Source: Geminocystis herdmanii PCC 6308
GTDB taxonomy: Bacteria > Cyanobacteriota > Cyanobacteriia > Cyanobacteriales > Cyanobacteriaceae
Direction: 5' to 3'
NCBI RefSeq assembly: GCF_000332235.1
Contig: NZ_CM001775.1
Coordinates: 1,370,382 to 1,434,381, forward strand
Length of the DNA: 64,000 nt
In this document: positions 1 to 64,000 of the stretch, piece by piece
How positions within the stretch are numbered: the first letter of the stretch is position 1
Layout of the letters: each line of letters starts with the position of its first letter
The notes under the pieces: generated by a model
What the model saw: only the letters and a program-made list of their open reading frames with translations
Told to the model about the DNA's origin: nothing
Database searches by the model: none
Made by a program: the position numbers and the translations under genes

Positions 1-272
1 ATGATTTCTTGCCAATTTGTAACCATTTTGACTTCCACTAAAATCCCTTGATTTCCTTGACTACAAGACCAAGTTTTCATTTGATCTGTATTATTTGGTA
101 AATCATCCACATCTGCTGGAATTATGGTAGGAATCTGCGAGGGTGTTTGAGCTTTAAGGGGATTTAAGATTAAATTACCCCATACAACGCTTAATAACAT
201 AGCAATTCCTAAATGACGGCTATCGATCGTGAAAAGGCGCTGCGCGATCGTAAATACTTTTAAATTCATCAT
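1..272 (-). CDS. Secreted protein of unknown function, N-terminal part only
   Basis: An open frame on the minus strand starts at ATG 272 (or the adjacent ATG at 269) and runs off the left edge of the window without a stop, giving about 90 residues. The N-terminus contains a hydrophobic stretch (GIAMLLSVVWGNLIL) followed by LKAQ-T, which looks like a signal peptide, so the product is probably exported. The rest is polar (ADVDDLPNNTDQ, then WSCSQGNQG) and I recognise no family. It lies 16 bases after the DUF2808 gene and is probably the last visible member of the operon that begins at 2973. A HIP1-related repeat (221-252) is translated as part of its N-terminus. Another possible start is ATG 200, just inside the hydrophobic segment and downstream of the repeat. 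Confidence 0.6.
   Translation of the reverse strand, partial: MMNLKVFTIAQRLFTIDSRHLGIAMLLSVVWGNLILNPLKAQTPSQIPTIIPADVDDLPNNTDQMKTWSCSQGNQGILVEVKMVTNWQEI
221..252 (-). repeat. HIP1-related interspersed repeat, copy A
   Basis: The minus-strand sequence contains CGATCGCGCAGCGCC followed a few bases later by CACGATCGAT. About 29 of 32 bases match copy B at 2988-3019, and the 14-base core recurs as a tandem array at 53917-53978. This copy lies inside the coding region of the partial secreted protein and is read as IAQRLFTID. Confidence 0.65.
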
Positions 273-288
273 CCAAATATTTTTCCAA

Positions 289-849
289 CTAAAACAATCT
301 ATAAAAGCTAAATCTTCCTACTCCCATAGGTAAACCAGTGGCATTATTTCCCGCAGGAAAAGCGGTTACGCTATAGAGATAAGTGTCATCATCGGGAGGA
401 TTTCGGAAGGCTTCAAGACGAATGCTAAAAGTTGTTCCGGGGGGTACTGGAGGATCAAAAACCACCGTTACCGCCTGAGTTTGGGGATCTTGAGTCGTTT
501 TAATGGTAAGAGGTTTACCTATATTTCCTTGAGTACCGATAAAAGCATAAGTACTTGATATATCTATGGGAATAACATTAACGTTTTGTTGTTGTTGAAT
601 AGTTACTTTTCCTAAAGATTCGATCGAATTATTAGGTAGGTGAAAGGTGAAATAATAATGAGCATTGGGCCAGTTGATGGTAGAGTCAGGAGTTTGTGCT
701 CCAACAAAAACGGGAGGTTGCCCAGTGAAAAAATTAGGATTATCAATCTGTTGGGCATAAGTAGATGGACTAAAAAAAATACCACTTGTACTTAATAAAA
801 AAGGTGAAATCAGTTTAACTATTTTCATAGATTTGATCTTTTTAATCAT
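289..849 (-). CDS. DUF2808 family secreted protein
   Basis: The 186-residue protein has an N-terminal signal peptide (basic MIKKIKSMK, hydrophobic core, cleavage near TYAQQ). The mature part, with NWPNAHYYFTFHLP, a strand-rich middle and a C-terminal PMGVGRFSFYRLF, matches my recollection of DUF2808, a family largely confined to cyanobacteria and of unknown biochemical role. Export to the periplasm or outer envelope is likely. ATG 849 is preferred to the TTG one codon upstream. It lies between the small membrane protein (9-base gap) and the partial secreted protein (16-base gap), so it is probably translated from the FGE-headed operon. No enzymatic motif is visible. Confidence 0.75.
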   Translation of the reverse strand: MIKKIKSMKIVKLISPFLLSTSGIFFSPSTYAQQIDNPNFFTGQPPVFVGAQTPDSTINWPNAHYYFTFHLPNNSIESLGKVTIQQQQNVNVIPIDISSTYAFIGTQGNIGKPLTIKTTQDPQTQAVTVVFDPPVPPGTTFSIRLEAFRNPPDDDTYLYSVTAFPAGNNATGLPMGVGRFSFYRLF

Positions 850-857
850 CAATGACC

Positions 858-1358
858 TTATGTTAGTTCAGAATTTTTTTTAGCGAAAAATAATTTAGTC
901 AAGTTTCCTTTACCTAAATAATTATCAATTTCTTGGAAAATATTATGAATTAAAAAAATCATTGAGACACATAAAGTTACTGCTAAAAAATGAGAGAAAT
1001 GACGGGTTTCTAAAAATAGTTCGATCGCCCCTCCAATGGCTTTAGTTTCCTTATAGGCATGGAAAAGATTTTCAATCAAAGAAATAACTAAAACGGCAAA
1101 ATTATAAAGAAAAGTTTTATACAAGACATTTATATAACGGGGGGAATGAGCATAACGATTTAAGATCGGAGTCATGTCCATAATTGCCACTGCTTTAGCC
1201 GCTACTAATGCACTAATAATTACTTTAGAAAAAACATAAGTATTAATCTCATATTGCTCTAATAAAAGTTTCATCATGACTAAAATAAAGCCAAATCCTA
1301 TCATAAAAAAAAGGGACAAAGAGCCAATTTTTTTGAATTCTTCTTTAAGTTTTTCCAT
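858..1358 (-). CDS. Small integral membrane protein, unknown family
   Basis: This 166-residue protein has about four hydrophobic segments: roughly residues 12-33 (LSLFFMIGFGFILVMM), 42-60 (VFSKVIISALVAAKAVAIMD), 82-100 (FLYNFAVLVISLIENLF) and 128-146 (FLAVTLCVSMIFLIHNIF). It ends in a lysine-rich tail, suggesting an inner-membrane protein with a cytoplasmic C-terminus. I do not recognise the family. ATG 1358 is chosen over TTG 1367. It is third in a tight minus-strand series, 40 bases after the exported glycine-rich protein and 8 bases before the DUF2808 gene, so co-transcription is likely. A scaffold or transport role for the exported neighbours would be speculation. Confidence 0.6.
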   Translation of the reverse strand: MEKLKEEFKKIGSLSLFFMIGFGFILVMMKLLLEQYEINTYVFSKVIISALVAAKAVAIMDMTPILNRYAHSPRYINVLYKTFLYNFAVLVISLIENLFHAYKETKAIGGAIELFLETRHFSHFLAVTLCVSMIFLIHNIFQEIDNYLGKGNLTKLFFAKKNSELT

Positions 1359-1398
1359 TATTAGCAATAGTTCTTTTTATTTGTAAATTTATTTATTC

Positions 1399-1971
1399 TT
1401 ATCTTAAGGGGCCACCATAACCTCCGTAAACACCGACTCCACGAGTACCAACTCCTACCCCATGAAAACCGGGGCCAACTCCTCCTCCAGCACCAATCCA
1501 GTCAATAAATAAGGCACTTTGACCTCCTGTTTTGGGCATTGTACCTTCGATTACTTTATAGTTATAAACGATGTCTTTACCATCAATAACAGGGTTACTA
1601 ATTTCGATTACTACAAGACTATTTTGAGGTTGTCCTTTTTCATAAACGGAAAGAGTAGCATTGGGAGGATCATTTGTGAAATTGTCTGAACCTGCACTAG
1701 CAGTCCATTCTTTCATATATTCAGGGGTAGTAACATGACCTGCTAAACGGACAGGGCGATCGGCAAAATACAGAGTTTGGGGATTAACGTTAACTAGGCG
1801 AATAGTTTTGTTATCAGTTTTTATGTCATCGGCGGTGTGAACAAACATTAATTGTACTTTTTGTTCTTCCGTTTTTTGTTGTTGGGCTTTGACGGAGGAG
1901 AAAGTAGCCGTCACGGAAATAACAGATACTGCTAAAGCTGAAATAGCGAAAAATTGGCGTATTTTGATCAT
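1399..1971 (-). CDS. Exported protein with glycine-rich C-terminal tail
   Basis: The 190-residue product has a clear signal peptide (MIKIRQFFAISALAVSVISV, cleavage near VKAQQ). The body includes QTLYFADRP, EYMKEWTA, DPPNATLSVY and ALFIDWIG. The tail is almost pure glycine with interspersed V, Y and H (GAGGGVGPGFHGVGVG and following). The body resembles a conserved exported family that I believe is also found in proteobacteria, but I cannot name it and assign no function. It lies 36 bases downstream of the FGE-like gene on the same strand, so the two are probably co-expressed. The low-complexity tail could promote aggregation or surface association, which is inference. Confidence 0.6.
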   Translation of the reverse strand: MIKIRQFFAISALAVSVISVTATFSSVKAQQQKTEEQKVQLMFVHTADDIKTDNKTIRLVNVNPQTLYFADRPVRLAGHVTTPEYMKEWTASAGSDNFTNDPPNATLSVYEKGQPQNSLVVIEISNPVIDGKDIVYNYKVIEGTMPKTGGQSALFIDWIGAGGGVGPGFHGVGVGTRGVGVYGGYGGPLR

Positions 1972-2007
1972 GGAATTACTCCTAAATTTGTTAATAAAGT
2001 TTTTAAT

Positions 2008-2973
2008 TTATGGTGCAGATGTGACTAAACGAAACCCGATATGAGATGTACCTGTATCAGCAGATTCTGCCTCCCTTGCCGATGGACGAAAACGACTACA
2101 ATAATTTTTGGCACATAAATAAGAACCACCTTTGATAACGTGCTTTACTACACTCGGATCACGGGGATCAAAACTTTCTTTTTCGTTACTGACAATAGGA
2201 TTAACTTGATGAGATTTACTGTCATGACCATAATGATAATAGTCTTGAGTCCATTCCCACACATTCCCTGTCATGTCATATAAGCCGTAACCGTTGGGGG
2301 AAAAAGAGCCGACTGGAGCAGTACCAAAATAACCGTCTTCTTGGGTATTTTTCACGGGAAATTCTCCCTGCCATGTGTTGGCTTTTTGGGGATTATAAGT
2401 ATTACCCCACGCAAAAATTTTGTCTTTTAAGCCTCCCCTTGCGGCAAATTCCCATTCTGCTTCTGTTGGTAAAGATTTTCCTGCCCATTTTCCATAGGCG
2501 ATCGCATCATCATAGGCAACATGGACAACGGGATGATTTTCTTTTCCTTCAATACTGCTATTTTTTCCTTGAGGATGTCGCCAATTTGCTCCTTGTACCC
2601 AATGCCACCAACTTAACTCTTGAAAAGGTTGCCCTTCAGGAATGGGTTGAAACACCACTGAACCGGGCGATCGATCTTCCTCTGTTAAATCAGGAAATTG
2701 TGTCACCGATAAAGGACGTTCGGCGATGGTAATATAACCCGTAGCCTCCACAAACTTGGCAAATTGTTGGTTAGTCACTTCGTAATTATCTATACAAAAG
2801 TCTTTGACGGTAACGGATTGAGTTGGTTTTTCTTCGGGAAATTCATTATTTGCACCGATGGTAAAAGTACCTCCATGAATTTTTGTCATACCAGTTGAAC
2901 AAGCGAAAACTGAGGGAATAAAGACGAAAAAAAGAACAGAAACTATTGCTAAGATTAGAAAAACATTTTTCAT
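2008..2973 (-). CDS. Formylglycine-generating enzyme (SUMF1/FGE) family protein, exported
   Basis: The 321-residue protein has the FGE-sulfatase fold signatures in order: GGTFTIGANN near residue 34, NYEVTNQQFAKFV near 62, LPTEAEWEFAARGG near 168, DMTGNVWEWTQDYY near 232 and GGSYLCAKNYCSRFR near 282, ending in GFRLV. It keeps the cysteine pair of true FGE (Cys287 and Cys292, spaced like human C336/C341), which oxidises a sulfatase active-site Cys or Ser context to formylglycine. A hydrophobic leader ending in SVFAC suggests export or lipoprotein anchoring. It is the first gene of a five-gene minus-strand run and diverges from an AraC regulator. No sulfatase is visible in the window, so the substrate is unknown; other SUMF1-domain functions remain possible. 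Confidence 0.85.
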   Translation of the reverse strand: MKNVFLILAIVSVLFFVFIPSVFACSTGMTKIHGGTFTIGANNEFPEEKPTQSVTVKDFCIDNYEVTNQQFAKFVEATGYITIAERPLSVTQFPDLTEEDRSPGSVVFQPIPEGQPFQELSWWHWVQGANWRHPQGKNSSIEGKENHPVVHVAYDDAIAYGKWAGKSLPTEAEWEFAARGGLKDKIFAWGNTYNPQKANTWQGEFPVKNTQEDGYFGTAPVGSFSPNGYGLYDMTGNVWEWTQDYYHYGHDSKSHQVNPIVSNEKESFDPRDPSVVKHVIKGGSYLCAKNYCSRFRPSAREAESADTGTSHIGFRLVTSAP

Positions 2974-2987
2974 CTTCAGAAGATAAG

Positions 2988-3019
2988 CTCGATCGCGCAG
3001 CGCCGTTTCACGATCGATG
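2988..3019 (+). repeat. HIP1-related interspersed repeat, copy B
   Basis: CGATCGCGCAGCGCC, seven bases, then GATCGAT. It matches copy A (221-252, opposite strand) at about 29 of 32 positions. It lies between the divergent FGE and AraC genes, within the region likely to hold their promoters. Confidence 0.65.
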
Positions 3020-3187
3020 ATTTTATTTAAAAGAAATTAATTTACTTAAGTATCAGCAAAGTATAAATATTTGTGGAAAATCTTTTCTTGCCATTTCGTG
3101 CCAATCTATAATTAAAATATCCGTAAATACTCTGAGATTGTTTTCTGCTTTAACCTGCTCACCATTGTTAATTTTTGTTAATTATTT

Positions 3188-4198
3188 ATGACGAATTATG
3201 TACCTCTTTTACGAGTTTCTGCTTTAATTCCTTTTGTGAATTTTTTGTACAAATTAGGCACTCCCACGGAAAAACTATTGAGGCAATGTAAATTACCTAT
3301 TTTTGCTTTGGATGAACCAAATTTATTAATCCCTCGCCATCAAGTTTTTGATTTTTTGAAGAAAGCTGCATCTCAAGAAGGAATCGAAAATTTAGGGCTT
3401 TTAGTAGGGGAAAAAACTCCTGTAGAATCTTTAGGTATTTTAGGTAAATTAACTTGTCAATCTCTAACTTTATACGATGCCATTTTTAAAGCTATTTATT
3501 TGGGAAATTTGTTTAATTCAGGAGAACATTTCTGGTTATTAGAAGATAAAGAAACCGCTTATTTTTGTCAAGAACATAATTACTTAGAACCTTTGGAGTC
3601 TCATCATTCCAGTCATTTCTCTTTAATGTTAATGATGGATTTAATTCGTAAAGTGGCAGGAAAAACATGGTATCCACAGCAAATTACTCTACAAACTCAA
3701 TGCCTTAATTTTAAAAATCATTATTTACAAAAAGTTTTTATCAATAAAAATATTAATATAACTTCGATCGCATTTCCTCGATCGTTTTTAGCGTTACCTT
3801 TTCCGAAGGAGTTTAATTTATGTGAAGATCAAAAACATCAAGAATATGAAAAACTACATCAATCTGCTCCTTCTTCTCAATTTTCTCACTCTTTGACACA
3901 GGCGATCGCATCTCAATTAAAAGAAGGTTATCCATCTATTAATTTAGCCTCAGAAATTGCTAAAATGCCCATTCGTAGTTTACAAAGAAAATTAGCAAAA
4001 GATGGTTTAACTTATTCTCAATTAGTGAATCGTATTCGTTATGAAAAAGCTGTTTATTTCTTAGAAAATTCTTCTTTAAAAATTATTGACATCGCCTACG
4101 AATTAGGTTATGCTGATCCAGCTCATTTTACTCGTGCGTTCAAACGTTGGACAGGCATAAGTCCTCATAATTTTCGTTGTCATAAACTTGACAAATAA
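3188..4198 (+). CDS. AraC family transcriptional regulator (OruR/ArgR-like domain layout)
   Basis: The 336-residue protein has an N-terminal half (about 20-205) of the arabinose-binding-like type found in OruR-type regulators, and a C-terminal double helix-turn-helix (about 240-332). The second helix region carries the strongly conserved AraC signature IIDIAYELGYADPAHFTRAF followed by WTGISPHNFR. Such proteins bind a small ligand and activate nearby promoters. It diverges from the FGE cluster across 214 bases containing a HIP1-related repeat, so it most likely controls that cluster. The ligand cannot be read from sequence. ATG 3188 gives full family length. Confidence 0.85.
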   Translation: MTNYVPLLRVSALIPFVNFLYKLGTPTEKLLRQCKLPIFALDEPNLLIPRHQVFDFLKKAASQEGIENLGLLVGEKTPVESLGILGKLTCQSLTLYDAIFKAIYLGNLFNSGEHFWLLEDKETAYFCQEHNYLEPLESHHSSHFSLMLMMDLIRKVAGKTWYPQQITLQTQCLNFKNHYLQKVFINKNINITSIAFPRSFLALPFPKEFNLCEDQKHQEYEKLHQSAPSSQFSHSLTQAIASQLKEGYPSINLASEIAKMPIRSLQRKLAKDGLTYSQLVNRIRYEKAVYFLENSSLKIIDIAYELGYADPAHFTRAFKRWTGISPHNFRCHKLDK

Positions 4199-4419
4199 AT
4201 TAACTTTATCAAGTTGTGCATCCAACGATTTCAACAATTTTAAGTTCAATTCATTAAATGTACTCTAGTTAGTCACACATTTTGTTGTACAGACGTTATG
4301 GATTAATCTCCAACTCCTTTACTATGATTAAGCTCGATCGAATTCGATCGAATTAGCACAAATCCTATTATAATCAAACAAATTAGCATAAATATTATTA
4401 GTAATCATCAATAAAATTC

Positions 4420-4899
4420 ATGGCATTATTAACCACAGGGAAAGGTTTTATCAAAGATTTAGAAAAATCTAATATTTTAGCTGTATATGCACCTCTTGAG
4501 GGTGGTTTTGAGGGGCGCTATCAAAGAAGATTAAGAACATCAGGGTATCATACTTTTAATCTTTCCGCTAGGGGATTAGGAGATTTAAGTGCTTATTTAA
4601 TGGGGATTCATGGAGTGCGCCCTGCCCATTTAGGCAAGAAAAATATCGGGCAAGAAGGCGCTGTCGGGTTAACTTATTTTGTGCCTCCCATCGCCCTTTC
4701 TCAACTAGAAAATTTGCCTTCTTCTTCTAAAGGTTTAGTTTTGTGGATTATTGAAGGATTTGTTCTTTCTAATCAAGAAAAAGAGTATTTAATTAGTTTA
4801 ACAAAACAAGAGCCTAAAATTAAAATAGTTTTAGAGTTAGGAGGAGAGCGCTATTTTCGTTGGCAATCTTTAGAATCTGTTTTAACTGCCGTTGCCTAA
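4420..4899 (+). CDS. ndhN: NAD(P)H-quinone oxidoreductase subunit N (NdhN)
   Basis: The 159-residue protein matches NdhN from end to end: MALLTTGKGFIKDLEKSNIL, a central PLEGGFEGRYQRRLRTSGY, GLGDLSAYLMGIHGVRPAHLG, and the C-terminal LGGERYFRWQSL. NdhN is a peripheral subunit specific to the cyanobacterial and plastid NDH-1 complex, which feeds electrons from reduced ferredoxin to plastoquinone in thylakoid membranes (cyclic flow and respiration). The length is normal. A degenerate palindromic repeat follows the stop, then the salt-stress gene and menE on the same strand. Confidence 0.95.
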   Translation: MALLTTGKGFIKDLEKSNILAVYAPLEGGFEGRYQRRLRTSGYHTFNLSARGLGDLSAYLMGIHGVRPAHLGKKNIGQEGAVGLTYFVPPIALSQLENLPSSSKGLVLWIIEGFVLSNQEKEYLISLTKQEPKIKIVLELGGERYFRWQSLESVLTAVA

Positions 4900-4915
4900 T
4901 CTTAATATATTTCTC

Positions 4916-4943
4916 GTAGAGGCGTAAAATTCTATCCCTCTAC
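4916..4943. repeat. Degenerate copy of the GTAGAGACG palindromic repeat
   Basis: GTAGAGGCGTAAAA facing a decayed right arm ending CCCTCTAC. It is one of five copies in the window and lies just after the ndhN stop, where the hairpin could act as a weak transcript end. Confidence 0.6.
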
Positions 4944-4989
4944 TATCTAATTTAAACTAATTTTTAATTGTTCATTGCCTCATAAGCCT

Positions 4990-5742
4990 ATGGATAATCT
5001 TGATAAATTAATTACTGATATTGAAAAAAAATATCAAAATTTAAACCCTAAAATAAAGAGAGTAAATCATCCTGATAATCAAGTGAATAATTCAGCGAAT
5101 AATAATAATATAGATTCTTTTTTGTCTGATTTACAAGGTGAAAAATTATCTCAAAAAAATCAACAAAAATCACCCGACTTATTGACAGAAATCGAATCAA
5201 AATTTCAATCAGCAAAGCAGAGTTCGGGGAAAAAAGAGTCTAATTCACAGGATTTATTAACAGAAATTGAGGCAAAATTTCAAACATCGAAAAATCAATC
5301 AACCTCAAAAAAAAGTAATTCAGAAGATTTAATCATAGAAATTGAGTCAAAATTTCAGCAACAAAAAGTAACTGTTAATCAAAAAAAAGCCACTTCTTCT
5401 AATATATTAACTGACATTGAAAGTCAATTTCAGCAGAAAAAGTCATCATCAAAACCTCCATCAAAATCAAATTTAGCTGAACAAGGTTTAGATAGTATAG
5501 CGGAAAATTTTGCTAAAAAACAAGCAGAAATTAAACAACATAATAAAACCGATAATTTAGAAGAAATTAGACGACAAGAATTAGAAAAACAACGGCAAGA
5601 AAAACAACTAATTCGTAAAGCTGAACAATGGTTAAAAAATTTAGATCCTTATTCCGATGAAGGGTTTTGGTTTGAACAATTTGCCCTATCTTATCCTTCT
5701 AAATTAGACGCAGCGATCGACTATTTAAGAGCATTACAATAA
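4990..5742 (+). CDS. Salt-stress protein, Slr1339 family, with five internal repeats
   Basis: The 250-residue protein (from ATG 4990; an in-frame TTG 15 bases upstream is unlikely) is highly charged and Gln/Lys/Ser-rich. It contains five copies of a short helix motif: KLITDIEKKYQ, DLLTEIESKFQ, DLLTEIEAKFQ, DLIIEIESKFQ and ILTDIESQFQ, separated by polar linkers. The C-terminal part (EKQLIRKAEQWLKNLDPYSD, FWFEQFALSYPSKLDAAIDYL) is the conserved cyanobacterial core of the Slr1339 salt-stress family. The biochemical function is unknown. The repeated helices suggest multivalent binding to a partner, which is inference. It lies 4 bases before menE and is probably co-transcribed with it. Confidence 0.7.
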   Translation: MDNLDKLITDIEKKYQNLNPKIKRVNHPDNQVNNSANNNNIDSFLSDLQGEKLSQKNQQKSPDLLTEIESKFQSAKQSSGKKESNSQDLLTEIEAKFQTSKNQSTSKKSNSEDLIIEIESKFQQQKVTVNQKKATSSNILTDIESQFQQKKSSSKPPSKSNLAEQGLDSIAENFAKKQAEIKQHNKTDNLEEIRRQELEKQRQEKQLIRKAEQWLKNLDPYSDEGFWFEQFALSYPSKLDAAIDYLRALQ

Positions 5743-5746
5743 ATCA

Positions 5747-7087
5747 ATGATTGATTCTTTAGATATATTATCACATCTTAAATTATTAAGTCAACTATGG
5801 ATATATTATCCTCAAAAAATATCGCTAATTAATGAAGCTAAAATTAATCATTATTTAAAGATAATAAACTCCTGTCAAAATTGTCAAAATACAGAAAAAA
5901 ACCTCATAATTTTTATCGCAGAAACCAAGGAAATTAATTTTATTAGTGCCTTTTTTGCAGGAATTATTAGTCAAAGTTGCATCTTCTTAATTAACCCCCA
6001 TTGGCAACAACAAGAATGGCAACAAGTAGAAAAAATAGTTACTCCTGATATTATTTTTGGAGAGATTAATTATCCTTTCACCACAAAACCCGAAATTCTA
6101 CCCAAATTCGAGGGCATAATGATTCCCACCGGAGGCACATCTGGGAAGATAAAATTTGCTATTCATACATGGAAAACCCTAACCGCTTCTGCTATAGGTT
6201 TTTATCAATATTTTGATTCCTTACCGATTAATTCTTACTGCTGTCTTCCCCTTTATCATGTTAGTGGTTTAATGCAAATAATACGTTCTTTTATTAGTAA
6301 AGGAAATTTAATTATTAATAGTTTTTCTTCCCTCAAAAATTCCCTAGATATTATCGAAAATTATCATGATTATTTTATCTCTTTAGTGCCTACTCAATTA
6401 CAATTTTTTTTAGACAATAAGCCAGAATATTTAAAACTATTTAAAATAATTTTAGTAGGCGGTGCATCTATTTATCCTCAACAAATTGATTTAGCAAATA
6501 AATATAAATTACCTCTTGCTTTAACCTACGGCATGACAGAAACTGCTTCGGGTATAAGTATTTTAACCCCCGATAAGTTAGTAGTTAAAAATAACAGTAA
6601 TGGGCAAATATTACCCCATGCAGAAATAGTTATGGAGAAAGAAACTAAAGATTTAATTAAAATAAAATCGCCCTGTCTTTTTAAGGGATATTATCCCCAT
6701 TTTAATAATGTAGATATTTTTATTACTGATGATGTCGGGTATTTAGATGAAGATAATTTTCTCTATATTTTAGGGCGTAATAGCCAAAAAATTATTACGG
6801 GAGGAGAAAATGTTTTTCCGTTAGAAATTGAAACGGCAATTTTAAGCACTGGATTAGTGAAAGATATTCATATCACAGCGACAAAAGATAACTATTGGGG
6901 AGAAGTTATTACGGCTTTTTATGTACCTTTAAATAATAATATTTGTGAAGAAGATATAAAACTCAAATTAGCCTGTTTAATTGCTAATTATAAAATCCCT
7001 AAAATTTGGCATAAATTAGATATTATTCCTCGTAATTCTCAAGGAAAAATTAAATTTTCCATAACTCAAACTATTGTAGAGACGTAA
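5747..7087 (+). CDS. menE: 2-succinylbenzoate-CoA ligase (MenE), phylloquinone pathway
   Basis: An acyl-CoA synthetase (ANL) protein of 446 residues, the short length typical of MenE. It carries the P-loop-like TGGTSGK (about 128-134), TYGMTETASG (about 262), the hinge and core GYLDEDNFLYILGR with TGGENVFPLEIE, and the C-terminal catalytic lysine context PRNSQGKI. MenE activates o-succinylbenzoate with ATP and CoA; in cyanobacteria the pathway makes phylloquinone for photosystem I. The last codons (TQTIVET and the stop) lie inside a sequence also found as an intergenic repeat at 27594-27619, so the C-terminus has been rewritten by a repeat. Confidence 0.88.
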   Translation: MIDSLDILSHLKLLSQLWIYYPQKISLINEAKINHYLKIINSCQNCQNTEKNLIIFIAETKEINFISAFFAGIISQSCIFLINPHWQQQEWQQVEKIVTPDIIFGEINYPFTTKPEILPKFEGIMIPTGGTSGKIKFAIHTWKTLTASAIGFYQYFDSLPINSYCCLPLYHVSGLMQIIRSFISKGNLIINSFSSLKNSLDIIENYHDYFISLVPTQLQFFLDNKPEYLKLFKIILVGGASIYPQQIDLANKYKLPLALTYGMTETASGISILTPDKLVVKNNSNGQILPHAEIVMEKETKDLIKIKSPCLFKGYYPHFNNVDIFITDDVGYLDEDNFLYILGRNSQKIITGGENVFPLEIETAILSTGLVKDIHITATKDNYWGEVITAFYVPLNNNICEEDIKLKLACLIANYKIPKIWHKLDIIPRNSQGKIKFSITQTIVET

Positions 7088-7111
7088 AATAAGGGTTAAA
7101 ACCCTTACTAC
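7065..7111. repeat. Palindromic repeat overlapping the menE stop codon
   Basis: Positions 7065-7090 are identical over 26 bases to 27594-27619. The left half is GTAGAGACGTAAAA; the right half switches to AGGGTTAAAACCCT plus TACTAC, matching the reverse complement of 48231-48254. The menE stop TAA lies inside this hybrid element. Confidence 0.75.
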
Positions 7112-7125
7112 GAACAAATAAAAAA

Positions 7126-7177
7126 TTAATTTTCAATTTTCAATTCTTAATTCTTAATTCTCAATTCTCAATTCTAT
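7126..7177. repeat. Period-7 tandem repeat (AATTCTC/AATTTTC units)
   Basis: About seven heptamers of the form CAATTTT, CAATTCT and TAATTCT run up to the stop of the minus-strand ABC ATPase gene at 7179. It is one of six period-7 arrays in the window and resembles the STRR sequences known from cyanobacteria. Confidence 0.7.
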
Positions 7178-7178
7178 A

Positions 7179-8129
7179 CTAGGATACTTGTTTGTGTCCT
7201 AAACTAAGAAAAATTGTTTCTAAGTCGGCTTGTTGACAATGAAAGTCATGGATTACAATACCTGCATCAATGAGACTTTTTAATAAGTTGGCGCTGTCTT
7301 GAGTGTCTCCCGCAAATTCTACTCTTATTTCTCCGTGGGGTAGTTTTTCCCATGCTTTCACGGTATCCCAATTTTTCAATTCTGTTTCTAGCTTGTTGTA
7401 TCCTTCTAGTATGCCAATCATAATTTGAGGATGACTCAGACGATTATATAAATCTTGTAGGGTTGTACTTTCAACTAAGCATCCTAATTCCATGATTCCT
7501 ACAGAGTTACATAATTCGGCTAAGTCTGATAAAACATGGGATGAGATGAGAATTGTCATGCCTATTTTTTGTAAGGTTTTGATACTTTCTCTAAATTCTA
7601 ACCGTGCGATCGGATCTAATCCTGATACTGGTTCATCTAATACTAAAATATTTGGTAGATGAATTACTGTTCTTGCTAAACTTAATCGTTGTTTCATGCC
7701 CCTTGAAAGGTTGGCAATTAGGGAGTTACGTTTAGATTCAAGGTTAACTAAGTCTAATACTTCTTGGATTCTTTGACGGCGTTGGGGTTGCTTGAGGTTG
7801 TATAGTCGAGCAAAATATTCTAAGTAATCGATAACGGTTAAGTCGTCATATAAGGGAAAATCATCGGGTAAATAGCCAATGTTTTGTTTAATATGTCTGC
7901 TATTTTCATCAAGAAGTAATTGATCGCCATTCAGATAGATTTCGCCTTTGGTGGGATTTTCAGCGGCGGCTATCATTTTAATTAATGTAGTTTTTCCTGC
8001 TCCATTAGGACCTATTAAACCATAAACATCACCTTTTTTGATTTGTAAATCCACATCATTGACGGCGATATGTCTTTCAAATTGTTTTGTTAATCCTACC
8101 GTGACAATTGCTGACTCTAAATTGATCAT
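7179..8129 (-). CDS. ABC transporter ATP-binding protein (ABC-2 exporter type)
   Basis: A 316-residue nucleotide-binding subunit. It has Walker A GPNGAGKTT (about 41-49), signature LSRGMKQRLS (about 143), Walker B ILVLDEPVSGLDP (about 163) and the switch histidine in ISSHVL (about 196). A C-terminal extension of about 95 residues is typical of drug, lipid or polysaccharide exporters of the NatA/CcmA type. It would energise an export permease in the cytoplasmic membrane, but no permease gene is adjacent. ATG 8129 is preferred to TTG 8153 because a GAGG lies about 14 bases upstream of the ATG and no site precedes the TTG. The substrate is unknown. Confidence 0.88.
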   Translation of the reverse strand: MINLESAIVTVGLTKQFERHIAVNDVDLQIKKGDVYGLIGPNGAGKTTLIKMIAAAENPTKGEIYLNGDQLLLDENSRHIKQNIGYLPDDFPLYDDLTVIDYLEYFARLYNLKQPQRRQRIQEVLDLVNLESKRNSLIANLSRGMKQRLSLARTVIHLPNILVLDEPVSGLDPIARLEFRESIKTLQKIGMTILISSHVLSDLAELCNSVGIMELGCLVESTTLQDLYNRLSHPQIMIGILEGYNKLETELKNWDTVKAWEKLPHGEIRVEFAGDTQDSANLLKSLIDAGIVIHDFHCQQADLETIFLSLGHKQVS

Positions 8130-8371
8130 GTTTTCTAACTTTAACCTCGTCAAGTTTGATTATAACTATGATTTTTTACACTGTACAAATATCAGATAAA
8201 AGTTTTAGATATTAAGTAGATTTAAACAGAGTTTTAGCTATTCGATATTCATTAATTGTTTTTGATCATTTTATGCTCTCTAATTTCCCTTTTTAAAAAA
8301 AATTAGTGTTTTATTTTCTGACAAATCCTATAGAATTATAGTAAGATCATCAAAAAAGAAATCTAGTTATT

Positions 8372-8773
8372 ATGGCTAAAAAACAAATTATGATTGTGGA
8401 TGACTCTCCCATTATGAGGGTTATTCTGGGTAATATTATCAGTGAAGATGCTAATTTGACGATCGCAGAATATGCTTCTGATGGTCAAGAGGCTTTATCT
8501 AAATTAACGAATATTAAGCCAGATTTAATCATTTTAGACTTAGAAATGCCTAACATGGATGGGGTTACTTTTTTACAAAATCTCAAGGCTAAAAGCAATG
8601 CTAAAGTAATAGTTGTAACCGGTGCGGAGCTTAATTCTCCTAAAATTAATCAAGCAAAAATGTTAGGTGCTAATGGAGTAATTAATAAACCTTCTGGAGT
8701 AGTTTCTCCTGATTTAAAAGCTAAAAAAGGAGAGGAAATTAAAAGAACTATTTACCATATTTTAGGTATATAA
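8372..8773 (+). CDS. Single-domain response regulator (CheY-like)
   Basis: A 133-residue receiver domain with no output domain. Acidic pocket residues are Asp10 and Asp11, the phosphoacceptor is Asp56 (LIILDLEMPNMDG), the switch residue is Thr83 (VVTGAE) and the conserved lysine is Lys106 (INKPSG). All key residues are intact, so it can probably be phosphorylated and act by binding a partner. The LDLEMPNMDGVTFL motif is close to CheY and the CheB receiver domain. It ends 4 bases from the convergent obgE gene. Its partner kinase cannot be assigned; the chemoreceptor/CheW genes at 15-18 kb are candidates. Confidence 0.9.
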   Translation: MAKKQIMIVDDSPIMRVILGNIISEDANLTIAEYASDGQEALSKLTNIKPDLIILDLEMPNMDGVTFLQNLKAKSNAKVIVVTGAELNSPKINQAKMLGANGVINKPSGVVSPDLKAKKGEEIKRTIYHILGI

Positions 8774-8777
8774 ATAA

Positions 8778-9818
8778 TTAGGAATTTGTCATGAGTAATG
8801 AGGCATTTTCCTCGATTTCGCTAATTTTCATTCTATCTAAATTATTCCATACTTCTTGTAAAAGTCGATCGCACCCTAAACCTGTTACCCCTGAAATCAG
8901 GAAAATTCGGTTATCCGTTAACCCTTGAAATTGAGTTAAAATTTCCTGTTGAGTTTCCTCGTCTATGGTATCTATTTTATTTAAACCGATAATTTGAGGT
9001 CGATCGTGCAAACCTTTACCATAGGCTGACAGTTCTCCTTGAATTATCTCGTAATCGTGAACAGGATTTTCCGAGTTAACATCAATCAAATGTACTAATA
9101 AACGGGTACGCTCGATATGTCTCAAGAAATCATGCCCTAAACCAATTCCTTCGGAAGCACCTTCAATCAATCCGGGTATATCCGCAAAAACCGTACCATC
9201 TCCTGTTGGTTTACGCACTACTCCTAAATTGGGAATCAAAGTAGTAAAAGGGTAATCGGCGATTTTTGGTTTAGCGGAAGACAAGGCAGATATAAGGGTG
9301 GACTTTCCGGCGTTGGGTAATCCAATAATTCCCACTTCTGCTAACAATTTCAACTCTAACCGTAAATTCTTGATTTCTCCTTCTAAACCGGGTAAGGCAT
9401 ATTCGGGCGCACGGTTACTATTACTCAAAAAATGTTGATTTCCTAAGCCACCTTTACCGCCTTTGGCAATCAAAAAAGTATCATCAGGGGTGACTAAATC
9501 GGCAATTAACTCATCAGTGTCGGTATCATAAACCATTGTACCGCAAGGGATTTCTAAAATGAGGTCTTCTCCAGAATGCCCCGTACGATTATTTGGTCCT
9601 CCTCTTTTGCCGTCATCGGCTTTGAAACAACGAGCGTATTTAAAATCTAAGAGAGTTTGTAATCTTTCTGTAGGTTGAAACCATACCGAACCTCCTCGCC
9701 CTCCATTGCCTCCGGATGGGCCTCCGGCGGGGACATATTTTTCTCTACGAAAGGCTACAAGTCCATCTCCTCCTTTTCCTGCTGCCACTTCAATTTCAAC
9801 GTGATCTATAAACTTCAT
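8778..9818 (-). CDS. obgE: Obg/CgtA GTPase
   Basis: A 346-residue protein with the glycine-rich Obg fold (about 1-158: [34 protein letters not shown]) followed by a GTPase domain: G1 GLPNAGKST (about 167), G3 DIPGLIEGA (about 213), G4 NKID (about 280), G5 ISGVTG. It lacks the C-terminal OCT domain of some Obg proteins, which is common. Obg associates with the 50S subunit and couples ribosome assembly to stress and growth state. It is an essential core gene; length and start are normal. Confidence 0.96.
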
Positions 9819-9902
9819 AAATTATTCTCAATCTCTCGATCGACTATACCTTCTTAACATATCCTTTTATTGTAACCTAGAACGAAAGATAGGAGCGATT
9901 GA

Positions 9903-11066
9903 CTAATTATAAACGGGGAGGGTAAAACGAAAACAACTGCCTTGATTGCCGTTATCATCCACCCAAATTTGTCCGTAGTGGGCGTTAATCACTCGACGAC
10001 AAAGGGTTAAACCAATGCCGTAGCCGTCTTGTTGTTCATCTCTTTTTAAACGAAAATGATCTTCAAAAATACGCTCTTTTTTTGTATCTGGAATACCTGA
10101 GCCTTTGTCAATAATACTAACTTGTATTTTTTGGCTAGTTTTATGAATAATGGAGAGGATAATTGGGGCTGAATAGGGACTATATTTAATGGCATTTTCT
10201 AGTAAATTAATTAATACTTGCCTAATTAAATTTTCATCAGCATAAATAAAAGGTAAGTCTTGAGGTATCTCTTTGACAATACGTTGATTTTTTTCTTTTA
10301 ATTTAGTCGATAAATTTTCAATAATTTCTTGAGAAATATTTATTAAATCTACTTTTTTTGGTATAATATTTAGTTGTCCATCAATGTTTTTTGATGTGTG
10401 AAGTAAATCTCCTATCATTTTATTCATGATAAAAAATTGATTTTTTGCTTGTTTAAAAAGTCTGCTATATAAAGATTTATTGTCGATAAAATTATCTTTA
10501 TTTTGTGCTAATTCGATCGTCTCTAAAGCAATGGAAGCAGCAGTTAGAGGGCTTCTTAAATCGTGGGCTAACATCGTTAACATTTGATCTTTAAATTGTA
10601 TTTGTTGTTTCAATTTATCAACTTCTTGTTTAAGTTGAAAAAGCTCATCTTGTAAATGAATTAAATCTACCGATGGTAAACAAGTTTGAAAAGTTGAATC
10701 ATTACTAGAAAACTCATAAAAATTCTTATTTTCTAAAGATTCCTGCCATTTGTACCAACATTTTTGTAATTGTGCCGTTAAATTACTTCCTGCTAAAGTG
10801 TGTTGAGGTAAAGGATTAACTTTGACTAATGCTGGAGTCGCAACTAATTTAAAATGTTCAACTAAATGGGGATGTTTACTAATTTCTAATACTTCTAACT
10901 GAAAATAGTAATCTGCTGTTAAACTATGTAAATAATTCTTAATTTGTTCAATGTTTTTTTGTGAACTATGGCGATTATCAACAAATAATAATAACTGAAG
11001 ATTATTGTTTTTCTCGGTGTTTGTTGTATTAAAAAGTAATTCTGATTCATTGGGCAATGGAGACAT
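9903..11066 (-). CDS. sasA: Clock-output histidine kinase SasA
   Basis: The 387-residue protein starts with a KaiB-like thioredoxin-fold domain (about 22-105: LQLLLFVDNRHSSQKNIEQI, TPALVKVNP), then a coiled-coil (about 137-162), a HisKA H-box with His168 (MLTMLAHDLRSPLT), N box NLLENAIKYSP, G1 DKGSGIP and G2 GYGIGLTLC. SasA binds KaiC through its KaiB-like domain and phosphorylates RpaA, sending circadian output to transcription. Domain order and length match the family. The kai genes are not in the window. The upstream neighbour is a membrane glycosyltransferase and no operon is evident. Confidence 0.94.
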   Translation of the reverse strand: MSPLPNESELLFNTTNTEKNNNLQLLLFVDNRHSSQKNIEQIKNYLHSLTADYYFQLEVLEISKHPHLVEHFKLVATPALVKVNPLPQHTLAGSNLTAQLQKCWYKWQESLENKNFYEFSSNDSTFQTCLPSVDLIHLQDELFQLKQEVDKLKQQIQFKDQMLTMLAHDLRSPLTAASIALETIELAQNKDNFIDNKSLYSRLFKQAKNQFFIMNKMIGDLLHTSKNIDGQLNIIPKKVDLINISQEIIENLSTKLKEKNQRIVKEIPQDLPFIYADENLIRQVLINLLENAIKYSPYSAPIILSIIHKTSQKIQVSIIDKGSGIPDTKKERIFEDHFRLKRDEQQDGYGIGLTLCRRVINAHYGQIWVDDNGNQGSCFRFTLPVYN

Positions 11067-11200
11067 GACAACACCTCAAAGTCTGACAATCACTGTCTGA
11101 TGAAGGAAATAGCTTTTCTTTTCTTTTTGACGATCGAATTTTTGATTCAATTCAAAAATATAAAAAAAAGATTAAGCACTTATTTATCTAATATTACCTC

Positions 11201-12808
11201 TTAACTAGCACTTTTCACAAAATGAATTGGTGAAGGCAAAGTGATTAAATTTTTCCCCTCATAGACATAGAATACCTCCGTTATCTCTCCCGATCGCACT
11301 AAAGGTATTTGAGTTATTTTTCTCCATTGTTGAAAATACTGGCTATATTGTTGAGTGATTTCCTCCTCCGCAAATCGTTGGGTGGTGATATATAATCCCC
11401 GTTTTCCTTTTAACTTTTCGAGGGGATACCAATAATCAAAACCTCTGTTATCGCCACTAAAACAAGTTATGGGAATATTACTCAAGGGTTCGATCGCCAT
11501 ACCAATGTAACCGCCTAAATAGTATTGATTGGTAAAAATAAAGTCAGCATCCTGTAAAGCCTGAGAAAATTCGGGAGATGCTTGAAAGTTCGATCGTAAT
11601 TGTACAATATCAATTAACTCCGTAGAAGGATCATGTTGAGGAGAAATCAAACCCGAAAAAAAAGTATGTTGATTCGGTTTTTGGAATAATCCCAAACTCA
11701 CATGAGAAAGCAAAATAAAGATAAGAGTATTAACCACCAGAAAAGATAAAAATAACCAACGATGAATCAGCTTCAGATTATATTTAATCCATAGGGAGCT
11801 ATAATGACCTAAGATTAAGGTTAAAAACCAAAATCCGGGCATCGCCCAAGTGGGCAAAATTTGTGTTACTGCACCTAACACAGTGAAACCAATAATTAAA
11901 GGCAAAGAAACCCATAAAATTAATTGATAACGGGGGTTAGATTTTCCCCGAATTTCCTGCCAAAAAGTTACACCTCCTACCCACCACAAAGGAAAACCAA
12001 AACTAGGGAATAAATAACCGATACTAACTAAAGCAACCACAATAATATTTAGAGGATTGATTGTTAAAGAAGTTGAGGAAGCCGAATTAAAACGAGTCGA
12101 TAATTGAAAACCAAAAGATACCCAATTATGTTGCCAATTCCAATATAAAAGGGGAAATAAACTAAAAATAAAGATAATAAAAGTTATAATTAGCCAAGGG
12201 GAATAAAAAACCTTTCTATAAAGTGGGTTAAATAAACAAAATCCGACTAAACCTAAGGCAAAAATAAAACCATGATATTTACTTAAACAAGCAAATCCTA
12301 GACATAAACCGATAAAAATAAGACGATAACTAGGTTGATAAGTTAATTTATCTTCATTAGAAAAAAACTCATCCGAAGCAATAAGTAAAGTTAAAGTGAG
12401 GAAAAAAATTAAAGGCACATCTGGTAATGTTAACACCCCAAAAGCTACCGTAAAAATTGGAATAATAGACGCAATAACTAAAGTCAATAATCCACTGTCA
12501 TGGTTAAATAATTTTTTCCCTGTTAAATAAAGACAATATAAACTACCCGTAGTAAGAATTAATGTACCAATGCGAATAGTAAATTGATTAACTTCTCCCG
12601 TTAACCAAATTCCGAAACCAGTAGTTAATGATACTAACAAAGGATGATCAAAATAACTCCAATCTAAATTCTGGGTATAGAGAAAATAATAAGCCTCATC
12701 ATATCCGGGTTGTAAATAGACTGCAATAATGACTCGAATGATGAAACCGATTAGCAGAATGAGACTTATCGGATAGGATAAAATAGAGGAGTTTTTGATT
12801 TTACTCAT
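11201..12808 (-). CDS. Glycosyltransferase family 39 (ArnT/PMT-like) membrane protein
   Basis: The 535-residue polytopic protein has about 10-12 hydrophobic segments. Its first periplasmic loop contains the catalytic acidic motif YDEAYYFLYTQNLDWSYFDHP typical of GT-C enzymes that use polyprenyl-phosphate sugars. A C-terminal soluble domain (about 395-535) follows the membrane region. Family members transfer a sugar or aminosugar to lipid A, proteins or lipids on the outer face of the cytoplasmic membrane. The acceptor is not predictable here. An LptF/G-family lipid exporter follows on the other strand, which loosely fits envelope glycolipid work but is not proof. Confidence 0.85.
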   Translation of the reverse strand: MSKIKNSSILSYPISLILLIGFIIRVIIAVYLQPGYDEAYYFLYTQNLDWSYFDHPLLVSLTTGFGIWLTGEVNQFTIRIGTLILTTGSLYCLYLTGKKLFNHDSGLLTLVIASIIPIFTVAFGVLTLPDVPLIFFLTLTLLIASDEFFSNEDKLTYQPSYRLIFIGLCLGFACLSKYHGFIFALGLVGFCLFNPLYRKVFYSPWLIITFIIFIFSLFPLLYWNWQHNWVSFGFQLSTRFNSASSTSLTINPLNIIVVALVSIGYLFPSFGFPLWWVGGVTFWQEIRGKSNPRYQLILWVSLPLIIGFTVLGAVTQILPTWAMPGFWFLTLILGHYSSLWIKYNLKLIHRWLFLSFLVVNTLIFILLSHVSLGLFQKPNQHTFFSGLISPQHDPSTELIDIVQLRSNFQASPEFSQALQDADFIFTNQYYLGGYIGMAIEPLSNIPITCFSGDNRGFDYWYPLEKLKGKRGLYITTQRFAEEEITQQYSQYFQQWRKITQIPLVRSGEITEVFYVYEGKNLITLPSPIHFVKSAS

Positions 12809-13254
12809 TAATTCTAGGGATAAAATTGTCTCGAAATAATGTTAATATATAGCTAAAAAAATTGATAAAAAATAACTTCAATTTTGATATATAGCTTTTT
12901 TAAATTATAAAAAATATATGATTAAATTAGGTAAAAAGTTATAATTGATCAAATTGATCAGAGGAATTTAAGATTGAATATCATTAAATTTATATGATAA
13001 GATAATTCTTAAGAAAAATTCTAAATCAGTTATAAAATTTTCGCCCCTCCCCCCCAAACTTAGGGGAAATTAAAGGAGGAATTTTCCACAAATCATTTAG
13101 GAATGCTATAGTAAACCTAAACCATTGTTAAATAAATCATAAATAATTTTATTACAAAATTTTTGAACTACTTTTTTATTATCTTTTTTTTGTTTTATTT
13201 TACAAATCTTATAAATAACAATTATTTTAAATCCAATTTATCATTTTAAATTGA
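12809..13254. other. AT-rich intergenic region without a gene
   Basis: 446 bases between divergent genes, very AT-rich, with no supportable ORF. It contains a short palindrome, CCCCAAACTTAGGGG (13052-13066), similar to the ends of the inverted-repeat element near 54181. Promoters for both flanking genes must lie here, but I could not pick confident boxes. Confidence 0.5.
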
Positions 13255-14394
13255 ATGCGCACTTTTAAACTCTCAATCATGGATGTTTATTTGGTAAGAG
13301 AATTACTGATACCTTTTTTCTTTGGAGTAGCACTTTTTTCCGCTTTAGGGGTTGCGATCGCCACTTTATCAGATTTAAGCTATAAAATAGTCAATTCAAA
13401 CTTATCATTAATTTCAGCGATCGAAATATTTTGCCTTAAAATTCCCGAATATATATCCTATGCTTTACCCATATCAGTTTTATTAACCACTTTAATTACC
13501 TATAGTCGTTTAAGTAGTGATAATGAATTAATAGCCCTTAGAAGTACGGGTATTAGTCTTTTTCGTTTGATTCTTCCCGCTTTAATATTTAGCGTATTTA
13601 TTACGGGTTTAACTTTTATTTTTAATGAATTAATTGTTCCTAATTCTAACTATAAAGTTACCACTATTTTAGTTAACCAACTAAATGAACAAAGAAAATT
13701 TTTATTAAGACAAGATATTTTTTACCCTGAATATGTGCAAATTAAAGGAGATAATGGTAAAGAAACAAAACAACTGAAAACTTTATTTTATGCTCAAGCC
13801 TTTGATGGGGAAACTATGAAATCTGTAACGATTTTAGATACTGAGAAAAAAAGTTTAAACAAAGTCATAATATCAGAAAAAGGACAATGGAATAATAAAT
13901 CTCAAGTGTGGGATTTGTTTAATGGAGTAATTTATAATGTCAAAGAAAAACCCTTAATGGGGAAAGAATATTTTTTTGAAAAAACTCAAATTGCTTTATC
14001 CAAAACTCCTTTAGAATTAGCTTCTAAAAGTAGAGATCCTTTTGAGATGAATATTCTACAATCTCAAGAATATATCAAATTATTAAGACTATTAGGAGAT
14101 GAAAAATCTGTCTTAATGTTTCAAGTGCGTACTGCTCAAAAAATTTCCTTTCCTTTTGTATGTATTATTTTCGCATTAGTAGGAAGCTCCTTGGGAAGTC
14201 GTCCGAATGGTGCGAGTAAAGCTACAGGTTTTGGACTATGTGTTGCGATCGTATTTGGTTATTATTTTACCAGTTTCATGATTGGTAGTTTAGGCTTAAT
14301 TGGGGTGCTTTCCCCTTTTATGGCGGCATGGATACCGAATCTTCTAGGTTTTGGTGTCGGACTTTATTTGTTATTTAAACCTAATTTTGCTTAA
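13255..14394 (+). CDS. LptF/LptG family permease (YjgP/YjgQ)
   Basis: The 379-residue protein opens with MDVYLVRELLIPFFFGVALF, the characteristic LptF/G first helix, has three helices in the N-terminal block (about 10-130), a beta-jellyroll periplasmic domain (about 130-270), and three C-terminal helices (FVCIIFALVGSSLGSRPNGA and after). In proteobacteria LptFG with LptB extracts LPS from the inner membrane; cyanobacteria often have a single LptF/G-like protein thought to act with an LptB ATPase. The MRTFKLSI N-terminus upstream of MDVYL is kept because cyanobacterial homologues have a similar short leader. LptB is not in the window. Confidence 0.88.
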   Translation: MRTFKLSIMDVYLVRELLIPFFFGVALFSALGVAIATLSDLSYKIVNSNLSLISAIEIFCLKIPEYISYALPISVLLTTLITYSRLSSDNELIALRSTGISLFRLILPALIFSVFITGLTFIFNELIVPNSNYKVTTILVNQLNEQRKFLLRQDIFYPEYVQIKGDNGKETKQLKTLFYAQAFDGETMKSVTILDTEKKSLNKVIISEKGQWNNKSQVWDLFNGVIYNVKEKPLMGKEYFFEKTQIALSKTPLELASKSRDPFEMNILQSQEYIKLLRLLGDEKSVLMFQVRTAQKISFPFVCIIFALVGSSLGSRPNGASKATGFGLCVAIVFGYYFTSFMIGSLGLIGVLSPFMAAWIPNLLGFGVGLYLLFKPNFA

Positions 14395-14425
14395 ACTATC
14401 TAATCGCAAAATCAAATAATTAGAT

Positions 14426-14458
14426 ACGGGCAAAATGCCCGTTGTACATATTTTTTTT
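14426..14458. terminator. Probable intrinsic terminator after the LptF/G gene
   Basis: A 7-bp stem ACGGGCA/TGCCCGT with an AAA loop (14426-14442) is followed by a TTTTTTTT run at 14451-14458. It lies between the convergent LptF/G and SixA genes. The 8-base spacer before the T run makes it imperfect. Confidence 0.5.
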
Positions 14459-14515
14459 ATTACTTATTCCTTATTACTTTTTACTTTTCCTCATCAAAAA
14501 ACTATGAAGCATCAC

Positions 14516-15010
14516 CTAATTTGTAATCCATTTTGGACCTGCTAATAAAAATAATTCACTATTACCAATAGGATTAGATAAATCAAATATTTTTATGGCA
14601 ATAATACCACTTTTTTTCACAACTAATTTACCTTTTATTTCACCAAAAATTAACAATTCTACCCAATTACTAAAATCTGGTTGATGTCCCACTAATGCGA
14701 TCGAACTACGATCGTTATAATCAGAATTTTGTAACCAATTAATCCATTCTAAAATATTTCCTTCGGGAGTAAGAGCAGAATGTTCGATAATTTCGGGGGC
14801 TAATTTTGCTTGTTGAAGAAGAATAGCGGTTTCTTTTGCCCTAACATAAGGACTCGTAATAATCACATCAAATTTAATATCTAAATAAGATAATTTTTGG
14901 GCAACTTTTTGCGTTTTAGTAATCCCTTTTGAGGTTAAAATTCTATGGGAATCATCCTTTTCGATCGATCTTGATTCGGCGATACCATGACGAATAAAAT
15001 AAATAATCAT
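14516..15010 (-). CDS. sixA: Phosphohistidine phosphatase SixA family
   Basis: The 164-residue protein (from ATG 15010; the upstream TTG at 15052 would add an unlikely hydrophobic leader) begins MIIYFIRHGIAESR, the RHG catalytic motif of histidine phosphatases. It has ITSPYVRAKETA and a second histidine in ALVGHQPD. SixA removes phosphate from phosphohistidine in phosphorelay or PTS-related proteins. Length and motifs are typical. The protein target in cyanobacteria is uncertain. Confidence 0.9.
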   Translation of the reverse strand: MIIYFIRHGIAESRSIEKDDSHRILTSKGITKTQKVAQKLSYLDIKFDVIITSPYVRAKETAILLQQAKLAPEIIEHSALTPEGNILEWINWLQNSDYNDRSSIALVGHQPDFSNWVELLIFGEIKGKLVVKKSGIIAIKIFDLSNPIGNSELFLLAGPKWITN

Positions 15011-15439
15011 ATTAAAAATTTGATAAATTGAAAATGTTAAAAGTGTGATCAATCAGTCATTGATTTACAATCCTTAATTATACTTCTAATCTTAGAATCT
15101 TTGGTGATAAAAAAACCATCTCCCAAAAATTGAAAAATACATGAGTACAAATAATTACGCAAGACCATCAAATATCCTCAGCAAAATATTTACAAAAAAT
15201 ATATTTTCTTTACAAAAAGACACCTTAAAAGAATTACTAAAAAATGTAAAAAAAAATGTTCTTTATTTTAAAAGTAAGATTATATTAAAGTAGAAGAAAA
15301 GATAAAACTTAAAGCAAGATTTCAAACTAAATATAGATCATTCTTAACAAGGATTTTCTTGACTTCAGTATTTACTAAATCAAAATTTTAGTATAGTACA
15401 GAAAAACTAAAACTCAATTATTTATAAGGAGAAAAATAC
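15011..15439 (+). promoter_or_regulatory. Upstream region of the chemoreceptor gene
   Basis: 429 bases without a gene. A possible -10 box TATAGT is at 15392-15397 with no convincing -35 at normal spacing. A strong ribosome-binding site AAGGAG (15426-15431) lies 8 bases before ATG 15440 and fixes that start. Nothing else recognised. Confidence 0.45.
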
Positions 15440-16903
15440 ATGAGTACTGGCATTAGTAAAGGTTTAAAAATTAGATATTGGATTGGCATTGGTTATGCAG
15501 TGCCTGTTTTCTTCTCAATTTTAGCGCCAATTTTGGTGATTAATAATCTTAACAACACAAAACAAGCCATTGAGCGAGTTGATCAAGTTGCTTTGGTATT
15601 CCAAGAGTTAACTCAAACAGTGCAAGGACTTCAAGGAACTTCTAGGACAGTACGAGGTGTTTTATTAGGAAGGCAGGAAAATATCAGGGATTATCAACAA
15701 ATCAAAACACTTACCAATGATAGTCTCAAAGCAGTGATAGCATTGCTTCAAAATGAACAAGAACAACTAAGAAGAATCGAATCAATCCAATCTGATTATA
15801 ATAAATATACAGAGATTAATGACAGAATTATTGAGACTATCCAAAGCCAAGGATTAGAAGCAGGATTAGCCTATTGGAATAGTGCAGGAGGCAATGAATT
15901 AGTTACGAATATTTTTGACACTTTAGATGAGTTTGAAAAAGAAGAAAAAGTTATTTTTGAGCGCTATGGAGAACAACAAACAGATAGTATCGCCGCTTTA
16001 CAAAATGCTGTTTTACTTACCAGTGGAATGATTATTATTGCATCTATTCTTTTTGGGTTTATCATTTACTTCAATATTACCCGTCGTCTCAACGATGCCA
16101 CCTCTCAAATTGCTACCTCAAGCACCGAAGTTGCCGCTACGATCGAACAACAAGATCGTACTACTAGCCAACAAGCCGCCTCTGTGAACGAAACTACAAC
16201 GACTATGGACGAATTAGGGGCTTCTTCTCGTCAATCCTCCGAACAAGCGGAATCCGCCGCTAATGCCGCTAGGGAAGCCTTACAGTTAGCGGAAAATGGA
16301 GATCAAGCAGTACAACAAACCCTCTCGGAAATGAGTGAGCTTAAAGTAAAAGTGGGTGCGATCGCCGAGCAAATTATGCAATTAAGCGAACAAACCAACC
16401 AAATCGGTAGTATTTCTCAATTAGTTAGTGACATTGCCAATCGTACTAATATGTTAGCCCTTAACGCTGCCGTGGAAGCCGTGAGAGCAGGAGAACATGG
16501 AAAAGGCTTTGCTGTAGTGGCCGCCGAAATTCGTAAATTAGCAGATCAAAGTAAACAATCCGCCGAAAAAATTAACGGTTTAGTATCCCAAATTCAAAAC
16601 TCCATCAACACAACCGTTATGGTAACGGATGAAGGTACAAAAACAGTGGACTCTGGTATGCAAATCGCCCAAAATACTGCCCTTGCTTTCGCTGGGGTGA
16701 AAGAATCCGTTAATAACGTAGTGATGAATAACCAACAAATCGCCCTCAATATTCGCCAACAATCCTCCGCTTTTGAACAAGTTTTAACCGCCATGAATGC
16801 CATTAACCAAGGTGCAAGAGAAACCTCCGCAGGGATTACTCAAACCCGTATCGGTACACAAAAACTAAACGAAGTCACCCAAGAATTAAAAGAGCTTGTT
16901 TAA
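15440..16903 (+). CDS. Methyl-accepting chemotaxis protein
   Basis: The 487-residue transmembrane receptor has a first membrane helix (about 12-36), a periplasmic four-helix-bundle sensor (about 37-185, 4HB-type: [20 protein letters not shown]), a second helix (about 190-212), a short HAMP-like linker and a long cytoplasmic coiled coil. The hairpin tip is [33 protein letters not shown], which binds CheW and CheA. It would sense an extracytoplasmic signal and control motility, probably type IV pili. The double-CheW protein follows on the same strand, so they likely form one signalling unit. The ligand is unknown. Confidence 0.93.
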
Positions 16904-16913
16904 TCATATTTCT

Positions 16914-16937
16914 GTCATTGCAAGGCACGAAGCAATC
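16914..16937. repeat. Interspersed repeat GTCATTGCAAGGCACGAAGC
   Basis: The sequence recurs with small changes at 37366-37389 (GTCATTGCGAGGCATGAAGC). It begins 11 bases after the chemoreceptor stop codon. Its function is unknown. Confidence 0.6.
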
Positions 16938-17060
16938 CTTTTCTAAGTAATGAGTAATAAGAAATCTCGCTATTTTTCCTGATTAGATAATTAATTATTA
17001 TGAAAAACAGTGATATTTTGGGGAAAATTGAGTTAAATTTATTTAACGATCACTATTAGA

Positions 17061-17078
17061 CGTGTAATTCATTACACG
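17061..17078. repeat. Perfect palindrome CGTGTAATTCATTACACG
   Basis: An 8-bp stem with a 2-base centre, followed 40-50 bases later by a second small inverted repeat (CTGTG...CACAG). A near copy (CGTGTAATTCATTATACC) lies at 24757-24774. It sits in the 482-base gap between the chemoreceptor and double-CheW genes, where I see no ORF. Confidence 0.6.
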
Positions 17079-17280
17079 TTGGGATAATGGTTTCAACTCA
17101 TAACTCGCTGTGTAATAAATTCCACAGCTAACAGTTTTCGTTCAATGAATTGAACTCTTAAAATGCAATTTTACCTCGACTTTGAAAAAAACTGCTAAAA
17201 AAAGGGGGAATTATTGAGAAGATTGGTATATTTTTTCTTGAAAACCATCTAACAAGTAAACAAAGAATTTGATATTAATT

Positions 17281-17370
17281 CTCCATTCTCCATTCGACCT
17301 TCTCCATTCGACCTTCTCCATTCGACCTTCTCCATTCGACCTTCTCCATTCGACCTTCTCCATTCGACCT
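17281..17370. repeat. 14-bp (2 x 7) tandem repeat directly upstream of the CheW gene
   Basis: Six copies of TCTCCATTCGACCT in a row, each two related heptamers. The array ends about 15 bases before ATG 17386 and therefore lies in the 5' leader. An open frame continues upstream through the array, but its translation is only repeat-encoded peptide (SPFDLLHSTFSIRP), so it is not used as the gene start. Confidence 0.85.
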
Positions 17371-17385
17371 TACTTTTTACTTATT

Positions 17386-18444
17386 ATGAAAGAGCATCCT
17401 TATCTAACCTTTACCCTCAATGATTCGGTTTATGGAATTGATACCTTTGCCGTGGAGGAAATTTTCTTTTTACCCGAATTAACTCCCATTCCCGAAGCCC
17501 CTAGAGATATTATTGGAGTGGTTAATGTTAGGGGAGACATTTTACCCGTGATGGATATTAACATTCGTTTTGGTTATCAAGGAGACGAATATCGCATTTC
17601 TGATAGTGTGATTGTGCTTAAATCTGGAGATTTGCGAGTTGGTATTATCGTTAATGAGGTACAAGACGTTCAAAATATTGAAGAAGATTCTATTAGCTCA
17701 GAGATTTCGATCGGACGTGACTCTATAATTAATCAAAGGCGTAAATTTATCGCTGGGATTGCGCGCAAAGAAGAACATATAATTGTTACCCTCGATTCTG
17801 ATAATTTAATTCACTATATCGAGAAACAAAATATTGATGAAGATACCACAGAACTTGCCTTAGATAATCCTTCCGAAGATCATTTATCCTTAGAAAAAAA
17901 ACGGGTATTTTGTCCTAATGCTACCTCAGAAGAAAGAAAAATTTATCGACAACGGGCAGAAAGTTTACGGCAAACCACAGAAACCGAAGAAAGAGACGGT
18001 TATAAACCCCTTGCCATTGTTGCTTTAGATGACGAATTTTTCGCCATGGATTTAAGCATCGTGAGGGAATTTACGGAAATTACTCAATTAACACCAATTC
18101 CTTGTTGTCCTCATCATATCATCGGTAATATGAATTTACGGGGTGAAATTTTAACTCTCGTGGATATTCGTAATTTACTGAATTTATCTCAAAAAGATAT
18201 GGGCAGTAAATCTCAGGCGATCGTGGTTCAAGTGGATGATATAGTAGCAGGTATTAAAGTTGAAGATGTGGTAGATGTCATGTTTTTAAACCCTCAAGAT
18301 ATAACTTCTGTGCCTACTGCATTACACGACCTCAATAATGATTATTTACAAGGCACTGCTCCTTATAATGATAAAATGATGACCATTCTTGATCTACCGA
18401 AAATTTTACTCAGTAGTAGTTTAGCCGTAGATGAAACTGTTTAA
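17386..18444 (+). CDS. Double CheW-domain chemotaxis adaptor
   Basis: The 352-residue protein (from MKEHPYLTFTL at ATG 17386) contains two CheW domains. The first spans about 5-150 with YGIDTFAVEEIF, IIGVVNVRGDILPVMDI and DLRVGIIVNEV; the second spans about 205-345 with FFAMDLSIVREFTEI, HIIGNMNLRGEILTLVDI and IVAGIKVEDVVDVM. A charged linker of about 50 residues joins them. CheW bridges chemoreceptors and CheA; tandem CheW proteins occur in cyanobacterial pilus-motility systems. Its partner receptor is just upstream. No CheA or CheY is adjacent, so the kinase is encoded elsewhere. Confidence 0.88.
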   Translation: MKEHPYLTFTLNDSVYGIDTFAVEEIFFLPELTPIPEAPRDIIGVVNVRGDILPVMDINIRFGYQGDEYRISDSVIVLKSGDLRVGIIVNEVQDVQNIEEDSISSEISIGRDSIINQRRKFIAGIARKEEHIIVTLDSDNLIHYIEKQNIDEDTTELALDNPSEDHLSLEKKRVFCPNATSEERKIYRQRAESLRQTTETEERDGYKPLAIVALDDEFFAMDLSIVREFTEITQLTPIPCCPHHIIGNMNLRGEILTLVDIRNLLNLSQKDMGSKSQAIVVQVDDIVAGIKVEDVVDVMFLNPQDITSVPTALHDLNNDYLQGTAPYNDKMMTILDLPKILLSSSLAVDETV

Positions 18445-18625
18445 TTATAAGTCTTAACTATTTCCTACCTCCATCAGTAAACTTAGATGGGGATTAACTT
18501 ATTGGTTTTTTTCTCTGCCTCTTTGCCAGAAAAAAATCATACTAATTTAATTTTGGGCATAAGAGTTGTTACAATTTCTTAATATTGAGATAAATAACTT
18601 AACATTATTAGAGGAGTAACCAATC

Positions 18626-18925
18626 ATGCCCACAATCACTTTTATCAACGAGAATAAAGACGCAGTAGCCGCCGATGGTGCAAATTTAAGGGAAAAAGCC
18701 TTACAAAATGGAGTTGATATTTATAAACTACGGGGAAAACTGATGAATTGTGGAGGCTATGGGCAATGCGCTACTTGTGTTGTTGAAATTGTTTCAGGCT
18801 TAGAGAATTTATCACCGAAAACCAATTTTGAGGAAAAGAAATTGCGTCGTAAACCCGAAAACTATCGTTTAGCTTGTCAAACTTTAGTCAATGGAGATAT
18901 AACTGTTAAGACTAAACCTGCATAA
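18626..18925 (+). CDS. [2Fe-2S] ferredoxin-like protein
   Basis: The 99-residue protein carries Cys42, Cys48, Cys51 and Cys84 in the order C-x5-C-x2-C-x32-C ([11 protein letters not shown] ... RLACQTL), which ligates a plant-type/adrenodoxin-like [2Fe-2S] cluster. The basic C-terminal half ([13 protein letters not shown]) is unlike the acidic photosynthetic PetF, so it is probably a specialised ferredoxin. GAGGAG lies about 10 bases upstream of ATG 18626. The next gene (Ccs1) is on the same strand about 110 bases away and a functional link is uncertain. Confidence 0.9.
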
Positions 18926-19038
18926 TGTCATCAGAAATGAGGATTTAGGAATTAGGTATAGAGAAATGATATGATGACATAAGTTAAAGATGTTATTTAA
19001 AACATTACTCATACTTTTTAATTCTTAATTTTTAATAC

Positions 19039-20379
19039 ATGAGTGTATCTAATTCTAGTCAAAATTTATCTTTTATTAATTATATAAATCTATTTTTTCG
19101 TAAGTTAGTAAGTACGATTGCCGATTTACGTTTAGCGATTATCTTATTATTAATCATTGCTCTTTTTAGTATCAGTGGCACGGTTATTGAACAAAATCAA
19201 CCCATTAATTATTATCAAGAAAACTATCCAGAAAATCCTGCTTTATTTGGTTTTTTAACATGGCAAGTACTACTTTCGATCGGACTTAATCATGTTTATA
19301 CCACATGGTGGTATTTAAGCATTTTAGTTCTTTTTGGAAGTAGTTTAATTGCCTGTACTTTTAGAAGACAATTACCTGCATTAAAAGCTACTCAAATATG
19401 GAAGTTTTATGATCAACCAAGACAGTTTAATAAACTGGTTTTAAGTGCAGAAATTACCGCCGAATCTTTAGGAAAAATTAATAGTATTTTAGGAGAAAGA
19501 GGCTATAAAGTTTATCAAAATGATAACTCATTATATGCCCAAAAAGGGATTAGTGGAAGAATAGGTCCGATCATTGTCCATGTAGGCATGATTGTGATCT
19601 TATTAGGAGCAATTTGGGGTGCTTTTACGGGATTTTTTGCCCAAGAAATGATCCAAAGTGGTCAAACTTTTACCATTCAAAATTTTTTAGAAGCGGGTAA
19701 ATTTACTAACTTAAATCATGCTCAATCTTTTGATGTTAAAGTGAATGATTTTTGGATAAAATACACTCCTGATGGCTCAGTAGATCAATTTTATTCTGAC
19801 TTATCAGTAGTTGATAAAAAAGGAGAAGAACTCGATCGAAAAACAATTTTTGTCAATCAACCGTTAAGATATAATGGCATCACTTTTTATCAAACAAATT
19901 GGAGTATTTCAGGGGTAAAAATTCAACTCAATAATAGTCCTATTTTTCAGTTACCTATGGCAGAATTAACTAACGAAAGAAAAGGACGTATTTGGGGTAC
20001 ATGGATTCCGACAAAACCTGATTTAAGTGAGGGAATCTCTTTAATTACTAAAGATTTACAAGGCACAATGTTTCTCTATGATATAGATGGTAAATTAATC
20101 AGTGCCGTACGTCCAAATATGCCTGTAGAGGTTAATGGCGTGACTCTGAAAATTTTAGAATTAATTGGCTCTACTGGTTTACAAATTAAAGCTGATCCGG
20201 GTGTACCATTAGTATATCTTGGTTTTGCCCTTTTAATGATCGGTGTGGTGATGAGTTATGTCTCATTTTCTCAAGTCTGGGCATTACAAGAGAACGATCG
20301 ATATTTTATCGGCGGTAAAACTAATCGAGCGTTGGTAGCTTTTGAGAAAGAAATGTATCAAATATTAGAAAAAATATGA
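19039..20379 (+). CDS. ccs1: Cytochrome c biogenesis protein Ccs1 (ResB/CcsB)
   Basis: The 446-residue membrane protein begins with [20 protein letters not shown], the ResB first helix, then a second helix pair ([21 protein letters not shown], about 92-112), a third ([22 protein letters not shown], about 175-197), a large lumenal domain (about 200-385) and a final helix ([16 protein letters not shown]). Ccs1 with CcsA forms the System II machinery that attaches haem to c-type cytochromes on the lumenal side of thylakoids (cytochrome f, c6, c550). CcsA is not in the window. Length and topology are typical. Confidence 0.92.
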
Positions 20380-20439
20380 GTAAGAATTGAAAATGAAGAA
20401 TGGAGAGTTAATTATCCACATTATTAAGTTATTAAAATT

Positions 20440-20778
20440 ATGAATATTTCCAGTATTAATGTAGAAGAATTAGCGGTTATTTTAGCAGAAGAAAACCACG
20501 ATATACAATTAATTGATGTGAGGGAAGAAACAGAAGCAAACATTGCTTTTTTACCTTCTTTTAAGTTATTGCCTTTGAGTCAATATGAGCAGTGGGGGAA
20601 ACAAATTAAAACGATGTTTAACCCTGATTTAGAAACTATTGTTTTATGTCATCATGGTATTCGATCGGCTAATATGTGTCAATGGTTAGTCAGTCAGGGA
20701 TTTAGTCAAGTAAAAAATGTTTCTGGTGGTATCGATGCCTATGCCATTTATGTTGATTCTTCTATTCCTCGCTATTAG
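20440..20778 (+). CDS. Rhodanese-like domain protein
   Basis: A 112-residue single rhodanese domain with LIDVREETEANIAFL at the start and the active-site loop IVLCHHGIRSANMC, catalytic Cys70. Such proteins carry a persulfide sulfur. The loop length (CHHGIR) resembles GlpE/ThiI-type single-domain sulfurtransferases. It follows Ccs1 by 60 bases on the same strand, so co-transcription is possible and a role in thiol or sulfur chemistry near cytochrome maturation is conceivable but unproven. Confidence 0.88.
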   Translation: MNISSINVEELAVILAEENHDIQLIDVREETEANIAFLPSFKLLPLSQYEQWGKQIKTMFNPDLETIVLCHHGIRSANMCQWLVSQGFSQVKNVSGGIDAYAIYVDSSIPRY

Positions 20779-20796
20779 ACATCAACCATCTTTTCG

Positions 20797-20824
20797 ATAG
20801 AGACGTAAAATTTTACGTCTTTAC
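20797..20824. repeat. GTAGAGACG-type palindromic repeat
   Basis: AGAGACGTAAAA facing TTTTACGTCT, nearly perfect. It lies between the convergent rhodanese and ArsR genes, where the hairpin may end both transcripts. Confidence 0.65.
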
Positions 20825-20831
20825 AAATACT

Positions 20832-21164
20832 TCACTCTTGACAAATACGAGGAGGCAGAGTGACGATCGATCGTCTAAACTGAGATAAATATTGTTCTAA
20901 TGCCACCATATTAGCTAAATTCAAACTATAGTAAGTCCATTTACCTTGCTGACGAGTATTAACTAAATTCGCCTCCCGTAAAGTTTTGAGGTGAAAAGAT
21001 AACTTCGACTGAGGAATATCTAAAATTTCGGTAAGTTCACATACACATAACTCACGATTACTTAATAACTCCAATACCTCCATTCTCAAACTATCAGATA
21101 AAGCCTGAAATCCCTTAACAAAACTTTCTTGACTATTAATTTCTGTGAAAACCATACATAACAT
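20832..21164 (-). CDS. ArsR family repressor with arsenite-type Cys pair
   Basis: The 110-residue winged-helix protein contains RELCVCELTEILDIPQSKLS. Cys40 and Cys42 sit at the ELCVCDL position that binds arsenite or antimonite in classical ArsR. The recognition helix is SKLSFHLKTLREANLV, followed by a wing with QGKWTYYSLN. The likely role is a repressor released by a thiophilic metalloid. It diverges from an MFS transporter at 21333, so that gene is the prime target. The start could also be Met4. The ligand assignment rests on motif only. Confidence 0.85.
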   Translation of the reverse strand: MLCMVFTEINSQESFVKGFQALSDSLRMEVLELLSNRELCVCELTEILDIPQSKLSFHLKTLREANLVNTRQQGKWTYYSLNLANMVALEQYLSQFRRSIVTLPPRICQE

Positions 21165-21190
21165 AAATAGACGATAAACAAAAAAGGTTC

Positions 21191-21213
21191 GTAGTTAATG
21201 GCTTTAGCCATTT
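21191..21213. repeat. Small palindrome between arsR and the MFS gene
   Basis: AATGGCTTTAGCCATT with flanking GTAG. It belongs to the same loose family as the AGGGCT/AGCCCT palindromes at 48305-48326. Being in the divergent promoter region it could also serve as a repressor site, but no second half-site pattern supports this. Confidence 0.45.
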
Positions 21214-21332
21214 TTCTATCATTACCTATCCTAATTACATTAACATTGAGACACCATAAGAAGCTAAAAGCCGAAGAAAATATCTACAATAGAATATAAA
21301 GTTTTGTAACAATTAAAAATTTCCATCACATC

Positions 21333-22700
21333 GTGAATTTTCTAAAAACCTTTCAAAGTATAGAAAAAAGTAAGTTAATCAATTTAGTCATCTTGTTTTT
21401 TTGTGCCTTATGTTTCTGGACAAGCATAACCTGTTTATTACCAGTTTTACCTGCCTATATTCAAGATATTGGCGCAACGGCGAAACAAGTAGGCTATGTT
21501 ATGGGATGTTTTGCCATTGGCTTATTGTTATCGAGGGTGTGGTTAGGAAAATTAGCTGATGAAGGATTAACCAAGTTAATCCAAGGTATCAAGATAAATT
21601 CTCAGATAACTAATTTTTTGAGCCGATTTTTACGTCAATTTATCGGTAAATTAGTTGATTATCCTAGTCGTAAAATAGTAATTATTATAGGTACTTTAGT
21701 GGCAACTCTTGCACCCATGGGTTATTTATTCTTCGATTCCATTCCGCAATTGATGGTTATTCGTGCCTTTCATGGTGTCAGTATTGCCGCTTTTACCACG
21801 GGTTACAGCGCTTTAGTGGTGGATTTGTCTCCCCCCAAGCAAAGGGGAGAATTGATTGGTTATATGAGCCTTGCAGTGCCTGTGGGTATGGCTTTTGGAC
21901 CTGCTGTCGGTGGTTTCTTACAGGAAGCAACTAGCTATCAAGTTTTGTTTTCTGTATCCGCATTGTGTGGCATTTTAGCATTAATTTCAGCGATACAAAT
22001 TCGGGAATTTGACTCTTTGAAGAAAAAACAAAACGACATTACTAATCTAAAATATCATAAACTTGATGGAGTCAATGATCGAACTTTTAAAGAAATTATT
22101 TTTAATGCTTCCTTTCTAGTTCCCACGATTATCTTATTACTCATCGGCACTTTATTCGGTGCATTAGTAACATTTTTACCTCTTTATTTAAGAGAAACAG
22201 GTATTCAATTTAATGTCGGTTTATTTTATACTGTCGCTGCGATCGCATCTTTTATCGTCAGATTTATTTCAGGTAGTTCATCTGATAAATATGGTAGAGG
22301 AATTTTTATAACTATTAGCATCTTTTGTTATATATTGTCCATGATTTTATTAACTTTTGCCCATAGTGGCGGTATGTTATTATTATCCGCCTTATCCGAA
22401 GGCATGGGGGCGGGGATGTTAGTACCGATTATTCTAGCATTAATATCCGATCGATGTCACCCCACAGAAAGAGGAAAGGTATTTGCTATCTGTGTGAGTG
22501 GTTTTGATGTGGGAGTAGCATTAGGAGGACCTGTTTTAGGCAGTTTATTGCTAGACTTTGGTTATCGTTTTCTGTTTGGTGTGACAGTGATAATGGCAAT
22601 TTTGGCGTTAATAGTTTTTATGGGTTTTTCTAATAAAAATATCTCTAATTCATGGCGTTTTGCTTTCGGTTACGCACGAGATTTATATGCGATTAAATAA
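21333..22700 (+). CDS. Major facilitator superfamily transporter
   Basis: The 455-residue protein has about 12 membrane helices. The MFS motif-A-like loop after helix 2 (LLSRVWLGKLADEG) is interrupted by an extra segment of about 30 residues (LTKLIQGIKINSQITNFLSR), after which GKLVDYPSRKIVIIIG gives a second motif-A-like stretch. The C-terminal half repeats the pattern at SGSSSDKYGRGIF. The start used is GTG 21333; no ATG lies nearby in frame. It diverges from the ArsR repressor, suggesting metalloid- or thiol-stress-induced efflux (inference). It does not resemble ArsB or Acr3. Confidence 0.82.
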   Translation: MNFLKTFQSIEKSKLINLVILFFCALCFWTSITCLLPVLPAYIQDIGATAKQVGYVMGCFAIGLLLSRVWLGKLADEGLTKLIQGIKINSQITNFLSRFLRQFIGKLVDYPSRKIVIIIGTLVATLAPMGYLFFDSIPQLMVIRAFHGVSIAAFTTGYSALVVDLSPPKQRGELIGYMSLAVPVGMAFGPAVGGFLQEATSYQVLFSVSALCGILALISAIQIREFDSLKKKQNDITNLKYHKLDGVNDRTFKEIIFNASFLVPTIILLLIGTLFGALVTFLPLYLRETGIQFNVGLFYTVAAIASFIVRFISGSSSDKYGRGIFITISIFCYILSMILLTFAHSGGMLLLSALSEGMGAGMLVPIILALISDRCHPTERGKVFAICVSGFDVGVALGGPVLGSLLLDFGYRFLFGVTVIMAILALIVFMGFSNKNISNSWRFAFGYARDLYAIK

Positions 22701-22710
22701 GAAATGGAGA

Positions 22711-23871
22711 TTAGACTTCAATTAACTTAACAACATTATCCTCATTATGAGCCAAATAATAAGCAAAATGTCTCGCTAAAGGCGGTACAAACACAAATGG
22801 ACTGGTAAACCCCGAAAATATCGATAATCCTTCGATTTGCTCCAGTTTTCGCACCTGAAAAGCTTTTCCTTGAGTGAATGCTACCTGACAATTATGCCAT
22901 GTACCTTGTAGTTGTGACAGTACAGGTAAAACTTGCTCGATCGAGCTACGAATTCTTGCCTCACTAGCTCTAGCATCGATTTTAACATCAATATTTGTAA
23001 TAATTTGACTGATTTGACCTAAACAAAAACTACCGTCTAAAAATTGTATTGCCCCTGCTTCTAGCACATCTCCTTGTAGTGTATTATTCGGATGCTCCCA
23101 ATTGTCAATATCCAGTTGTTTTTCTGTGTCAAGGCGTTTTGTGGTGCAAGGCATTACTAAAGTTCTCAATTTAATCTCCGAAGGAGGAGTTTTAATTAAC
23201 TGAGCATGACTGAAATAAATCGGGAAATTTATCCCTAAATTCTGTAAAATTTGACGGGAAAATCCTCCAGCACAAACAATTACTTGATCAGCTAAATAAC
23301 AATTATTTTTAGTAGTTACTCCTTGAATTTTATCAGCTTTTTTATCAATAGATATTACTAACTCATTTTCGATTTTTCCTCCTAGTTTTAAGAAGGCTTT
23401 TTTATAGGCTAAAATTAGTTTTTCTGGGTTAACATGACCTTGAGGAAATAGTAATGAACCTTCGATCGAGCTTTGATTAATTAAGGGTTCTAAGGCGACA
23501 GTTTCAGCGGAATCTAAAAATTTTGGTTTAATATTAAAACTTTGATAATTATTAAAAGTTTCTCTAGGATTTTGATTTTTATCGATCGTAAATAATAAAT
23601 CAATTTCCCTAAACTCAGTATCTGCGTCTAATTCTTCACTCAATTGACGATGAATATTAATACCTTCATCACATAATTGATTTGTTAAATTATCCGTGCC
23701 ACACCAATAGGCAATTCCACCATAACTATAAACCGTTGCATTATTAAAAATAGCATCTTTTTCTAATAACAAAACCTTAAAATTTTGCTTCACTAATTCA
23801 TAGGCTAAAGCTGAACCAGTTAAGCCACCGCCCAGAATAATAATGTCAGATACTAATTTAATTTGACTCAT
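22711..23871 (-). CDS. FAD-dependent oxidoreductase (DAO family)
   Basis: The 386-residue protein begins with the dinucleotide-binding motif IIILGGGLTGSALAYELV (GxGxxG about 13-18) and has the DAO-family second FAD segment VIVCAGGFSRQIL (about 198). These enzymes oxidise amino acids or amines (glycine oxidase, D-amino-acid dehydrogenase, sarcosine oxidase). Specificity cannot be told from sequence. It converges on the MFS gene with a 10-base gap. Confidence 0.82.
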   Translation of the reverse strand: MSQIKLVSDIIILGGGLTGSALAYELVKQNFKVLLLEKDAIFNNATVYSYGGIAYWCGTDNLTNQLCDEGINIHRQLSEELDADTEFREIDLLFTIDKNQNPRETFNNYQSFNIKPKFLDSAETVALEPLINQSSIEGSLLFPQGHVNPEKLILAYKKAFLKLGGKIENELVISIDKKADKIQGVTTKNNCYLADQVIVCAGGFSRQILQNLGINFPIYFSHAQLIKTPPSEIKLRTLVMPCTTKRLDTEKQLDIDNWEHPNNTLQGDVLEAGAIQFLDGSFCLGQISQIITNIDVKIDARASEARIRSSIEQVLPVLSQLQGTWHNCQVAFTQGKAFQVRKLEQIEGLSIFSGFTSPFVFVPPLARHFAYYLAHNEDNVVKLIEV

Positions 23872-23921
23872 ATTAACCTATACTGTCCATGAAATTATGA
23901 TCAATTATCACTATATCAGAA

Positions 23922-24704
23922 TTACCCAAAAATTAATAGTAATAATAAAAAACTATAACCGCCAACAGCTTCCATGATATATCGCCAATTTTTCTGATAA
24001 CGTCGAGAATGCCATGTGCGTAATTCTCCATTAAATCCCCTCGATTTTAACCCTAATGATATTTGTCGATAATTCTCTAATGTTTTCGTTAGTAATTGTG
24101 CGATCGCCAAACTCAAACTATAAATTCCCCTACGCCAATTAAGATAACCAAAACGGGATTTTTGAGCGGTGATTAATTCGGAAGCAGTAACAGTTAATAC
24201 AAAAATAAAACGATACATCAACAATAATAAATCCGTTAACAAGGAAGGACATTTACACCGTTGTAAAACAGCGATAACTTCTCCAAAGGGTATAGTTAAC
24301 AGAATGAAATACATACATGAGGTTAAACACCACGATCGAGCTAAAATTGTTAATCCTTGTGTAATACCCTGCCAACTTAGATAAATAAAAAAGTTACCTA
24401 AAGGCACTCCCCAAATCATATCTTCGGTAAAATTAGGCAAAGAAGCCCTAACACCGAGAATTAATGCGGGTAAACTGATAAACCAAAAACCGAAGGGAAT
24501 CGCCAATAGTTGACTATAGACAACAAAAGGAATCCCCCCATAAACCACTATCCATAATATTAACCAAACACTTATCAAAATTTGAATAGATATAGGAGAC
24601 AAATACCCTAAAATAAATAATGATAGGGCAAATATTAGTTTATGTTCTGGGGGGATCGATCGTAATTTATTCCCATAGGCTAAAGAATCAATTTGATGGT
24701 GCAT
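23922..24704 (-). CDS. cbiQ: ECF transporter T component (CbiQ-like)
   Basis: The 260-residue membrane protein has five to six helices and the T-component signature in the cytoplasmic loop: SRFGYLN about residue 178 and SLGLKSRGFNGE about residue 218, the second Ala/Ser-Arg-Gly motif that couples to the ATPases. MHHQIDSLAYGNKL at the N-terminus is typical of CbiQ. It would work with CbiM/CbiN and CbiO to import cobalt (or nickel); none of these are adjacent in the window. The gene stands alone on the minus strand with no cobalamin riboswitch seen upstream. Confidence 0.82.
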   Translation of the reverse strand: MHHQIDSLAYGNKLRSIPPEHKLIFALSLFILGYLSPISIQILISVWLILWIVVYGGIPFVVYSQLLAIPFGFWFISLPALILGVRASLPNFTEDMIWGVPLGNFFIYLSWQGITQGLTILARSWCLTSCMYFILLTIPFGEVIAVLQRCKCPSLLTDLLLLMYRFIFVLTVTASELITAQKSRFGYLNWRRGIYSLSLAIAQLLTKTLENYRQISLGLKSRGFNGELRTWHSRRYQKNWRYIMEAVGGYSFLLLLLIFG

Positions 24705-25026
24705 TCATGATGTATTAAGTGTTAGACAATAAAAAGGGTATTAATATATAATCTACCGTGTAATTCATTATACCCCTAATAAATGGAATTATCAACATAA
24801 AATTCTTTGAATTTAACAATTTTTATTTAGCCTAGCACCCTTCAAACCTTTTATCAGAATGGGAGCAAGAATACCCTATCCTTCTTTAAGGTAGGGATGA
24901 ATTGCGACCAACGAAAAGAAACGCCCGATAGGGCATCCTTAAAAAAAAAATAGTGGCGATTCACAAAAGTTGCCACTATAATGAAAAATAATATAAAATT
25001 CTGAATTAATCAGAAAAAAGATAATA
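24705..25026 (+). other. Structured intergenic region upstream of tnpB
   Basis: 322 bases without an ORF. It contains the palindrome copy at 24757-24774, a hairpin at 24873-24897 (CCCTATCCTT/AAGGTAGGG) followed by GATGAATTGCGACC, a GCCCGATAGGGC hairpin near 24923-24934, an A-run, and TAGTGGC/GCCACTA at 24951-24978. The first hairpin and its flank look like the right end of a cyanobacterial TnpB element, so this may be a relic end or the folded left end of the TnpB element that follows. Confidence 0.5.
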
Positions 25027-26487
25027 ATGATCGTAACTCATAAGTACAAACTTAAGCCATCGGAATCCCAAGAGAAAATAATGCTTAACTGGATTTCGAT
25101 GCTTAGAAGCAATTATAACTATTGCTTGAGGCATAGGATAGAAGCCTATGAGGAGGTCAAAGTTCTACGACTAGGCGAATACTGTGACTTGAAATCGAGA
25201 GCTTCGTGCACTCCATTGACTTGCTCTGTGTTCAAAAACTCTAACTTAGGTGAACCCTTTAAAAATAATGGGAAAAAGCGAAATGCTTATGAACAGCAAT
25301 CTTCAGAATTACCTAGTCTAAAGAAGTCTCATCCTTGGTACAAAACTATTCACTCTACGGTATTACAACAAAATCTTAGACGATTAGATAAGGCGTTTCA
25401 AAATTTCTTTGATGGTGGTAAAGGTTATCCTAAGTTCAAAAAACGCCATCAGTTTAAGAGTTTCAGCTATCCGCCAAATCAGGTGAAAGTAGAAGGAGAC
25501 AAAATCTATCTGCCTTCTATCGGTTGGATGAGGATGCACCTATCACGTCCGTTGAAAGAAGGGTTTGAAATGAGAAGTGTTACTATCAGACAAAAAGCCG
25601 ATGGTTTCTATGTGGCGATTCAGTTAGAAGATAAGACTATACCTCAAACACAACCTATTGAATTGACTCAGGTTAAAGCGGTTGTAGGGGTTGATTGTGG
25701 GGCAAGACCTCATAAATTATTGGCGTTGTCTAATGGAGAAAATATCCCTAATCCTGAATTTGAAAAACGATTAGCGAAAAGAAAAACCCTTAGACAACGT
25801 AGAGCTAGTCGCAAAAGACGTGGTTCAAATAATCAACGTCAAGCCTTTAGATCATTAGCACGATTAGATCAAAAAATAGTAAATCAACGGGAGGATTACC
25901 AGTGGAAAGTTGCTCACAAGTTAAATTGTATCGCAGACGTAATAGTAATGGAAGACTTAAACATTCAAGGGATGATCCGTAAATGTAAGCCGAAACAGGA
26001 TGAAAACGGACATTTCCTGAAAAATGGTCAATCAGCCAAAAAAGCTCTAAACCGCTTAATTAGAGATTGCTCTTGGGGTGAACTTAAGAATAAAATTCGT
26101 CAGGTAGCTGAAAAGTTTGGACGAATTTTCCTAGAAGTTAATCCTCAGTATAGCTCTCAAACCTGTTCCCATTGTGGTTTTAAGGACAAAAAAAATAGAC
26201 ATAAGGAAAGTTTCTTATGTCTAAATTGTGGTACTCTCGCCGATGCCGATACTAATGCTAGTATTACGTTAGCTAAAAGGGGTATAGAAAAACTTGGCAT
26301 TAGTTTAAATGCTCTACTGGGGGTCACTCAGGAAGTTACGGGTACATCTGAATCAACAGATGCGAGAAATCGGGATATATCAGGGGCGTTAGTTTCTGAG
26401 CCTACCAACCCTCTACAACTTTCGTTGTTTGAGTGGATGTGCGGTCCAAGTAATTGGCTGTTAGAATCCCCATCTTTTACGAAGTAA
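25027..26487 (+). CDS. tnpB: TnpB-type RNA-guided nuclease (IS200/IS605 superfamily), no TnpA
   Basis: The 486-residue protein has the N-terminal IS1341-type domain (MIVTHKYKLKPSESQ), a central OrfB domain, and a RuvC-like nuclease with the three acidic residues in place: Asp223 (VVGVDCG), Glu309 (IVMEDLNIQGM) and Asp408 (DADTNAS). The zinc ribbon is Cys380, Cys383, Cys398, Cys401. TnpB proteins cut DNA guided by an omega RNA made from the transposon right end. There is no TnpA transposase gene, so the element would need a helper or be domesticated. It is longer than typical TnpB because of an insertion at about 45-95 and a C-terminal extension ending in SNWLLESPSFTK. Confidence 0.92.
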   Translation: MIVTHKYKLKPSESQEKIMLNWISMLRSNYNYCLRHRIEAYEEVKVLRLGEYCDLKSRASCTPLTCSVFKNSNLGEPFKNNGKKRNAYEQQSSELPSLKKSHPWYKTIHSTVLQQNLRRLDKAFQNFFDGGKGYPKFKKRHQFKSFSYPPNQVKVEGDKIYLPSIGWMRMHLSRPLKEGFEMRSVTIRQKADGFYVAIQLEDKTIPQTQPIELTQVKAVVGVDCGARPHKLLALSNGENIPNPEFEKRLAKRKTLRQRRASRKRRGSNNQRQAFRSLARLDQKIVNQREDYQWKVAHKLNCIADVIVMEDLNIQGMIRKCKPKQDENGHFLKNGQSAKKALNRLIRDCSWGELKNKIRQVAEKFGRIFLEVNPQYSSQTCSHCGFKDKKNRHKESFLCLNCGTLADADTNASITLAKRGIEKLGISLNALLGVTQEVTGTSESTDARNRDISGALVSEPTNPLQLSLFEWMCGPSNWLLESPSFTK

Positions 26488-26503
26488 GGTGAGGTTCTTC
26501 AAC
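26380..26503 (+). ncRNA. Candidate omega RNA / right end of the TnpB element
   Basis: By analogy with ISDra2, the TnpB guide RNA scaffold comes from the 3' part of tnpB and the right end. Here an imperfect hairpin (GAATCCCCATC ... GGTGAGGTTC) spans about 26464-26496 and the element plausibly ends at TTCAAC (26498-26503). The guide would then be the bases starting at 26504 (ATACTAAATCAG). The 5' limit is a guess. Confidence 0.4.
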
Positions 26504-26544
26504 ATACTAAATCAGTTTATTTTGCGTAACGTTCGTTATTAATT

Positions 26545-27564
26545 ATGTCAACCCAAGAAGTTTTATTAGGAAAATCTTTACCAGAGTTAACCGACTGGAT
26601 TACACAACAAGGACAACCAGCTTATCGAGGAAAACAGCTTTATCAGTGGTTATACGAAAAAGGAGCTAATTCTTGGGAGGAAATGACAGTTTTTCCCAAA
26701 AAATGGCGAGAAACTCAAGAAAATAATGTTATAGGTCGATCGAGCATCCATCATTATAGTACAGCACCCGATGAAACTCGTAAATATCTGTTAAAGTTAG
26801 CCGATGGTTTAATTATCGAAACCGTAGGCATCCCCAGCAGTAAAAGATTAACGGTGTGTGTATCTTCTCAAGTGGGTTGCATCATGGGTTGTGATTTTTG
26901 TGCCACAGGCAAAGGCGGATTTACTCGTAACCTTAAAGCCCATGAAATTATTGATCAAATTTTGACAGTACAAAAAGATTTTGATGAAAGGGTGTCTAAT
27001 GTGGTATTTATGGGTATGGGTGAACCTTTATTAAACCTCCCCGAAGTCATAAAAGCGGTAAAATCCATCAATGAAGATATAGGTATTGGGCAACGATCGA
27101 TTACAATATCCACCGTAGGATTACCGCAAAAAATTCTCGAATTAGCCCAACATCAGCTACAAATAACCTTTGCAGTCAGTATTCACGCCTCAAATCAAGA
27201 AGTAAGAGAAAAACTCATCCCTAGCGCCAATCATTACCCCCTCTCACAACTATTAAAAGAATGTCGAGAATATGTCAAAATCACAGGAAGAAGAGTAACC
27301 TTTGAATATATTTTATTAGCAGAAGTTAACGATTTACCTCACCATGCCAAAGAATTAGCCCAACATTTACGAGGATTTCAAACTCATGTGAATCTTATCC
27401 CCTATAATCCTATCTCTGAAGTGGACTATCAACGCCCTTCTAAAGAAAGAATTAACGACTTTTTCAATCAATTAAAACAAGAAAATATCGCCGTCAGTGT
27501 GCGTTATTCTCGTGGTTTAGAAGCTGATGCCGCCTGTGGGCAATTACGAGCAACCATTAATTAG
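26545..27564 (+). CDS. rlmN: 23S rRNA/tRNA adenine C2-methyltransferase RlmN
   Basis: A 339-residue radical SAM enzyme with Cys112, Cys116 and Cys119 ([12 protein letters not shown]) for the [4Fe-4S] cluster, VFMGMGEPL, and Cys331 near the C-terminus (ADAACGQLR), the cysteine that forms the protein-RNA adduct. RlmN methylates C2 of A2503 in 23S rRNA and A37 in some tRNAs. All catalytic residues are present. It begins 41 bases past the presumed TnpB element end. Confidence 0.96.
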
Positions 27565-27632
27565 ACTTCTGGGAAAAATTAAATTTTTAATGGCTCAAAC
27601 TATTGTAGAGACGTAAAATTTTATGTCTCTAC
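27562..27632. repeat. Composite intergenic repeat with GTAGAGACG palindrome
   Basis: It starts with TTAGACTTCTGGGAAAAATT at the rlmN stop codon and ends with the near-perfect palindrome GTAGAGACGTAAAA / TTTTATGTCTCTAC (27605-27632). The same two modules occur together at 41431-41502. Bases 27594-27619 also match the 3' end of menE exactly. Confidence 0.75.
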
Positions 27633-27641
27633 CTAAAATAT

Positions 27642-27837
27642 ACCTCAGTTCGACATAAAGAAAATGATGAAAACTAGACAGGTGGACAAGTGGACAAGTG
27701 GACAGGGAGAAAAATTCTCAATATTTGATGTACTTTTGAGAGAATTTTATTCATTCATCAGAAATACAATCTTCCTGTCTTCCTGTCTTCGGAGTCTTCC
27801 AAGTCAGCCCTCACCTATTTTTATATCGAACTCAGGT
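27642..27837. mobile_element. MITE-like element, copy 1 (196 bp)
   Basis: The ends are ACCTCAGTTCGACATAAAG and, reversed, ACCTGAGTTCGATATAAA. Inside are short tandem units (GTGGACAA) on the left and CCTGTCTT on the right that are roughly complementary, so the whole can fold into a long hairpin. It is about the same length and layout as copy 2 at 48815-49008. No target duplication is visible here. The small ORF inside (MMKTRQVDKWTSGQ) is shared by both copies but has no protein-like features. Confidence 0.8.
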
Positions 27838-27926
27838 GATGTCTATTAGATACGTTCAAAAATTTAATTCTACCTATGGAAAAATTGATAAAATAACGGA
27901 TAAACCCTGTAGAGTTGAATAATAAT

Positions 27927-28541
27927 ATGAGTTTTCCCTCTGAACAATCCCCAGAAGCGTTAAAAGTTGAGGTTTCTTCTTTAAGAAGTCATATTGCTGA
28001 CTTAACTAAATATAAAGTGGCGATGGAAGCCCAAGAAAAATTATTTCGATCGATTTTGATGATGGGTAATGTGGCTACTGGTAAATTAATGTTACGCTCC
28101 GTTATTCTTGAGATTACCGAAGTAAGTAGGGAATTACTCAGAGCAAAAGACGCTAGTTTATTTATTCTCGATGAAAAGGGAGTGATTACAGAAAGTATTT
28201 TAGCAAGAGGTCCTACTGTAAAAGAGGAAAAAGATTACTTAATCGGAGAAATTTTAGATAAAGGGTTGGCAGGATGGGTAGCGAAATATCGTCGTATGGC
28301 TTTAGTTAAAAATACTGAAGAAGATAATCGCTGGTTGCATTTTTATCCTCAACCCTATAAAGTGGGTTCGGCTTTGTGTATTCCTTTTTTGAGAGGCAGT
28401 CGTATTTTAGGGATTTTGACTTTAACTCATCCTAAACCAAATCATTTTACTCAGGATATGGCAGATTTTATGACCATGTATTCTCCCGCTATCTCGATCG
28501 TGCTAGATTATGCCCGAATGTATCTCGCAATTAGCAATTAG
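27927..28541 (+). CDS. GAF domain protein
   Basis: The 204-residue protein has an N-terminal helix (PEALKVEVSSLRSHIADLTKYK, coiled-coil-like) followed by one GAF domain (about 50-200) with ASLFILDEKGVI, GLAGWVAKYRRMALV, VGSALCIPFLRGSRILGILTL. No output domain is present and there is no chromophore-binding cysteine in the usual place. It probably acts as a small ligand sensor or a partner of another signalling protein. ATG 27927 is used instead of TTG 27915. The final codons (AISN and TAG) lie in the CAATTAG tandem repeat that follows. Confidence 0.82.
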   Translation: MSFPSEQSPEALKVEVSSLRSHIADLTKYKVAMEAQEKLFRSILMMGNVATGKLMLRSVILEITEVSRELLRAKDASLFILDEKGVITESILARGPTVKEEKDYLIGEILDKGLAGWVAKYRRMALVKNTEEDNRWLHFYPQPYKVGSALCIPFLRGSRILGILTLTHPKPNHFTQDMADFMTMYSPAISIVLDYARMYLAISN

Positions 28542-28620
28542 CAATTAGCAATTAGCAACTCCCCAATTCCCCAACTCCCCAACTCCCAACTCCCCAACCC
28601 CCCAAATCCCCAATTCCCCC
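28527..28620. repeat. Period-7 array GCAATTA, passing into ACTCCCC units
   Basis: Four to five units of GCAATTA followed by about eight units of the type AACTCCC/CCAATTCC. The stop codon TAG of the GAF gene is part of the first units. It ends 76 bases before the TonB-like gene. Confidence 0.8.
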
Positions 28621-28696
28621 TATGATCATTTTGGGTGCAATGCAAGTTAAGATTTAAAATTGATAGAATACGGTAGAAAAAGAATTTAGATTGATT

Positions 28697-30214
28697 ATGG
28701 TGACAACTACGAGTTCTCAAACATTCTCCTTACAAGCTAACGCTAGTAAAGTAGTCAAAGAAATTAATTGGCCCTTATTAACCTCGATCGCATTTCATGG
28801 GGTATTTTTTACCGTAGTATTTCCTCAATGGCAAGATTATAATAGTTCTAAGGCTAATAATGGGTTAGATAACACTCCCATTGTGCAATTAAATGCCATT
28901 GAACAAACTCGTTTACCTAACTTAACACCGCAGACTTCTTTTAATTGGGATAGTTTAAACACACTTCCTCAAGGGGATACGTCTTTACCTTCTATACCGT
29001 TATCGGCTTTAGATATACCTACTCCTCCCCCGATGGCAAATTTTCCCATGCCTAGTTTTGATAATAGTGTCTTTATGGATTTACCCGCCCCTCCTTCTTT
29101 ACCACCAGCGGTGAGTCTTCCTCCAGTTAGCTATTCTGATAATTTTTATCTCCCGACTCCTTCTATTCCTTCTCCCACAGAATTACCTCCTCCCCCTCCT
29201 CTGAATCAGAATGCCATAGCGACACTACCTCCTGCTATTAATTTTGATACTCCAAAAGATGGTAATATCATTGATATTACGGCTGATCCTACCAATGAAA
29301 GAGCCATTACTCCTGAAGAATCTATCATTAGGCAACAAATATTTGCTAACTCAGAAATTGAAATAACGGCTAATCCTAGGGATGTGATTAATGGCAAAGT
29401 TAATTATACTCCTCAAATACGGGGAGAAAATGATCCACCTTTAGCTTTTCAACCTAATGCTAGTTTAGTGGCTAAACTTCAGAAGGAAACTCAAAATACT
29501 AGCGATGAAGATGCTCGAAAAAACTATGTTGCTTGGGCAACACAAGTACAAAACGTCACTCCTCAACAATTAACTTTAAGCGGTATCTATCCTAAAGATG
29601 CTTGTGTAGGCAAATTAGAAGGCACTGCCGCCTATGGTGTTACGGTGGATTCGGCTGGAAGTGTTGTTAATACTCAATTAATCAAAAGTTCGGGGTATCC
29701 TTTATTTAATGATCAAGCCTTGAGACAAATTAGAAGTCATGGTTTTGCTAACGACACTGGTACAAATAAACCCTATCATGTCTATGTTAACTATAATTAT
29801 AATGCTCAAATCTGTCCGTCTTTGTCTATTTCTAATGTAGGTAATACTCCTCAAAATTCGATCGAACCGAATCCTCCTGCTACCTTCACCCCCCCCAAAA
29901 CAGAATCCAATACTGTCATTCCTCGAAATTCGATCGAACCTAATCAACCGAATACTTCTAAACCTCCGGCTACATTCTCTATTCCCAAAACAGAATCTAA
30001 TCCTCCTAAACCCGAAACAAATATTGACGTTAAACCAGTACAAGAAAAACCAGCACCCAGTGCAGTAGTAACTCCGGAAAAACCTCCCGAAATAACTCCT
30101 GTTGTGCCTCAACCAACATTACCTGAGTTGAAACCTTTAATTGAAAATAAAGCACCATCATCTCAGAAAACTTTGGAAATAGAAACATCTCCTTCTCCAG
30201 TTACCCAAGAGTAA
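28697..30214 (+). CDS. TonB-like energy transducer with proline-rich domains on both sides
   Basis: The 505-residue protein has one N-terminal membrane helix (WPLLTSIAFHGVFFTVVFP, about 25-43), a long Pro-rich periplasmic region (about 75-200: DIPTPPPMANFPMPSFD, PTELPPPPPL), and a TonB C-terminal-like domain (about 295-365: GTAAYGVTVDSAGSVVNTQL, KSSGYPLFNDQALRQI). Unusually, the TonB fold is followed by a second Pro-rich tail of about 130 residues containing two similar blocks (NSIEPNPPATFTPPKTESN and a related one). TonB links ExbBD energy to outer-membrane receptors; ExbBD are not in the window. Confidence 0.75.
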   Translation: MVTTTSSQTFSLQANASKVVKEINWPLLTSIAFHGVFFTVVFPQWQDYNSSKANNGLDNTPIVQLNAIEQTRLPNLTPQTSFNWDSLNTLPQGDTSLPSIPLSALDIPTPPPMANFPMPSFDNSVFMDLPAPPSLPPAVSLPPVSYSDNFYLPTPSIPSPTELPPPPPLNQNAIATLPPAINFDTPKDGNIIDITADPTNERAITPEESIIRQQIFANSEIEITANPRDVINGKVNYTPQIRGENDPPLAFQPNASLVAKLQKETQNTSDEDARKNYVAWATQVQNVTPQQLTLSGIYPKDACVGKLEGTAAYGVTVDSAGSVVNTQLIKSSGYPLFNDQALRQIRSHGFANDTGTNKPYHVYVNYNYNAQICPSLSISNVGNTPQNSIEPNPPATFTPPKTESNTVIPRNSIEPNQPNTSKPPATFSIPKTESNPPKPETNIDVKPVQEKPAPSAVVTPEKPPEITPVVPQPTLPELKPLIENKAPSSQKTLEIETSPSPVTQE

Positions 30215-30340
30215 GAATAAATCAAATTCAGTTCAATAAGACTCGATCGAGTTACCATGAAAATGAAGCATTAGAAAAAGTTGCTTTTTGTCATTTCCTG
30301 AATTTGTCTAAAACTACAGTATATAAAGGATAATTTAATC

Positions 30341-30721
30341 ATGGATGAAATTAATGAACAAAGAAATTATCGCCGTATTCTCGCTGTTTGTCGCATTTTA
30401 GATTCTGATAGTAAATTTTTAGGTTTTACCCTTGATTTGACTCCTAAGGGGATTCAAATGATTATCAATAAAGATTTTCCTCCACAACCAAAATTTGAAA
30501 TTATTTTGAGTCAGGCAAGGGAAAATGAAGTGATGGGGAATGATCTTAAAGTTAAAATACAACAAATTTGGCGATCGTCCACCAGCGAAGAATTTGATCA
30601 AATTGGAGGTAAAATTATTGAGGCTGATTCTTCCGAAGCCTTAGAAAATTTAGTGGCATATTGCGATCGAAAAGCCAAAGAAAGATACCAATTTGACCTA
30701 GAATCAAAGTCAGAATCTTAA
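30341..30721 (+). CDS. PilZ domain protein
   Basis: A 126-residue single-domain protein. RRILAVCRIL at the N-terminus and GFTLDLTPKGIQMII (the D/N-x-S/T-x-x-G motif) match the PilZ fold, with a strand-rich remainder. PilZ domains bind cyclic di-GMP through an N-terminal RxxxR and the DxSxxG loop; here the arginines are present but the loop has Thr instead of Ser, so binding is plausible, not certain. It may regulate motility or exopolysaccharide. It follows the TonB-like gene by about 125 bases and may be transcribed separately. Confidence 0.78.
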   Translation: MDEINEQRNYRRILAVCRILDSDSKFLGFTLDLTPKGIQMIINKDFPPQPKFEIILSQARENEVMGNDLKVKIQQIWRSSTSEEFDQIGGKIIEADSSEALENLVAYCDRKAKERYQFDLESKSES

Positions 30722-30740
30722 CTTCCACGGGTAAAAATAC

Positions 30741-30811
30741 AGGACTGAACGGAGTCGAACCGTTATTTAACACTTAGGAGGTGTTTGTTCTATCCATTGA
30801 ACTACAGCCCC
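30741..30811 (-). tRNA. trnR-CCT: tRNA-Arg (anticodon CCT)
   Basis: On the minus strand GGGGCTG pairs with CAGTCCT (acceptor, two G-T), the D stem is GTTC/GAAC, the anticodon stem AACAC/GTGTT holds loop CTCCTAA with anticodon CCT, the variable loop is AAAT, and the T stem AACGG/CCGTT holds TTCGACT. Total 71 nt; CCA is not encoded. It reads AGG codons. Confidence 0.95.
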
Positions 30812-31072
30812 AACTCATTTAGTCAATAAACTTATTAAGTTTTGTTACTAACTTTAGCTTATCTTATTTTTCTGATTGTTTTTCATTTTTTTGGGTAATA
30901 ATATATTAAAGTCAGAACTCGTATTAACAATAAAATATAATGATGAAGGGTTACAACAAAAAATAATTAATATATAAAAAAAATATACTTCATTTTATGA
31001 ACTTTGTTTATCAAGGATTTTGACTTTAAAGCAATATCTCAATTTAAGTCAAAGAGGTTGAAAATAAATGCG

Positions 31073-31663
31073 ATGATACCAAAAAAATCCTTAAAAGATA
31101 AGTTATTCGGGGAAATTTTAGAGGAAGCAGGTTTAATACTACCCGGACAAATTCAGGTAGCTTTAATGGAGCAAACTATTTATACTGATCTGAAATTAGG
31201 AGAAATTTTAGTTCTTCATAATTGGATTCAACAACAAACTGCGGACTTTTTTGGAGAAAAAATAAAGATAATAATTCAAGAAACTAAAAAAAGAAAGTTA
31301 GGATATTATTTATCTGAGGCTGGTTTATTGGGCGAAAATCAGATAAAGGCAATTATTGAAGAACAGAAAAAATTAGGGGTGAAATTTGGCGCTTTAGCAG
31401 TATTAAAAGGTTGTATTAAACAGGATACTCTCACTTTTTTCTTAGATAACTTTGTGCCTGATAATGGGAAAACTACGGATTTTCAATATTTAGATAAAAC
31501 TACTATTAATTCTAAAAGAGAAACTAAGAAGCAACAACAACAAGAGATCGATCGAAATATTATTTTATCCGATACTGAAATCATTACCTCTTCTAAAACT
31601 ACTGTACATAATTATGAAGAATTATTACAGGAGGGGTTAGATGATATTCCTTGGGTTAACTAG
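31073..31663 (+). CDS. Conserved cyanobacterial protein with MshEN-like repeats
   Basis: The 196-residue protein contains two related helical segments: about 7-57 (LFGEILEEAGLILPGQIQVAL ... KLGEILVLHNWIQQQTADFF) and about 72-120 (KLGYYLSEAGLLGENQIKAII ... KFGALAVLKGCIKQDTLTFF). They have the L-G-x-x-L-x-x-x-G-x-(I/L)-x-x-x-x-(I/L) rhythm of MshEN/GspE N-terminal repeats, some of which bind cyclic di-GMP. The tail is polar and ends in an acidic DDIPWVN. I cannot assign a function. ATG 31073 is used; the upstream TTG has no ribosome site. The kinase gene starts 41 bases downstream, suggesting one transcript. Confidence 0.6.
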   Translation: MIPKKSLKDKLFGEILEEAGLILPGQIQVALMEQTIYTDLKLGEILVLHNWIQQQTADFFGEKIKIIIQETKKRKLGYYLSEAGLLGENQIKAIIEEQKKLGVKFGALAVLKGCIKQDTLTFFLDNFVPDNGKTTDFQYLDKTTINSKRETKKQQQQEIDRNIILSDTEIITSSKTTVHNYEELLQEGLDDIPWVN

Positions 31664-31704
31664 AATTATTATAAAATCAATAATGATAAATCAATAACGA
31701 TTTC

Positions 31705-34700
31705 ATGGACAACAACAATCAAAATGACACTGATTTGGAAAGTTTCTTTAACTTGGCGTTGGATTTACTTTGTATTGCTGATTTGAAAGGACATTTTCTG
31801 AAAGTTAGTAAAGCATGGGAAACTATTTTAGGTTATTCTGTAACAGAACTAGAAGGTCATTATTTTCTTGATTTAGTTCATCCTGACGATGTAGAGAAAA
31901 CGTTACAAGTTATGGCTCAATTAGCCAATCATCAGAAAATACTATATTTTGAAAATCGTTATCTTTGTCGTGATGGTACTTATCGTTATATTGAATGGCG
32001 ATCGAACTATTACAATAACCTAATTTATGCAGTGGCAAGGGATATTACGGAAAGAAAAAAAATCGACGCAGAATTATTAAAAATAACTTCCTTACTTAAC
32101 AATGCCCAAAAAATAGCCAATATGGGCGGATGGGAATTAGACTTAGCCACAGGGAAAACTTTTTGGAGTGACGAAGTTTATAGTATTCATGAAGTTGATA
32201 AAGATTTTGACCATAATAAAATTAACGGCATTGAATTTTATCATCCCGAAGATCAACATCTGATTATTAATGCTTTAAATAGTACCCAAAAAGAAAAAAA
32301 ATCTTTTGATGTCACCTGTCGCTTTATTACCGCTAAAAATAATCTTCGTTGGGTGAGAGTGTCTGGTTATCCTCTCATGGAAAATGGGGAGTTAGTGCGA
32401 ATAATTGGTATGTTTCAGGATATTACGATACACAAAGAAAGAGAAGAAGTTATTAAAAAAGAACAAAATTTTTCCAGTGGGATTATCCAAAATCTGGGAG
32501 ATGGTTTTTCGATCGTGAATGTCGATGGCAGACAAATAGAAGTTAATCAAGCCTTCTGTGAAATGACAGGGTTTACTAAACAAGAATTGTTAAACCAATT
32601 TCCACCTTATATTTATTGGCCTCCAGAAGAATACGATAATATCAATCTTGCTTTTCAACAAGCATTATCTAGTGAATTACAACATAATGATTTTGAATTA
32701 ATTTTTCAGAGAAAAAATGGCGATCGATTTCCTGTAATTGTTAGTAGTTCAAGGATTGAAGATGAACAAGGAAATATAATCATTTTTTTCGCTACCATCA
32801 AAGACATCACAGAAAGAAAACAAAGAGAGATTGAACTAAAAGAAACCAAAAATCAATTACAAAATGTAATCGCATCTTTAACAGAAGTACTTTGGTCAAT
32901 TAGTGTACCAGAGTTTAAAGTTATCTATATTAGTCCTAGTGTTGAGAAAATTTACGGTATTTCCCATGAAGAATGGATGAAAGATTACTCTAATTGGTAT
33001 CGAGTTATTCACCCTGAAGATCAAGATATTATAAGTGTTATCTGGAAAAGTATGGAGGAAAAAGGCTTTTCTGAAACAGAATACCGCATTATTACTCCTC
33101 AAGGTAAAGTCAAATGGATTTCTAGTAAAGCTAGATATGTATTTAATCAAGAAGGTGAAAGGATTAGAATTGATGGTATCGCCACGGATATTACTGAAAA
33201 TCAACTAACAAAAATTGCCTTAGCCCAAAGTGAAGCTCAACTCAAAAATATGATTGAGAATTTACCCGGGGTGGCTTATCAGTGTCTTAATGATGAGGAA
33301 TATACCACTATATTTATTAGTGATGAAATTGAAAGGTTAACGGGATATAAAACTCAAGATTTCATCGATAATAATATTAGTTTACAACGAATTATACGAA
33401 AAGATTATCAAGAGACTATTCGAGAGAATGTGAATGAATGTTTACAGGAAAAAAGAAATTTTGAAATTCAATATCCCATGATTACCGTTAATCATGAAAC
33501 AATTTGGGTATATGAAAAAGGTAAGGGGATTTTCGATCGAGAGGGTAATTTAAAATATATAGAAGGGTTAATATTTGACATCACCAACCAAAAAAATACT
33601 GAGACACAATTACAAAAAATTAACGAAGAATTAGTCAGAAAAGAGAAAATGTTACGCGCTATTTCTCAAGCTACTAAAGAATTATTATCTAACAAAGATG
33701 TCGATCGAGCCATTGCCTATGCTTTAGCCACCATCGGGGAAGCCATAGAAATAGATCAAGCCTACTATTTAAGTATTAAATATGAAAAACCAGAAATTCT
33801 CTTTAGTAATGAATATGAATGGTATCGAGACGGCAGAAAACCACAAATAAAGAATCCTAAATTACAAAATATTCCCGTGTCAGTTTTTCCCGAAGCCGCA
33901 AAAATCATGATGGAAGGTAAACCTTTTCAACGTCTGACAAAAAACATTGCCGATGATGTACCGTTTAAACAAGTATTATTAGAAGAAAATATCAAATCAT
34001 TTATTTATATCCCCATTTTTTGTAATAATTTAGTTCAAGGAGAAATAGGTTTTGATGACTGTCATCAAGAAAGAATTTGGACAGAAGGAGAAATAGGTTT
34101 ATTATCTAGTTTTGCTGATAGTATTTCTAGCGCCATGGAAAGAAAAAACCTTGAAGAAAATCTCCTCCTCGCAAAACGTCAAGCCGAATCAGCAAATCGA
34201 GCCAAATCAGAATTTTTAGCGAATATGAGTCATGAAATTCGCACCCCTCTCAATGGTGTTATTGGTTTTTCCGATCTTTTATTACAAACAAATGTAGATG
34301 ATACCCAGAGACAATATTTAAAATTAGTTCATCAATCAGGTAATATTCTTCAGGATTTAATCAACGATATACTAGATTTTTCTAAAATTGAAGCAGGAAA
34401 ACTAGAGTTAGTCATCGAAAAACATGATTTATGGGAAATTTGTAATCAAGTCATCGATGTTATTCGTTTTAAAATTCAAGATAAATCTATTAAATTACTT
34501 CTCAATATTCCTCCGAATTTACCCCGTTTTGCATGGCTAGATGATTTAAGGTTAAAGCAAGTATTAATTAATCTTTTAAGTAACTCTGGTAAATTTACTA
34601 ACACAGGAAAAATTGAGTTATCAATTAAAATTCTTCATCAAAAAGATACTATTTATACCCTCGAATTTTCTGTGAGGGATACAGGTATTGGCATTTCTCC

Positions 34701-35340
34701 CGAAAAACAAAAAACTATTTTTTCGGCTTTCTCTCAGGAAGATGAATCGACAACTCGTAAATATGGTGGCACTGGTTTAGGTTTAACTATCTCGAATAAA
34801 TTGGTAAATTTGATGGGTAGTCAGTTGCAGTTAGAGAGTATTCAAGGAAAAGGTAGTTATTTTTTCTTTGTTTTAGAATTACCTATGACTACAAAAGGTT
34901 CGATCGAGCCTCCCCAATCTATAGAGAATGTGATTTCTCCTCCTTCCGAAAACAAAATTATTAATGATTATTCTGCCTATAAAATTTTGATAGTAGAAGA
35001 TAATCGAGTTAACATCACTTTAGCAACGGTAATGATTAATAAACTGTTACCTCAAATTACCATTATTCAAGCAAAAAATGGTCAGGAAGCCATCGAAAAA
35101 TATCAACAATTTAATCCAGACATTATTTTAATGGATATACAAATGCCCGTTATGAGTGGTTATGAAGCCACCGAAAAAATTAGGGAAATCAATAAAAATA
35201 TCCCCATTATCGCCTTAACGGCTTGTACAGTAAAAGGTGAAAAAGAAAAATGTTTAGAATTAGGAATGACTGATTACTTACATAAACCTATCAATTCTGA
35301 AGAATTTTCTCGTATCATCAGTCAATACTTTGAGAATTAG
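31705..35340 (+). CDS. Hybrid sensor histidine kinase, five PAS, GAF, HisKA, HATPase, REC
   Basis: The 1211-residue soluble protein has five PAS/PAC units (about 10-125, 130-250, 255-375, 390-505, 510-630), a GAF domain (about 650-815), a HisKA domain with His843 (ANMSHEIRTPLNG), an HATPase with NLLSNSGKF, DTGIGIS and GGTGLGLTIS, and a C-terminal receiver with acidic pair EDN and phosphoacceptor Asp1144 (IILMDIQMPVMSG), Thr and Lys in IIALTA and LHKPI. No membrane helix is present, so it senses a cytoplasmic cue. PAS ligands are not predictable. Final phosphate transfer would need an Hpt protein, not seen here. Confidence 0.92.
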   Translation: MDNNNQNDTDLESFFNLALDLLCIADLKGHFLKVSKAWETILGYSVTELEGHYFLDLVHPDDVEKTLQVMAQLANHQKILYFENRYLCRDGTYRYIEWRSNYYNNLIYAVARDITERKKIDAELLKITSLLNNAQKIANMGGWELDLATGKTFWSDEVYSIHEVDKDFDHNKINGIEFYHPEDQHLIINALNSTQKEKKSFDVTCRFITAKNNLRWVRVSGYPLMENGELVRIIGMFQDITIHKEREEVIKKEQNFSSGIIQNLGDGFSIVNVDGRQIEVNQAFCEMTGFTKQELLNQFPPYIYWPPEEYDNINLAFQQALSSELQHNDFELIFQRKNGDRFPVIVSSSRIEDEQGNIIIFFATIKDITERKQREIELKETKNQLQNVIASLTEVLWSISVPEFKVIYISPSVEKIYGISHEEWMKDYSNWYRVIHPEDQDIISVIWKSMEEKGFSETEYRIITPQGKVKWISSKARYVFNQEGERIRIDGIATDITENQLTKIALAQSEAQLKNMIENLPGVAYQCLNDEEYTTIFISDEIERLTGYKTQDFIDNNISLQRIIRKDYQETIRENVNECLQEKRNFEIQYPMITVNHETIWVYEKGKGIFDREGNLKYIEGLIFDITNQKNTETQLQKINEELVRKEKMLRAISQATKELLSNKDVDRAIAYALATIGEAIEIDQAYYLSIKYEKPEILFSNEYEWYRDGRKPQIKNPKLQNIPVSVFPEAAKIMMEGKPFQRLTKNIADDVPFKQVLLEENIKSFIYIPIFCNNLVQGEIGFDDCHQERIWTEGEIGLLSSFADSISSAMERKNLEENLLLAKRQAESANRAKSEFLANMSHEIRTPLNGVIGFSDLLLQTNVDDTQRQYLKLVHQSGNILQDLINDILDFSKIEAGKLELVIEKHDLWEICNQVIDVIRFKIQDKSIKLLLNIPPNLPRFAWLDDLRLKQVLINLLSNSGKFTNTGKIELSIKILHQKDTIYTLEFSVRDTGIGISPEKQKTIFSAFSQEDESTTRKYGGTGLGLTISNKLVNLMGSQLQLESIQGKGSYFFFVLELPMTTKGSIEPPQSIENVISPPSENKIINDYSAYKILIVEDNRVNITLATVMINKLLPQITIIQAKNGQEAIEKYQQFNPDIILMDIQMPVMSGYEATEKIREINKNIPIIALTACTVKGEKEKCLELGMTDYLHKPINSEEFSRIISQYFEN

Positions 35341-35383
35341 GGATTAAACAACACATTAGACATCTCCAAAAATCATGGTTTTT

Positions 35384-35460
35384 GATCCCCCTAAATCCCC
35401 CTTAATAAGGGGGACTTTCTGTCATATTTCCCCCTTTTTTAAGGGGGGCAAGGGGGGATC
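35384..35460. repeat. GATCCCCCTAAATCCCCC-type inverted repeat
   Basis: GATCCCCCTAAATCCCCCTT at the left and AAGGGGGG...GGGGGGATC at the right form an outer inverted repeat, with two inner hairpins (CCCCCTTAATAAGGGGG and CCCCCTTTTTTAAGGGGG). This is a common cyanobacterial intergenic repeat. It separates the convergent kinase and sppA genes and may terminate both. Confidence 0.8.
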
Positions 35461-35516
35461 GATTATCAAAATTACGACTTGTCAAACAGCTTCTTAGAAA
35501 TTAATCGTTATGATGA

Positions 35517-37307
35517 TTATTTTATATTAAGTTTATAGGGTAAAATACTATAGATTTGATGAGGATTTTCTAAAATTTCTTTGAGACTTAATTCTGTATT
35601 TAGTTCCCAAATAAGATGCACTAAAGTTTCTTTATCTGTTAAATTTTTCCCTATTTTGCTATCACTTAATCTGTTTAATAATTCTACTTCCCATGTTCTA
35701 CTTTCAGGATAGGATACCACCTCATAATTATTATTTAATTGCAGTTTTTCGTTAAGATATTCAAGGGAGGAATCTAATCCTCCAATCTCGTCAATTAAAC
35801 CGATTTTTAAAGCGGATTTTCCAGACCAAACTCGTCCTTGTGCTATTTCTGCAACTTTAGGAATGGGCATATTTCTTGCCTCAGATACCCTTTCTAAAAA
35901 TAACTCATAAATATTATCCACGCTTTGTTGAATAATAGCTAATTCTGCTTCAGTTTTTGGTCTAAATGTGTTGCTTAAATCAGCAAAATTATTAGTTTTT
36001 ACCACATCATTACTAACACCATTATTCTTAGTAATATCTTCTACATTAAATAATAAACCGAACACCCCGATCGAACCTGTAATAGTTTGATTACTAGCAA
36101 AAATTCTTTCTCCTGCCGTGGCTATCCAATATCCCCCAGAAGCGGCAACATCTCCCATAGAAATTACAAGGGGTTTCTCTTTGGCGGTTAACTGTAATTC
36201 TCTTAAAATCAATTCCGATGCAACGGCACTTCCCCCCGGGCTATTGATTCTGACTACCACTGCCTTAACTTCTTTATTTGCTCGTATTTTCCTAATTTCA
36301 TCGACAAAACGAGTGCTACCAACTTCTGATATTCTACCCTGTCCATCGACGATCGAACCTTCCACATAAAGAATGGCAATCTTATTAGTTTGAGCAGTAT
36401 TAGAGGAATCATTGGCACTTAAATAATCTCGGATACTAATTTGACGAAAAGAATCTTCATTTGTACTATTAGTAATAGTTTTGAGTCGATCGATAATTTC
36501 ATCCTGATAAATTAACTGATCAACTAACTTTAAATCTTTCGCTTCTTGGGCTTGTAAAATACCTTTATTATCGGCAATATTATTAATTTCTCCTGTTTTT
36601 AAAGGACGATTTTTAATAATATTTTCTAAGTATGAATCCCATAAATCATCTAACAATTCTGAGGTTTGAATCTCACTTTCTGGACTAAAATCATTTCGAG
36701 TAAAAGGTTCAACCGCAGACTTAAATTTACCCACTCTAGTTACTTGTAAACCAATACCATATTTTTCTAAACCAGAGGCAAAAAATAACTGCGAACTTGC
36801 AAAACCATTCATTTCCATTGCACCAATGGGATTCAGATTAATTTCATCAGCAATAGATGTTAAAAAGTAATCTTTTTCACCCTGAGAAACGTTATAAGCA
36901 ATGATTTTTTTACCCCTAGCTTTAAAATTTTCAAGGGCGGTTCTAATCTCTGCTAAACTAGCGTATCCTGTGGTAAGATTTCCCCTACTACCATCTAAAT
37001 ATAAGGCAGTAATTCGATCGTCCTCAGAGGCTTTATTAATAGCAGAAGTTATCTCCCTTAAAGTTAAAGTTGGCACAGTATCACTACTAAGCAAAGAAGA
37101 TAAACTACTTTCAGATTGAGCATCACTAATTTGAGTATTAAGGTTAAAAACTAAAGCTGATTGATTCTCAATTTTTGGGGTATTATTAGATAATAATAAG
37201 GCTAAAAAAAAGATTAATAATCCCCCTCCGCTTAAAGCAAAAAAGAAAAATAATCCTGCTAAACTACCCACAAAACTAGCGAAGGTTTGTTGTAAAAAAT
37301 TTTTCAT
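35517..37307 (-). CDS. sppA: Signal peptide peptidase SppA, 67-kDa type
   Basis: The 596-residue protein has an N-terminal membrane anchor (about 14-42) and two S49 peptidase domains. The first (about 60-270) has the lysine region TRVGKFKSAVEPFTRND, the second (about 310-530) the catalytic serine region SMGDVAASGGYWIATAGE. In E. coli the N-domain lysine and C-domain serine act together in a membrane-bound tetramer that degrades signal peptides. In cyanobacteria SppA1 is also linked to phycobilisome breakdown under high light. Full-length with both residues visible. Confidence 0.93.
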   Translation of the reverse strand: MKNFLQQTFASFVGSLAGLFFFFALSGGGLLIFFLALLLSNNTPKIENQSALVFNLNTQISDAQSESSLSSLLSSDTVPTLTLREITSAINKASEDDRITALYLDGSRGNLTTGYASLAEIRTALENFKARGKKIIAYNVSQGEKDYFLTSIADEINLNPIGAMEMNGFASSQLFFASGLEKYGIGLQVTRVGKFKSAVEPFTRNDFSPESEIQTSELLDDLWDSYLENIIKNRPLKTGEINNIADNKGILQAQEAKDLKLVDQLIYQDEIIDRLKTITNSTNEDSFRQISIRDYLSANDSSNTAQTNKIAILYVEGSIVDGQGRISEVGSTRFVDEIRKIRANKEVKAVVVRINSPGGSAVASELILRELQLTAKEKPLVISMGDVAASGGYWIATAGERIFASNQTITGSIGVFGLLFNVEDITKNNGVSNDVVKTNNFADLSNTFRPKTEAELAIIQQSVDNIYELFLERVSEARNMPIPKVAEIAQGRVWSGKSALKIGLIDEIGGLDSSLEYLNEKLQLNNNYEVVSYPESRTWEVELLNRLSDSKIGKNLTDKETLVHLIWELNTELSLKEILENPHQIYSILPYKLNIK

Positions 37308-37365
37308 AATCGATAATAAATAATGAATAATAAATTATTAGATTCTTAATTCTACATTTTTTTGT

Positions 37366-37389
37366 GTCATTGCGAGGCATGAAGCAATC
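37366..37389. repeat. Interspersed repeat GTCATTGCGAGGCATGAAGC
   Basis: Second copy of the repeat at 16914-16937. It lies in the divergent gap between sppA and the HlyD-family gene. Confidence 0.6.
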
Positions 37390-37508
37390 TCTCAACCTCA
37401 ATTTTGAATTAATTTAGCTAACAACCTTTTTCAATTCCCCTGATTATTTGATAAAATAAGAAATCTAGTTAACAAAACTTTACATATCGTCAAACAGAGG
37501 AAAAGAAG

Positions 37509-38957
37509 ATGAGTCAACAATCGATCGATCGAGCCGAAAACCATGATAATAATGGTAAATCCAATATTGTCGCTAACTTAGACTCCCCTAACCTCTCCTT
37601 TGAAGACGATATTCCCGAAGAAAATAAAAAAGGTAACGGTTTAATCTTAGGTATCCTTATCGGCATTATCGGTACAATGATAGGGCTAAAAATTGTTAAC
37701 GGAAATCCTACCCCAGAAACCACTCCAGTATCTTCCCCCCTAGTAACAGAAACCATAAACACTAATCAAACTATCTCGACTACAACAGCACAAATTAAGC
37801 AAATTGACAGAAAAATAGAAGTTACAGGCACAGTTTCCCCCTACGAATTAATTCCTGTCATGTCTCAAAGTAGTAATCTACAGATTAAGGAAATATTAGT
37901 TGATGAAGGAGACATGGTGACTCAAGGACAAATTTTGATTCGTCTCGATGATACTATCCTACAAGCAGAGTTGAAACAAGCTCAAGCCGGAGTAGTACAA
38001 GCTCAGGCTAGACTAGCAGAAGTCAAAGCAGGTACAAGAAAAGAGGAGTTACAAAGAGCGAATGAAAATGTTAACTTTGCTCAAGCTGACTTATTACAAG
38101 CAGAATCAGATTTGCAATTAGCACGAACGAAACTAGCCAGAAATAAACAGTTAGAAGCAGAAGGCGCAATTCCTAGGGATAGACTAGACGAGTTGATTAA
38201 TGATGAATCCACCAAAAAATTTAATGTCACTAAAAATCAGGCTAGATTCAGAGAAGCTAAACAAAGATTAGCAGAATTACAAAAAGGAGAGCGTGAAGAA
38301 GTTATTGCCCAAGCTGAAGCTAGTTTAGTGGAAGCTCAAACAAGGGTAAAATTAGTAGAAGCAAGGTTAAAGGATACCATTATTCAATCTCCTGTTAACG
38401 GTAAAATTGCTGAAAGAAATGCGAGAGTAGGAGATGTCACTTCTTCTTTTAACGATCGAAAATTATTTACTATTATTGAAGAAGGGCGACTAGAATTACA
38501 GGTAAAAGTGCCAGAAAATCAACTAAAAGAGATTGCATCAGGGCAAAAAGTCTTAATTTCTTCCTCTGCCAACCCCAATCTTCAGTTAACGGGCATTGTG
38601 AGAGAGATTAACCCCATTATCGATGAGCAATCTCGCCAAGGCATAGTCAAAGTAGATTTACCCGATAATAATAATTTAAAGTCGGGAATGTTTGTACAGA
38701 CATCCATCATTACTAACACAAAATCTAGCTTAACCGTACCCATGTCAGCAGTTTTACCTCAAAGAGATAGCACTGGGGTTGTTTATATAGTCAAACCAGA
38801 CAACACCGTCAAAATGCAACAAGTTTCTCTAGGGGAAATTATTAATAATCAAGATATAATCATCGTTTCGGGATTAAATGTCGGAGATGTTATTGCTTTA
38901 AAAGGAGTAAATTATCTTCAAGACGGCAGTAAAATTTCGATCGAAAATGATCAATAG
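37509..38957 (+). CDS. HlyD/RND-type periplasmic adaptor (membrane fusion protein)
   Basis: The 482-residue protein has an N-terminal membrane helix (LILGILIGIIGTMIGLKIV, about 45-63), a biotinyl-lipoyl-like half motif (KEILVDEGDMVTQGQILIRLDD, about 125-146), a long alpha-hairpin coiled coil (about 150-290) with repeated A-Q-A segments, the second lipoyl half (IIQSPVNGKIAERNARVGDVT) and beta-barrel/MP domains. It would link an inner-membrane ABC or RND pump to an outer-membrane channel. No pump gene follows on this strand. The array of heptamers after the stop separates it from the convergent transferase gene. Confidence 0.85.
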   Translation: MSQQSIDRAENHDNNGKSNIVANLDSPNLSFEDDIPEENKKGNGLILGILIGIIGTMIGLKIVNGNPTPETTPVSSPLVTETINTNQTISTTTAQIKQIDRKIEVTGTVSPYELIPVMSQSSNLQIKEILVDEGDMVTQGQILIRLDDTILQAELKQAQAGVVQAQARLAEVKAGTRKEELQRANENVNFAQADLLQAESDLQLARTKLARNKQLEAEGAIPRDRLDELINDESTKKFNVTKNQARFREAKQRLAELQKGEREEVIAQAEASLVEAQTRVKLVEARLKDTIIQSPVNGKIAERNARVGDVTSSFNDRKLFTIIEEGRLELQVKVPENQLKEIASGQKVLISSSANPNLQLTGIVREINPIIDEQSRQGIVKVDLPDNNNLKSGMFVQTSIITNTKSSLTVPMSAVLPQRDSTGVVYIVKPDNTVKMQQVSLGEIINNQDIIIVSGLNVGDVIALKGVNYLQDGSKISIENDQ

Positions 38958-39028
38958 GGTGTGATGAAATCATCTGTTTACAGAAGACATCTCCAGAAAT
39001 TAAATTTTTGACTATTAGACTTCTCCAA

Positions 39029-39097
39029 CTCAATTCTCAATTCTCCATTCTCAATTCTCCATTCTCCATTCTCCATTCTCCATTCTCCATTCTCCAT
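39029..39097. repeat. Period-7 array (TCTCCAT units) abutting a stop codon
   Basis: About nine heptamers of TCTCCAT or TCTCAAT. The last unit ends at 39097, directly before the stop codon complement (39098-39100) of the minus-strand transferase gene. Confidence 0.85.
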
Positions 39098-40180
39098 TTA
39101 TTTCTCATTAGAATCAACTCGACGATGGCGCCATACTTGCCACCCCGTATAAATTAACAACATCGTTGCGGCAAAAGCATAAACTCCCCCACTAGGGAAA
39201 CCAGAAAATACAAGGGCAAAACTCCCCACCCACAGGGTTAAAGCATAGATAAATAATACAGTCAAACGTTGAGAAACTCCAGCTTTTAAAAGACGATGAT
39301 GTAAATGACGATTATCCGCTAAAAAGGGAGATTTACCTTGCGCTACCCTCGAAAAAATTACCCAAGACATATCTAAAATAGGTACAGCTAAAATAATGTA
39401 AGGTAAAACTACTGCCGTCACGGCGGCGGTTTTCGCTAAACCAATGACTCCCACTCCTGCTAACATAAATCCCATAAAATATGCCCCCCCGTCTCCCATA
39501 AATATCTCGGCAGGGTTGAAGTTATATCTTAAAAATCCTAATGCGCCTCCTGCTAAGGCTGCCGCTAATAAGGCGGCGGCAGGTTGATTCATGAATAAAC
39601 TCACAATAAGCATCACCACTGCACCAATGCCACAGACTCCAGCGGCTAATCCGTCTAAACCGTCAATCCAGTTAATGGCGTTTACCATACCTACTAACCA
39701 AATTACGGTAATAGGAAGACTTAACCACCACATATCAAGGTTAATTAAATGTCCAAAGGGAAGGGTAAAAAATTCGATTCTGACTCCTTTATACCATGCA
39801 AAACCAGCGACGATCGACTGCATCAGAAGACGAGAGGAAGGGGAAAGATTAAATAAATCATCGGCTAAACCAATAAAAAAGAAAAATACAGCACCAATGG
39901 TAACCCCCCAAATTTCAGCATCTTTTTCTGGGGATAATATACCAAATCCCCCTAACCACCATACAATTAATAATCCTGCCGTTGTACCTGCAAATATTGC
40001 TACTCCCCCTATACGCACGATCGGTTTCCGATGTACTTTACGAGGATCAGGTTTGTCCACATGACCACTTTTAAGCCCGATCGTTTTTACTACAGGAGTA
40101 CTCCATAAGACAACATTCATGGAGACAAGAAAGGCAATAAGATGATAGATTTCGTTAGTTTTGGATAATGCACCATTCAT
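39098..40180 (-). CDS. MraY/WecA family UDP-sugar:undecaprenyl-phosphate transferase
   Basis: The 360-residue polytopic protein has about 10-11 helices. Motifs are VDKPDPRKVHRKPIVRIGG (about 41-59), the DDxxD-like GLADDLFNL (about 104), NAINWIDGLDGLAAG (about 167, catalytic Asp), and FMGDGGAYFMGF (about 228) with the HLHHRLL histidine motif (about 294). This layout fits WecA-like enzymes that start polysaccharide or O-antigen chains by moving GlcNAc-1-P (or similar) to undecaprenyl phosphate, rather than MraY itself. It is probably involved in envelope polysaccharide synthesis. Confidence 0.88.
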   Translation of the reverse strand: MNGALSKTNEIYHLIAFLVSMNVVLWSTPVVKTIGLKSGHVDKPDPRKVHRKPIVRIGGVAIFAGTTAGLLIVWWLGGFGILSPEKDAEIWGVTIGAVFFFFIGLADDLFNLSPSSRLLMQSIVAGFAWYKGVRIEFFTLPFGHLINLDMWWLSLPITVIWLVGMVNAINWIDGLDGLAAGVCGIGAVVMLIVSLFMNQPAAALLAAALAGGALGFLRYNFNPAEIFMGDGGAYFMGFMLAGVGVIGLAKTAAVTAVVLPYIILAVPILDMSWVIFSRVAQGKSPFLADNRHLHHRLLKAGVSQRLTVLFIYALTLWVGSFALVFSGFPSGGVYAFAATMLLIYTGWQVWRHRRVDSNEK

Positions 40181-40283
40181 AGGTTAGTCAAGGGAAGGGG
40201 ATTAGTATTAATACCATATAAATCATAGCTTACCCCAGTTATATTAACCTGATTTGGTTATGTCTTTTTTAAATAATTAACCT

Positions 40284-41297
40284 TTAAAAGTTATCAATGA
40301 CAATACGATCGTCCTCTTTTTCCCATAATGCCCTATTTAAAGCATTTTCAGCTACTTCAATTAAAATATTTGGCGGTAAAGCCTGACTAGGAATACCTGT
40401 GGCAATACCAAAACTGAAACTGATATATTCACTAAAATCAGAGTAATGATGGGGTATTTGCAAATCTTTAATGTTTTTGTTGATTATTTCGGCAACTTTT
40501 TGCGCACCATCTTGATCTGTATTTGGTAATAGAATAGCAAATTTTCCCTGATTAAATACTCCCACAAAATCTCCCGGTCTTTTGACAGTGGATTTAATCA
40601 TATTACCAATGATTTCTAAACAGTTGTCGATTAAATCTTTTTCATGATTTTCTTGATAATTGATAAAATCGTTAATTTCTCCCATAATTAAAGAAATATT
40701 TGTTCCTGCTAAATCTCCAAAACTCGATCGTTGTCTTGCACCTCTGAGCCATTCCTGTGATAAAGTTTTTTCAAATTCTTCTTTTTGTGGTAGGATGCTC
40801 GATCGATCTTCTTGATTAATTTTTGCTAATTCTAATTTAGCTTTTTCTAGGGCTAATTTGAGTTTTTGATAATGGGGTATTAATTTGTGAAGTTGATTTG
40901 TTTTCTCCGTTAATTCTTTCCGCAGACTTTTTAATTGTATTTGTATCGATATTTTATGGAGTATTTCTGCCGAACTAAAGGGATAATTGATATAATCTGA
41001 ACCTCCAGCATTAAACATAGTTTCAGCGTCAAAATAACGTTGATCTCTATTGATAAAAATAACGGGGATATTTTCCCCTATTTCTAAGAGTTTAATTTTT
41101 TTACAAACTAAATAAACATCTTTATCTTTAAAAGTTGCACTAAGCAAAATTATATCTGGATGTTCACCATTAATTAAATCTAAAAGTTCAGATTCTTGAT
41201 CGGTAATATTTACTTTATAATTAGCTTCATGAAGTAGCCTTAAAAAAAATTGACTTTGTTCTTCTAAATCATCGAAAATAATAATTTTTTTGTTCAT
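40284..41297 (-). CDS. REC-GGDEF protein, both domains degenerate
   Basis: The 337-residue protein has a receiver-like domain (about 1-125), a coiled-coil linker (about 125-165) and a GGDEF-like domain (about 175-335). The acidic pair Asp9/Asp10 remains, but the phosphoacceptor position is Ser53 (PDIILLSATF) and the conserved Lys is replaced (DYINYPFS). In the cyclase domain the GG(D/E)EF loop reads FNQGKFAILLP, so it lacks the catalytic acidic residues. It therefore probably neither takes phosphate normally nor makes cyclic di-GMP, and may act by binding a partner or nucleotide. Confidence 0.8.
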   Translation of the reverse strand: MNKKIIIFDDLEEQSQFFLRLLHEANYKVNITDQESELLDLINGEHPDIILLSATFKDKDVYLVCKKIKLLEIGENIPVIFINRDQRYFDAETMFNAGGSDYINYPFSSAEILHKISIQIQLKSLRKELTEKTNQLHKLIPHYQKLKLALEKAKLELAKINQEDRSSILPQKEEFEKTLSQEWLRGARQRSSFGDLAGTNISLIMGEINDFINYQENHEKDLIDNCLEIIGNMIKSTVKRPGDFVGVFNQGKFAILLPNTDQDGAQKVAEIINKNIKDLQIPHHYSDFSEYISFSFGIATGIPSQALPPNILIEVAENALNRALWEKEDDRIVIDNF

Positions 41298-41430
41298 GGT
41301 GTTCGATCGACATTTTATATAGTAATTTTTTTAAAAGTTCTCAAAAACTTTAACTAACATTAAGATTAGTTCATCTTGTATAATAGATGGAGAATTATTC
41401 TATATCAATCATAAAATAAAATCGTCTTTT

Positions 41431-41502
41431 TTAGACTTCTGGGAAAAATTAAATTTTAAGAAGCTAAAATCATCGTAGAAGCGTAAACTTTTACGCCTCT
41501 AC
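41431..41502. repeat. Composite intergenic repeat, second copy
   Basis: TTAGACTTCTGGGAAAAATT followed about 25 bases later by the palindrome GTAGAAGCGTAAA / TTTACGCCTCTAC (41475-41502). Same module order as 27562-27632. Confidence 0.75.
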
Positions 41503-41592
41503 AGAAATTATTAGATATGTCGATTTTGTGTTTAGGCTTATTGTATAGTATATTTTTTCTCAGAAAATTTTAATTAATTTAAAATAATGTTA

Positions 41593-42477
41593 TCAATTAT
41601 CCACAATTTTAACTCCAACTTTTGCCAATATTTTCAACAAATTTGATTCTTTTATTAAATTTAATTGCTCTGAATTTTTAACTAAAAAAGCTCCTGCAAA
41701 TCCCAAGGAATTAATCGAGATAGATTGATATTTTTCTTGGGTACGAGGTATGATCATCATCCAATCTTTTGTGATTAGTAAATTATAGTTTTGTGATGGT
41801 TTATTTTCCTCAATGTTAATATTTAATTGAGCTAATAATTGATGATAATATTTTAGGGTGATTTGTGATAATACTTGCGATGATTGTTGACTATCAAAAA
41901 AAACGATCGAGTGTAAAAATGGGAACTCTTTTAAAGTAATAATTTCTTGAGTATTTCTATAACTTAAAACTAAATCATTAATCGGGATAGTCTCAATTTC
42001 TTGAGCTAAAGGATAAGGTACTAATTGTAAATGTTTATGAGGTTGAGAAGCTCCCGATAATTTACCGCTATTATAAAACCCTAAACCATTAATTTCTGAT
42101 AAAACTGTCCATAAAGCGGAAAAATCAGCTAAATTTAAAGCACTTTCTTGTTCTTCAAATTCACGGGTAACAATTAATAAATGATGGTCAAAAACATTAA
42201 ATTTATTTAAAATAGCTACATGGCTATCGCTAATATTATCAACGAATAAATCTCGATCGTAGGGCAAAAAAGGATTAAAAGAGGTTTGAGATTTTTTTTG
42301 TTTCTTTTTTTCGTTATCTTTTCTCTCTAAATTTTCGACTATTCTAATCAGAAAAGGAATATGATCTTGTTTTAATATTTGATATGTTGTCAATATCGGG
42401 TGTAAGGCTTTTTTCTCAAGAGCTTTTTCTGTCACTAATTTTAGTTTTTCGACTAGACAAAGACTTTTTTTATCCAT
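41593..42477 (-). CDS. ATP adenylyltransferase / Ap4A phosphorylase (Apa1/2 type)
   Basis: The 294-residue protein shows the HIT-superfamily motif of this group, GASQPHKHLQLVPYP (about 145-159; the catalytic H-x-H-x-Q is HKHLQ), with NKFNVFDHHLLIVTREFEEQ (about 90) and the ATP_transf C-terminal domain. The enzyme splits diadenosine tetraphosphate with phosphate into ATP and ADP, or makes ADP from adenylyl sulfate. A Lys-rich insertion (NEKKKQKKSQ, about 55-64) is unusual. It stands alone on the minus strand. Confidence 0.88.
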   Translation of the reverse strand: MDKKSLCLVEKLKLVTEKALEKKALHPILTTYQILKQDHIPFLIRIVENLERKDNEKKKQKKSQTSFNPFLPYDRDLFVDNISDSHVAILNKFNVFDHHLLIVTREFEEQESALNLADFSALWTVLSEINGLGFYNSGKLSGASQPHKHLQLVPYPLAQEIETIPINDLVLSYRNTQEIITLKEFPFLHSIVFFDSQQSSQVLSQITLKYYHQLLAQLNINIEENKPSQNYNLLITKDWMMIIPRTQEKYQSISINSLGFAGAFLVKNSEQLNLIKESNLLKILAKVGVKIVDN

Positions 42478-42737
42478 AGAAAATAATGTTATTAAAATAT
42501 TTTTTTATAAATAAAATGAAAGGATAGATACAGCTAATAATTCATCGATTGCTTGTTTCATTGCGATCGAGATGTATTCTGTTAACATTAATGATAAATA
42601 AACCAATGAGAACTTATCGACATAATAACACATTCACACAAACACCAAAAAGCAACCCTTTAGCCTCTCTTCACCCATAATTTTATCCCGAAGTGAACTA
42701 TAATTGATTAGTAAAATAGAGAATAAAAAGATAGATT

Positions 42738-43409
42738 ATGACAACCACAGCAGATGATGTTTGGCAATTACTAGGAGAATTAGTTAACGCTCAAAAAGAA
42801 ACAGAACGTATTTTAAAAGAACAATCTTTGGAAACCGATCGACGTTTTCAGGAAACAGAGCGTATTTTAAAAGAGCAATCTTTAGAAACAGAACGTATTT
42901 TGAAAGAGCAATCTTTAGAAACAGAACGTATTTTGAAAGAGCAATCTCGAAAAACCGATCAACAGATTAAGCAGGTTAATCAACAAATTGGTAAATTAGG
43001 TAATCGTTTAGGGGAGTTTGTAGAGTGGCAAGTGCGTCCTTCTGCCGTAGAGTTATTTAGACAAAGGGGGATTGATATTCATGAGATACAATCAGATGTA
43101 TCAGTTAAGAGGGTGGATGGTGGTTTAGAAATCGATTTATTGGTGGTTAATGATACTGAAGTAGTTTTAGTGGAAGTAAAAAGTAAATTAACTCAGAGGG
43201 ATGTGGATGAGCATAAGGAGCGTTTAAGTAAATTTAAAAAATTTATGCCCCGTTATCAAAATATGAAGGCTTATGGTGCTGTGGCGGCGATGGTTGTCAG
43301 TGATGAGGTAACAAATTATGCTTATAGTAACGGTTTATTTGTTTTAGCCCAAAGTGGAGAGAATATGACTATTACCAATAGTTCGCAATTTAAGCCTCAA
43401 GTATGGTAA
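42738..43409 (+). CDS. Coiled-coil PD-(D/E)XK nuclease-like protein with 11-residue repeats
   Basis: The 223-residue protein has an N-terminal coiled coil built from four near-identical 11-residue units, TERILKEQSLE (residues 22-32, 40-50, 51-61, 62-72; the middle ones contiguous), followed by a C-terminal domain with GGLEIDLLVVNDTEVVLVEVKSK, giving Asp133, Glu146 and Lys148 in PD-(D/E)XK nuclease spacing. Such coiled-coil plus nuclease-fold proteins are common in cyanobacteria and uncharacterised. The 33-base DNA units are almost identical, so the array looks recent. The two small genes after it are on the same strand. Confidence 0.75.
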   Translation: MTTTADDVWQLLGELVNAQKETERILKEQSLETDRRFQETERILKEQSLETERILKEQSLETERILKEQSRKTDQQIKQVNQQIGKLGNRLGEFVEWQVRPSAVELFRQRGIDIHEIQSDVSVKRVDGGLEIDLLVVNDTEVVLVEVKSKLTQRDVDEHKERLSKFKKFMPRYQNMKAYGAVAAMVVSDEVTNYAYSNGLFVLAQSGENMTITNSSQFKPQVW

Positions 43410-43462
43410 GTTCGATTATTATTCGATCGAACCCCTAATCCGAAAAAACTCGTATTTAGATT

Positions 43463-43534
43463 TTGGCTGGAGAAAATATTGAAATTATCATATATTCAGA
43501 TGGAAATTGGGAGTTTTTACCAAATGAAAGTTAA
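43463..43534 (+). pseudogene. Remnant of a small DUF6888-like gene
   Basis: A reading frame translates as ILAGENIEIIIYSDGNWEF and ends at a TAA inside the next gene. It looks like the C-terminus of a small cyanobacterial protein (I recall DUF6888, usually just upstream of a DUF6887 gene). The frame just upstream reads EKTRI then a TAG at 43457, where the family would continue, so the 5' part is missing or interrupted. Confidence 0.45.
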
Positions 43535-43715
43535 TTTTGAAACAATGACAAAAGCTGAATTGAGAACCTATGTATTAAGTCATAAAGACGATGAAGAAGC
43601 ATTAAGAGTTTTGATGAGTCGCCGTAGTGGTATTAAATATCAATTTGAGAATACAGAAGAAGGTAAACAACAAATTAAAAACTTAATTCAACAAAAAATA
43701 GAAGGGAAATTATAA
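43524..43715 (+). CDS. Small conserved protein (DUF6887-like)
   Basis: The 63-residue protein from ATG 43524 is MKVNFETMTKAELRTYVLSH followed by an acidic DDEEAL, RVLMSRRSG and a polar helix. The MTKAELRTYVLSH opening matches a small cyanobacterial family that I recall as DUF6887. Its start overlaps the stop of the DUF6888-like remnant, the usual arrangement of that pair. The function is unknown; a toxin-antitoxin-like pair has been my suspicion but is unproven. Confidence 0.55.
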   Translation: MKVNFETMTKAELRTYVLSHKDDEEALRVLMSRRSGIKYQFENTEEGKQQIKNLIQQKIEGKL

Positions 43716-43830
43716 ACTAGGAGGTATCTAAGTTTACTGATTGAGAACAGAAAGATTGCTTATTTTCCATTGTCAATGGTCAACCGTTATGATATAATGT
43801 GGGGTTACGTTTTATCAGTAATATTTGGTG

Positions 43831-45612
43831 ATGTCAGATAAATTTCCCCACCGTACAAAAATTGTAGCCACCGTAGGACCCGGTTGCGCTAATCCCGAAA
43901 CCTTACGTCAAATGATTCTTGCAGGCGCTAATACTTTTCGCCTCAACTTTTCTCACGGTGATCATGATGTTCATCAGCGTAGCATTCGATTAATTCGTCA
44001 GGTAGAAAATGAGTTAAATCAACCCATTGGTATTTTACAAGATTTACAAGGACCAAAAATTAGACTAGGAAAATTTCCCTGTGGCTCGATCGAACTCCAA
44101 GAAGGCGATCGATATATTCTCACCAGTAGGGAAGTAGAATGTAATCAAGAAATAGGCTGTATTAGCTACGAAAATTTAGCCGAAGAAGTGCCTATTAACG
44201 CCAGAATCTTACTAGATGATGGTAGGGTAGAAATGGTAGTCAAAGAGATTGATTTAGACAAAAAAGACTTACACTGTCAAGTGGTGGTAGGAGGAGTACT
44301 TTCTAGTAATAAAGGAGTAAATTTTCCCAACGTTTACTTATCAGTCAAAGCCTTGACAGACAAAGACAAAAAAGATTTAATGTTCGGTTTAGATCAAAGA
44401 GTGGATTGGGTGGCATTAAGTTTTGTTCGTAATCCACAAGATGTATTAGAAATCAAAGACTTAATCAGCAGTGCGGGAAAATCAACCCCTGTCATCGCCA
44501 AAATTGAGAAACACGAAGCCATCGAACAAATGGAAGAAATCCTCTCCTTATGTGACGGGGTGATGGTAGCAAGGGGAGATTTAGGGGTAGAATTACCAGC
44601 AGAAGATGTGCCTATTTTACAAAAACGTCTTATTCGTACAGCTAATCGTCTTGGTATTCCTATCATTACCGCTACCCAGATGTTAGATAGTATGGTAAAT
44701 AGTCAAAGTCCTACTCGTGCAGAGGTTTCTGACGTTGCCAATGCCATTTTAGACGGTACAGATGCGGTAATGCTATCCAATGAAACGGCGGTGGGTAAAT
44801 ACCCCGTTCAAGCAGTGGCGACTATGGCAAAAATCGCTCGAAGAATTGAAGAAGAAAGAGAAAAAATTGTTGCACCCTATAGCGATAATTTTGATAACGA
44901 AAGTATCTCTACTGCCATCGCTGGAGCGGTTAGTCAAATTGCCAAGAAATTGGGGGCATCCGCCATCATGACGTTAACAAAAACTGGAGCAACGGCTCGT
45001 AACGTGTCGAAATTTCGCCCTCGAACCCCTATCTTCGCCATTACGCCCCATGTGAGCGTTTCTCGTCAATTACAGTTAGTTTGGGGGGTTAAACCTTTAC
45101 TATTATTAGATTTACCCGGATTGCGTCAAGTATTCCAAGCGGCTATTAATGTGGCAAGGGAAAAAGGCTTACTCCAAGATGGTAATTTAGTTGTGATGAC
45201 AGCAGGTACATTGCAAGGGGTTGCTGGTTCAACGGATTTAATTAAAGTCGAAATAGTTAAAGGTTTGCTGAGTGAAGGGGTTGGTATCGGGCAAGGTGTA
45301 ATTACAAGTAGAGCTAAAGTAGTTCAAGATGTCAGTCAACTAAGTAATTTTAGTCAAGGGGATATCTTAGTTACTCAAGCCACTGATAATCAATATGTAG
45401 ATGCCATGCGTTTAGCCAGTGCCATCGTTACCGAAGAAACGGGAGTTCGATCGCACGCCGCCCAAATCGGTATGCGTTTAGGGATTCCCGTCATCGTAGG
45501 GGTAAAAGAAGCCACTCGTTTGATTCGAGATGCTAGTTTTGTCACCCTCAAAATTGAGCAAGGTTTAGTCTATTTAGGCACAGATAGCCCTCAAGGAGAT
45601 GTGGACAGTTAA
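43831..45612 (+). CDS. pyk: Pyruvate kinase with C-terminal PEP-utilising domain
   Basis: The 593-residue enzyme has the usual A/B/C domains: KIVATVGPGC, FRLNFSHGDH, PVIAKIEKHEAIE, VMVARGDLGVELP, ITATQMLDSM and TLTKTGATARNVSKFRP. Beyond about residue 480 it carries the extra C-terminal PEP-utilising mobile-domain-like segment (GDILVTQATDNQYVDAM, TGVRSHAAQIGMRLGIPVIVG), typical of many bacterial and cyanobacterial kinases. It converts phosphoenolpyruvate and ADP to pyruvate and ATP. ATG 43831 is used rather than the upstream TTG/GTG codons. Confidence 0.95.
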   Translation: MSDKFPHRTKIVATVGPGCANPETLRQMILAGANTFRLNFSHGDHDVHQRSIRLIRQVENELNQPIGILQDLQGPKIRLGKFPCGSIELQEGDRYILTSREVECNQEIGCISYENLAEEVPINARILLDDGRVEMVVKEIDLDKKDLHCQVVVGGVLSSNKGVNFPNVYLSVKALTDKDKKDLMFGLDQRVDWVALSFVRNPQDVLEIKDLISSAGKSTPVIAKIEKHEAIEQMEEILSLCDGVMVARGDLGVELPAEDVPILQKRLIRTANRLGIPIITATQMLDSMVNSQSPTRAEVSDVANAILDGTDAVMLSNETAVGKYPVQAVATMAKIARRIEEEREKIVAPYSDNFDNESISTAIAGAVSQIAKKLGASAIMTLTKTGATARNVSKFRPRTPIFAITPHVSVSRQLQLVWGVKPLLLLDLPGLRQVFQAAINVAREKGLLQDGNLVVMTAGTLQGVAGSTDLIKVEIVKGLLSEGVGIGQGVITSRAKVVQDVSQLSNFSQGDILVTQATDNQYVDAMRLASAIVTEETGVRSHAAQIGMRLGIPVIVGVKEATRLIRDASFVTLKIEQGLVYLGTDSPQGDVDS

Positions 45613-45646
45613 GAAGTGAGTGAGTAAAATTAATGGTATATTTGCT

Positions 45647-46180
45647 TTACCCATACCAAGAAATTTCTTGATTAGAAGCAGTTAACCCTTCTCCATCTTC
45701 TTCCCAATAAAAATCAAGGAGATAATGTAACTTAACTACTTCATGTTCAGTAATTTCTCGATTTTTAACTTTTTCTAAGAAAGACTCCATAAAATTGACG
45801 ATCGTACTTAATTCCTCCTTTGGTAAAGAGTCGTTAAGATTAGTTAAAGTTCTTTTAGCATCGGCGATCGTATTACTCTTTTGTGGTAAAGGTGTGGACT
45901 TTCTTAAAGGGTCTCTTGTAATTGCGGCGATACCTTGTACTACTGCTTGTCTAATTTGTTGTCTTAATTGTACCACACCTCTGGCTTTTTGTTTATCAAT
46001 ACCTTCTTTGGATGAAGCATATAAACTAGGCAGACGATTAAGGGCGAAAGTTGCTATTTCCACTAAATTCACCGAACCAGCCATATTATTTAAGGCTTTA
46101 TTATTAATGAGTTGATACTCGATTTCTTCATCTACGAGTAATTCCATGACATTTTTATAGGTATTTTTTTCTGTTGACAT
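45647..46180 (-). CDS. ComFB family protein (cyclic dinucleotide receptor type)
   Basis: The 177-residue protein begins with KNVMELLVDEEIEYQL, then NLVEIATFALNRLPSLYASSKEG, the ComFB core. The C-terminal half is a helical extension (KRTLTNLNDSLPKEELSTIV, HEVVKLHYLLDFYWE). Cyanobacterial ComFB proteins bind cyclic di-GMP or cyclic di-AMP and affect cell size or natural competence. Binding residues cannot be confirmed here. It lies between the convergent pyk and, after a heptamer array, the co-directional proS. Confidence 0.8.
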   Translation of the reverse strand: MSTEKNTYKNVMELLVDEEIEYQLINNKALNNMAGSVNLVEIATFALNRLPSLYASSKEGIDKQKARGVVQLRQQIRQAVVQGIAAITRDPLRKSTPLPQKSNTIADAKRTLTNLNDSLPKEELSTIVNFMESFLEKVKNREITEHEVVKLHYLLDFYWEEDGEGLTASNQEISWYG

Positions 46181-46208
46181 AGCAATTTTATTTTGGCAAT
46201 AAACAACA

Positions 46209-46260
46209 ATTGAGAATTGAGAATTAAGAATTGAGAATTGAGAATTGAGAATTGAGAATT
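46209..46260. repeat. Period-7 array (GAGAATT units)
   Basis: Seven heptamers of GAGAATT with one AAGAATT variant. It lies between the proS stop and the start of the ComFB gene, i.e. in the leader of ComFB or the 3' end of the proS transcript. Confidence 0.85.
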
Positions 46261-46294
46261 AAAACTCAACTCCCCATTACTTATTAGCTTTTAC

Positions 46295-48097
46295 TCAATT
46301 ACTTATCTTCGTTAATTCTACTAAAGTTGTCACTATTTCTTCGATCGAAACTTCTTCAGATTGTTTGCTCGATCGAGTGACTAATTCTACTTTACCTTGT
46401 TTTAATGATCTTCCCGTCACAATACGATAGGGAATACCGATTAAATCAGCGTCTTTAAATTTTACCCCAGCGCGTTCGTCTCGATCGTCTAAAATGGTTT
46501 CAATTCCTGCTTGATTCAATGCTTGATACATTTTTTCGGCTACGGCAACTTGTTCTTCATCGGTGATGTTAGGAATTACAATCACTACATGATAGGGTGC
46601 GATCGAAACAGGCCAAATAATACCATCTTTATCGTGGGATTGTTCTACGGTGGCTTGGGCTAAACGGGAAACACCGATACCATAACACCCCATCACAAAA
46701 GGCTTTTCTGTACCATCTTCGGCGGTATAGGTTGCGCCCATCGCTTCGGAATATTTTGTACCTAATTGGAAAATATGACCAACTTCAATGCCCCTAGCGG
46801 TTTGTAATACTTGAGAGGAATCATGGATCGATCGATCTCCTACTTGGGCTTTACGCACGTCCACAATTAAAGAAGGTAGGATAAACTCTTTGCCCCAATT
46901 TGCCCCTAGGACATGATAACCTGACTCATTGCTTCCCGTGACAAAGTTTTCTAAATCAACGGCGGTTCGATCGACTAATCTTAAAAAAGTACCTTCAATT
47001 TGTTCTGATTTGGCAATATAATCATCAGGTAAATTGGGAGCGATATAACCTAAAGGTAAGGGTTTTGTTGACCATTTGTCTTGAGCGGTTCGATCGGGTA
47101 CATTTAAACTAAGAAGGGTTTGAGCATTATAATTAGGGGCTAATTTTACTAATTCATTTTGTAATTTCACCTCGTTAACATCTTGATCTCCTCGAATACT
47201 TGCTAAAACCAAAACGGTTTTGCCTGAATCATAAACAGCCTGATATAAAACATTTTTAACAATATTAGTAGCACTACACCCTAAAAATTTAGTAACTTTT
47301 TCGATCGAGTCTGTATTAGGAGTTGCTTTTTTCTCATAGGAAGTAAAAGGAGAAGGAATCCCATCCGCAGGAAGGGAAACCCCTTTTTCCACATTTGCCG
47401 CATATTTACCATCATCGGTGTAAACAATATCATCCTCTCCAGCTTCCGCCAACACCATAAACTCTTGAGAACCAGAACCGCCGATCGCCCCAGAATCCGC
47501 CTCTACCGCCTGAAATTTCAAGCCACAGCGAGAAAAAATATTGCGATAAGCCTGATCCATGTCTAAATAAGTCTTTTTGAGACATTCTGGGGAAGTATGG
47601 AAGGAATAACCATCTTTCATGATAAATTCTCTACCCCGCATCAAACCAAAACGAGGGCGAATTTCATCCCTAAATTTCGTTTGAATTTGGTACAAATGTA
47701 CGGGTAATTGACGATAGGATTTGATCATATCCTTCGCTATCGTAGTTATAACCTCCTCATGGGTAGGTCCTAAAGCTAAAGAACGGTTTTGTCGATCGAT
47801 CAAAGAAAACATAATACCTTCAGCTTTCGTATAAGTTTCCCACCGTCCCGACTCCTGCCACAACTCAGCAGGTTGCATTTGAGGAAGTAAACATTCCGTT
47901 GCGCCCGTAGCGTTCATTTCTTCTCGAACGATATTAGAAATTTTTTGCAATACTCTATTTAAAAGAGGAAGATAAGCATAAACCCCACTACCAATACGAC
48001 GAATATAACCTGCTCTTAACAATAACTGATGACTCTTAATTTCAGCCTCTGCGGGAACTTCACGCAAAGTTAAGAATAACATTTGAGATAAACGCAT
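46295..48097 (-). CDS. proS: Prolyl-tRNA synthetase, bacterial type
   Basis: The 600-residue class II synthetase has motif 1 region [30 protein letters not shown], motif 2 [19 protein letters not shown], an editing (INS) domain (about 225-405), motif 3 [13 protein letters not shown], and an anticodon-binding domain ([30 protein letters not shown]). It charges tRNA-Pro. Length is normal for the bacterial form with the editing insertion. Confidence 0.97.
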
Positions 48098-48470
48098 AAT
48101 TTAATCTTTTAAAGGGATAACCCTTTATTATACAGAAGTGAACCTGAGTTCGACACAAAGTTAATCGATTAGGAAAATATCCGCATATTAGCAACTACCA
48201 TGATTTCAGCTTCTTAAAATTTAATTTGTTCGTAGTGAGGGTTTTAACCCTTATTTTATAAAATGTAGTCAATGTCTATTAGACTTCGACCTTAATTCTG
48301 ATTTAGAGGGCTGAAGCCCTTACTACAAACCAACAAAAAATCTTTTTTGGAGAAGTCTATTGCGTAAATTCTGAAACAAATTTTTTCTTGAGAATGAAAA
48401 TCTCTTAAGGTAATTATGAACAAAATATAAAAATGTCATTACAATGTAGATACTAATAACTAAAATTGCG
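48098..48470. other. Repeat-rich intergenic region before the toxin-antitoxin locus
   Basis: 373 bases without a gene. It contains a lone MITE-type end ACCTGAGTTCGACACAAAG (48142-48160) without a partner end within 250 bases, a palindrome AGGGTTTTAACCCT with CGTAGTG (48231-48254), and another, AGGGCTGAAGCCCT with TACTAC (48305-48326). GGAGAAGTCTA follows near 48352. Promoter elements for the antitoxin are not clear. Confidence 0.6.
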
Positions 48471-48758
48471 ATGAAAGTAAGTAAAATAGAAAAAAATAAA
48501 CGATCGAAAACGATTAATTTGAGAATTGAATCAAGTCAAAAAGATTTAATAGACTTAGCCGCCAATGTCAGTGGCAAAACTCGCACTGCATTTATGTTAG
48601 AAGCCGCTTATCAAAAAGCCCAAGAAACTCTCCTCGACAGACGCTTATTCTATTTGGATGAGACACAATGGGAAGCATTTAACCAACTTTTAGATACTTC
48701 TCCCACTGACAATGACAAATTATCCCATTTACTGAACCATAAAGCACCGTGGGAATAA
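48471..48758 (+). CDS. Antitoxin, DUF1778/TacA family
   Basis: The 95-residue protein has an N-terminal ribbon-helix-helix (KTINLRIESSQKDLIDLAANVSGKTRTAFMLEAA) and a C-terminal region that binds the toxin (LDRRLFYLDETQWEAFNQLLD). DUF1778 antitoxins pair with GNAT acetyltransferase toxins that acetylate charged tRNA and repress their own operon. It overlaps by 10 bases the ancestral GTG start of the broken toxin gene (48749). It is intact; the toxin is not. Confidence 0.9.
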   Translation: MKVSKIEKNKRSKTINLRIESSQKDLIDLAANVSGKTRTAFMLEAAYQKAQETLLDRRLFYLDETQWEAFNQLLDTSPTDNDKLSHLLNHKAPWE

Positions 48759-49455
48759 AATACAGTACACCAACACCCTTAAAACCATTCCATGACATTA
48801 CAGAGTTTGATTGTACCTCAGTTCGACATAAAGAAAATGATGAAAACTAGACAGGTAGACAAGTGGACAAGTGGACAGGTAGAAAAATTCCCAATATTTG
48901 TGGGTTTTAAAAATAATTTTATTGACTCAAAAAAAACACAATCCTCCTGTCTGCCTGTCTGCCTGTCTTCCAAGTCAGCCCTCACCTATTTTTATATCGA
49001 ACTCAGGTGATTGTGGGCAACCTCTGCTTAATGATTGGTTGCAACTAAAAGCCTACGAAAATGAGCAAAAAGGTGCATCTCGTACTTATGTTGTCTGCAA
49101 TGACAATAAAGTAGTTGCTTATTATTGTTTAGCCACTGGAAGCATCACGAGAAATATCGCTCATGGAAGTGTTAGACGAAATATGCCCGAACCAATACCC
49201 GTTATGGTTTTAGGGAGATTAGGGATTGACATTAATCATCAAGGAAGTGGTATCGGTTTTGGTTTAGTTAAAGATGCCGTTTTGCGGACTTTACAAGCCT
49301 CAGAAATTGCAGGAATTAGGGCTATTTTAGTTCATGCTTTAGATGAATCGGCAAAACAATTTTATCAGAATAAATGTGGTTTTAAAGTGTCTCCTGTTAA
49401 TCCTTTAACTCTCATGGTGACATTAAGTGACGTGCAAAAAAAACTTAATCTATAA
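48749..49455 (+). pseudogene. GNAT toxin (TacT-like) split by a MITE-like insertion
   Basis: The ancestral frame starts at GTG 48749, overlapping the antitoxin stop, and reads GIKYSTPTPLKPFHDITEFDC up to 48814. It resumes after the insertion as CGQPLLNDWLQLKAYENEQ from 49012 to the stop at 49455. The second part carries the GNAT core: VVCNDNKVVAYYCL, VMVLGRLGIDINHQGSGIGFGLV (acetyl-CoA loop) and FYQNKCGFKVSP. The 194-bp element plus 6-bp duplication shifts the frame, so the full toxin cannot be made. A product lacking about 22 N-terminal residues is the most that could be translated. Confidence 0.9.
48815..49008. mobile_element. MITE-like element, copy 2 (194 bp), inserted in the toxin gene
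   Basis: The ends are ACCTCAGTTCGACATAAAG and, reversed, ACCTGAGTTCGATATAAA. It is flanked on both sides by GATTGT (48809-48814 and 49009-49014). The middle holds GTGGACAA-type units on the left and CCTGTCTG-type units on the right. It is very similar to copy 1 at 27642-27837. It encodes no transposase, so movement would need one supplied elsewhere. Confidence 0.88.
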
Positions 49456-49495
49456 ATATTAAAAATACTAAAAAAATACCATTAAAAGATTTTCG

Positions 49496-50896
49496 ATGAA
49501 TAATTTTGAATCAGCTTTAAATAACTCTAAATTAACTAAACCGATGTGGTTTTTATGGTTGTTATCCGCCGGATTAATTGCTTTAGATGGATTTGATTTT
49601 TTTATCATCGGTATTGCTTTACCTTTTCTCGAAAAAGACTTTAATTTAAGTAGTGCTGAAATAGGCTCGATCGCAGTTTCTGCTATTATTGGTTCATTAA
49701 TTGGCTCACTAACTTTAGGAGGAATTACCGATAAAATTGGACGACAAAAAATGTTATTAATTGATGTCCTTATTTTTATCATTTCTAGTGCGGGAACTGC
49801 TTTAGCTTGGAATGCTTTTTCTTTAATTTTTTTCCGTTTTTTAGTAGGTATTGGGATCGGTGCAGATTATCCTATTAGTGTGGCTTATATCACGGAAAAT
49901 ATGCCTTCACGTTTACGGGGAAGAATGGTTATTGGTGCTTTTACTTTTCAAGCTGTTGGGGCTTTATGTGGCGCTTTAACGGGGATAATTACGATCGATC
50001 TTTTTACGCAATTTTTCCCTAATTCTCTCGATATTTTAATTCGTTATGGATGGAGAATAATGTTAGGTATTGGTTTATTATTAGCTATTTTAGTGGGCTT
50101 TTTGCGGTTACAATTTTTATTAGAAAGTCCTCTTTATTATATTGCTAAAGGAGACTATAAAAATGCCGAATTAGCAGGGAGAGAATTATTAGAAACCGAT
50201 ATTATTATCAATGCAGAAACCGATCCTCAACCCTTAGAAACAACTCTTAATTATGGTTCTTTATTTTCGCAAAAATATCTTAAAAATACTCTTTTAGCTT
50301 CTATTCCTTGGTTTTTACAAGATATTGCTACCTACGGAATCGGAATTTTTACCCCGACAATTATCGCTATTTTGGCTTTTAGTAATCAAGATGATTTTAT
50401 TTTACAACAAGTTCGATCGAGCCAAGGTTCAGCTATTGTCGATATATTTTTAATCATGGGTTTTATTATTGCGGTTTTATTAGTGGATAAAGTAGGTAGA
50501 ATACCCTTACAAATAGTTGGTTTTATGGGCATGACTTTAGGCTTAATTTTATTAGGAATAGCAGGTGATCCAAGTCTTAATCAACATCCTAATTTAATCT
50601 TAGTATTTACAGGATTTTTAGTGTTTAATTTATTCATGAATGCAGGTCCTAATTCCACTACTTTTTTACTTTCTGGGGAAGTTTTCCCTACTTCTATCAG
50701 GGCAACGGGAGCAGGAGTTGCGGCTTCGATCGCCAAATTAGGTGCTGTGTTAGGGGTATTTTTATTACCAATATTAAAAGAAGATTTAGGAGTTTCTAAC
50801 CTTTTATATATTTTAGCCATCGCTTGTTTTGTTGCCGGAATTTTAACCTATTTCTTGAGAATTGAAACTAGAGGAAAATCTTTAGAAAACAATTAA
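49496..50896 (+). CDS. MFS transporter (sugar/metabolite porter group)
   Basis: The 466-residue protein has 12 predicted helices. The motif after helix 2 is GGITDKIGRQKML and after helix 8 VDKVGRIPLQ; the R-x-G-R-G-R-like PSRLRGRMVIGAF follows helix 4, and the ESPLYYIAKGDYKNAE and RIETRGKSLE sequences after helices 6 and 12 match sugar/inorganic-phosphate/aromatic-acid porters. The substrate is unknown. It follows the broken toxin by 40 bases on the same strand, but a functional link is unlikely. Confidence 0.85.
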   Translation: MNNFESALNNSKLTKPMWFLWLLSAGLIALDGFDFFIIGIALPFLEKDFNLSSAEIGSIAVSAIIGSLIGSLTLGGITDKIGRQKMLLIDVLIFIISSAGTALAWNAFSLIFFRFLVGIGIGADYPISVAYITENMPSRLRGRMVIGAFTFQAVGALCGALTGIITIDLFTQFFPNSLDILIRYGWRIMLGIGLLLAILVGFLRLQFLLESPLYYIAKGDYKNAELAGRELLETDIIINAETDPQPLETTLNYGSLFSQKYLKNTLLASIPWFLQDIATYGIGIFTPTIIAILAFSNQDDFILQQVRSSQGSAIVDIFLIMGFIIAVLLVDKVGRIPLQIVGFMGMTLGLILLGIAGDPSLNQHPNLILVFTGFLVFNLFMNAGPNSTTFLLSGEVFPTSIRATGAGVAASIAKLGAVLGVFLLPILKEDLGVSNLLYILAIACFVAGILTYFLRIETRGKSLENN

Positions 50897-50908
50897 CAAA
50901 ATATCACT

Positions 50909-50938
50909 CTGTCCACCTGTCCACCTGTCCACCTGTCT
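50909..50938. repeat. 8-bp tandem repeat CTGTCCAC
   Basis: Three perfect units and a partial fourth directly after the MFS gene. The unit resembles the internal GTGGACAG units of the two MITE-like elements on the other strand, so it may be a relic of one. Confidence 0.55.
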
Positions 50939-51002
50939 CCTTTATCCATTCCTGATTTCATACTCCCCATAGAATAGGCTCAAAAAAAAATCTCATAATC
51001 AC

Positions 51003-51032
51003 TTGACAAATTAAATCGCCATATAGTAATAT
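51003..51032 (+). promoter_or_regulatory. Probable sigma-70 promoter of psbA
   Basis: TTGACA (51003-51008), 18-base spacer, TAATAT (51027-51032), about 65 bases before ATG 51100. This fits a group 1/2 sigma-factor promoter. No clear additional operator is seen. Confidence 0.6.
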
Positions 51033-51099
51033 AAAAATATGGTGGTTAAGTTAATCATCATATTCGTACCTCGAAAAAATCATAAGAAATCATAAAACC

Positions 51100-52167
51100 A
51101 TGACAACAATCTTACAACAAGAACGGCTTTCCTCATGGGAGCAGTTTTGTCAGTGGGTTACTTCTACCAACAACCGCTTATATGTAGGCTGGTTTGGTGT
51201 ATTAATGATCCCTGCGTTATTAACTGCAACCACTTGTTTCGTTATCGCTTTCATCGCTGCTCCTCCAGTGGACATTGACGGCATTCGTGAACCTATTTCT
51301 GGGGCTTTGTTATACGGTAATAATATCATTACTGCCGCAGTCGTTCCTTCTTCTAATGCCATTGGTTTACACTTTTATCCCATTTGGGAAGCGGCAACCT
51401 TAGACGAATGGTTATATAATGGTGGTCCTTACCAGTTGATTATTTTCCATTTCCTCATCGGTATTTACTGCTACATGGGCAGACAGTGGGAATTATCTTA
51501 TCGTTTAGGAATGCGCCCTTGGATTTGTGTTGCTTATAGTGCTCCAGTGGCTGCTGCGACTGCTGTATTATTAGTTTACTCGATCGGACAAGGTTCTTTC
51601 TCCGATGGATTACCTTTAGGTATCAGTGGTACTTTTAATTTCATGTTTGTCCTTCAAGCTGAACACAACGTATTAATGCACCCTTTCCATATGATTGGAG
51701 TTGCGGGAGTGTTCGGTGGAGCATTATTTTCCGCTATGCACGGTTCTTTAGTAACCTCCTCTTTAATCAGAGAAACTACTGAAACTGAATCTCAATCTTT
51801 GGGTTACAAATTCGGTCAAGAAGAAGAAACTTACAATATTGTAGCGGCTCACGGTTATTTCGGACGTTTAATTTTTCAATATGCTTCCTTTAATAACAGT
51901 CGTGCTTTACACTTTTTCTTAGGCGCTTGGCCTGTTATTGGTATCTGGTTTGCGGCTTTAGCAGTATGTTGTTTTGCTTTTAACCTCAATGGTTTTAATT
52001 TCAATCACTCTATCTTAAACAGTGATGGTCGTGTGATCAATAGTTGGGCAGATGTGATCAACCAAGCTAATATCGGTATCGAAGTTATGCACGAGCGCAA
52101 TGTTCATAATTTCCCCCTCGATTTGGCTTCTGCTGAACCTGTATCTGCACCTATGATCAACGGTTAA
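51100..52167 (+). CDS. psbA: Photosystem II D1 protein, D1' (microaerobic) isoform
   Basis: The 355-residue protein is one residue shorter at the N-terminus than standard D1, so own numbers are one less. It has the three D1' signatures: Ala79 (std 80), Leu157 (std 158), Ala285 (std 286). Tyr-Z (Tyr160), Asp169, Glu188, His189, His331, Glu332, Asp341 and Ala343 (manganese cluster), His197 (P680), His214 and His271 (iron) and Ser263 (QB) are all kept. Ser161 replaces Pro162 beside Tyr-Z, and Cys290-Cys291 occur in helix E. It should form a working reaction centre in thylakoids, used probably at low oxygen. The tail after DLA ([12 protein letters not shown]) is a normal processed extension. Confidence 0.95.
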
Positions 52168-52283
52168 TCTCGATCGAACCCAAGAAGTATTAAAAAACAC
52201 AAAACACTTTTAGGTACTTCCCTTAAACTCGATCGAATTATCTCTAGCAAAAATCTTATCATTTTTAATCAAATAAATCAAAG

Positions 52284-52314
52284 ATACTCTCTGAATTATC
52301 AGGGGGTATTTTTT
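52284..52314 (+). terminator. Intrinsic terminator after psbA
   Basis: An 11-bp stem with three G-T pairs, ATACTCTCTGA / TCAGGGGGTAT, loop ATTA, then TTTTT at 52310-52314. It lies about 115 bases past the psbA stop and before bioB, so psbA is probably monocistronic. Confidence 0.75.
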
Positions 52315-52404
52315 GTTGTCTATTTTTAACCCTGAGCAAATATTTTCATCGCATCTACGATGATATAATGACAAAGATTACTCACAAACAAGGGGAATTT
52401 ATAG

Positions 52405-53472
52405 GTGATAAACACGATTAATAAACCAAACACCACCGCCACCACAACACTAAATCAATGGTTAGAAGCATTGACCGATCGAATTATCAAAGGTGACTAT
52501 CTCGATCGAGCTGAAGCCTTAAAACTGACAGAAATAGAAGGAGAAGACAATATCTTATTATTATGCGAATATGCCGATCGAATCCGTCAAGAGCGTTGCG
52601 GAAATATTGTGGACTTGTGCAGTATAGTCAACATCAAATCTGGTAACTGTTCAGAAAACTGTAGTTTTTGTTCTCAATCAGTACATCATCAAGGTAAAGA
52701 CTCCCCCGTTTATGGCTTAAAATCCAGAGAGGAAATTTTGGAATATGCCAAAGCCGCCGACGAAGCAGGGGCAAAAAGATTTTGTTTAGTATCCCAAGGG
52801 CGAGGCTTAAAATATAATAGCCCGAAAAATAACGAATTTGACGAAATTTTAGCCACCGTTAAACAAATTATCGCAGAAACCAACGTTAAACCCTGTTGCG
52901 CTTTAGGAGAAGTTACCCTCGAACAAGCTCAAGCCCTAAAAGAAGCAGGAGTTACCCGTTATAATCATAACTTGGAATCCTCTGCTAATTTTTACGAGAA
53001 AATCGTTACTACCCACACATGGAACGATCGAGTAGAAACCGTTAAAAACCTCAAGAAAGCGGGTATTCAAGCCTGTACGGGGGGCATCATGGGCATGGGG
53101 GAAACATGGACAGATAGAGTCGATTTAGCCCTATCTCTGAGGGAATTAGAAGTGGAGTCTGTACCCATTAATTTACTCAATCCCAGAGAAGGCACTCCTT
53201 TAGGTGATGAAAGAAAACTCACTCCCTTAGAAGCGGTAAAAGCGATCGCCATTTTTCGTTTTATTTTACCCACTCAGATATTACGTTACGCAGGAGGTAG
53301 AGAAGCAGTATTAGGAGAATGGCAACGTCAAGGCTTAAAATCTGGCATTAACGCTATGCTAATCGGTAATTACCTTACCACTTTAGGACAATCTCCCGAA
53401 GATGATCACGCCATGTTAGCAGAATTGGGCTTACAAGGAGGAGAAACCCCCGTTAGTATAAGTAAAAAGTAA
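52405..53472 (+). CDS. bioB: Biotin synthase
   Basis: A 355-residue radical SAM enzyme with Cys82, Cys86 and Cys89 (GNCSENCSFCSQS) for the [4Fe-4S] cluster and further conserved cysteines (RFCLVSQGRG, KPCCALGEV) and the Arg context ILRYAGGREAV for the [2Fe-2S] cluster. It inserts sulfur into dethiobiotin. The start is GTG 52405 with AGGGGA upstream. The last codons (SISKK and stop) run into the AAGTAAA heptamer array, so the native C-terminus may have been altered by the repeat. Confidence 0.96.
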   Translation: MINTINKPNTTATTTLNQWLEALTDRIIKGDYLDRAEALKLTEIEGEDNILLLCEYADRIRQERCGNIVDLCSIVNIKSGNCSENCSFCSQSVHHQGKDSPVYGLKSREEILEYAKAADEAGAKRFCLVSQGRGLKYNSPKNNEFDEILATVKQIIAETNVKPCCALGEVTLEQAQALKEAGVTRYNHNLESSANFYEKIVTTHTWNDRVETVKNLKKAGIQACTGGIMGMGETWTDRVDLALSLRELEVESVPINLLNPREGTPLGDERKLTPLEAVKAIAIFRFILPTQILRYAGGREAVLGEWQRQGLKSGINAMLIGNYLTTLGQSPEDDHAMLAELGLQGGETPVSISKK

Positions 53473-53596
53473 AAAGTAAGAAGTAAGAAGTAAAAAGTAA
53501 GAAGTAAGAAGTAAGAAGTAAAAAGTAAAAAGTAAAAAGTAAGAAGTAAAAAGTAAAAAGTAAGAAGTAAGAAGTAAGAAGTAAGAAGTAAGAAGC
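53461..53596. repeat. Period-7 array (AAGTAAG/AAGTAAA), about 19 units
   Basis: 136 bases of heptamers AGTAAAA and AGTAAGA in mixed order. It overlaps the bioB stop and reaches to within 16 bases of the stop of the minus-strand gene. It is the longest array in the window. A minus-strand frame through it encodes only Leu/Phe/Tyr repeats and is not a gene. Confidence 0.9.
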
Positions 53597-53612
53597 GAGG
53601 CAATGTCTTAGA

Positions 53613-54146
53613 CTAAAGTTTCTTAGGTAAATAAATAAAGGATTTTTGACAATCCACTAAAAAGCGATTTTTGACAGCTTGGCGCCCTAATAGCATCCTA
53701 AAACCCATGGCATCCCGATTGGTTAAGGTTAATTCGATCGTCCATTGATAATCTCCCAATTTTACCATACTTTCAATTACTGGTCTTAGTTGGGTATGCC
53801 CTCCCGAATTGGTGACGTGACGATATTCTATCAAGGGTGCTATACATTCGATCGTAGTGTGAGTATCCCTTTGTATTGGATGCACTCGAAATTTTACCAT
53901 ATCTCTTTCATGCAGTGGTGCTGCACGATCACAAAGAAGTGGCACTGCGCGATCACTAAGAAGTGGCGCTGCGCGATCGAACTCTCGATAAATTTTAATC
54001 TGAAAAGCGTGTAAAGCCGAAGTCCGAGCGCCTGTATCAATTTTGGCATTAATTTTGTCAATACCCAAAGTAGGTAAAGCCAAAGATTCCCTCCAACCAA
54101 TCAGCGGTATGATTCTTTGTTTCTGTGTCATTCTTATTAAGAGCAT
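53613..54146 (-). CDS. Retropepsin-like (RimK-type, ATP-dependent zinc protease) family protein with repeat insertion
   Basis: The 177-residue protein has the family's first motif KIDTGARTSALHA (about 35-47), IECIAPLIEYRHV, the VTNSGGHTQLRPVI segment and GFRMLLGRQAVKNRFLVD near the C-terminus. These proteins have a retropepsin-like fold with an Asp-Thr-Gly and were annotated as RimK-associated zinc proteases; the true activity is unclear. Residues 57-78 (DRAAPLLS, DRAVPLLC, DRAAPL) are an in-frame expansion of a 24-base HIP1-related repeat. ATG 54146 or 54131 may be the start. Confidence 0.8.
   Translation of the reverse strand: MLLIRMTQKQRIIPLIGWRESLALPTLGIDKINAKIDTGARTSALHAFQIKIYREFDRAAPLLSDRAVPLLCDRAAPLHERDMVKFRVHPIQRDTHTTIECIAPLIEYRHVTNSGGHTQLRPVIESMVKLGDYQWTIELTLTNRDAMGFRMLLGRQAVKNRFLVDCQKSFIYLPKKL
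53917..53978 (-). repeat. 24-bp tandem HIP1-related repeat inside the gene
   Basis: On the minus strand three units GATCGCGCAGCGCC / GATCGCGCAGTGCC / GATCGTGCAGCACC separated by ACTTCTTAGT or ACTTCTTTGT. The core matches copies at 221-252 and 2988-3019. It keeps the reading frame (24 = 8 codons). Confidence 0.88.
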
Positions 54147-54180
54147 TTTTTATCTTATTTTATTAGAATTTACGCATCTG

Positions 54181-54412
54181 CCCCCAAACTTGGCAGGGCT
54201 GTTTCAAAGTAAGTTGGTAAAAATGTTGGGGTGTTAGGGTATTAGGGGATTAGGGTTTTTTTTACTTATAGATTTTAAATAATAATAAAAAATCTTAAAA
54301 GAATCAATTTATGATAGTAAATTATCAAAACTCATTACTCTTTACTTATTACTCATTACTCCCTCTTAACCAAAAAATTGAAAATGAAACAGCCCTGTCC
54401 CAAACTTGGGGG
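54181..54412. mobile_element. Inverted-repeat element (about 232 bp) upstream of the pilin gene
   Basis: The left end CCCCCAAACTTGG then CAGGGCTGTTTCA, and the right end, reversed, CCCCCAAGTTTGGGA then CAGGGCTGTTTCA, form imperfect terminal inverted repeats of about 26 bases. The inside is AT-rich with loose heptamer-like tracts (GTTAGGGTATTAGGGG, ACTCATTACTC). No ORF. It fills most of the 376-base gap between the retropepsin-like gene and pilA and may be a MITE; no target duplication was identified. Confidence 0.6.
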
Positions 54413-54522
54413 TGAGGAAAAAAAAGTTTTGATAGGGTGATAGGTTTTAGATCGATCGTGGGTAAGGTATAAATATCGAAAAAGAAAAAACTTTAAAAAT
54501 AACTCTCACAGGAGAAAGAATT

Positions 54523-55038
54523 ATGAAACCCGAAGTAACTTTAAAATATTTATCCTACGTTGCCAACAAAAAAAATAAAGGACAAGAAGGTTTTACCTTA
54601 ATTGAATTATTAGTCGTAGTAATTATTATCGGTGTACTCGCCGCTGTTGCACTACCTAACTTATTAGGACAAGTTGGTAAAGCCAGAGAATCTGAAGCTA
54701 AAAATGGTGTAGGTGCTATCAACCGTGCACAACAATCCTACCACTTTGAAAAACAGACCTTTGCGAATGGTACCGATGTAACCGTAGCAACAAATGCCCT
54801 CGGTACTGTAGTTGTTAGTGACTACTACACCTTCGCCGTCACTGGTGCCGCCGATACTTCTAGTAATGAAACTACTGCGAAACAAGCTACTAAAGATGGT
54901 GTCAGAAACTACTCTGGTGGTGTAGGTTTCGCTGGTGGTAACTACTCCAGTGTTATTTGTCAGTCTGATGATATTGGTGGTACAGCAGCTGCGAATGGTG
55001 ATGGTACAACCTGTGGAAGTGGTACATCTTTGAAATAG
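54523..55038 (+). CDS. pilA: Type IV pilin (PilA-like)
   Basis: The 171-residue prepilin has a leader ending at Gly23 before Phe24 (EG/FTLIELLVVVIIIGVLAAVA), the class III hydrophobic helix with Glu at +5 of the mature protein, the cyanobacterial ALPNLLGQVGKARESEAK, and a variable C-terminal domain rich in Thr, Gly, Asp and Asn with Cys151 and Cys168 for a disulphide loop. PilD would cleave it and assemble it on the thylakoid/cytoplasmic membrane side as pilus for twitching and DNA uptake. AGGAG lies 8 bases upstream. A terminator separates it from the second pilin. Confidence 0.93.
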   Translation: MKPEVTLKYLSYVANKKNKGQEGFTLIELLVVVIIIGVLAAVALPNLLGQVGKARESEAKNGVGAINRAQQSYHFEKQTFANGTDVTVATNALGTVVVSDYYTFAVTGAADTSSNETTAKQATKDGVRNYSGGVGFAGGNYSSVICQSDDIGGTAAANGDGTTCGSGTSLK

Positions 55039-55081
55039 AAATTAGTCAGCTAATTACCGTTAACTTCATCAAATTAATTAA

Positions 55082-55113
55082 AAAGGGTGGCGTTTGCTTC
55101 CCTTTATTTTTTT
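55082..55113 (+). terminator. Intrinsic terminator between the two pilin genes
   Basis: AAAGGG / CCCTTT stem (55082-55087 and 55100-55105) with a 12-base loop and TTTTTTT at 55107-55113. It would let the first pilin be made in excess of the second. Confidence 0.65.
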
Positions 55114-55205
55114 GGGAAAAATTATTAAAATTTAGCTATTTTTTAGTGCAATATTGAAAGGGTTATTTGGGTACACTAACACTAAGTAGAGTTCATTGAA
55201 AAAAA

Positions 55206-55718
55206 ATGAGTTTATATTATCAATGGGTGATGAAGCTCTCTCATGGCAAAAAAATTAATCAAGGTTTTACTTTAATAGAATTGTTAGTAGTCGTGATTAT
55301 TGTGGGAATATTAGCTGCTGCTGCCATACCTAATTTTATTAACCAAATCGGAAAAAGTAGAGAGAGTGAAACAAAAAGTTATTTAGGCTTAATTGCTAGA
55401 GCTCAACAGGGTTATCATTGGGAAAAAGGGACTTTTGCAACTCAGGTACAGTTATTGGGTACAGGAAGTCTAGGAGGTGTTACTGCTAAATATCATAATA
55501 TACCTGACCCCACGGATGTCAGTAATGCTAGAGTTAAACATCAAGCCTTTGCTCTTAATGGACAAAAAGATCAAGTCAGAAATTTTGCCGTTGGGGTTTA
55601 TTATGATGCGGGGCAATATACCATTTCTCTTTGTCAATCCATAGAAATAGATGGCACAGTAAATGTAGGAGACAGTTCTAGTGCTGATTGTGTGGGAACT
55701 GCTGTTAAATTAAAATAA
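55206..55718 (+). CDS. Type IV pilin-like protein, second copy
   Basis: The 170-residue prepilin has a leader ending in Gly20 (QG/FTLIELLVVVIIVGILAAAA), IPNFINQIGKSRESETKSYL after the helix, and a C-terminal part with GYHWEKGTFA, VRNFAVGVYYDAGQ and Cys155-Cys165 near the end. It shares the overall plan of the first pilin but is divergent in the tail, so it is probably a minor pilin or a variant major subunit. The start may be ATG 55206 or ATG 55230. The TPR protein follows after 17 bases. Confidence 0.9.
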   Translation: MSLYYQWVMKLSHGKKINQGFTLIELLVVVIIVGILAAAAIPNFINQIGKSRESETKSYLGLIARAQQGYHWEKGTFATQVQLLGTGSLGGVTAKYHNIPDPTDVSNARVKHQAFALNGQKDQVRNFAVGVYYDAGQYTISLCQSIEIDGTVNVGDSSSADCVGTAVKLK

Positions 55719-55735
55719 TGTAATAATTGATTGTG

Positions 55736-56518
55736 ATGTTTAAGTGGAAATTAGATACTATTTTACCTTTTGTAATATTAGTTTTCCTTGGGGGAGGAAT
55801 ATTTTTAATACAATATAAATATACACAACAATTTTTAGAAAATAAAAATAACCAAGTTGATTATGTTTTAGAAGAACAAAAGTTGAAAACAGCATTAGCT
55901 TTACAAAAAAAAATGCCAACTTTTGGTTTTGACAATATTTTGGCAGATTGGCAATATTTACAATTTATTCAATATTTTGGAGATGGTAATGCCCGAACAA
56001 AAACAGGATATTCTGCGGTAACAGATTATTTTGAAATAATTAGTGATTATGATCCTCGTTTTGTAAATGCTTATATGATTCTTTCTACGGCGAACTCTAT
56101 TTATGCGGCGCAACCTGAAAAAACAGTTTTTTTACTGAATAAAATTTTATCGAATCTTTCACCACATATTAATCCTAATGCTTTGTTTCTCTGGATTTAT
56201 AAAGGGGTAGATGAAATTTTATTTTTAGGTAATATGGCAGAAGCAAAAAAATCCTATGAAAAATCAGCTGAATGGGCTTTAGCAAGGGGAGATGAAGACG
56301 GAAAAATCATTGCTAATCGCAGTTTAGAAACAGCAAAATTTTTAGCTAACAATCCTGATAGTAAAAAAGCTCAGGTTAGTGCTTGGGTAACGGTGTTAAG
56401 TAGTGCTTTTGATGATGAAACTAGACAGAGGGCGATCAATACTATTCATAGTCTAGGAGGAAAGGTGATTATTTCTGATGATGGTAAGGTAGAGGTAAAG
56501 TTACCAGAAAAAGATTAG
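55736..56518 (+). CDS. Membrane-anchored TPR-like protein following the pilins
   Basis: The 260-residue protein (from ATG 55736; GTG 55733 possible) has one N-terminal membrane helix (LPFVILVFLGGGIFLIQY, about 9-26) and a helical domain with TPR-like repeats (DPRFVNAYMILSTANSIYAA, GNMAEAKKSYEKSAEWALARGDED). FGFDNILADWQYLQFIQYFG is a conserved opening known in cyanobacterial genes next to pilins. It probably lies on the outer face of the membrane and helps pilin maturation or assembly; this rests mainly on context. Confidence 0.7.
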   Translation: MFKWKLDTILPFVILVFLGGGIFLIQYKYTQQFLENKNNQVDYVLEEQKLKTALALQKKMPTFGFDNILADWQYLQFIQYFGDGNARTKTGYSAVTDYFEIISDYDPRFVNAYMILSTANSIYAAQPEKTVFLLNKILSNLSPHINPNALFLWIYKGVDEILFLGNMAEAKKSYEKSAEWALARGDEDGKIIANRSLETAKFLANNPDSKKAQVSAWVTVLSSAFDDETRQRAINTIHSLGGKVIISDDGKVEVKLPEKD

Positions 56519-56857
56519 AAATTATGCCTTCAGCCTCTCTTCTATAAGGGGAAAGGGTTAATTTGTTTTACCCTCACCCCAGCCCCTTCTCCCACAAGGC
56601 AGGGGAAATTTTATTTTTTATAATTGATCAAATAAGGTTTAAAATCTTGACTAGGACAAAGAGGAAAAAATATTTTTTGAAGAAGTTTAATTAATATATA
56701 GCAATGGTGAATGATTCGTGAATAATCTCGTTTTTTATTCCCACAATTTTGGGAGGTTAGAGGAGGGAAAATTTTACAACTCACATCGGGTTACTATCGT
56801 AAAAAAAATTAGCAAATAACAGACATAATTAGAATTATTAATCGGTTGAGGAAAAAA
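56519..56857. other. Intergenic region with CCCTCACCCCAGCCCC repeat
   Basis: 339 bases without a gene. CCCTCACCCCAGCCCCTT followed by AAGGCAGGGG (about 56570-56606) is a frequent cyanobacterial intergenic repeat and can form a hairpin. The rest is AT-rich; GAGG lies 7 bases before ATG 56858. Confidence 0.55.
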
Positions 56858-58900
56858 ATGAATCAGTGGCATCCATCAGTAGAAAAATATTGGGAAAACA
56901 AAAACTATGAAGAGGTAATTAAAATTTATGAGGACATCATCAATAATAATCCTACAGAAATTACTAATTATTTTTATTTAGGTTTAGCGTATTTGATGAA
57001 GGGAGAAATCGATACAGCTCAATCTATCTGGATGTCAGTATTATTAGAAGCAGATAATTTTCAAGATGAGTTAAAAAACCTTTTACAAGTTTTACATCAA
57101 CAGGGAAAAAAACAGTTAGCCACTGGTACATTAAAATCAGCTCTAATTATTTATCAAACGTTGGAGGAGTTATTAACTAACCGAGAAGAATTTACTTCCA
57201 ATGAAGCTATATCTTATCATGCTATTGGTTTTGTCTATAAAATGCACAAGCAACTCATTGAGGCAGAAAAATGTTTTCAATTAGCTATTGATATTGGTCA
57301 AATAAAAGAAGCCTATAATGATCTTGGGGGGATGTATTTTGATGGGGGAATTATGGAAAAAGCCATAGAGGTTTATCGCCGAGAAATAAATGATCACCCT
57401 GATTATACTTTTGGATATGTGAATCTTCTCGCGGCTTTACACAAGTCAGGAAACATAACGGAAGCTATTAATACTGCGAACTTGGCTCAAGAAAAATTCT
57501 CTGATGATTTACTTTGGAAGATTAGAAATTATTTAATCTTACCTTTAGTATATCAAAATGAAGAAGAAATAATGATCTTTCGTCAACGATTTATAGATGG
57601 TTTACAAAAAATTGTTGATGAGGTGGAAAATTTAGATTTAAAAAATCAAGAAGTACGAAAAAAAGCTCTATTAACTTTTAAAAATAATGTTAATTTTGAG
57701 TTAGCTTATCAAAAGTTTAATCATAAAGAATTACAGCAAAAATATGGTAATTTAATTTATAAAGTCGTTTCTGCTAATTATCCTGATTATGTACAACCAA
57801 AGGAAAAAAAACCTGTTAAATCAAGAAAAATTAAAGTGGGTTATGTTTCTCAGTGTATGTGTAAACACGTGGTGTCAAGATTGATGTTAGGTTGGTTGCG
57901 TCATCATGATCCTACACAATTTGAGATTTATTCTTACTATATTGGTTTTACCAGTGATGAGCTTACCCAAGAATATGAGCAGTATAGTGATTTTTTTTAT
58001 CATATTGATGGTTTTGAGACTGCATCAAAGAAAATTATGGCGGATGATTTAGATATAGTGGTTTTTCTGGAAATAGGAATGTCGCCATATATGGCGATGT
58101 TGGGTAGTTTGAGATTTGCCCCTGTTCAGTGTACTACTTGGGGACACCCTGAAACTTCTGGGTTACGGAATGTTGACTATTTCTTGTCTAGTGATTTAAT
58201 GGAACCTGAAAATGGACAAGAACATTATTCAGAAAATTTAGTGCGTCTGCCTAATATTGGTATTTCTTACCCGAAACCAGCTTTGATAGAAGTACCAAAA
58301 AATAGAGACTTTTTCCGCTTACCTGCCGATGCTTTGATTTATTTTTGTGGACAAAGTGTTTTTAAATATTTACCAGAAAATGATCACATCCTTGCTGCCA
58401 TCGCTCAAAGAGTACCGAATAGTAAATTTCTATTCCTCACTCGCCCGAATCCAAATATTGCGGAGCAATTTAAACAAAGATTAAGTAAGGCTTTTGCGGA
58501 TTTAGGATTAAATCTTGAAGAATATGGGATTTTTTTACCTCTTTTAACTAAAAATGACTATTTGAATCTTAATCTTCTTTCTGATGTGTTTTTAGATAGT
58601 TTTGGGTGGTCTGGTGGTAGTACAACATTGGAGGCTATAACTTACAACTTACCAGTGGTAACTTATCCGGGGGAATTTATGCGGGGCAGACATAGTTACG
58701 GTATTTTAAAAATGTTAGGAGTTACAGATACGATCGCATCTTCCCCACAGGAATATATTGATATTGCGGTAAGGTTAGGAAATGATCAACTATGGCGAGA
58801 GGAAATCAAAGAAAAAATCAAGGCTAATTACCATAATTTATATGATGATTTAGATTGTGTAAGGGGATTAGAAAAATTCTATCAAGATGTTTGTTTGTGA
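56858..58900 (+). CDS. GT41-family O-GlcNAc transferase-like protein (SPINDLY type), paralogue 1
   Basis: The 680-residue protein has N-terminal TPR units (about 15-220: NYFYLGLAYLMKGEIDTA, AYNDLGGMYFDGGIMEKAIE) and a GT41 catalytic region (about 325-670). IKVGYVSQCMCKHVVSR keeps the catalytic-site histidine (His337, OGT H498 position), FKYLPE keeps Lys503 (OGT K842 position), and DSFGWSGGSTTLEA and PVVTYPGEFMRGRHSYGIL are the donor-binding parts. It likely adds a sugar (GlcNAc or fucose) to Ser/Thr of proteins. It follows the pilin genes. The last about 70 residues are nearly identical to the paralogue at 59825-61870. Confidence 0.88.
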   Translation: MNQWHPSVEKYWENKNYEEVIKIYEDIINNNPTEITNYFYLGLAYLMKGEIDTAQSIWMSVLLEADNFQDELKNLLQVLHQQGKKQLATGTLKSALIIYQTLEELLTNREEFTSNEAISYHAIGFVYKMHKQLIEAEKCFQLAIDIGQIKEAYNDLGGMYFDGGIMEKAIEVYRREINDHPDYTFGYVNLLAALHKSGNITEAINTANLAQEKFSDDLLWKIRNYLILPLVYQNEEEIMIFRQRFIDGLQKIVDEVENLDLKNQEVRKKALLTFKNNVNFELAYQKFNHKELQQKYGNLIYKVVSANYPDYVQPKEKKPVKSRKIKVGYVSQCMCKHVVSRLMLGWLRHHDPTQFEIYSYYIGFTSDELTQEYEQYSDFFYHIDGFETASKKIMADDLDIVVFLEIGMSPYMAMLGSLRFAPVQCTTWGHPETSGLRNVDYFLSSDLMEPENGQEHYSENLVRLPNIGISYPKPALIEVPKNRDFFRLPADALIYFCGQSVFKYLPENDHILAAIAQRVPNSKFLFLTRPNPNIAEQFKQRLSKAFADLGLNLEEYGIFLPLLTKNDYLNLNLLSDVFLDSFGWSGGSTTLEAITYNLPVVTYPGEFMRGRHSYGILKMLGVTDTIASSPQEYIDIAVRLGNDQLWREEIKEKIKANYHNLYDDLDCVRGLEKFYQDVCL

Positions 58901-58909
58901 TTTTAGCTT

Positions 58910-59803
58910 CTAAATATTACCTAATTCTTCAAATATAGATAAGGAATCGAGATCATCAAAATACATTTCTTTTTCTTTGTCGGGTTGAGAAAATGATTTT
59001 CCTAAACAAGATTTTTTTTGACTTGGAGATGATTTATTTTTTAAAAAATTTAAGTCTTTGAACAGTACTGAAGTACAGTTTTTATATACTAAACATGGTG
59101 TCATGCCAAAAAAGTCTAAACGATAAAAACCCTCTGAGTCAAGATAGGTCAAAATTTCTGAATAACTACTTCTGTCAGTATCATCAAAAATGATAAAACC
59201 ATCTTCTTTTAAGTGAGAATATGCTTCTTTGGCACATTCTTCTCTATTATCTCCGTCAATAATAATTACATCAAAATATTTGTCGGGGAATTCGTTAATT
59301 GTTTTAATATATACATCAGGTTCTTCAATTAATTTTAAAATTATTTTAGGGTCTTTTATTAATGTCGATCGTAAATAATTAAACCAATCTTTATTACTTT
59401 CAATGGAGATTAATTGATTAATTTTTTTTGCCCACCATAAAGTAGATTGACCGCTACCATATTCAAATACTACAAAATCTGATTTTATTTTATCTTCAAT
59501 AAACTCAATGGCAGGATATGTGTACCAAGGAATCGATTCTGTTTCATTATTAACAGGCTTTCCTAATTGTAGAGATTTTAACCATCCAGAGGCTTCTAAT
59601 ATATTTGTTTTAGGAGGTAAATAACTGGCTATTTTTTCCCAATCTAAAGATAAGATTAAACTATGAGCTAAAGTAACTCCTAAACCTGATTGTAGTAATG
59701 TGGGTTTTTCTTCGATCGCTTCTTCAAATAATTGAGCGGCTTGAGAATATTTTTTTAGTCTATAGCATTCATAAGCTAAATTCAGTTTATCTGTTTGATT
59801 CAT
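58910..59803 (-). CDS. SAM-dependent methyltransferase with TPR-like N-terminus
   Basis: The 297-residue protein begins with a short helical repeat (NLAYECYRLKKYSQAAQLFEEAIEE) and then a class I methyltransferase fold (about 105-240) with motif I FVVFEYGSGQSTLWWA, an acidic motif II ISIESNKD and IIIDGDNREECAKEA. The C-terminal 50 residues are polar (SSPSQKKSCLGKSFSQPDKE). It is flanked by the two GT41 genes on the opposite strand; its start is 21 bases from the second one's start, so they share a divergent promoter. It may methylate the sugar or protein handled by the transferases (inference). Confidence 0.72.
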   Translation of the reverse strand: MNQTDKLNLAYECYRLKKYSQAAQLFEEAIEEKPTLLQSGLGVTLAHSLILSLDWEKIASYLPPKTNILEASGWLKSLQLGKPVNNETESIPWYTYPAIEFIEDKIKSDFVVFEYGSGQSTLWWAKKINQLISIESNKDWFNYLRSTLIKDPKIILKLIEEPDVYIKTINEFPDKYFDVIIIDGDNREECAKEAYSHLKEDGFIIFDDTDRSSYSEILTYLDSEGFYRLDFFGMTPCLVYKNCTSVLFKDLNFLKNKSSPSQKKSCLGKSFSQPDKEKEMYFDDLDSLSIFEELGNI

Positions 59804-59824
59804 TATTTTTTATCTCTTAATACT

Positions 59825-61870
59825 ATGGCTGACAAAATTAATATTTTAAAAAAAGATTTTATTAATTCTATTCTTAAAGAAGAATTTGATCAAGTAATTA
59901 ATATTTTTGAACAAACAATTAATGATGATTCTACCAATGTTTATTCTTATTATTATTTAGGAATAGCTTATTTATTAAATGGCGATCGTGATCTAGCAGA
60001 AGCTACTTGGATGGCTGTTTTTTTAGAAAGTAATGACGTAGAAGAAAATAGTAGAATATTAATTAATATTTTCAAGGAAATAGGACTATTATTAATTGAG
60101 AATCAAAAATTTTATTTAGCTACATTAATTTATGAACAAATACTTATTTTAGATGAGAATAATTTAGAAAGTTCTTTAATAATAGTTGATCTTTATTTAC
60201 ATTTAGGAAAAGAAAATTTAGCGGAAGATACTTTAATAAAAGTAATTGATAATGAGTTCGTTAATACTTTAATTTATTTAAAATATAGCCAACTTTTACT
60301 CAAGCAATATCGTTATTCAGAGGTTATTAATCTTTTAACAACTGCTCTCAATAAATTTCCTAATGAGCAAAGTTTATATTTTAACTTGATGTTGGGTTTT
60401 AGAGGATATGGACAAGCAAAAGAAGCTATAATTATTGCGGAAGAAGGACTAAAATTAAACCCTAATAATCTGATTTTTCAAATAGAAAATGCTCGAATTT
60501 TTCCTATATTATATGACAATGAAGAAGAAATAGAATTTTATTATCAAAGATTTGATCAATGTTTAGATCACATAATTAATAATTTATCTTTAAAAACAGA
60601 AGCAGAAAAACAAGAAGCTCTAAATGCTATTAGTTTATCCACTAATTTTTATTTACAATATCAAGGAAAATCTACTCTAACTTTACAAGTTAAATATGGT
60701 CAATTAGTCAATAATATTATTAATGCTAATTATCCCCATTTAAACTATTTATCTGGAAAATCTCAGGGTAAAAACTTAAAGATAAATAAAAAAATAAAAG
60801 TAGGATATATCTCAAGCAAAATGTTTGATAATGTTATCGGTGAATTATTTTATAATTGGATTAAATATCATAATCAAGAATTGTTTGAAGTTAATTGCTA
60901 TTATATTGGTCATAAAGTTGATCAAATAACAAAAATATATCAAGAAAATAGTGATAAATTTTCACACATTCAAAGTAATTTTGAATTAGTATGTAAAACT
61001 ATTATTGAAGATCAATTAGACATCTTAATTTTTCTCGATTTAGGAATGTCTCCAGAGTTAACTAAAATTGCAGGATTAAGATTAGCACCTATTCAATGCA
61101 AGGGATGGGGGCCACCTGTAACATCAGGCTCTCCTATGATTGACTATTTTTTAACCAGTGATTTAATGGAAAATCCTCAAGGGGAGAAACATTACAATGA
61201 GAAATTAATCAGATTACCAAATTTAGCATTTTCTTATCCTCGCCCAAAACTTCCTAATATAATTAAATCCAGAAAAATGTTTAATTTACCAGAAGATGCA
61301 GTGATTTATTGGAGTTGTCAATCTTTGTTTAAGTATTTGCCCCAATATGATTATATCTTTCCTCGTATCGCATCTCAAGTCACCAATAGTAAGTTTATTT
61401 TTATTGAATTTCCTTTAAGTCAATTTGTTAATAATCAGTTTCTAAAAAGGTTAAAAAAAGCATTTGAAAAATACAATCTTAACATTGAAGATTATTGCAT
61501 TTTTATGCAGGGATTATGTCAAGAAGACTTTTTAAATCTAATATTAATTTCAAATGTAGGATTAGATACTTTTGGATGGTCTGGAGGTAAAACAACACTA
61601 GAAGCGATCGCCTGTAACTTACCATTAGTAACTTATCCAAGTGAATTGATGCGAGGCAGACATAGTTATGGTATTTTACAAATGTTAGGAGTTACAGATA
61701 CGATCGCTTCTTCACCACAGGAATATATTGATATAGCGGTAAGACTAGGAAATGATCAATTATGGCGGGAGGAAATCAAAGAAAAAATCAAGGTAAATCA
61801 CCATAATTTATATGATGATTTAGAGTGTGTAAAGGGATTAGAAAAATTCTATCAAGATGTTTGCTCGTAA
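59825..61870 (+). CDS. GT41-family transferase-like protein, paralogue 2 (His lost)
   Basis: The 681-residue protein has the same plan as paralogue 1: TPR units (about 20-230: SYYYLGIAYLLNGDRDLAEA) and GT41 region. Lys503 (FKYLPQ) and DTFGWSGGKTTLEA are kept, but at the histidine position it has Asn336 (KMFDNVIGEL), so catalysis may be altered. Overall identity to paralogue 1 is moderate except for the last about 70 residues (from RGRHSYGIL), which differ at only about seven places. It is convergent with the downstream methyltransferase gene. The start ATG 59825 is used; the TTG at 59795 would overlap the divergent gene. Confidence 0.85.
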   Translation: MADKINILKKDFINSILKEEFDQVINIFEQTINDDSTNVYSYYYLGIAYLLNGDRDLAEATWMAVFLESNDVEENSRILINIFKEIGLLLIENQKFYLATLIYEQILILDENNLESSLIIVDLYLHLGKENLAEDTLIKVIDNEFVNTLIYLKYSQLLLKQYRYSEVINLLTTALNKFPNEQSLYFNLMLGFRGYGQAKEAIIIAEEGLKLNPNNLIFQIENARIFPILYDNEEEIEFYYQRFDQCLDHIINNLSLKTEAEKQEALNAISLSTNFYLQYQGKSTLTLQVKYGQLVNNIINANYPHLNYLSGKSQGKNLKINKKIKVGYISSKMFDNVIGELFYNWIKYHNQELFEVNCYYIGHKVDQITKIYQENSDKFSHIQSNFELVCKTIIEDQLDILIFLDLGMSPELTKIAGLRLAPIQCKGWGPPVTSGSPMIDYFLTSDLMENPQGEKHYNEKLIRLPNLAFSYPRPKLPNIIKSRKMFNLPEDAVIYWSCQSLFKYLPQYDYIFPRIASQVTNSKFIFIEFPLSQFVNNQFLKRLKKAFEKYNLNIEDYCIFMQGLCQEDFLNLILISNVGLDTFGWSGGKTTLEAIACNLPLVTYPSELMRGRHSYGILQMLGVTDTIASSPQEYIDIAVRLGNDQLWREEIKEKIKVNHHNLYDDLECVKGLEKFYQDVCS

Positions 61871-61896
61871 TTTTTTTATTTGGTGGTAGATGTTGA

Positions 61897-63231
61897 TTAT
61901 TTTTCCACTAATAAATATAAAAAAGTTTCTAACTTAATAATTAAATCCTTGATTTCTTGAGTAGTTTCTATGACAGTTTTTTCTTCTGAAGTAACTAAAT
62001 TTATGGGTTGAATTTTTAGCGCATAGGAGACTAATTCTTCTAAAGTTAAGGATTTCTCCCATAAAGGTAATAATACTGCGGCTTGGTTACTAGAAAGATA
62101 AATGGGGGTTAAAGTAGGTACGGTAATGTATTTACTTATTTCCCATGGATTTTGTTGTTTAATGGTGTTTAAGAAATCCTCTTTAATTTGGGGAGATTTT
62201 AATTGAGGATGAAGATATATTTTTGCTGTTTGCCAATCAGTTTCAGTCCATGTTGATAAAGATTGCATGGGAGAAATACTATTTTCTTGAACACACCAAA
62301 AATCAATTAAACGATGACAAGGATTAAGTAATTCAAAAAAATGTAATCTTTGTTCTTCGGAAGCATTTTCTAAGGCAAATTCCCACACCGTTGGAATATT
62401 ATTTCTATCTTTAAATAAGTCTCTCACTTCCCATTGTCTCCAATTAGTCATACTTAAAAAACTTAATTGAGCTAATCTTAGCATTTCAAATACTTGAGGA
62501 ATAGTATAGCCTTTATCATTTTGAAGTAAATGATTCATAAGAATAGATTGTTTCGTTTTTTCGGATGTTAAATCTAAGTCTTGATTATTAAAAATGCCCC
62601 CAACATTTCTCTTTAAAATAGTACCAGGGTTTAAACTTTTCATTGTGTCCGCTACTACTTCAATTTCAAAATCTTCAGGGTTATCTTCGACTAAACCCAA
62701 ACTACGGAATAATTCTTGAGAAAGGTAGAAATAAAATCTTTGATAGTAACTATGAAAATTTGCGTTCATAATTCCTTCAGGCTTCAACACAGATTTTAAT
62801 GTTTTGAGAATCTCAAGAGGGTTATCGCAAATATAAATAACATCACTACAGTTCATATAATCATATTGATAATTTAATTGACCAATATTTTCTATGGATA
62901 TTTGATGATATTCTACATTGTTAAAATTATGATAATCGAGTCTTTTTTTGGCAAAATCTAAGGAGTTTTGAGAGAGATCGATCGCAATAATTTTGGCGTT
63001 GGGATTAGCAAATGCCAAGGTTAAAGTCGTCCATCCGCTACCACAACCGACATCTAAAATAACTTTATCAGTAGTGTCTATTACTTTTTGGCGATAAAGA
63101 TAATAAGAAGTTGTTAAATTATTGAGAAAAAGAGCATTATATTCATTTTCGGGAGATTTCTCAATGGGTATATGAGGATAGGGAGAAGTATCGTATTGTT
63201 GTTCCAGTAAATTGTTTGATGGTTGGTTCAT
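61897..63231 (-). CDS. SAM-dependent methyltransferase with C-terminal extension
   Basis: The 444-residue protein has a class I methyltransferase domain (about 40-215) with motif I VILDVGCGSGWTTL (about 57), IIAIDLSQNSLDFAK and SDVIYICDNP, then a helical C-terminal part of about 230 residues with FWCVQENSISPMQSLSTWTE and the end QPINLVTSEEK. The layout resembles protein/peptide methyltransferases that act with a substrate-binding domain. It ends 26 bases from the convergent GT41 gene and starts 9 bases after the stop of the FkbM gene, with which it is probably co-transcribed. Confidence 0.8.
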   Translation of the reverse strand: MNQPSNNLLEQQYDTSPYPHIPIEKSPENEYNALFLNNLTTSYYLYRQKVIDTTDKVILDVGCGSGWTTLTLAFANPNAKIIAIDLSQNSLDFAKKRLDYHNFNNVEYHQISIENIGQLNYQYDYMNCSDVIYICDNPLEILKTLKSVLKPEGIMNANFHSYYQRFYFYLSQELFRSLGLVEDNPEDFEIEVVADTMKSLNPGTILKRNVGGIFNNQDLDLTSEKTKQSILMNHLLQNDKGYTIPQVFEMLRLAQLSFLSMTNWRQWEVRDLFKDRNNIPTVWEFALENASEEQRLHFFELLNPCHRLIDFWCVQENSISPMQSLSTWTETDWQTAKIYLHPQLKSPQIKEDFLNTIKQQNPWEISKYITVPTLTPIYLSSNQAAVLLPLWEKSLTLEELVSYALKIQPINLVTSEEKTVIETTQEIKDLIIKLETFLYLLVEK

Positions 63232-63240
63232 ATTTTTGGT

Positions 63241-64000
63241 TTAGTTATTAAAAATTTCAAGATAAAATTCCACAAAATCAAATTCTTCTTTTTCATTAAT
63301 ATATTTTAAGGCTAACATTGCTAAATCAAAAGAACCATATAAATCGTGCATAATAATGGCTATTTTTATCAATTCTTCTGATGATAATTGAGCAAAATCA
63401 GTAAAATTTCGGACATAAACCGCATCAGTCCACATAACTTGGTTCATACCTTCATATATATTATTATTAATAAGTAAAGGTTTAAAAACTCTTTTATTAA
63501 GGGGAGAGAAAGTATGGAATGTAAAACCTAGTTTTCTTAAAACAATATCAATTTCGGCAAATAAAGGCTGATTTTCATAAGAACCAATAAAGTCAACTTC
63601 AGTATGAATAACTAAACTATTCCCAACAATATTCATGCCATTTTGAATAATATCTAATTCCGCACCCTGAACATCTAACTTAATGTAATCAATAGTATCT
63701 ATTTCTTTAAGATCATCTAATCGATGGGTTTGGATAGTCTGTGTGTCAATTATTTTTGCCCACTGAGAAAAACCATGAAAATGATCTAAAACCTTATAAT
63801 CAGGTTTTAGTAAAGAAGTCATCCCCGGTGCATGACAAATATGAAGAGTTGCTTCTTTTCCATCTCCTAAAGCATAGGGTAAGTATATTTCTTTCTCCTT
63901 TGCTTGGGAAGTTAATTTTTCGTATTCTTTAGGACTAGGCTCAAACCCATAAATAATAGCTTTATCGATTTGTTTGATATTATGATAAGGTGGATCACCG
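63241..64000 (-). CDS. FkbM family methyltransferase, N-terminus beyond window
   Basis: The open frame continues to the right edge without a start, so about 252 residues are visible. It shows YGFEPSPKEYEKL (SAM motif region), YLPYALGDGKEATLHICHAPGMTSLL, IDYIKLDVQGAELDIIQNG and VIHTEVDFIGSYENQPLFAEIDIVL, the FkbM family pattern. These enzymes O-methylate sugars or small molecules and are common in polysaccharide and glycan loci. The codon ATG 63822 lies inside the conserved part and is not the real start. It heads the minus-strand pair with the methyltransferase at 61897. Confidence 0.88.
   Translation of the reverse strand, partial: GDPPYHNIKQIDKAIIYGFEPSPKEYEKLTSQAKEKEIYLPYALGDGKEATLHICHAPGMTSLLKPDYKVLDHFHGFSQWAKIIDTQTIQTHRLDDLKEIDTIDYIKLDVQGAELDIIQNGMNIVGNSLVIHTEVDFIGSYENQPLFAEIDIVLRKLGFTFHTFSPLNKRVFKPLLINNNIYEGMNQVMWTDAVYVRNFTDFAQLSSEELIKIAIIMHDLYGSFDLAMLALKYINEKEEFDFVEFYLEIFNN

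Follow-up and report, generated by a model that had tools for sequence, protein, structure and literature searches.

A formylglycine-generating enzyme of Geminocystis herdmanii as the probable activator of an adjoining cysteine-type sulfatase, and a putative exported FGE clade in cyanobacteria

Introduction

Known formylglycine-generating enzymes (FGEs) convert a cysteine to formylglycine in a copper- and oxygen-dependent reaction, and the textbook bacterial sulfatase activator works inside the cell. The family PF03781 also spans functions other than FGE. Structures have been solved for FGEs that we take to be those of T. curvata (6s07), human (2aii and 1y1e) and S. coelicolor (2q17). The accessible part of one report places FGE in the cytosol of prokaryotes and in the ER of eukaryotes (PMC4505483). 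According to the accessible text of a review, cysteine-type sulfatases are typically cytosolic, and the conversion carried out by FGE is also performed by anSME (PMC3920027); the latter (TIGR03942) is a radical-SAM enzyme unrelated to FGE. For cyanobacteria, the openly available part of a metagenome study predicts signal peptides for sulfatases of cyanobacterial MAGs, and describes one cyanobacterial MAG that encodes a sulfatase and an FGE as well as a glycosyl hydrolase (PMC9723792). A paper on sulfur starvation and arylsulfatase names, in its accessible part, arylsulfatase for Chlamydomonas (PMC2491639). A literature search covering mainly openly available papers found no account of a bacterial FGE that is exported, and no statement on FGE location was found in the accessible part of PMC10154612.

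Here we describe an FGE gene of Geminocystis herdmanii PCC 6308. Its product resembles the aerobic FGEs of the SUMF1 family (6s07, 2aii/1y1e and 2q17) in the whole catalytic domain and in the active-site cysteine pair with its surroundings, and the gene resembles theirs in adjoining a CxPxR sulfatase. A leader is common to the human enzyme and the Geminocystis FGE; in this feature, judged by hydropathy, the latter departs from the prokaryotic FGE as described in the accessible part of PMC4505483, which is cytosolic and leaderless. A further difference is a cysteine pair, Cys25/Cys60, which is absent from the solved FGE sequences that we aligned and differs from the human FGE disulfides listed in the accessible part of the same report. 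The unusual point is that both the FGE and the sulfatase look exported.

Results

The analysed DNA, here called the window, is a stretch of 64,000 nucleotides (genome positions 1370382-1434381) from a 4.26-Mb genome that consists of a single contig. The relevant genes lie at its left edge and just beyond it:

1..272, minus strand: exported 164-aa protein with no family, cut by the window edge (ORF 3-272; whole gene L003 10159-10653)
289..852, minus strand: DUF2808 protein, 187 aa, with a leader (PF10989, E 1.9e-40)
858..1367, minus strand: small membrane protein, 169 aa, no family over the cut-off
1399..1971, minus strand: glycine-rich exported protein, 190 aa, no family
2008..2973, minus strand: FGE, 321 aa (PF03781), with leader, Cys25/Cys60 and active-site Cys287/Cys292
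3188..4198, plus strand: divergent AraC-type regulator, 336 aa (PF12833, PF12625), 214 bases from the FGE start
L003 7584-10142 (genome 1367584-1370142), minus strand: sulfatase, 852 aa (PF00884), with leader and CSPTR, wholly outside the window

The open reading frame list and the profile matches bear out the FGE, glycine-rich, DUF2808, edge-cut and AraC genes named in an earlier sequence-only reading of this DNA. What it called a four-helix membrane protein is a membrane protein in which a scan at a window length of 19 residues picks out three clear hydrophobic segments. The same reading reported that there was no sulfatase, which is true of the window only, because the window edge cuts the row before the sulfatase gene. 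The next complete gene on the same strand encodes a sulfatase; it lies 239 bases outside the left end of the window and 16 bases past the edge-cut gene, where one of the two options offered in that reading had placed it. It is the sixth gene of a same-strand row in which the intergenic gaps, counted from the FGE, are 36, 31, 5, 16 and 16 bases. A normal sulfatase gene following immediately had been named as the result that would make this an ordinary sulfatase operon, and such a gene does follow, save for four small genes in between. We infer that the row from FGE to sulfatase would form a single transcript. Promoter and terminator scans showed no excess over shuffled sequences (57 against 54.6 and 9 against 9.8). 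Past the sulfatase lie a second glycine-rich copy (L003 6808-7440), a pilin-like protein (PF16734) and a DUF1254/DUF1214 protein, and further beyond a family-less exported protein, a long protein that matches no family convincingly, and a solute-binding protein.

The FGE matches PF03781 over the full-length domain (E 8.3e-80, profile positions 3-254 of 255). It has exactly four cysteines (25, 60, 287 and 292), and the active-site pattern GG[ST]xxCxxxxC is present with Cys287/Cys292. This true-FGE pair, already recognised from the letters alone, sits in GGSYLCAKNYC, aligns with the cysteine pair of the solved FGEs, and is invariant together with its surroundings among 16 relatives. Solved chains that bear the name FGE or that of sulfatase modifying factor 1 match at E 3.4e-67 or better, and a near-identical chain among the best matches bears another name (5nxl); SUMF2 follows at E 1.4e-53 and the remaining solved chains at 2.6e-32 or worse. 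A structure model from 16 sequences had a mean pLDDT of 40 and was left unused. The same genome holds three further PF03781 matches, two of which were examined and have no such cysteine pair, in keeping with the alternative that the protein studied here has the FGE fold without FGE activity. We regard this as very improbable, given that the active-site pair is kept, that the top matches among solved structures are FGEs, followed by a sharp drop, and that the pair occurs in 114 of 115 FGE relatives (including those among the matches listed), the exception being a fragment. The pair was found in none of 21 PF03781 loci examined, out of 52 PF03781 matches in seven FGE-less genomes, and both positive controls showed it. 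Judged by its sequence, the predicted product is a genuine sulfatase-activating enzyme.

The sulfatase covers the full PF00884 profile (1-301, E 9.3e-56), and its closest solved relatives are the arylsulfatase entries 4cxk (E 2.4e-57 over residues 95-623) and 1hdh (E 5.6e-57), the latter identified in the accessible text of PMC3920027 as the Pseudomonas aeruginosa arylsulfatase. From that enzyme (1hdh/4cxk) the cyanobacterial protein differs by its leader and about 230 extra C-terminal residues. The C/S-x-P-x-R motif is present (SLCSPTRAALITG, CSPTR), and its cysteine, Cys142, is the sole cysteine in the 852-aa protein. Elsewhere in the genome PF00884 gives a single further match, which is weak (E 6.7e-7) and whose translated product carries no C/S-x-P/A-x-R motif. 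Matches to anSME in this genome lie far below the TIGR03942 cut-off (156 of 349 bits). The sulfatase with its CSPTR is the predicted FGE substrate. The second option of the earlier reading was that the FGE modifies another exported, non-sulfatase substrate, and four small exported or membrane proteins with no assigned function do stand between FGE and sulfatase. However, among the 12 row proteins tested the motif occurs in the sulfatase alone, no FGE target motif was found in window frames longer than 150 aa, and the glycine-rich and membrane proteins are absent from most FGE genomes, which the sulfatase is not. On the motif scan of row proteins and window frames this option was rejected, and we consider it scarcely credible.

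The distribution of the two genes was assessed across 148 genomes from the order Cyanobacteriales, whose shared ancestry means that the counts are not independent. The FGE query matched 38 of the 148 at 1e-20; 31 hold a true FGE (best E 1e-94 or lower), and seven, with a best match between 1e-20 and 1e-26, were counted as having other PF03781 proteins. The sulfatase query matched 34 of the 148 (E<=1e-20), including 27 of the 31 FGE genomes. The remaining four (G017, G024, G114 and G127) carry a diverged sulfatase frame inside the FGE locus; in G127 this frame is a motif-less 231-aa piece near a contig end. For a wider view, 34 of 37 strong cyanobacterial FGE places were examined and joined by 81 FGEs from the best 80 of the matches listed; in the resulting set of 115, two cyanobacterial records are counted twice and the named loci lean towards near relatives. 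A Cys-type sulfatase was present in the examined locus for 76 of the 115 and was not found in the examined stretch for 39, several of them at contig ends (both counts include the matches listed).

Seven genomes matched the sulfatase query and not the FGE query (G006, G094, G112, G128, G129, G139 and G140), and all seven of their sulfatases are leaderless. In G139 and G140 the contig that carries the sulfatase also encodes an anSME scoring above the curated cut-off, at a distance of about 9 kb in G139 and about 0.2 kb in G140. These two sulfatases, on G139:C305 (L070, L075) and G140:C103 (L069, L076), are related leaderless CAPTR proteins with anSME in place of FGE, and the sulfatase activator seems to have been swapped there. 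The other five are leaderless CxPxR sulfatases (L074 in G006, L072 in G094, L073 in G128, L068 in G112 and L071 in G129) from genomes in which no FGE match at 1e-20 and no anSME over the cut-off was found; G006 gave no anSME match, and G112 and G129 scored 150 and 165 of the 349 bits. In the congener G133 (G133:C88, L038, and G133:C75) there are several sulfatase pieces, some with internal stops or short frames, as if they were decaying copies. A second, diverged sulfatase type, in which the motif reads CTAGR (A for P), occurs near FGE genes of the cyanobacterial clade described below:

CTAGR sulfatases: L035 12558-14000; L036 1949-3469; L041 3286-5109; L056 4198-5769; L058 8878-10551; L063 2618-4420

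One cyanobacterial family of shorter FGE-like proteins (L240-L245, frames of 290-312 aa) keeps the cysteine pair (GGSFLCA[DE]NYC) and matches the model only partially.

The small neighbours were rejected as constant components of the system because they are rare: of the 148 genomes, 7 have the glycine-rich family, 13 the DUF1254 family and 15 the membrane protein, and some of these genomes have no FGE. The second glycine-rich copy lies near the DUF1254/DUF1214 gene (L003 4712-6136), an arrangement listed also for G083, G117 and G041, and G117 and G041 have neither an FGE nor a sulfatase match. The two genes may form a separate module; nothing linking DUF1254 with sulfatase was found in the literature.

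Export was evaluated by hydropathy with mechanically set starts. Residues 1-24 of the FGE form a hydrophobic leader, which supports the earlier impression that the enzyme may itself be exported. Most of the leader's differences among three congeners are at first and third codon positions, and they look like coding changes. In the 34 cyanobacterial places, all 27 leader-bearing FGEs have the Cys25/Cys60 pair, and the 7 leaderless ones have neither feature. The enlarged set, which includes the matches listed, contains 35 cyanobacterial FGEs with leader and pair and 10 with neither; among the matches listed from other phyla, 20 of 70 have a leader, 50 of 70 do not, and the pair occurs in 0 of 70. 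In this sample the pair is thus a feature of cyanobacterial sequences alone among the matches listed. Cys25 follows directly after the leader in the genus studied here, as it would in a lipoprotein. This reading was rejected, as the residue lies well downstream in other members (such as L048, L051, L052 and L058); because it is far from the hydrophobic stretch there, a Cys25-Cys60 disulfide fits better. In a tree of 114 FGE rows, built with the leaders excluded and including the matches listed, the 34 rows of the cyanobacterial exported class form one clade with support 100/100, and a single branch (100/98) sets apart a leaderless group of 57 rows. The exported FGEs of other phyla require five changes on this tree, including a mainly Bacteroidota group, so predicted FGE export is not unique to cyanobacteria.

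We then compared the predicted compartments of FGEs and their nearest sulfatases at a lenient (1.6) and a strictest (2.0) leader threshold. Beside exported cyanobacterial FGEs the sulfatase is exported in 26/27 loci at 1.6 and 22/27 at 2.0, and beside leaderless ones in 1/5 at both; L047 and L049 are the cyanobacterial exceptions at 1.6. In other phyla, among the matches listed, the figures are 7/7 and 6/7 for exported FGEs, and 17/30 and 4/30 for leaderless ones. Few cysteines are a general trait of exported proteins. When cysteines are counted starting 60 residues ahead of the motif, a single one is found in 20 of 30 exported and 0 of 13 leaderless cyanobacterial sulfatases, and in 12 of 27 exported and 1 of 17 leaderless sulfatases from other phyla (among the matches listed).

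These data bear on where the FGE acts. In one scenario a cytoplasmic FGE acts before the sulfatase is exported, and its hydrophobic stretch either serves as an anchor that faces inward or precedes the true start. Characterised prokaryotic FGEs are described as cytosolic in the accessible part of PMC4505483, and because leaderless FGEs of other phyla adjoin exported sulfatases in 17/30 loci at the lenient threshold (among the matches listed), activation prior to export is probably common. For the cyanobacterial enzymes, however, the leader is kept in 27/27 together with a cysteine pair that leaderless FGEs do not have, its changes between congeners resemble coding changes, and the neighbouring sulfatases are exported in 26/27. 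The scenario touches the export part only, its odds overlapping with those of the main reading, and we hold it possible though rather unlikely. We think it somewhat more plausible that FGE and sulfatase both cross the membrane and that the conversion takes place there after translocation, in an ER-like manner, with Cys25-Cys60 as a structural disulfide.

Discussion

Our findings make it very probable that this FGE gene is the activator of a cysteine-type sulfatase operon. The enzyme would turn Cys142, the cysteine of CSPTR in the sulfatase whose gene lies five genes further downstream, into formylglycine, presumably in a copper- and oxygen-dependent reaction like that of known FGEs. Once activated, the sulfatase is predicted to work outside the cytoplasm and free sulfate from organic sulfate esters, and the divergent AraC regulator would control the operon. 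The question of an orphan FGE is hereby closed, and a substrate of another kind is not needed.

On balance we favour, with reasonable but limited confidence, an ER-like extracytoplasmic formylglycine pathway in cyanobacteria, in which a single clade of exported FGEs with its own Cys25-Cys60 disulfide meets mostly single-cysteine sulfatases after export and draws both copper and oxygen from the periplasm of a cell that itself produces oxygen. Leaderless sulfatases would use a leaderless FGE, anSME or an unrecognised activator. If the export inference is true, a bacterial FGE working in the reducing cytosol is not a general rule, and cyanobacteria would serve as a bacterial model for the reaction in the ER and supply exportable FGEs for use in aldehyde tagging. 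For the organism itself, the operon predicts a supply of sulfate from organic esters or a remodelling of sulfated envelope polymers.
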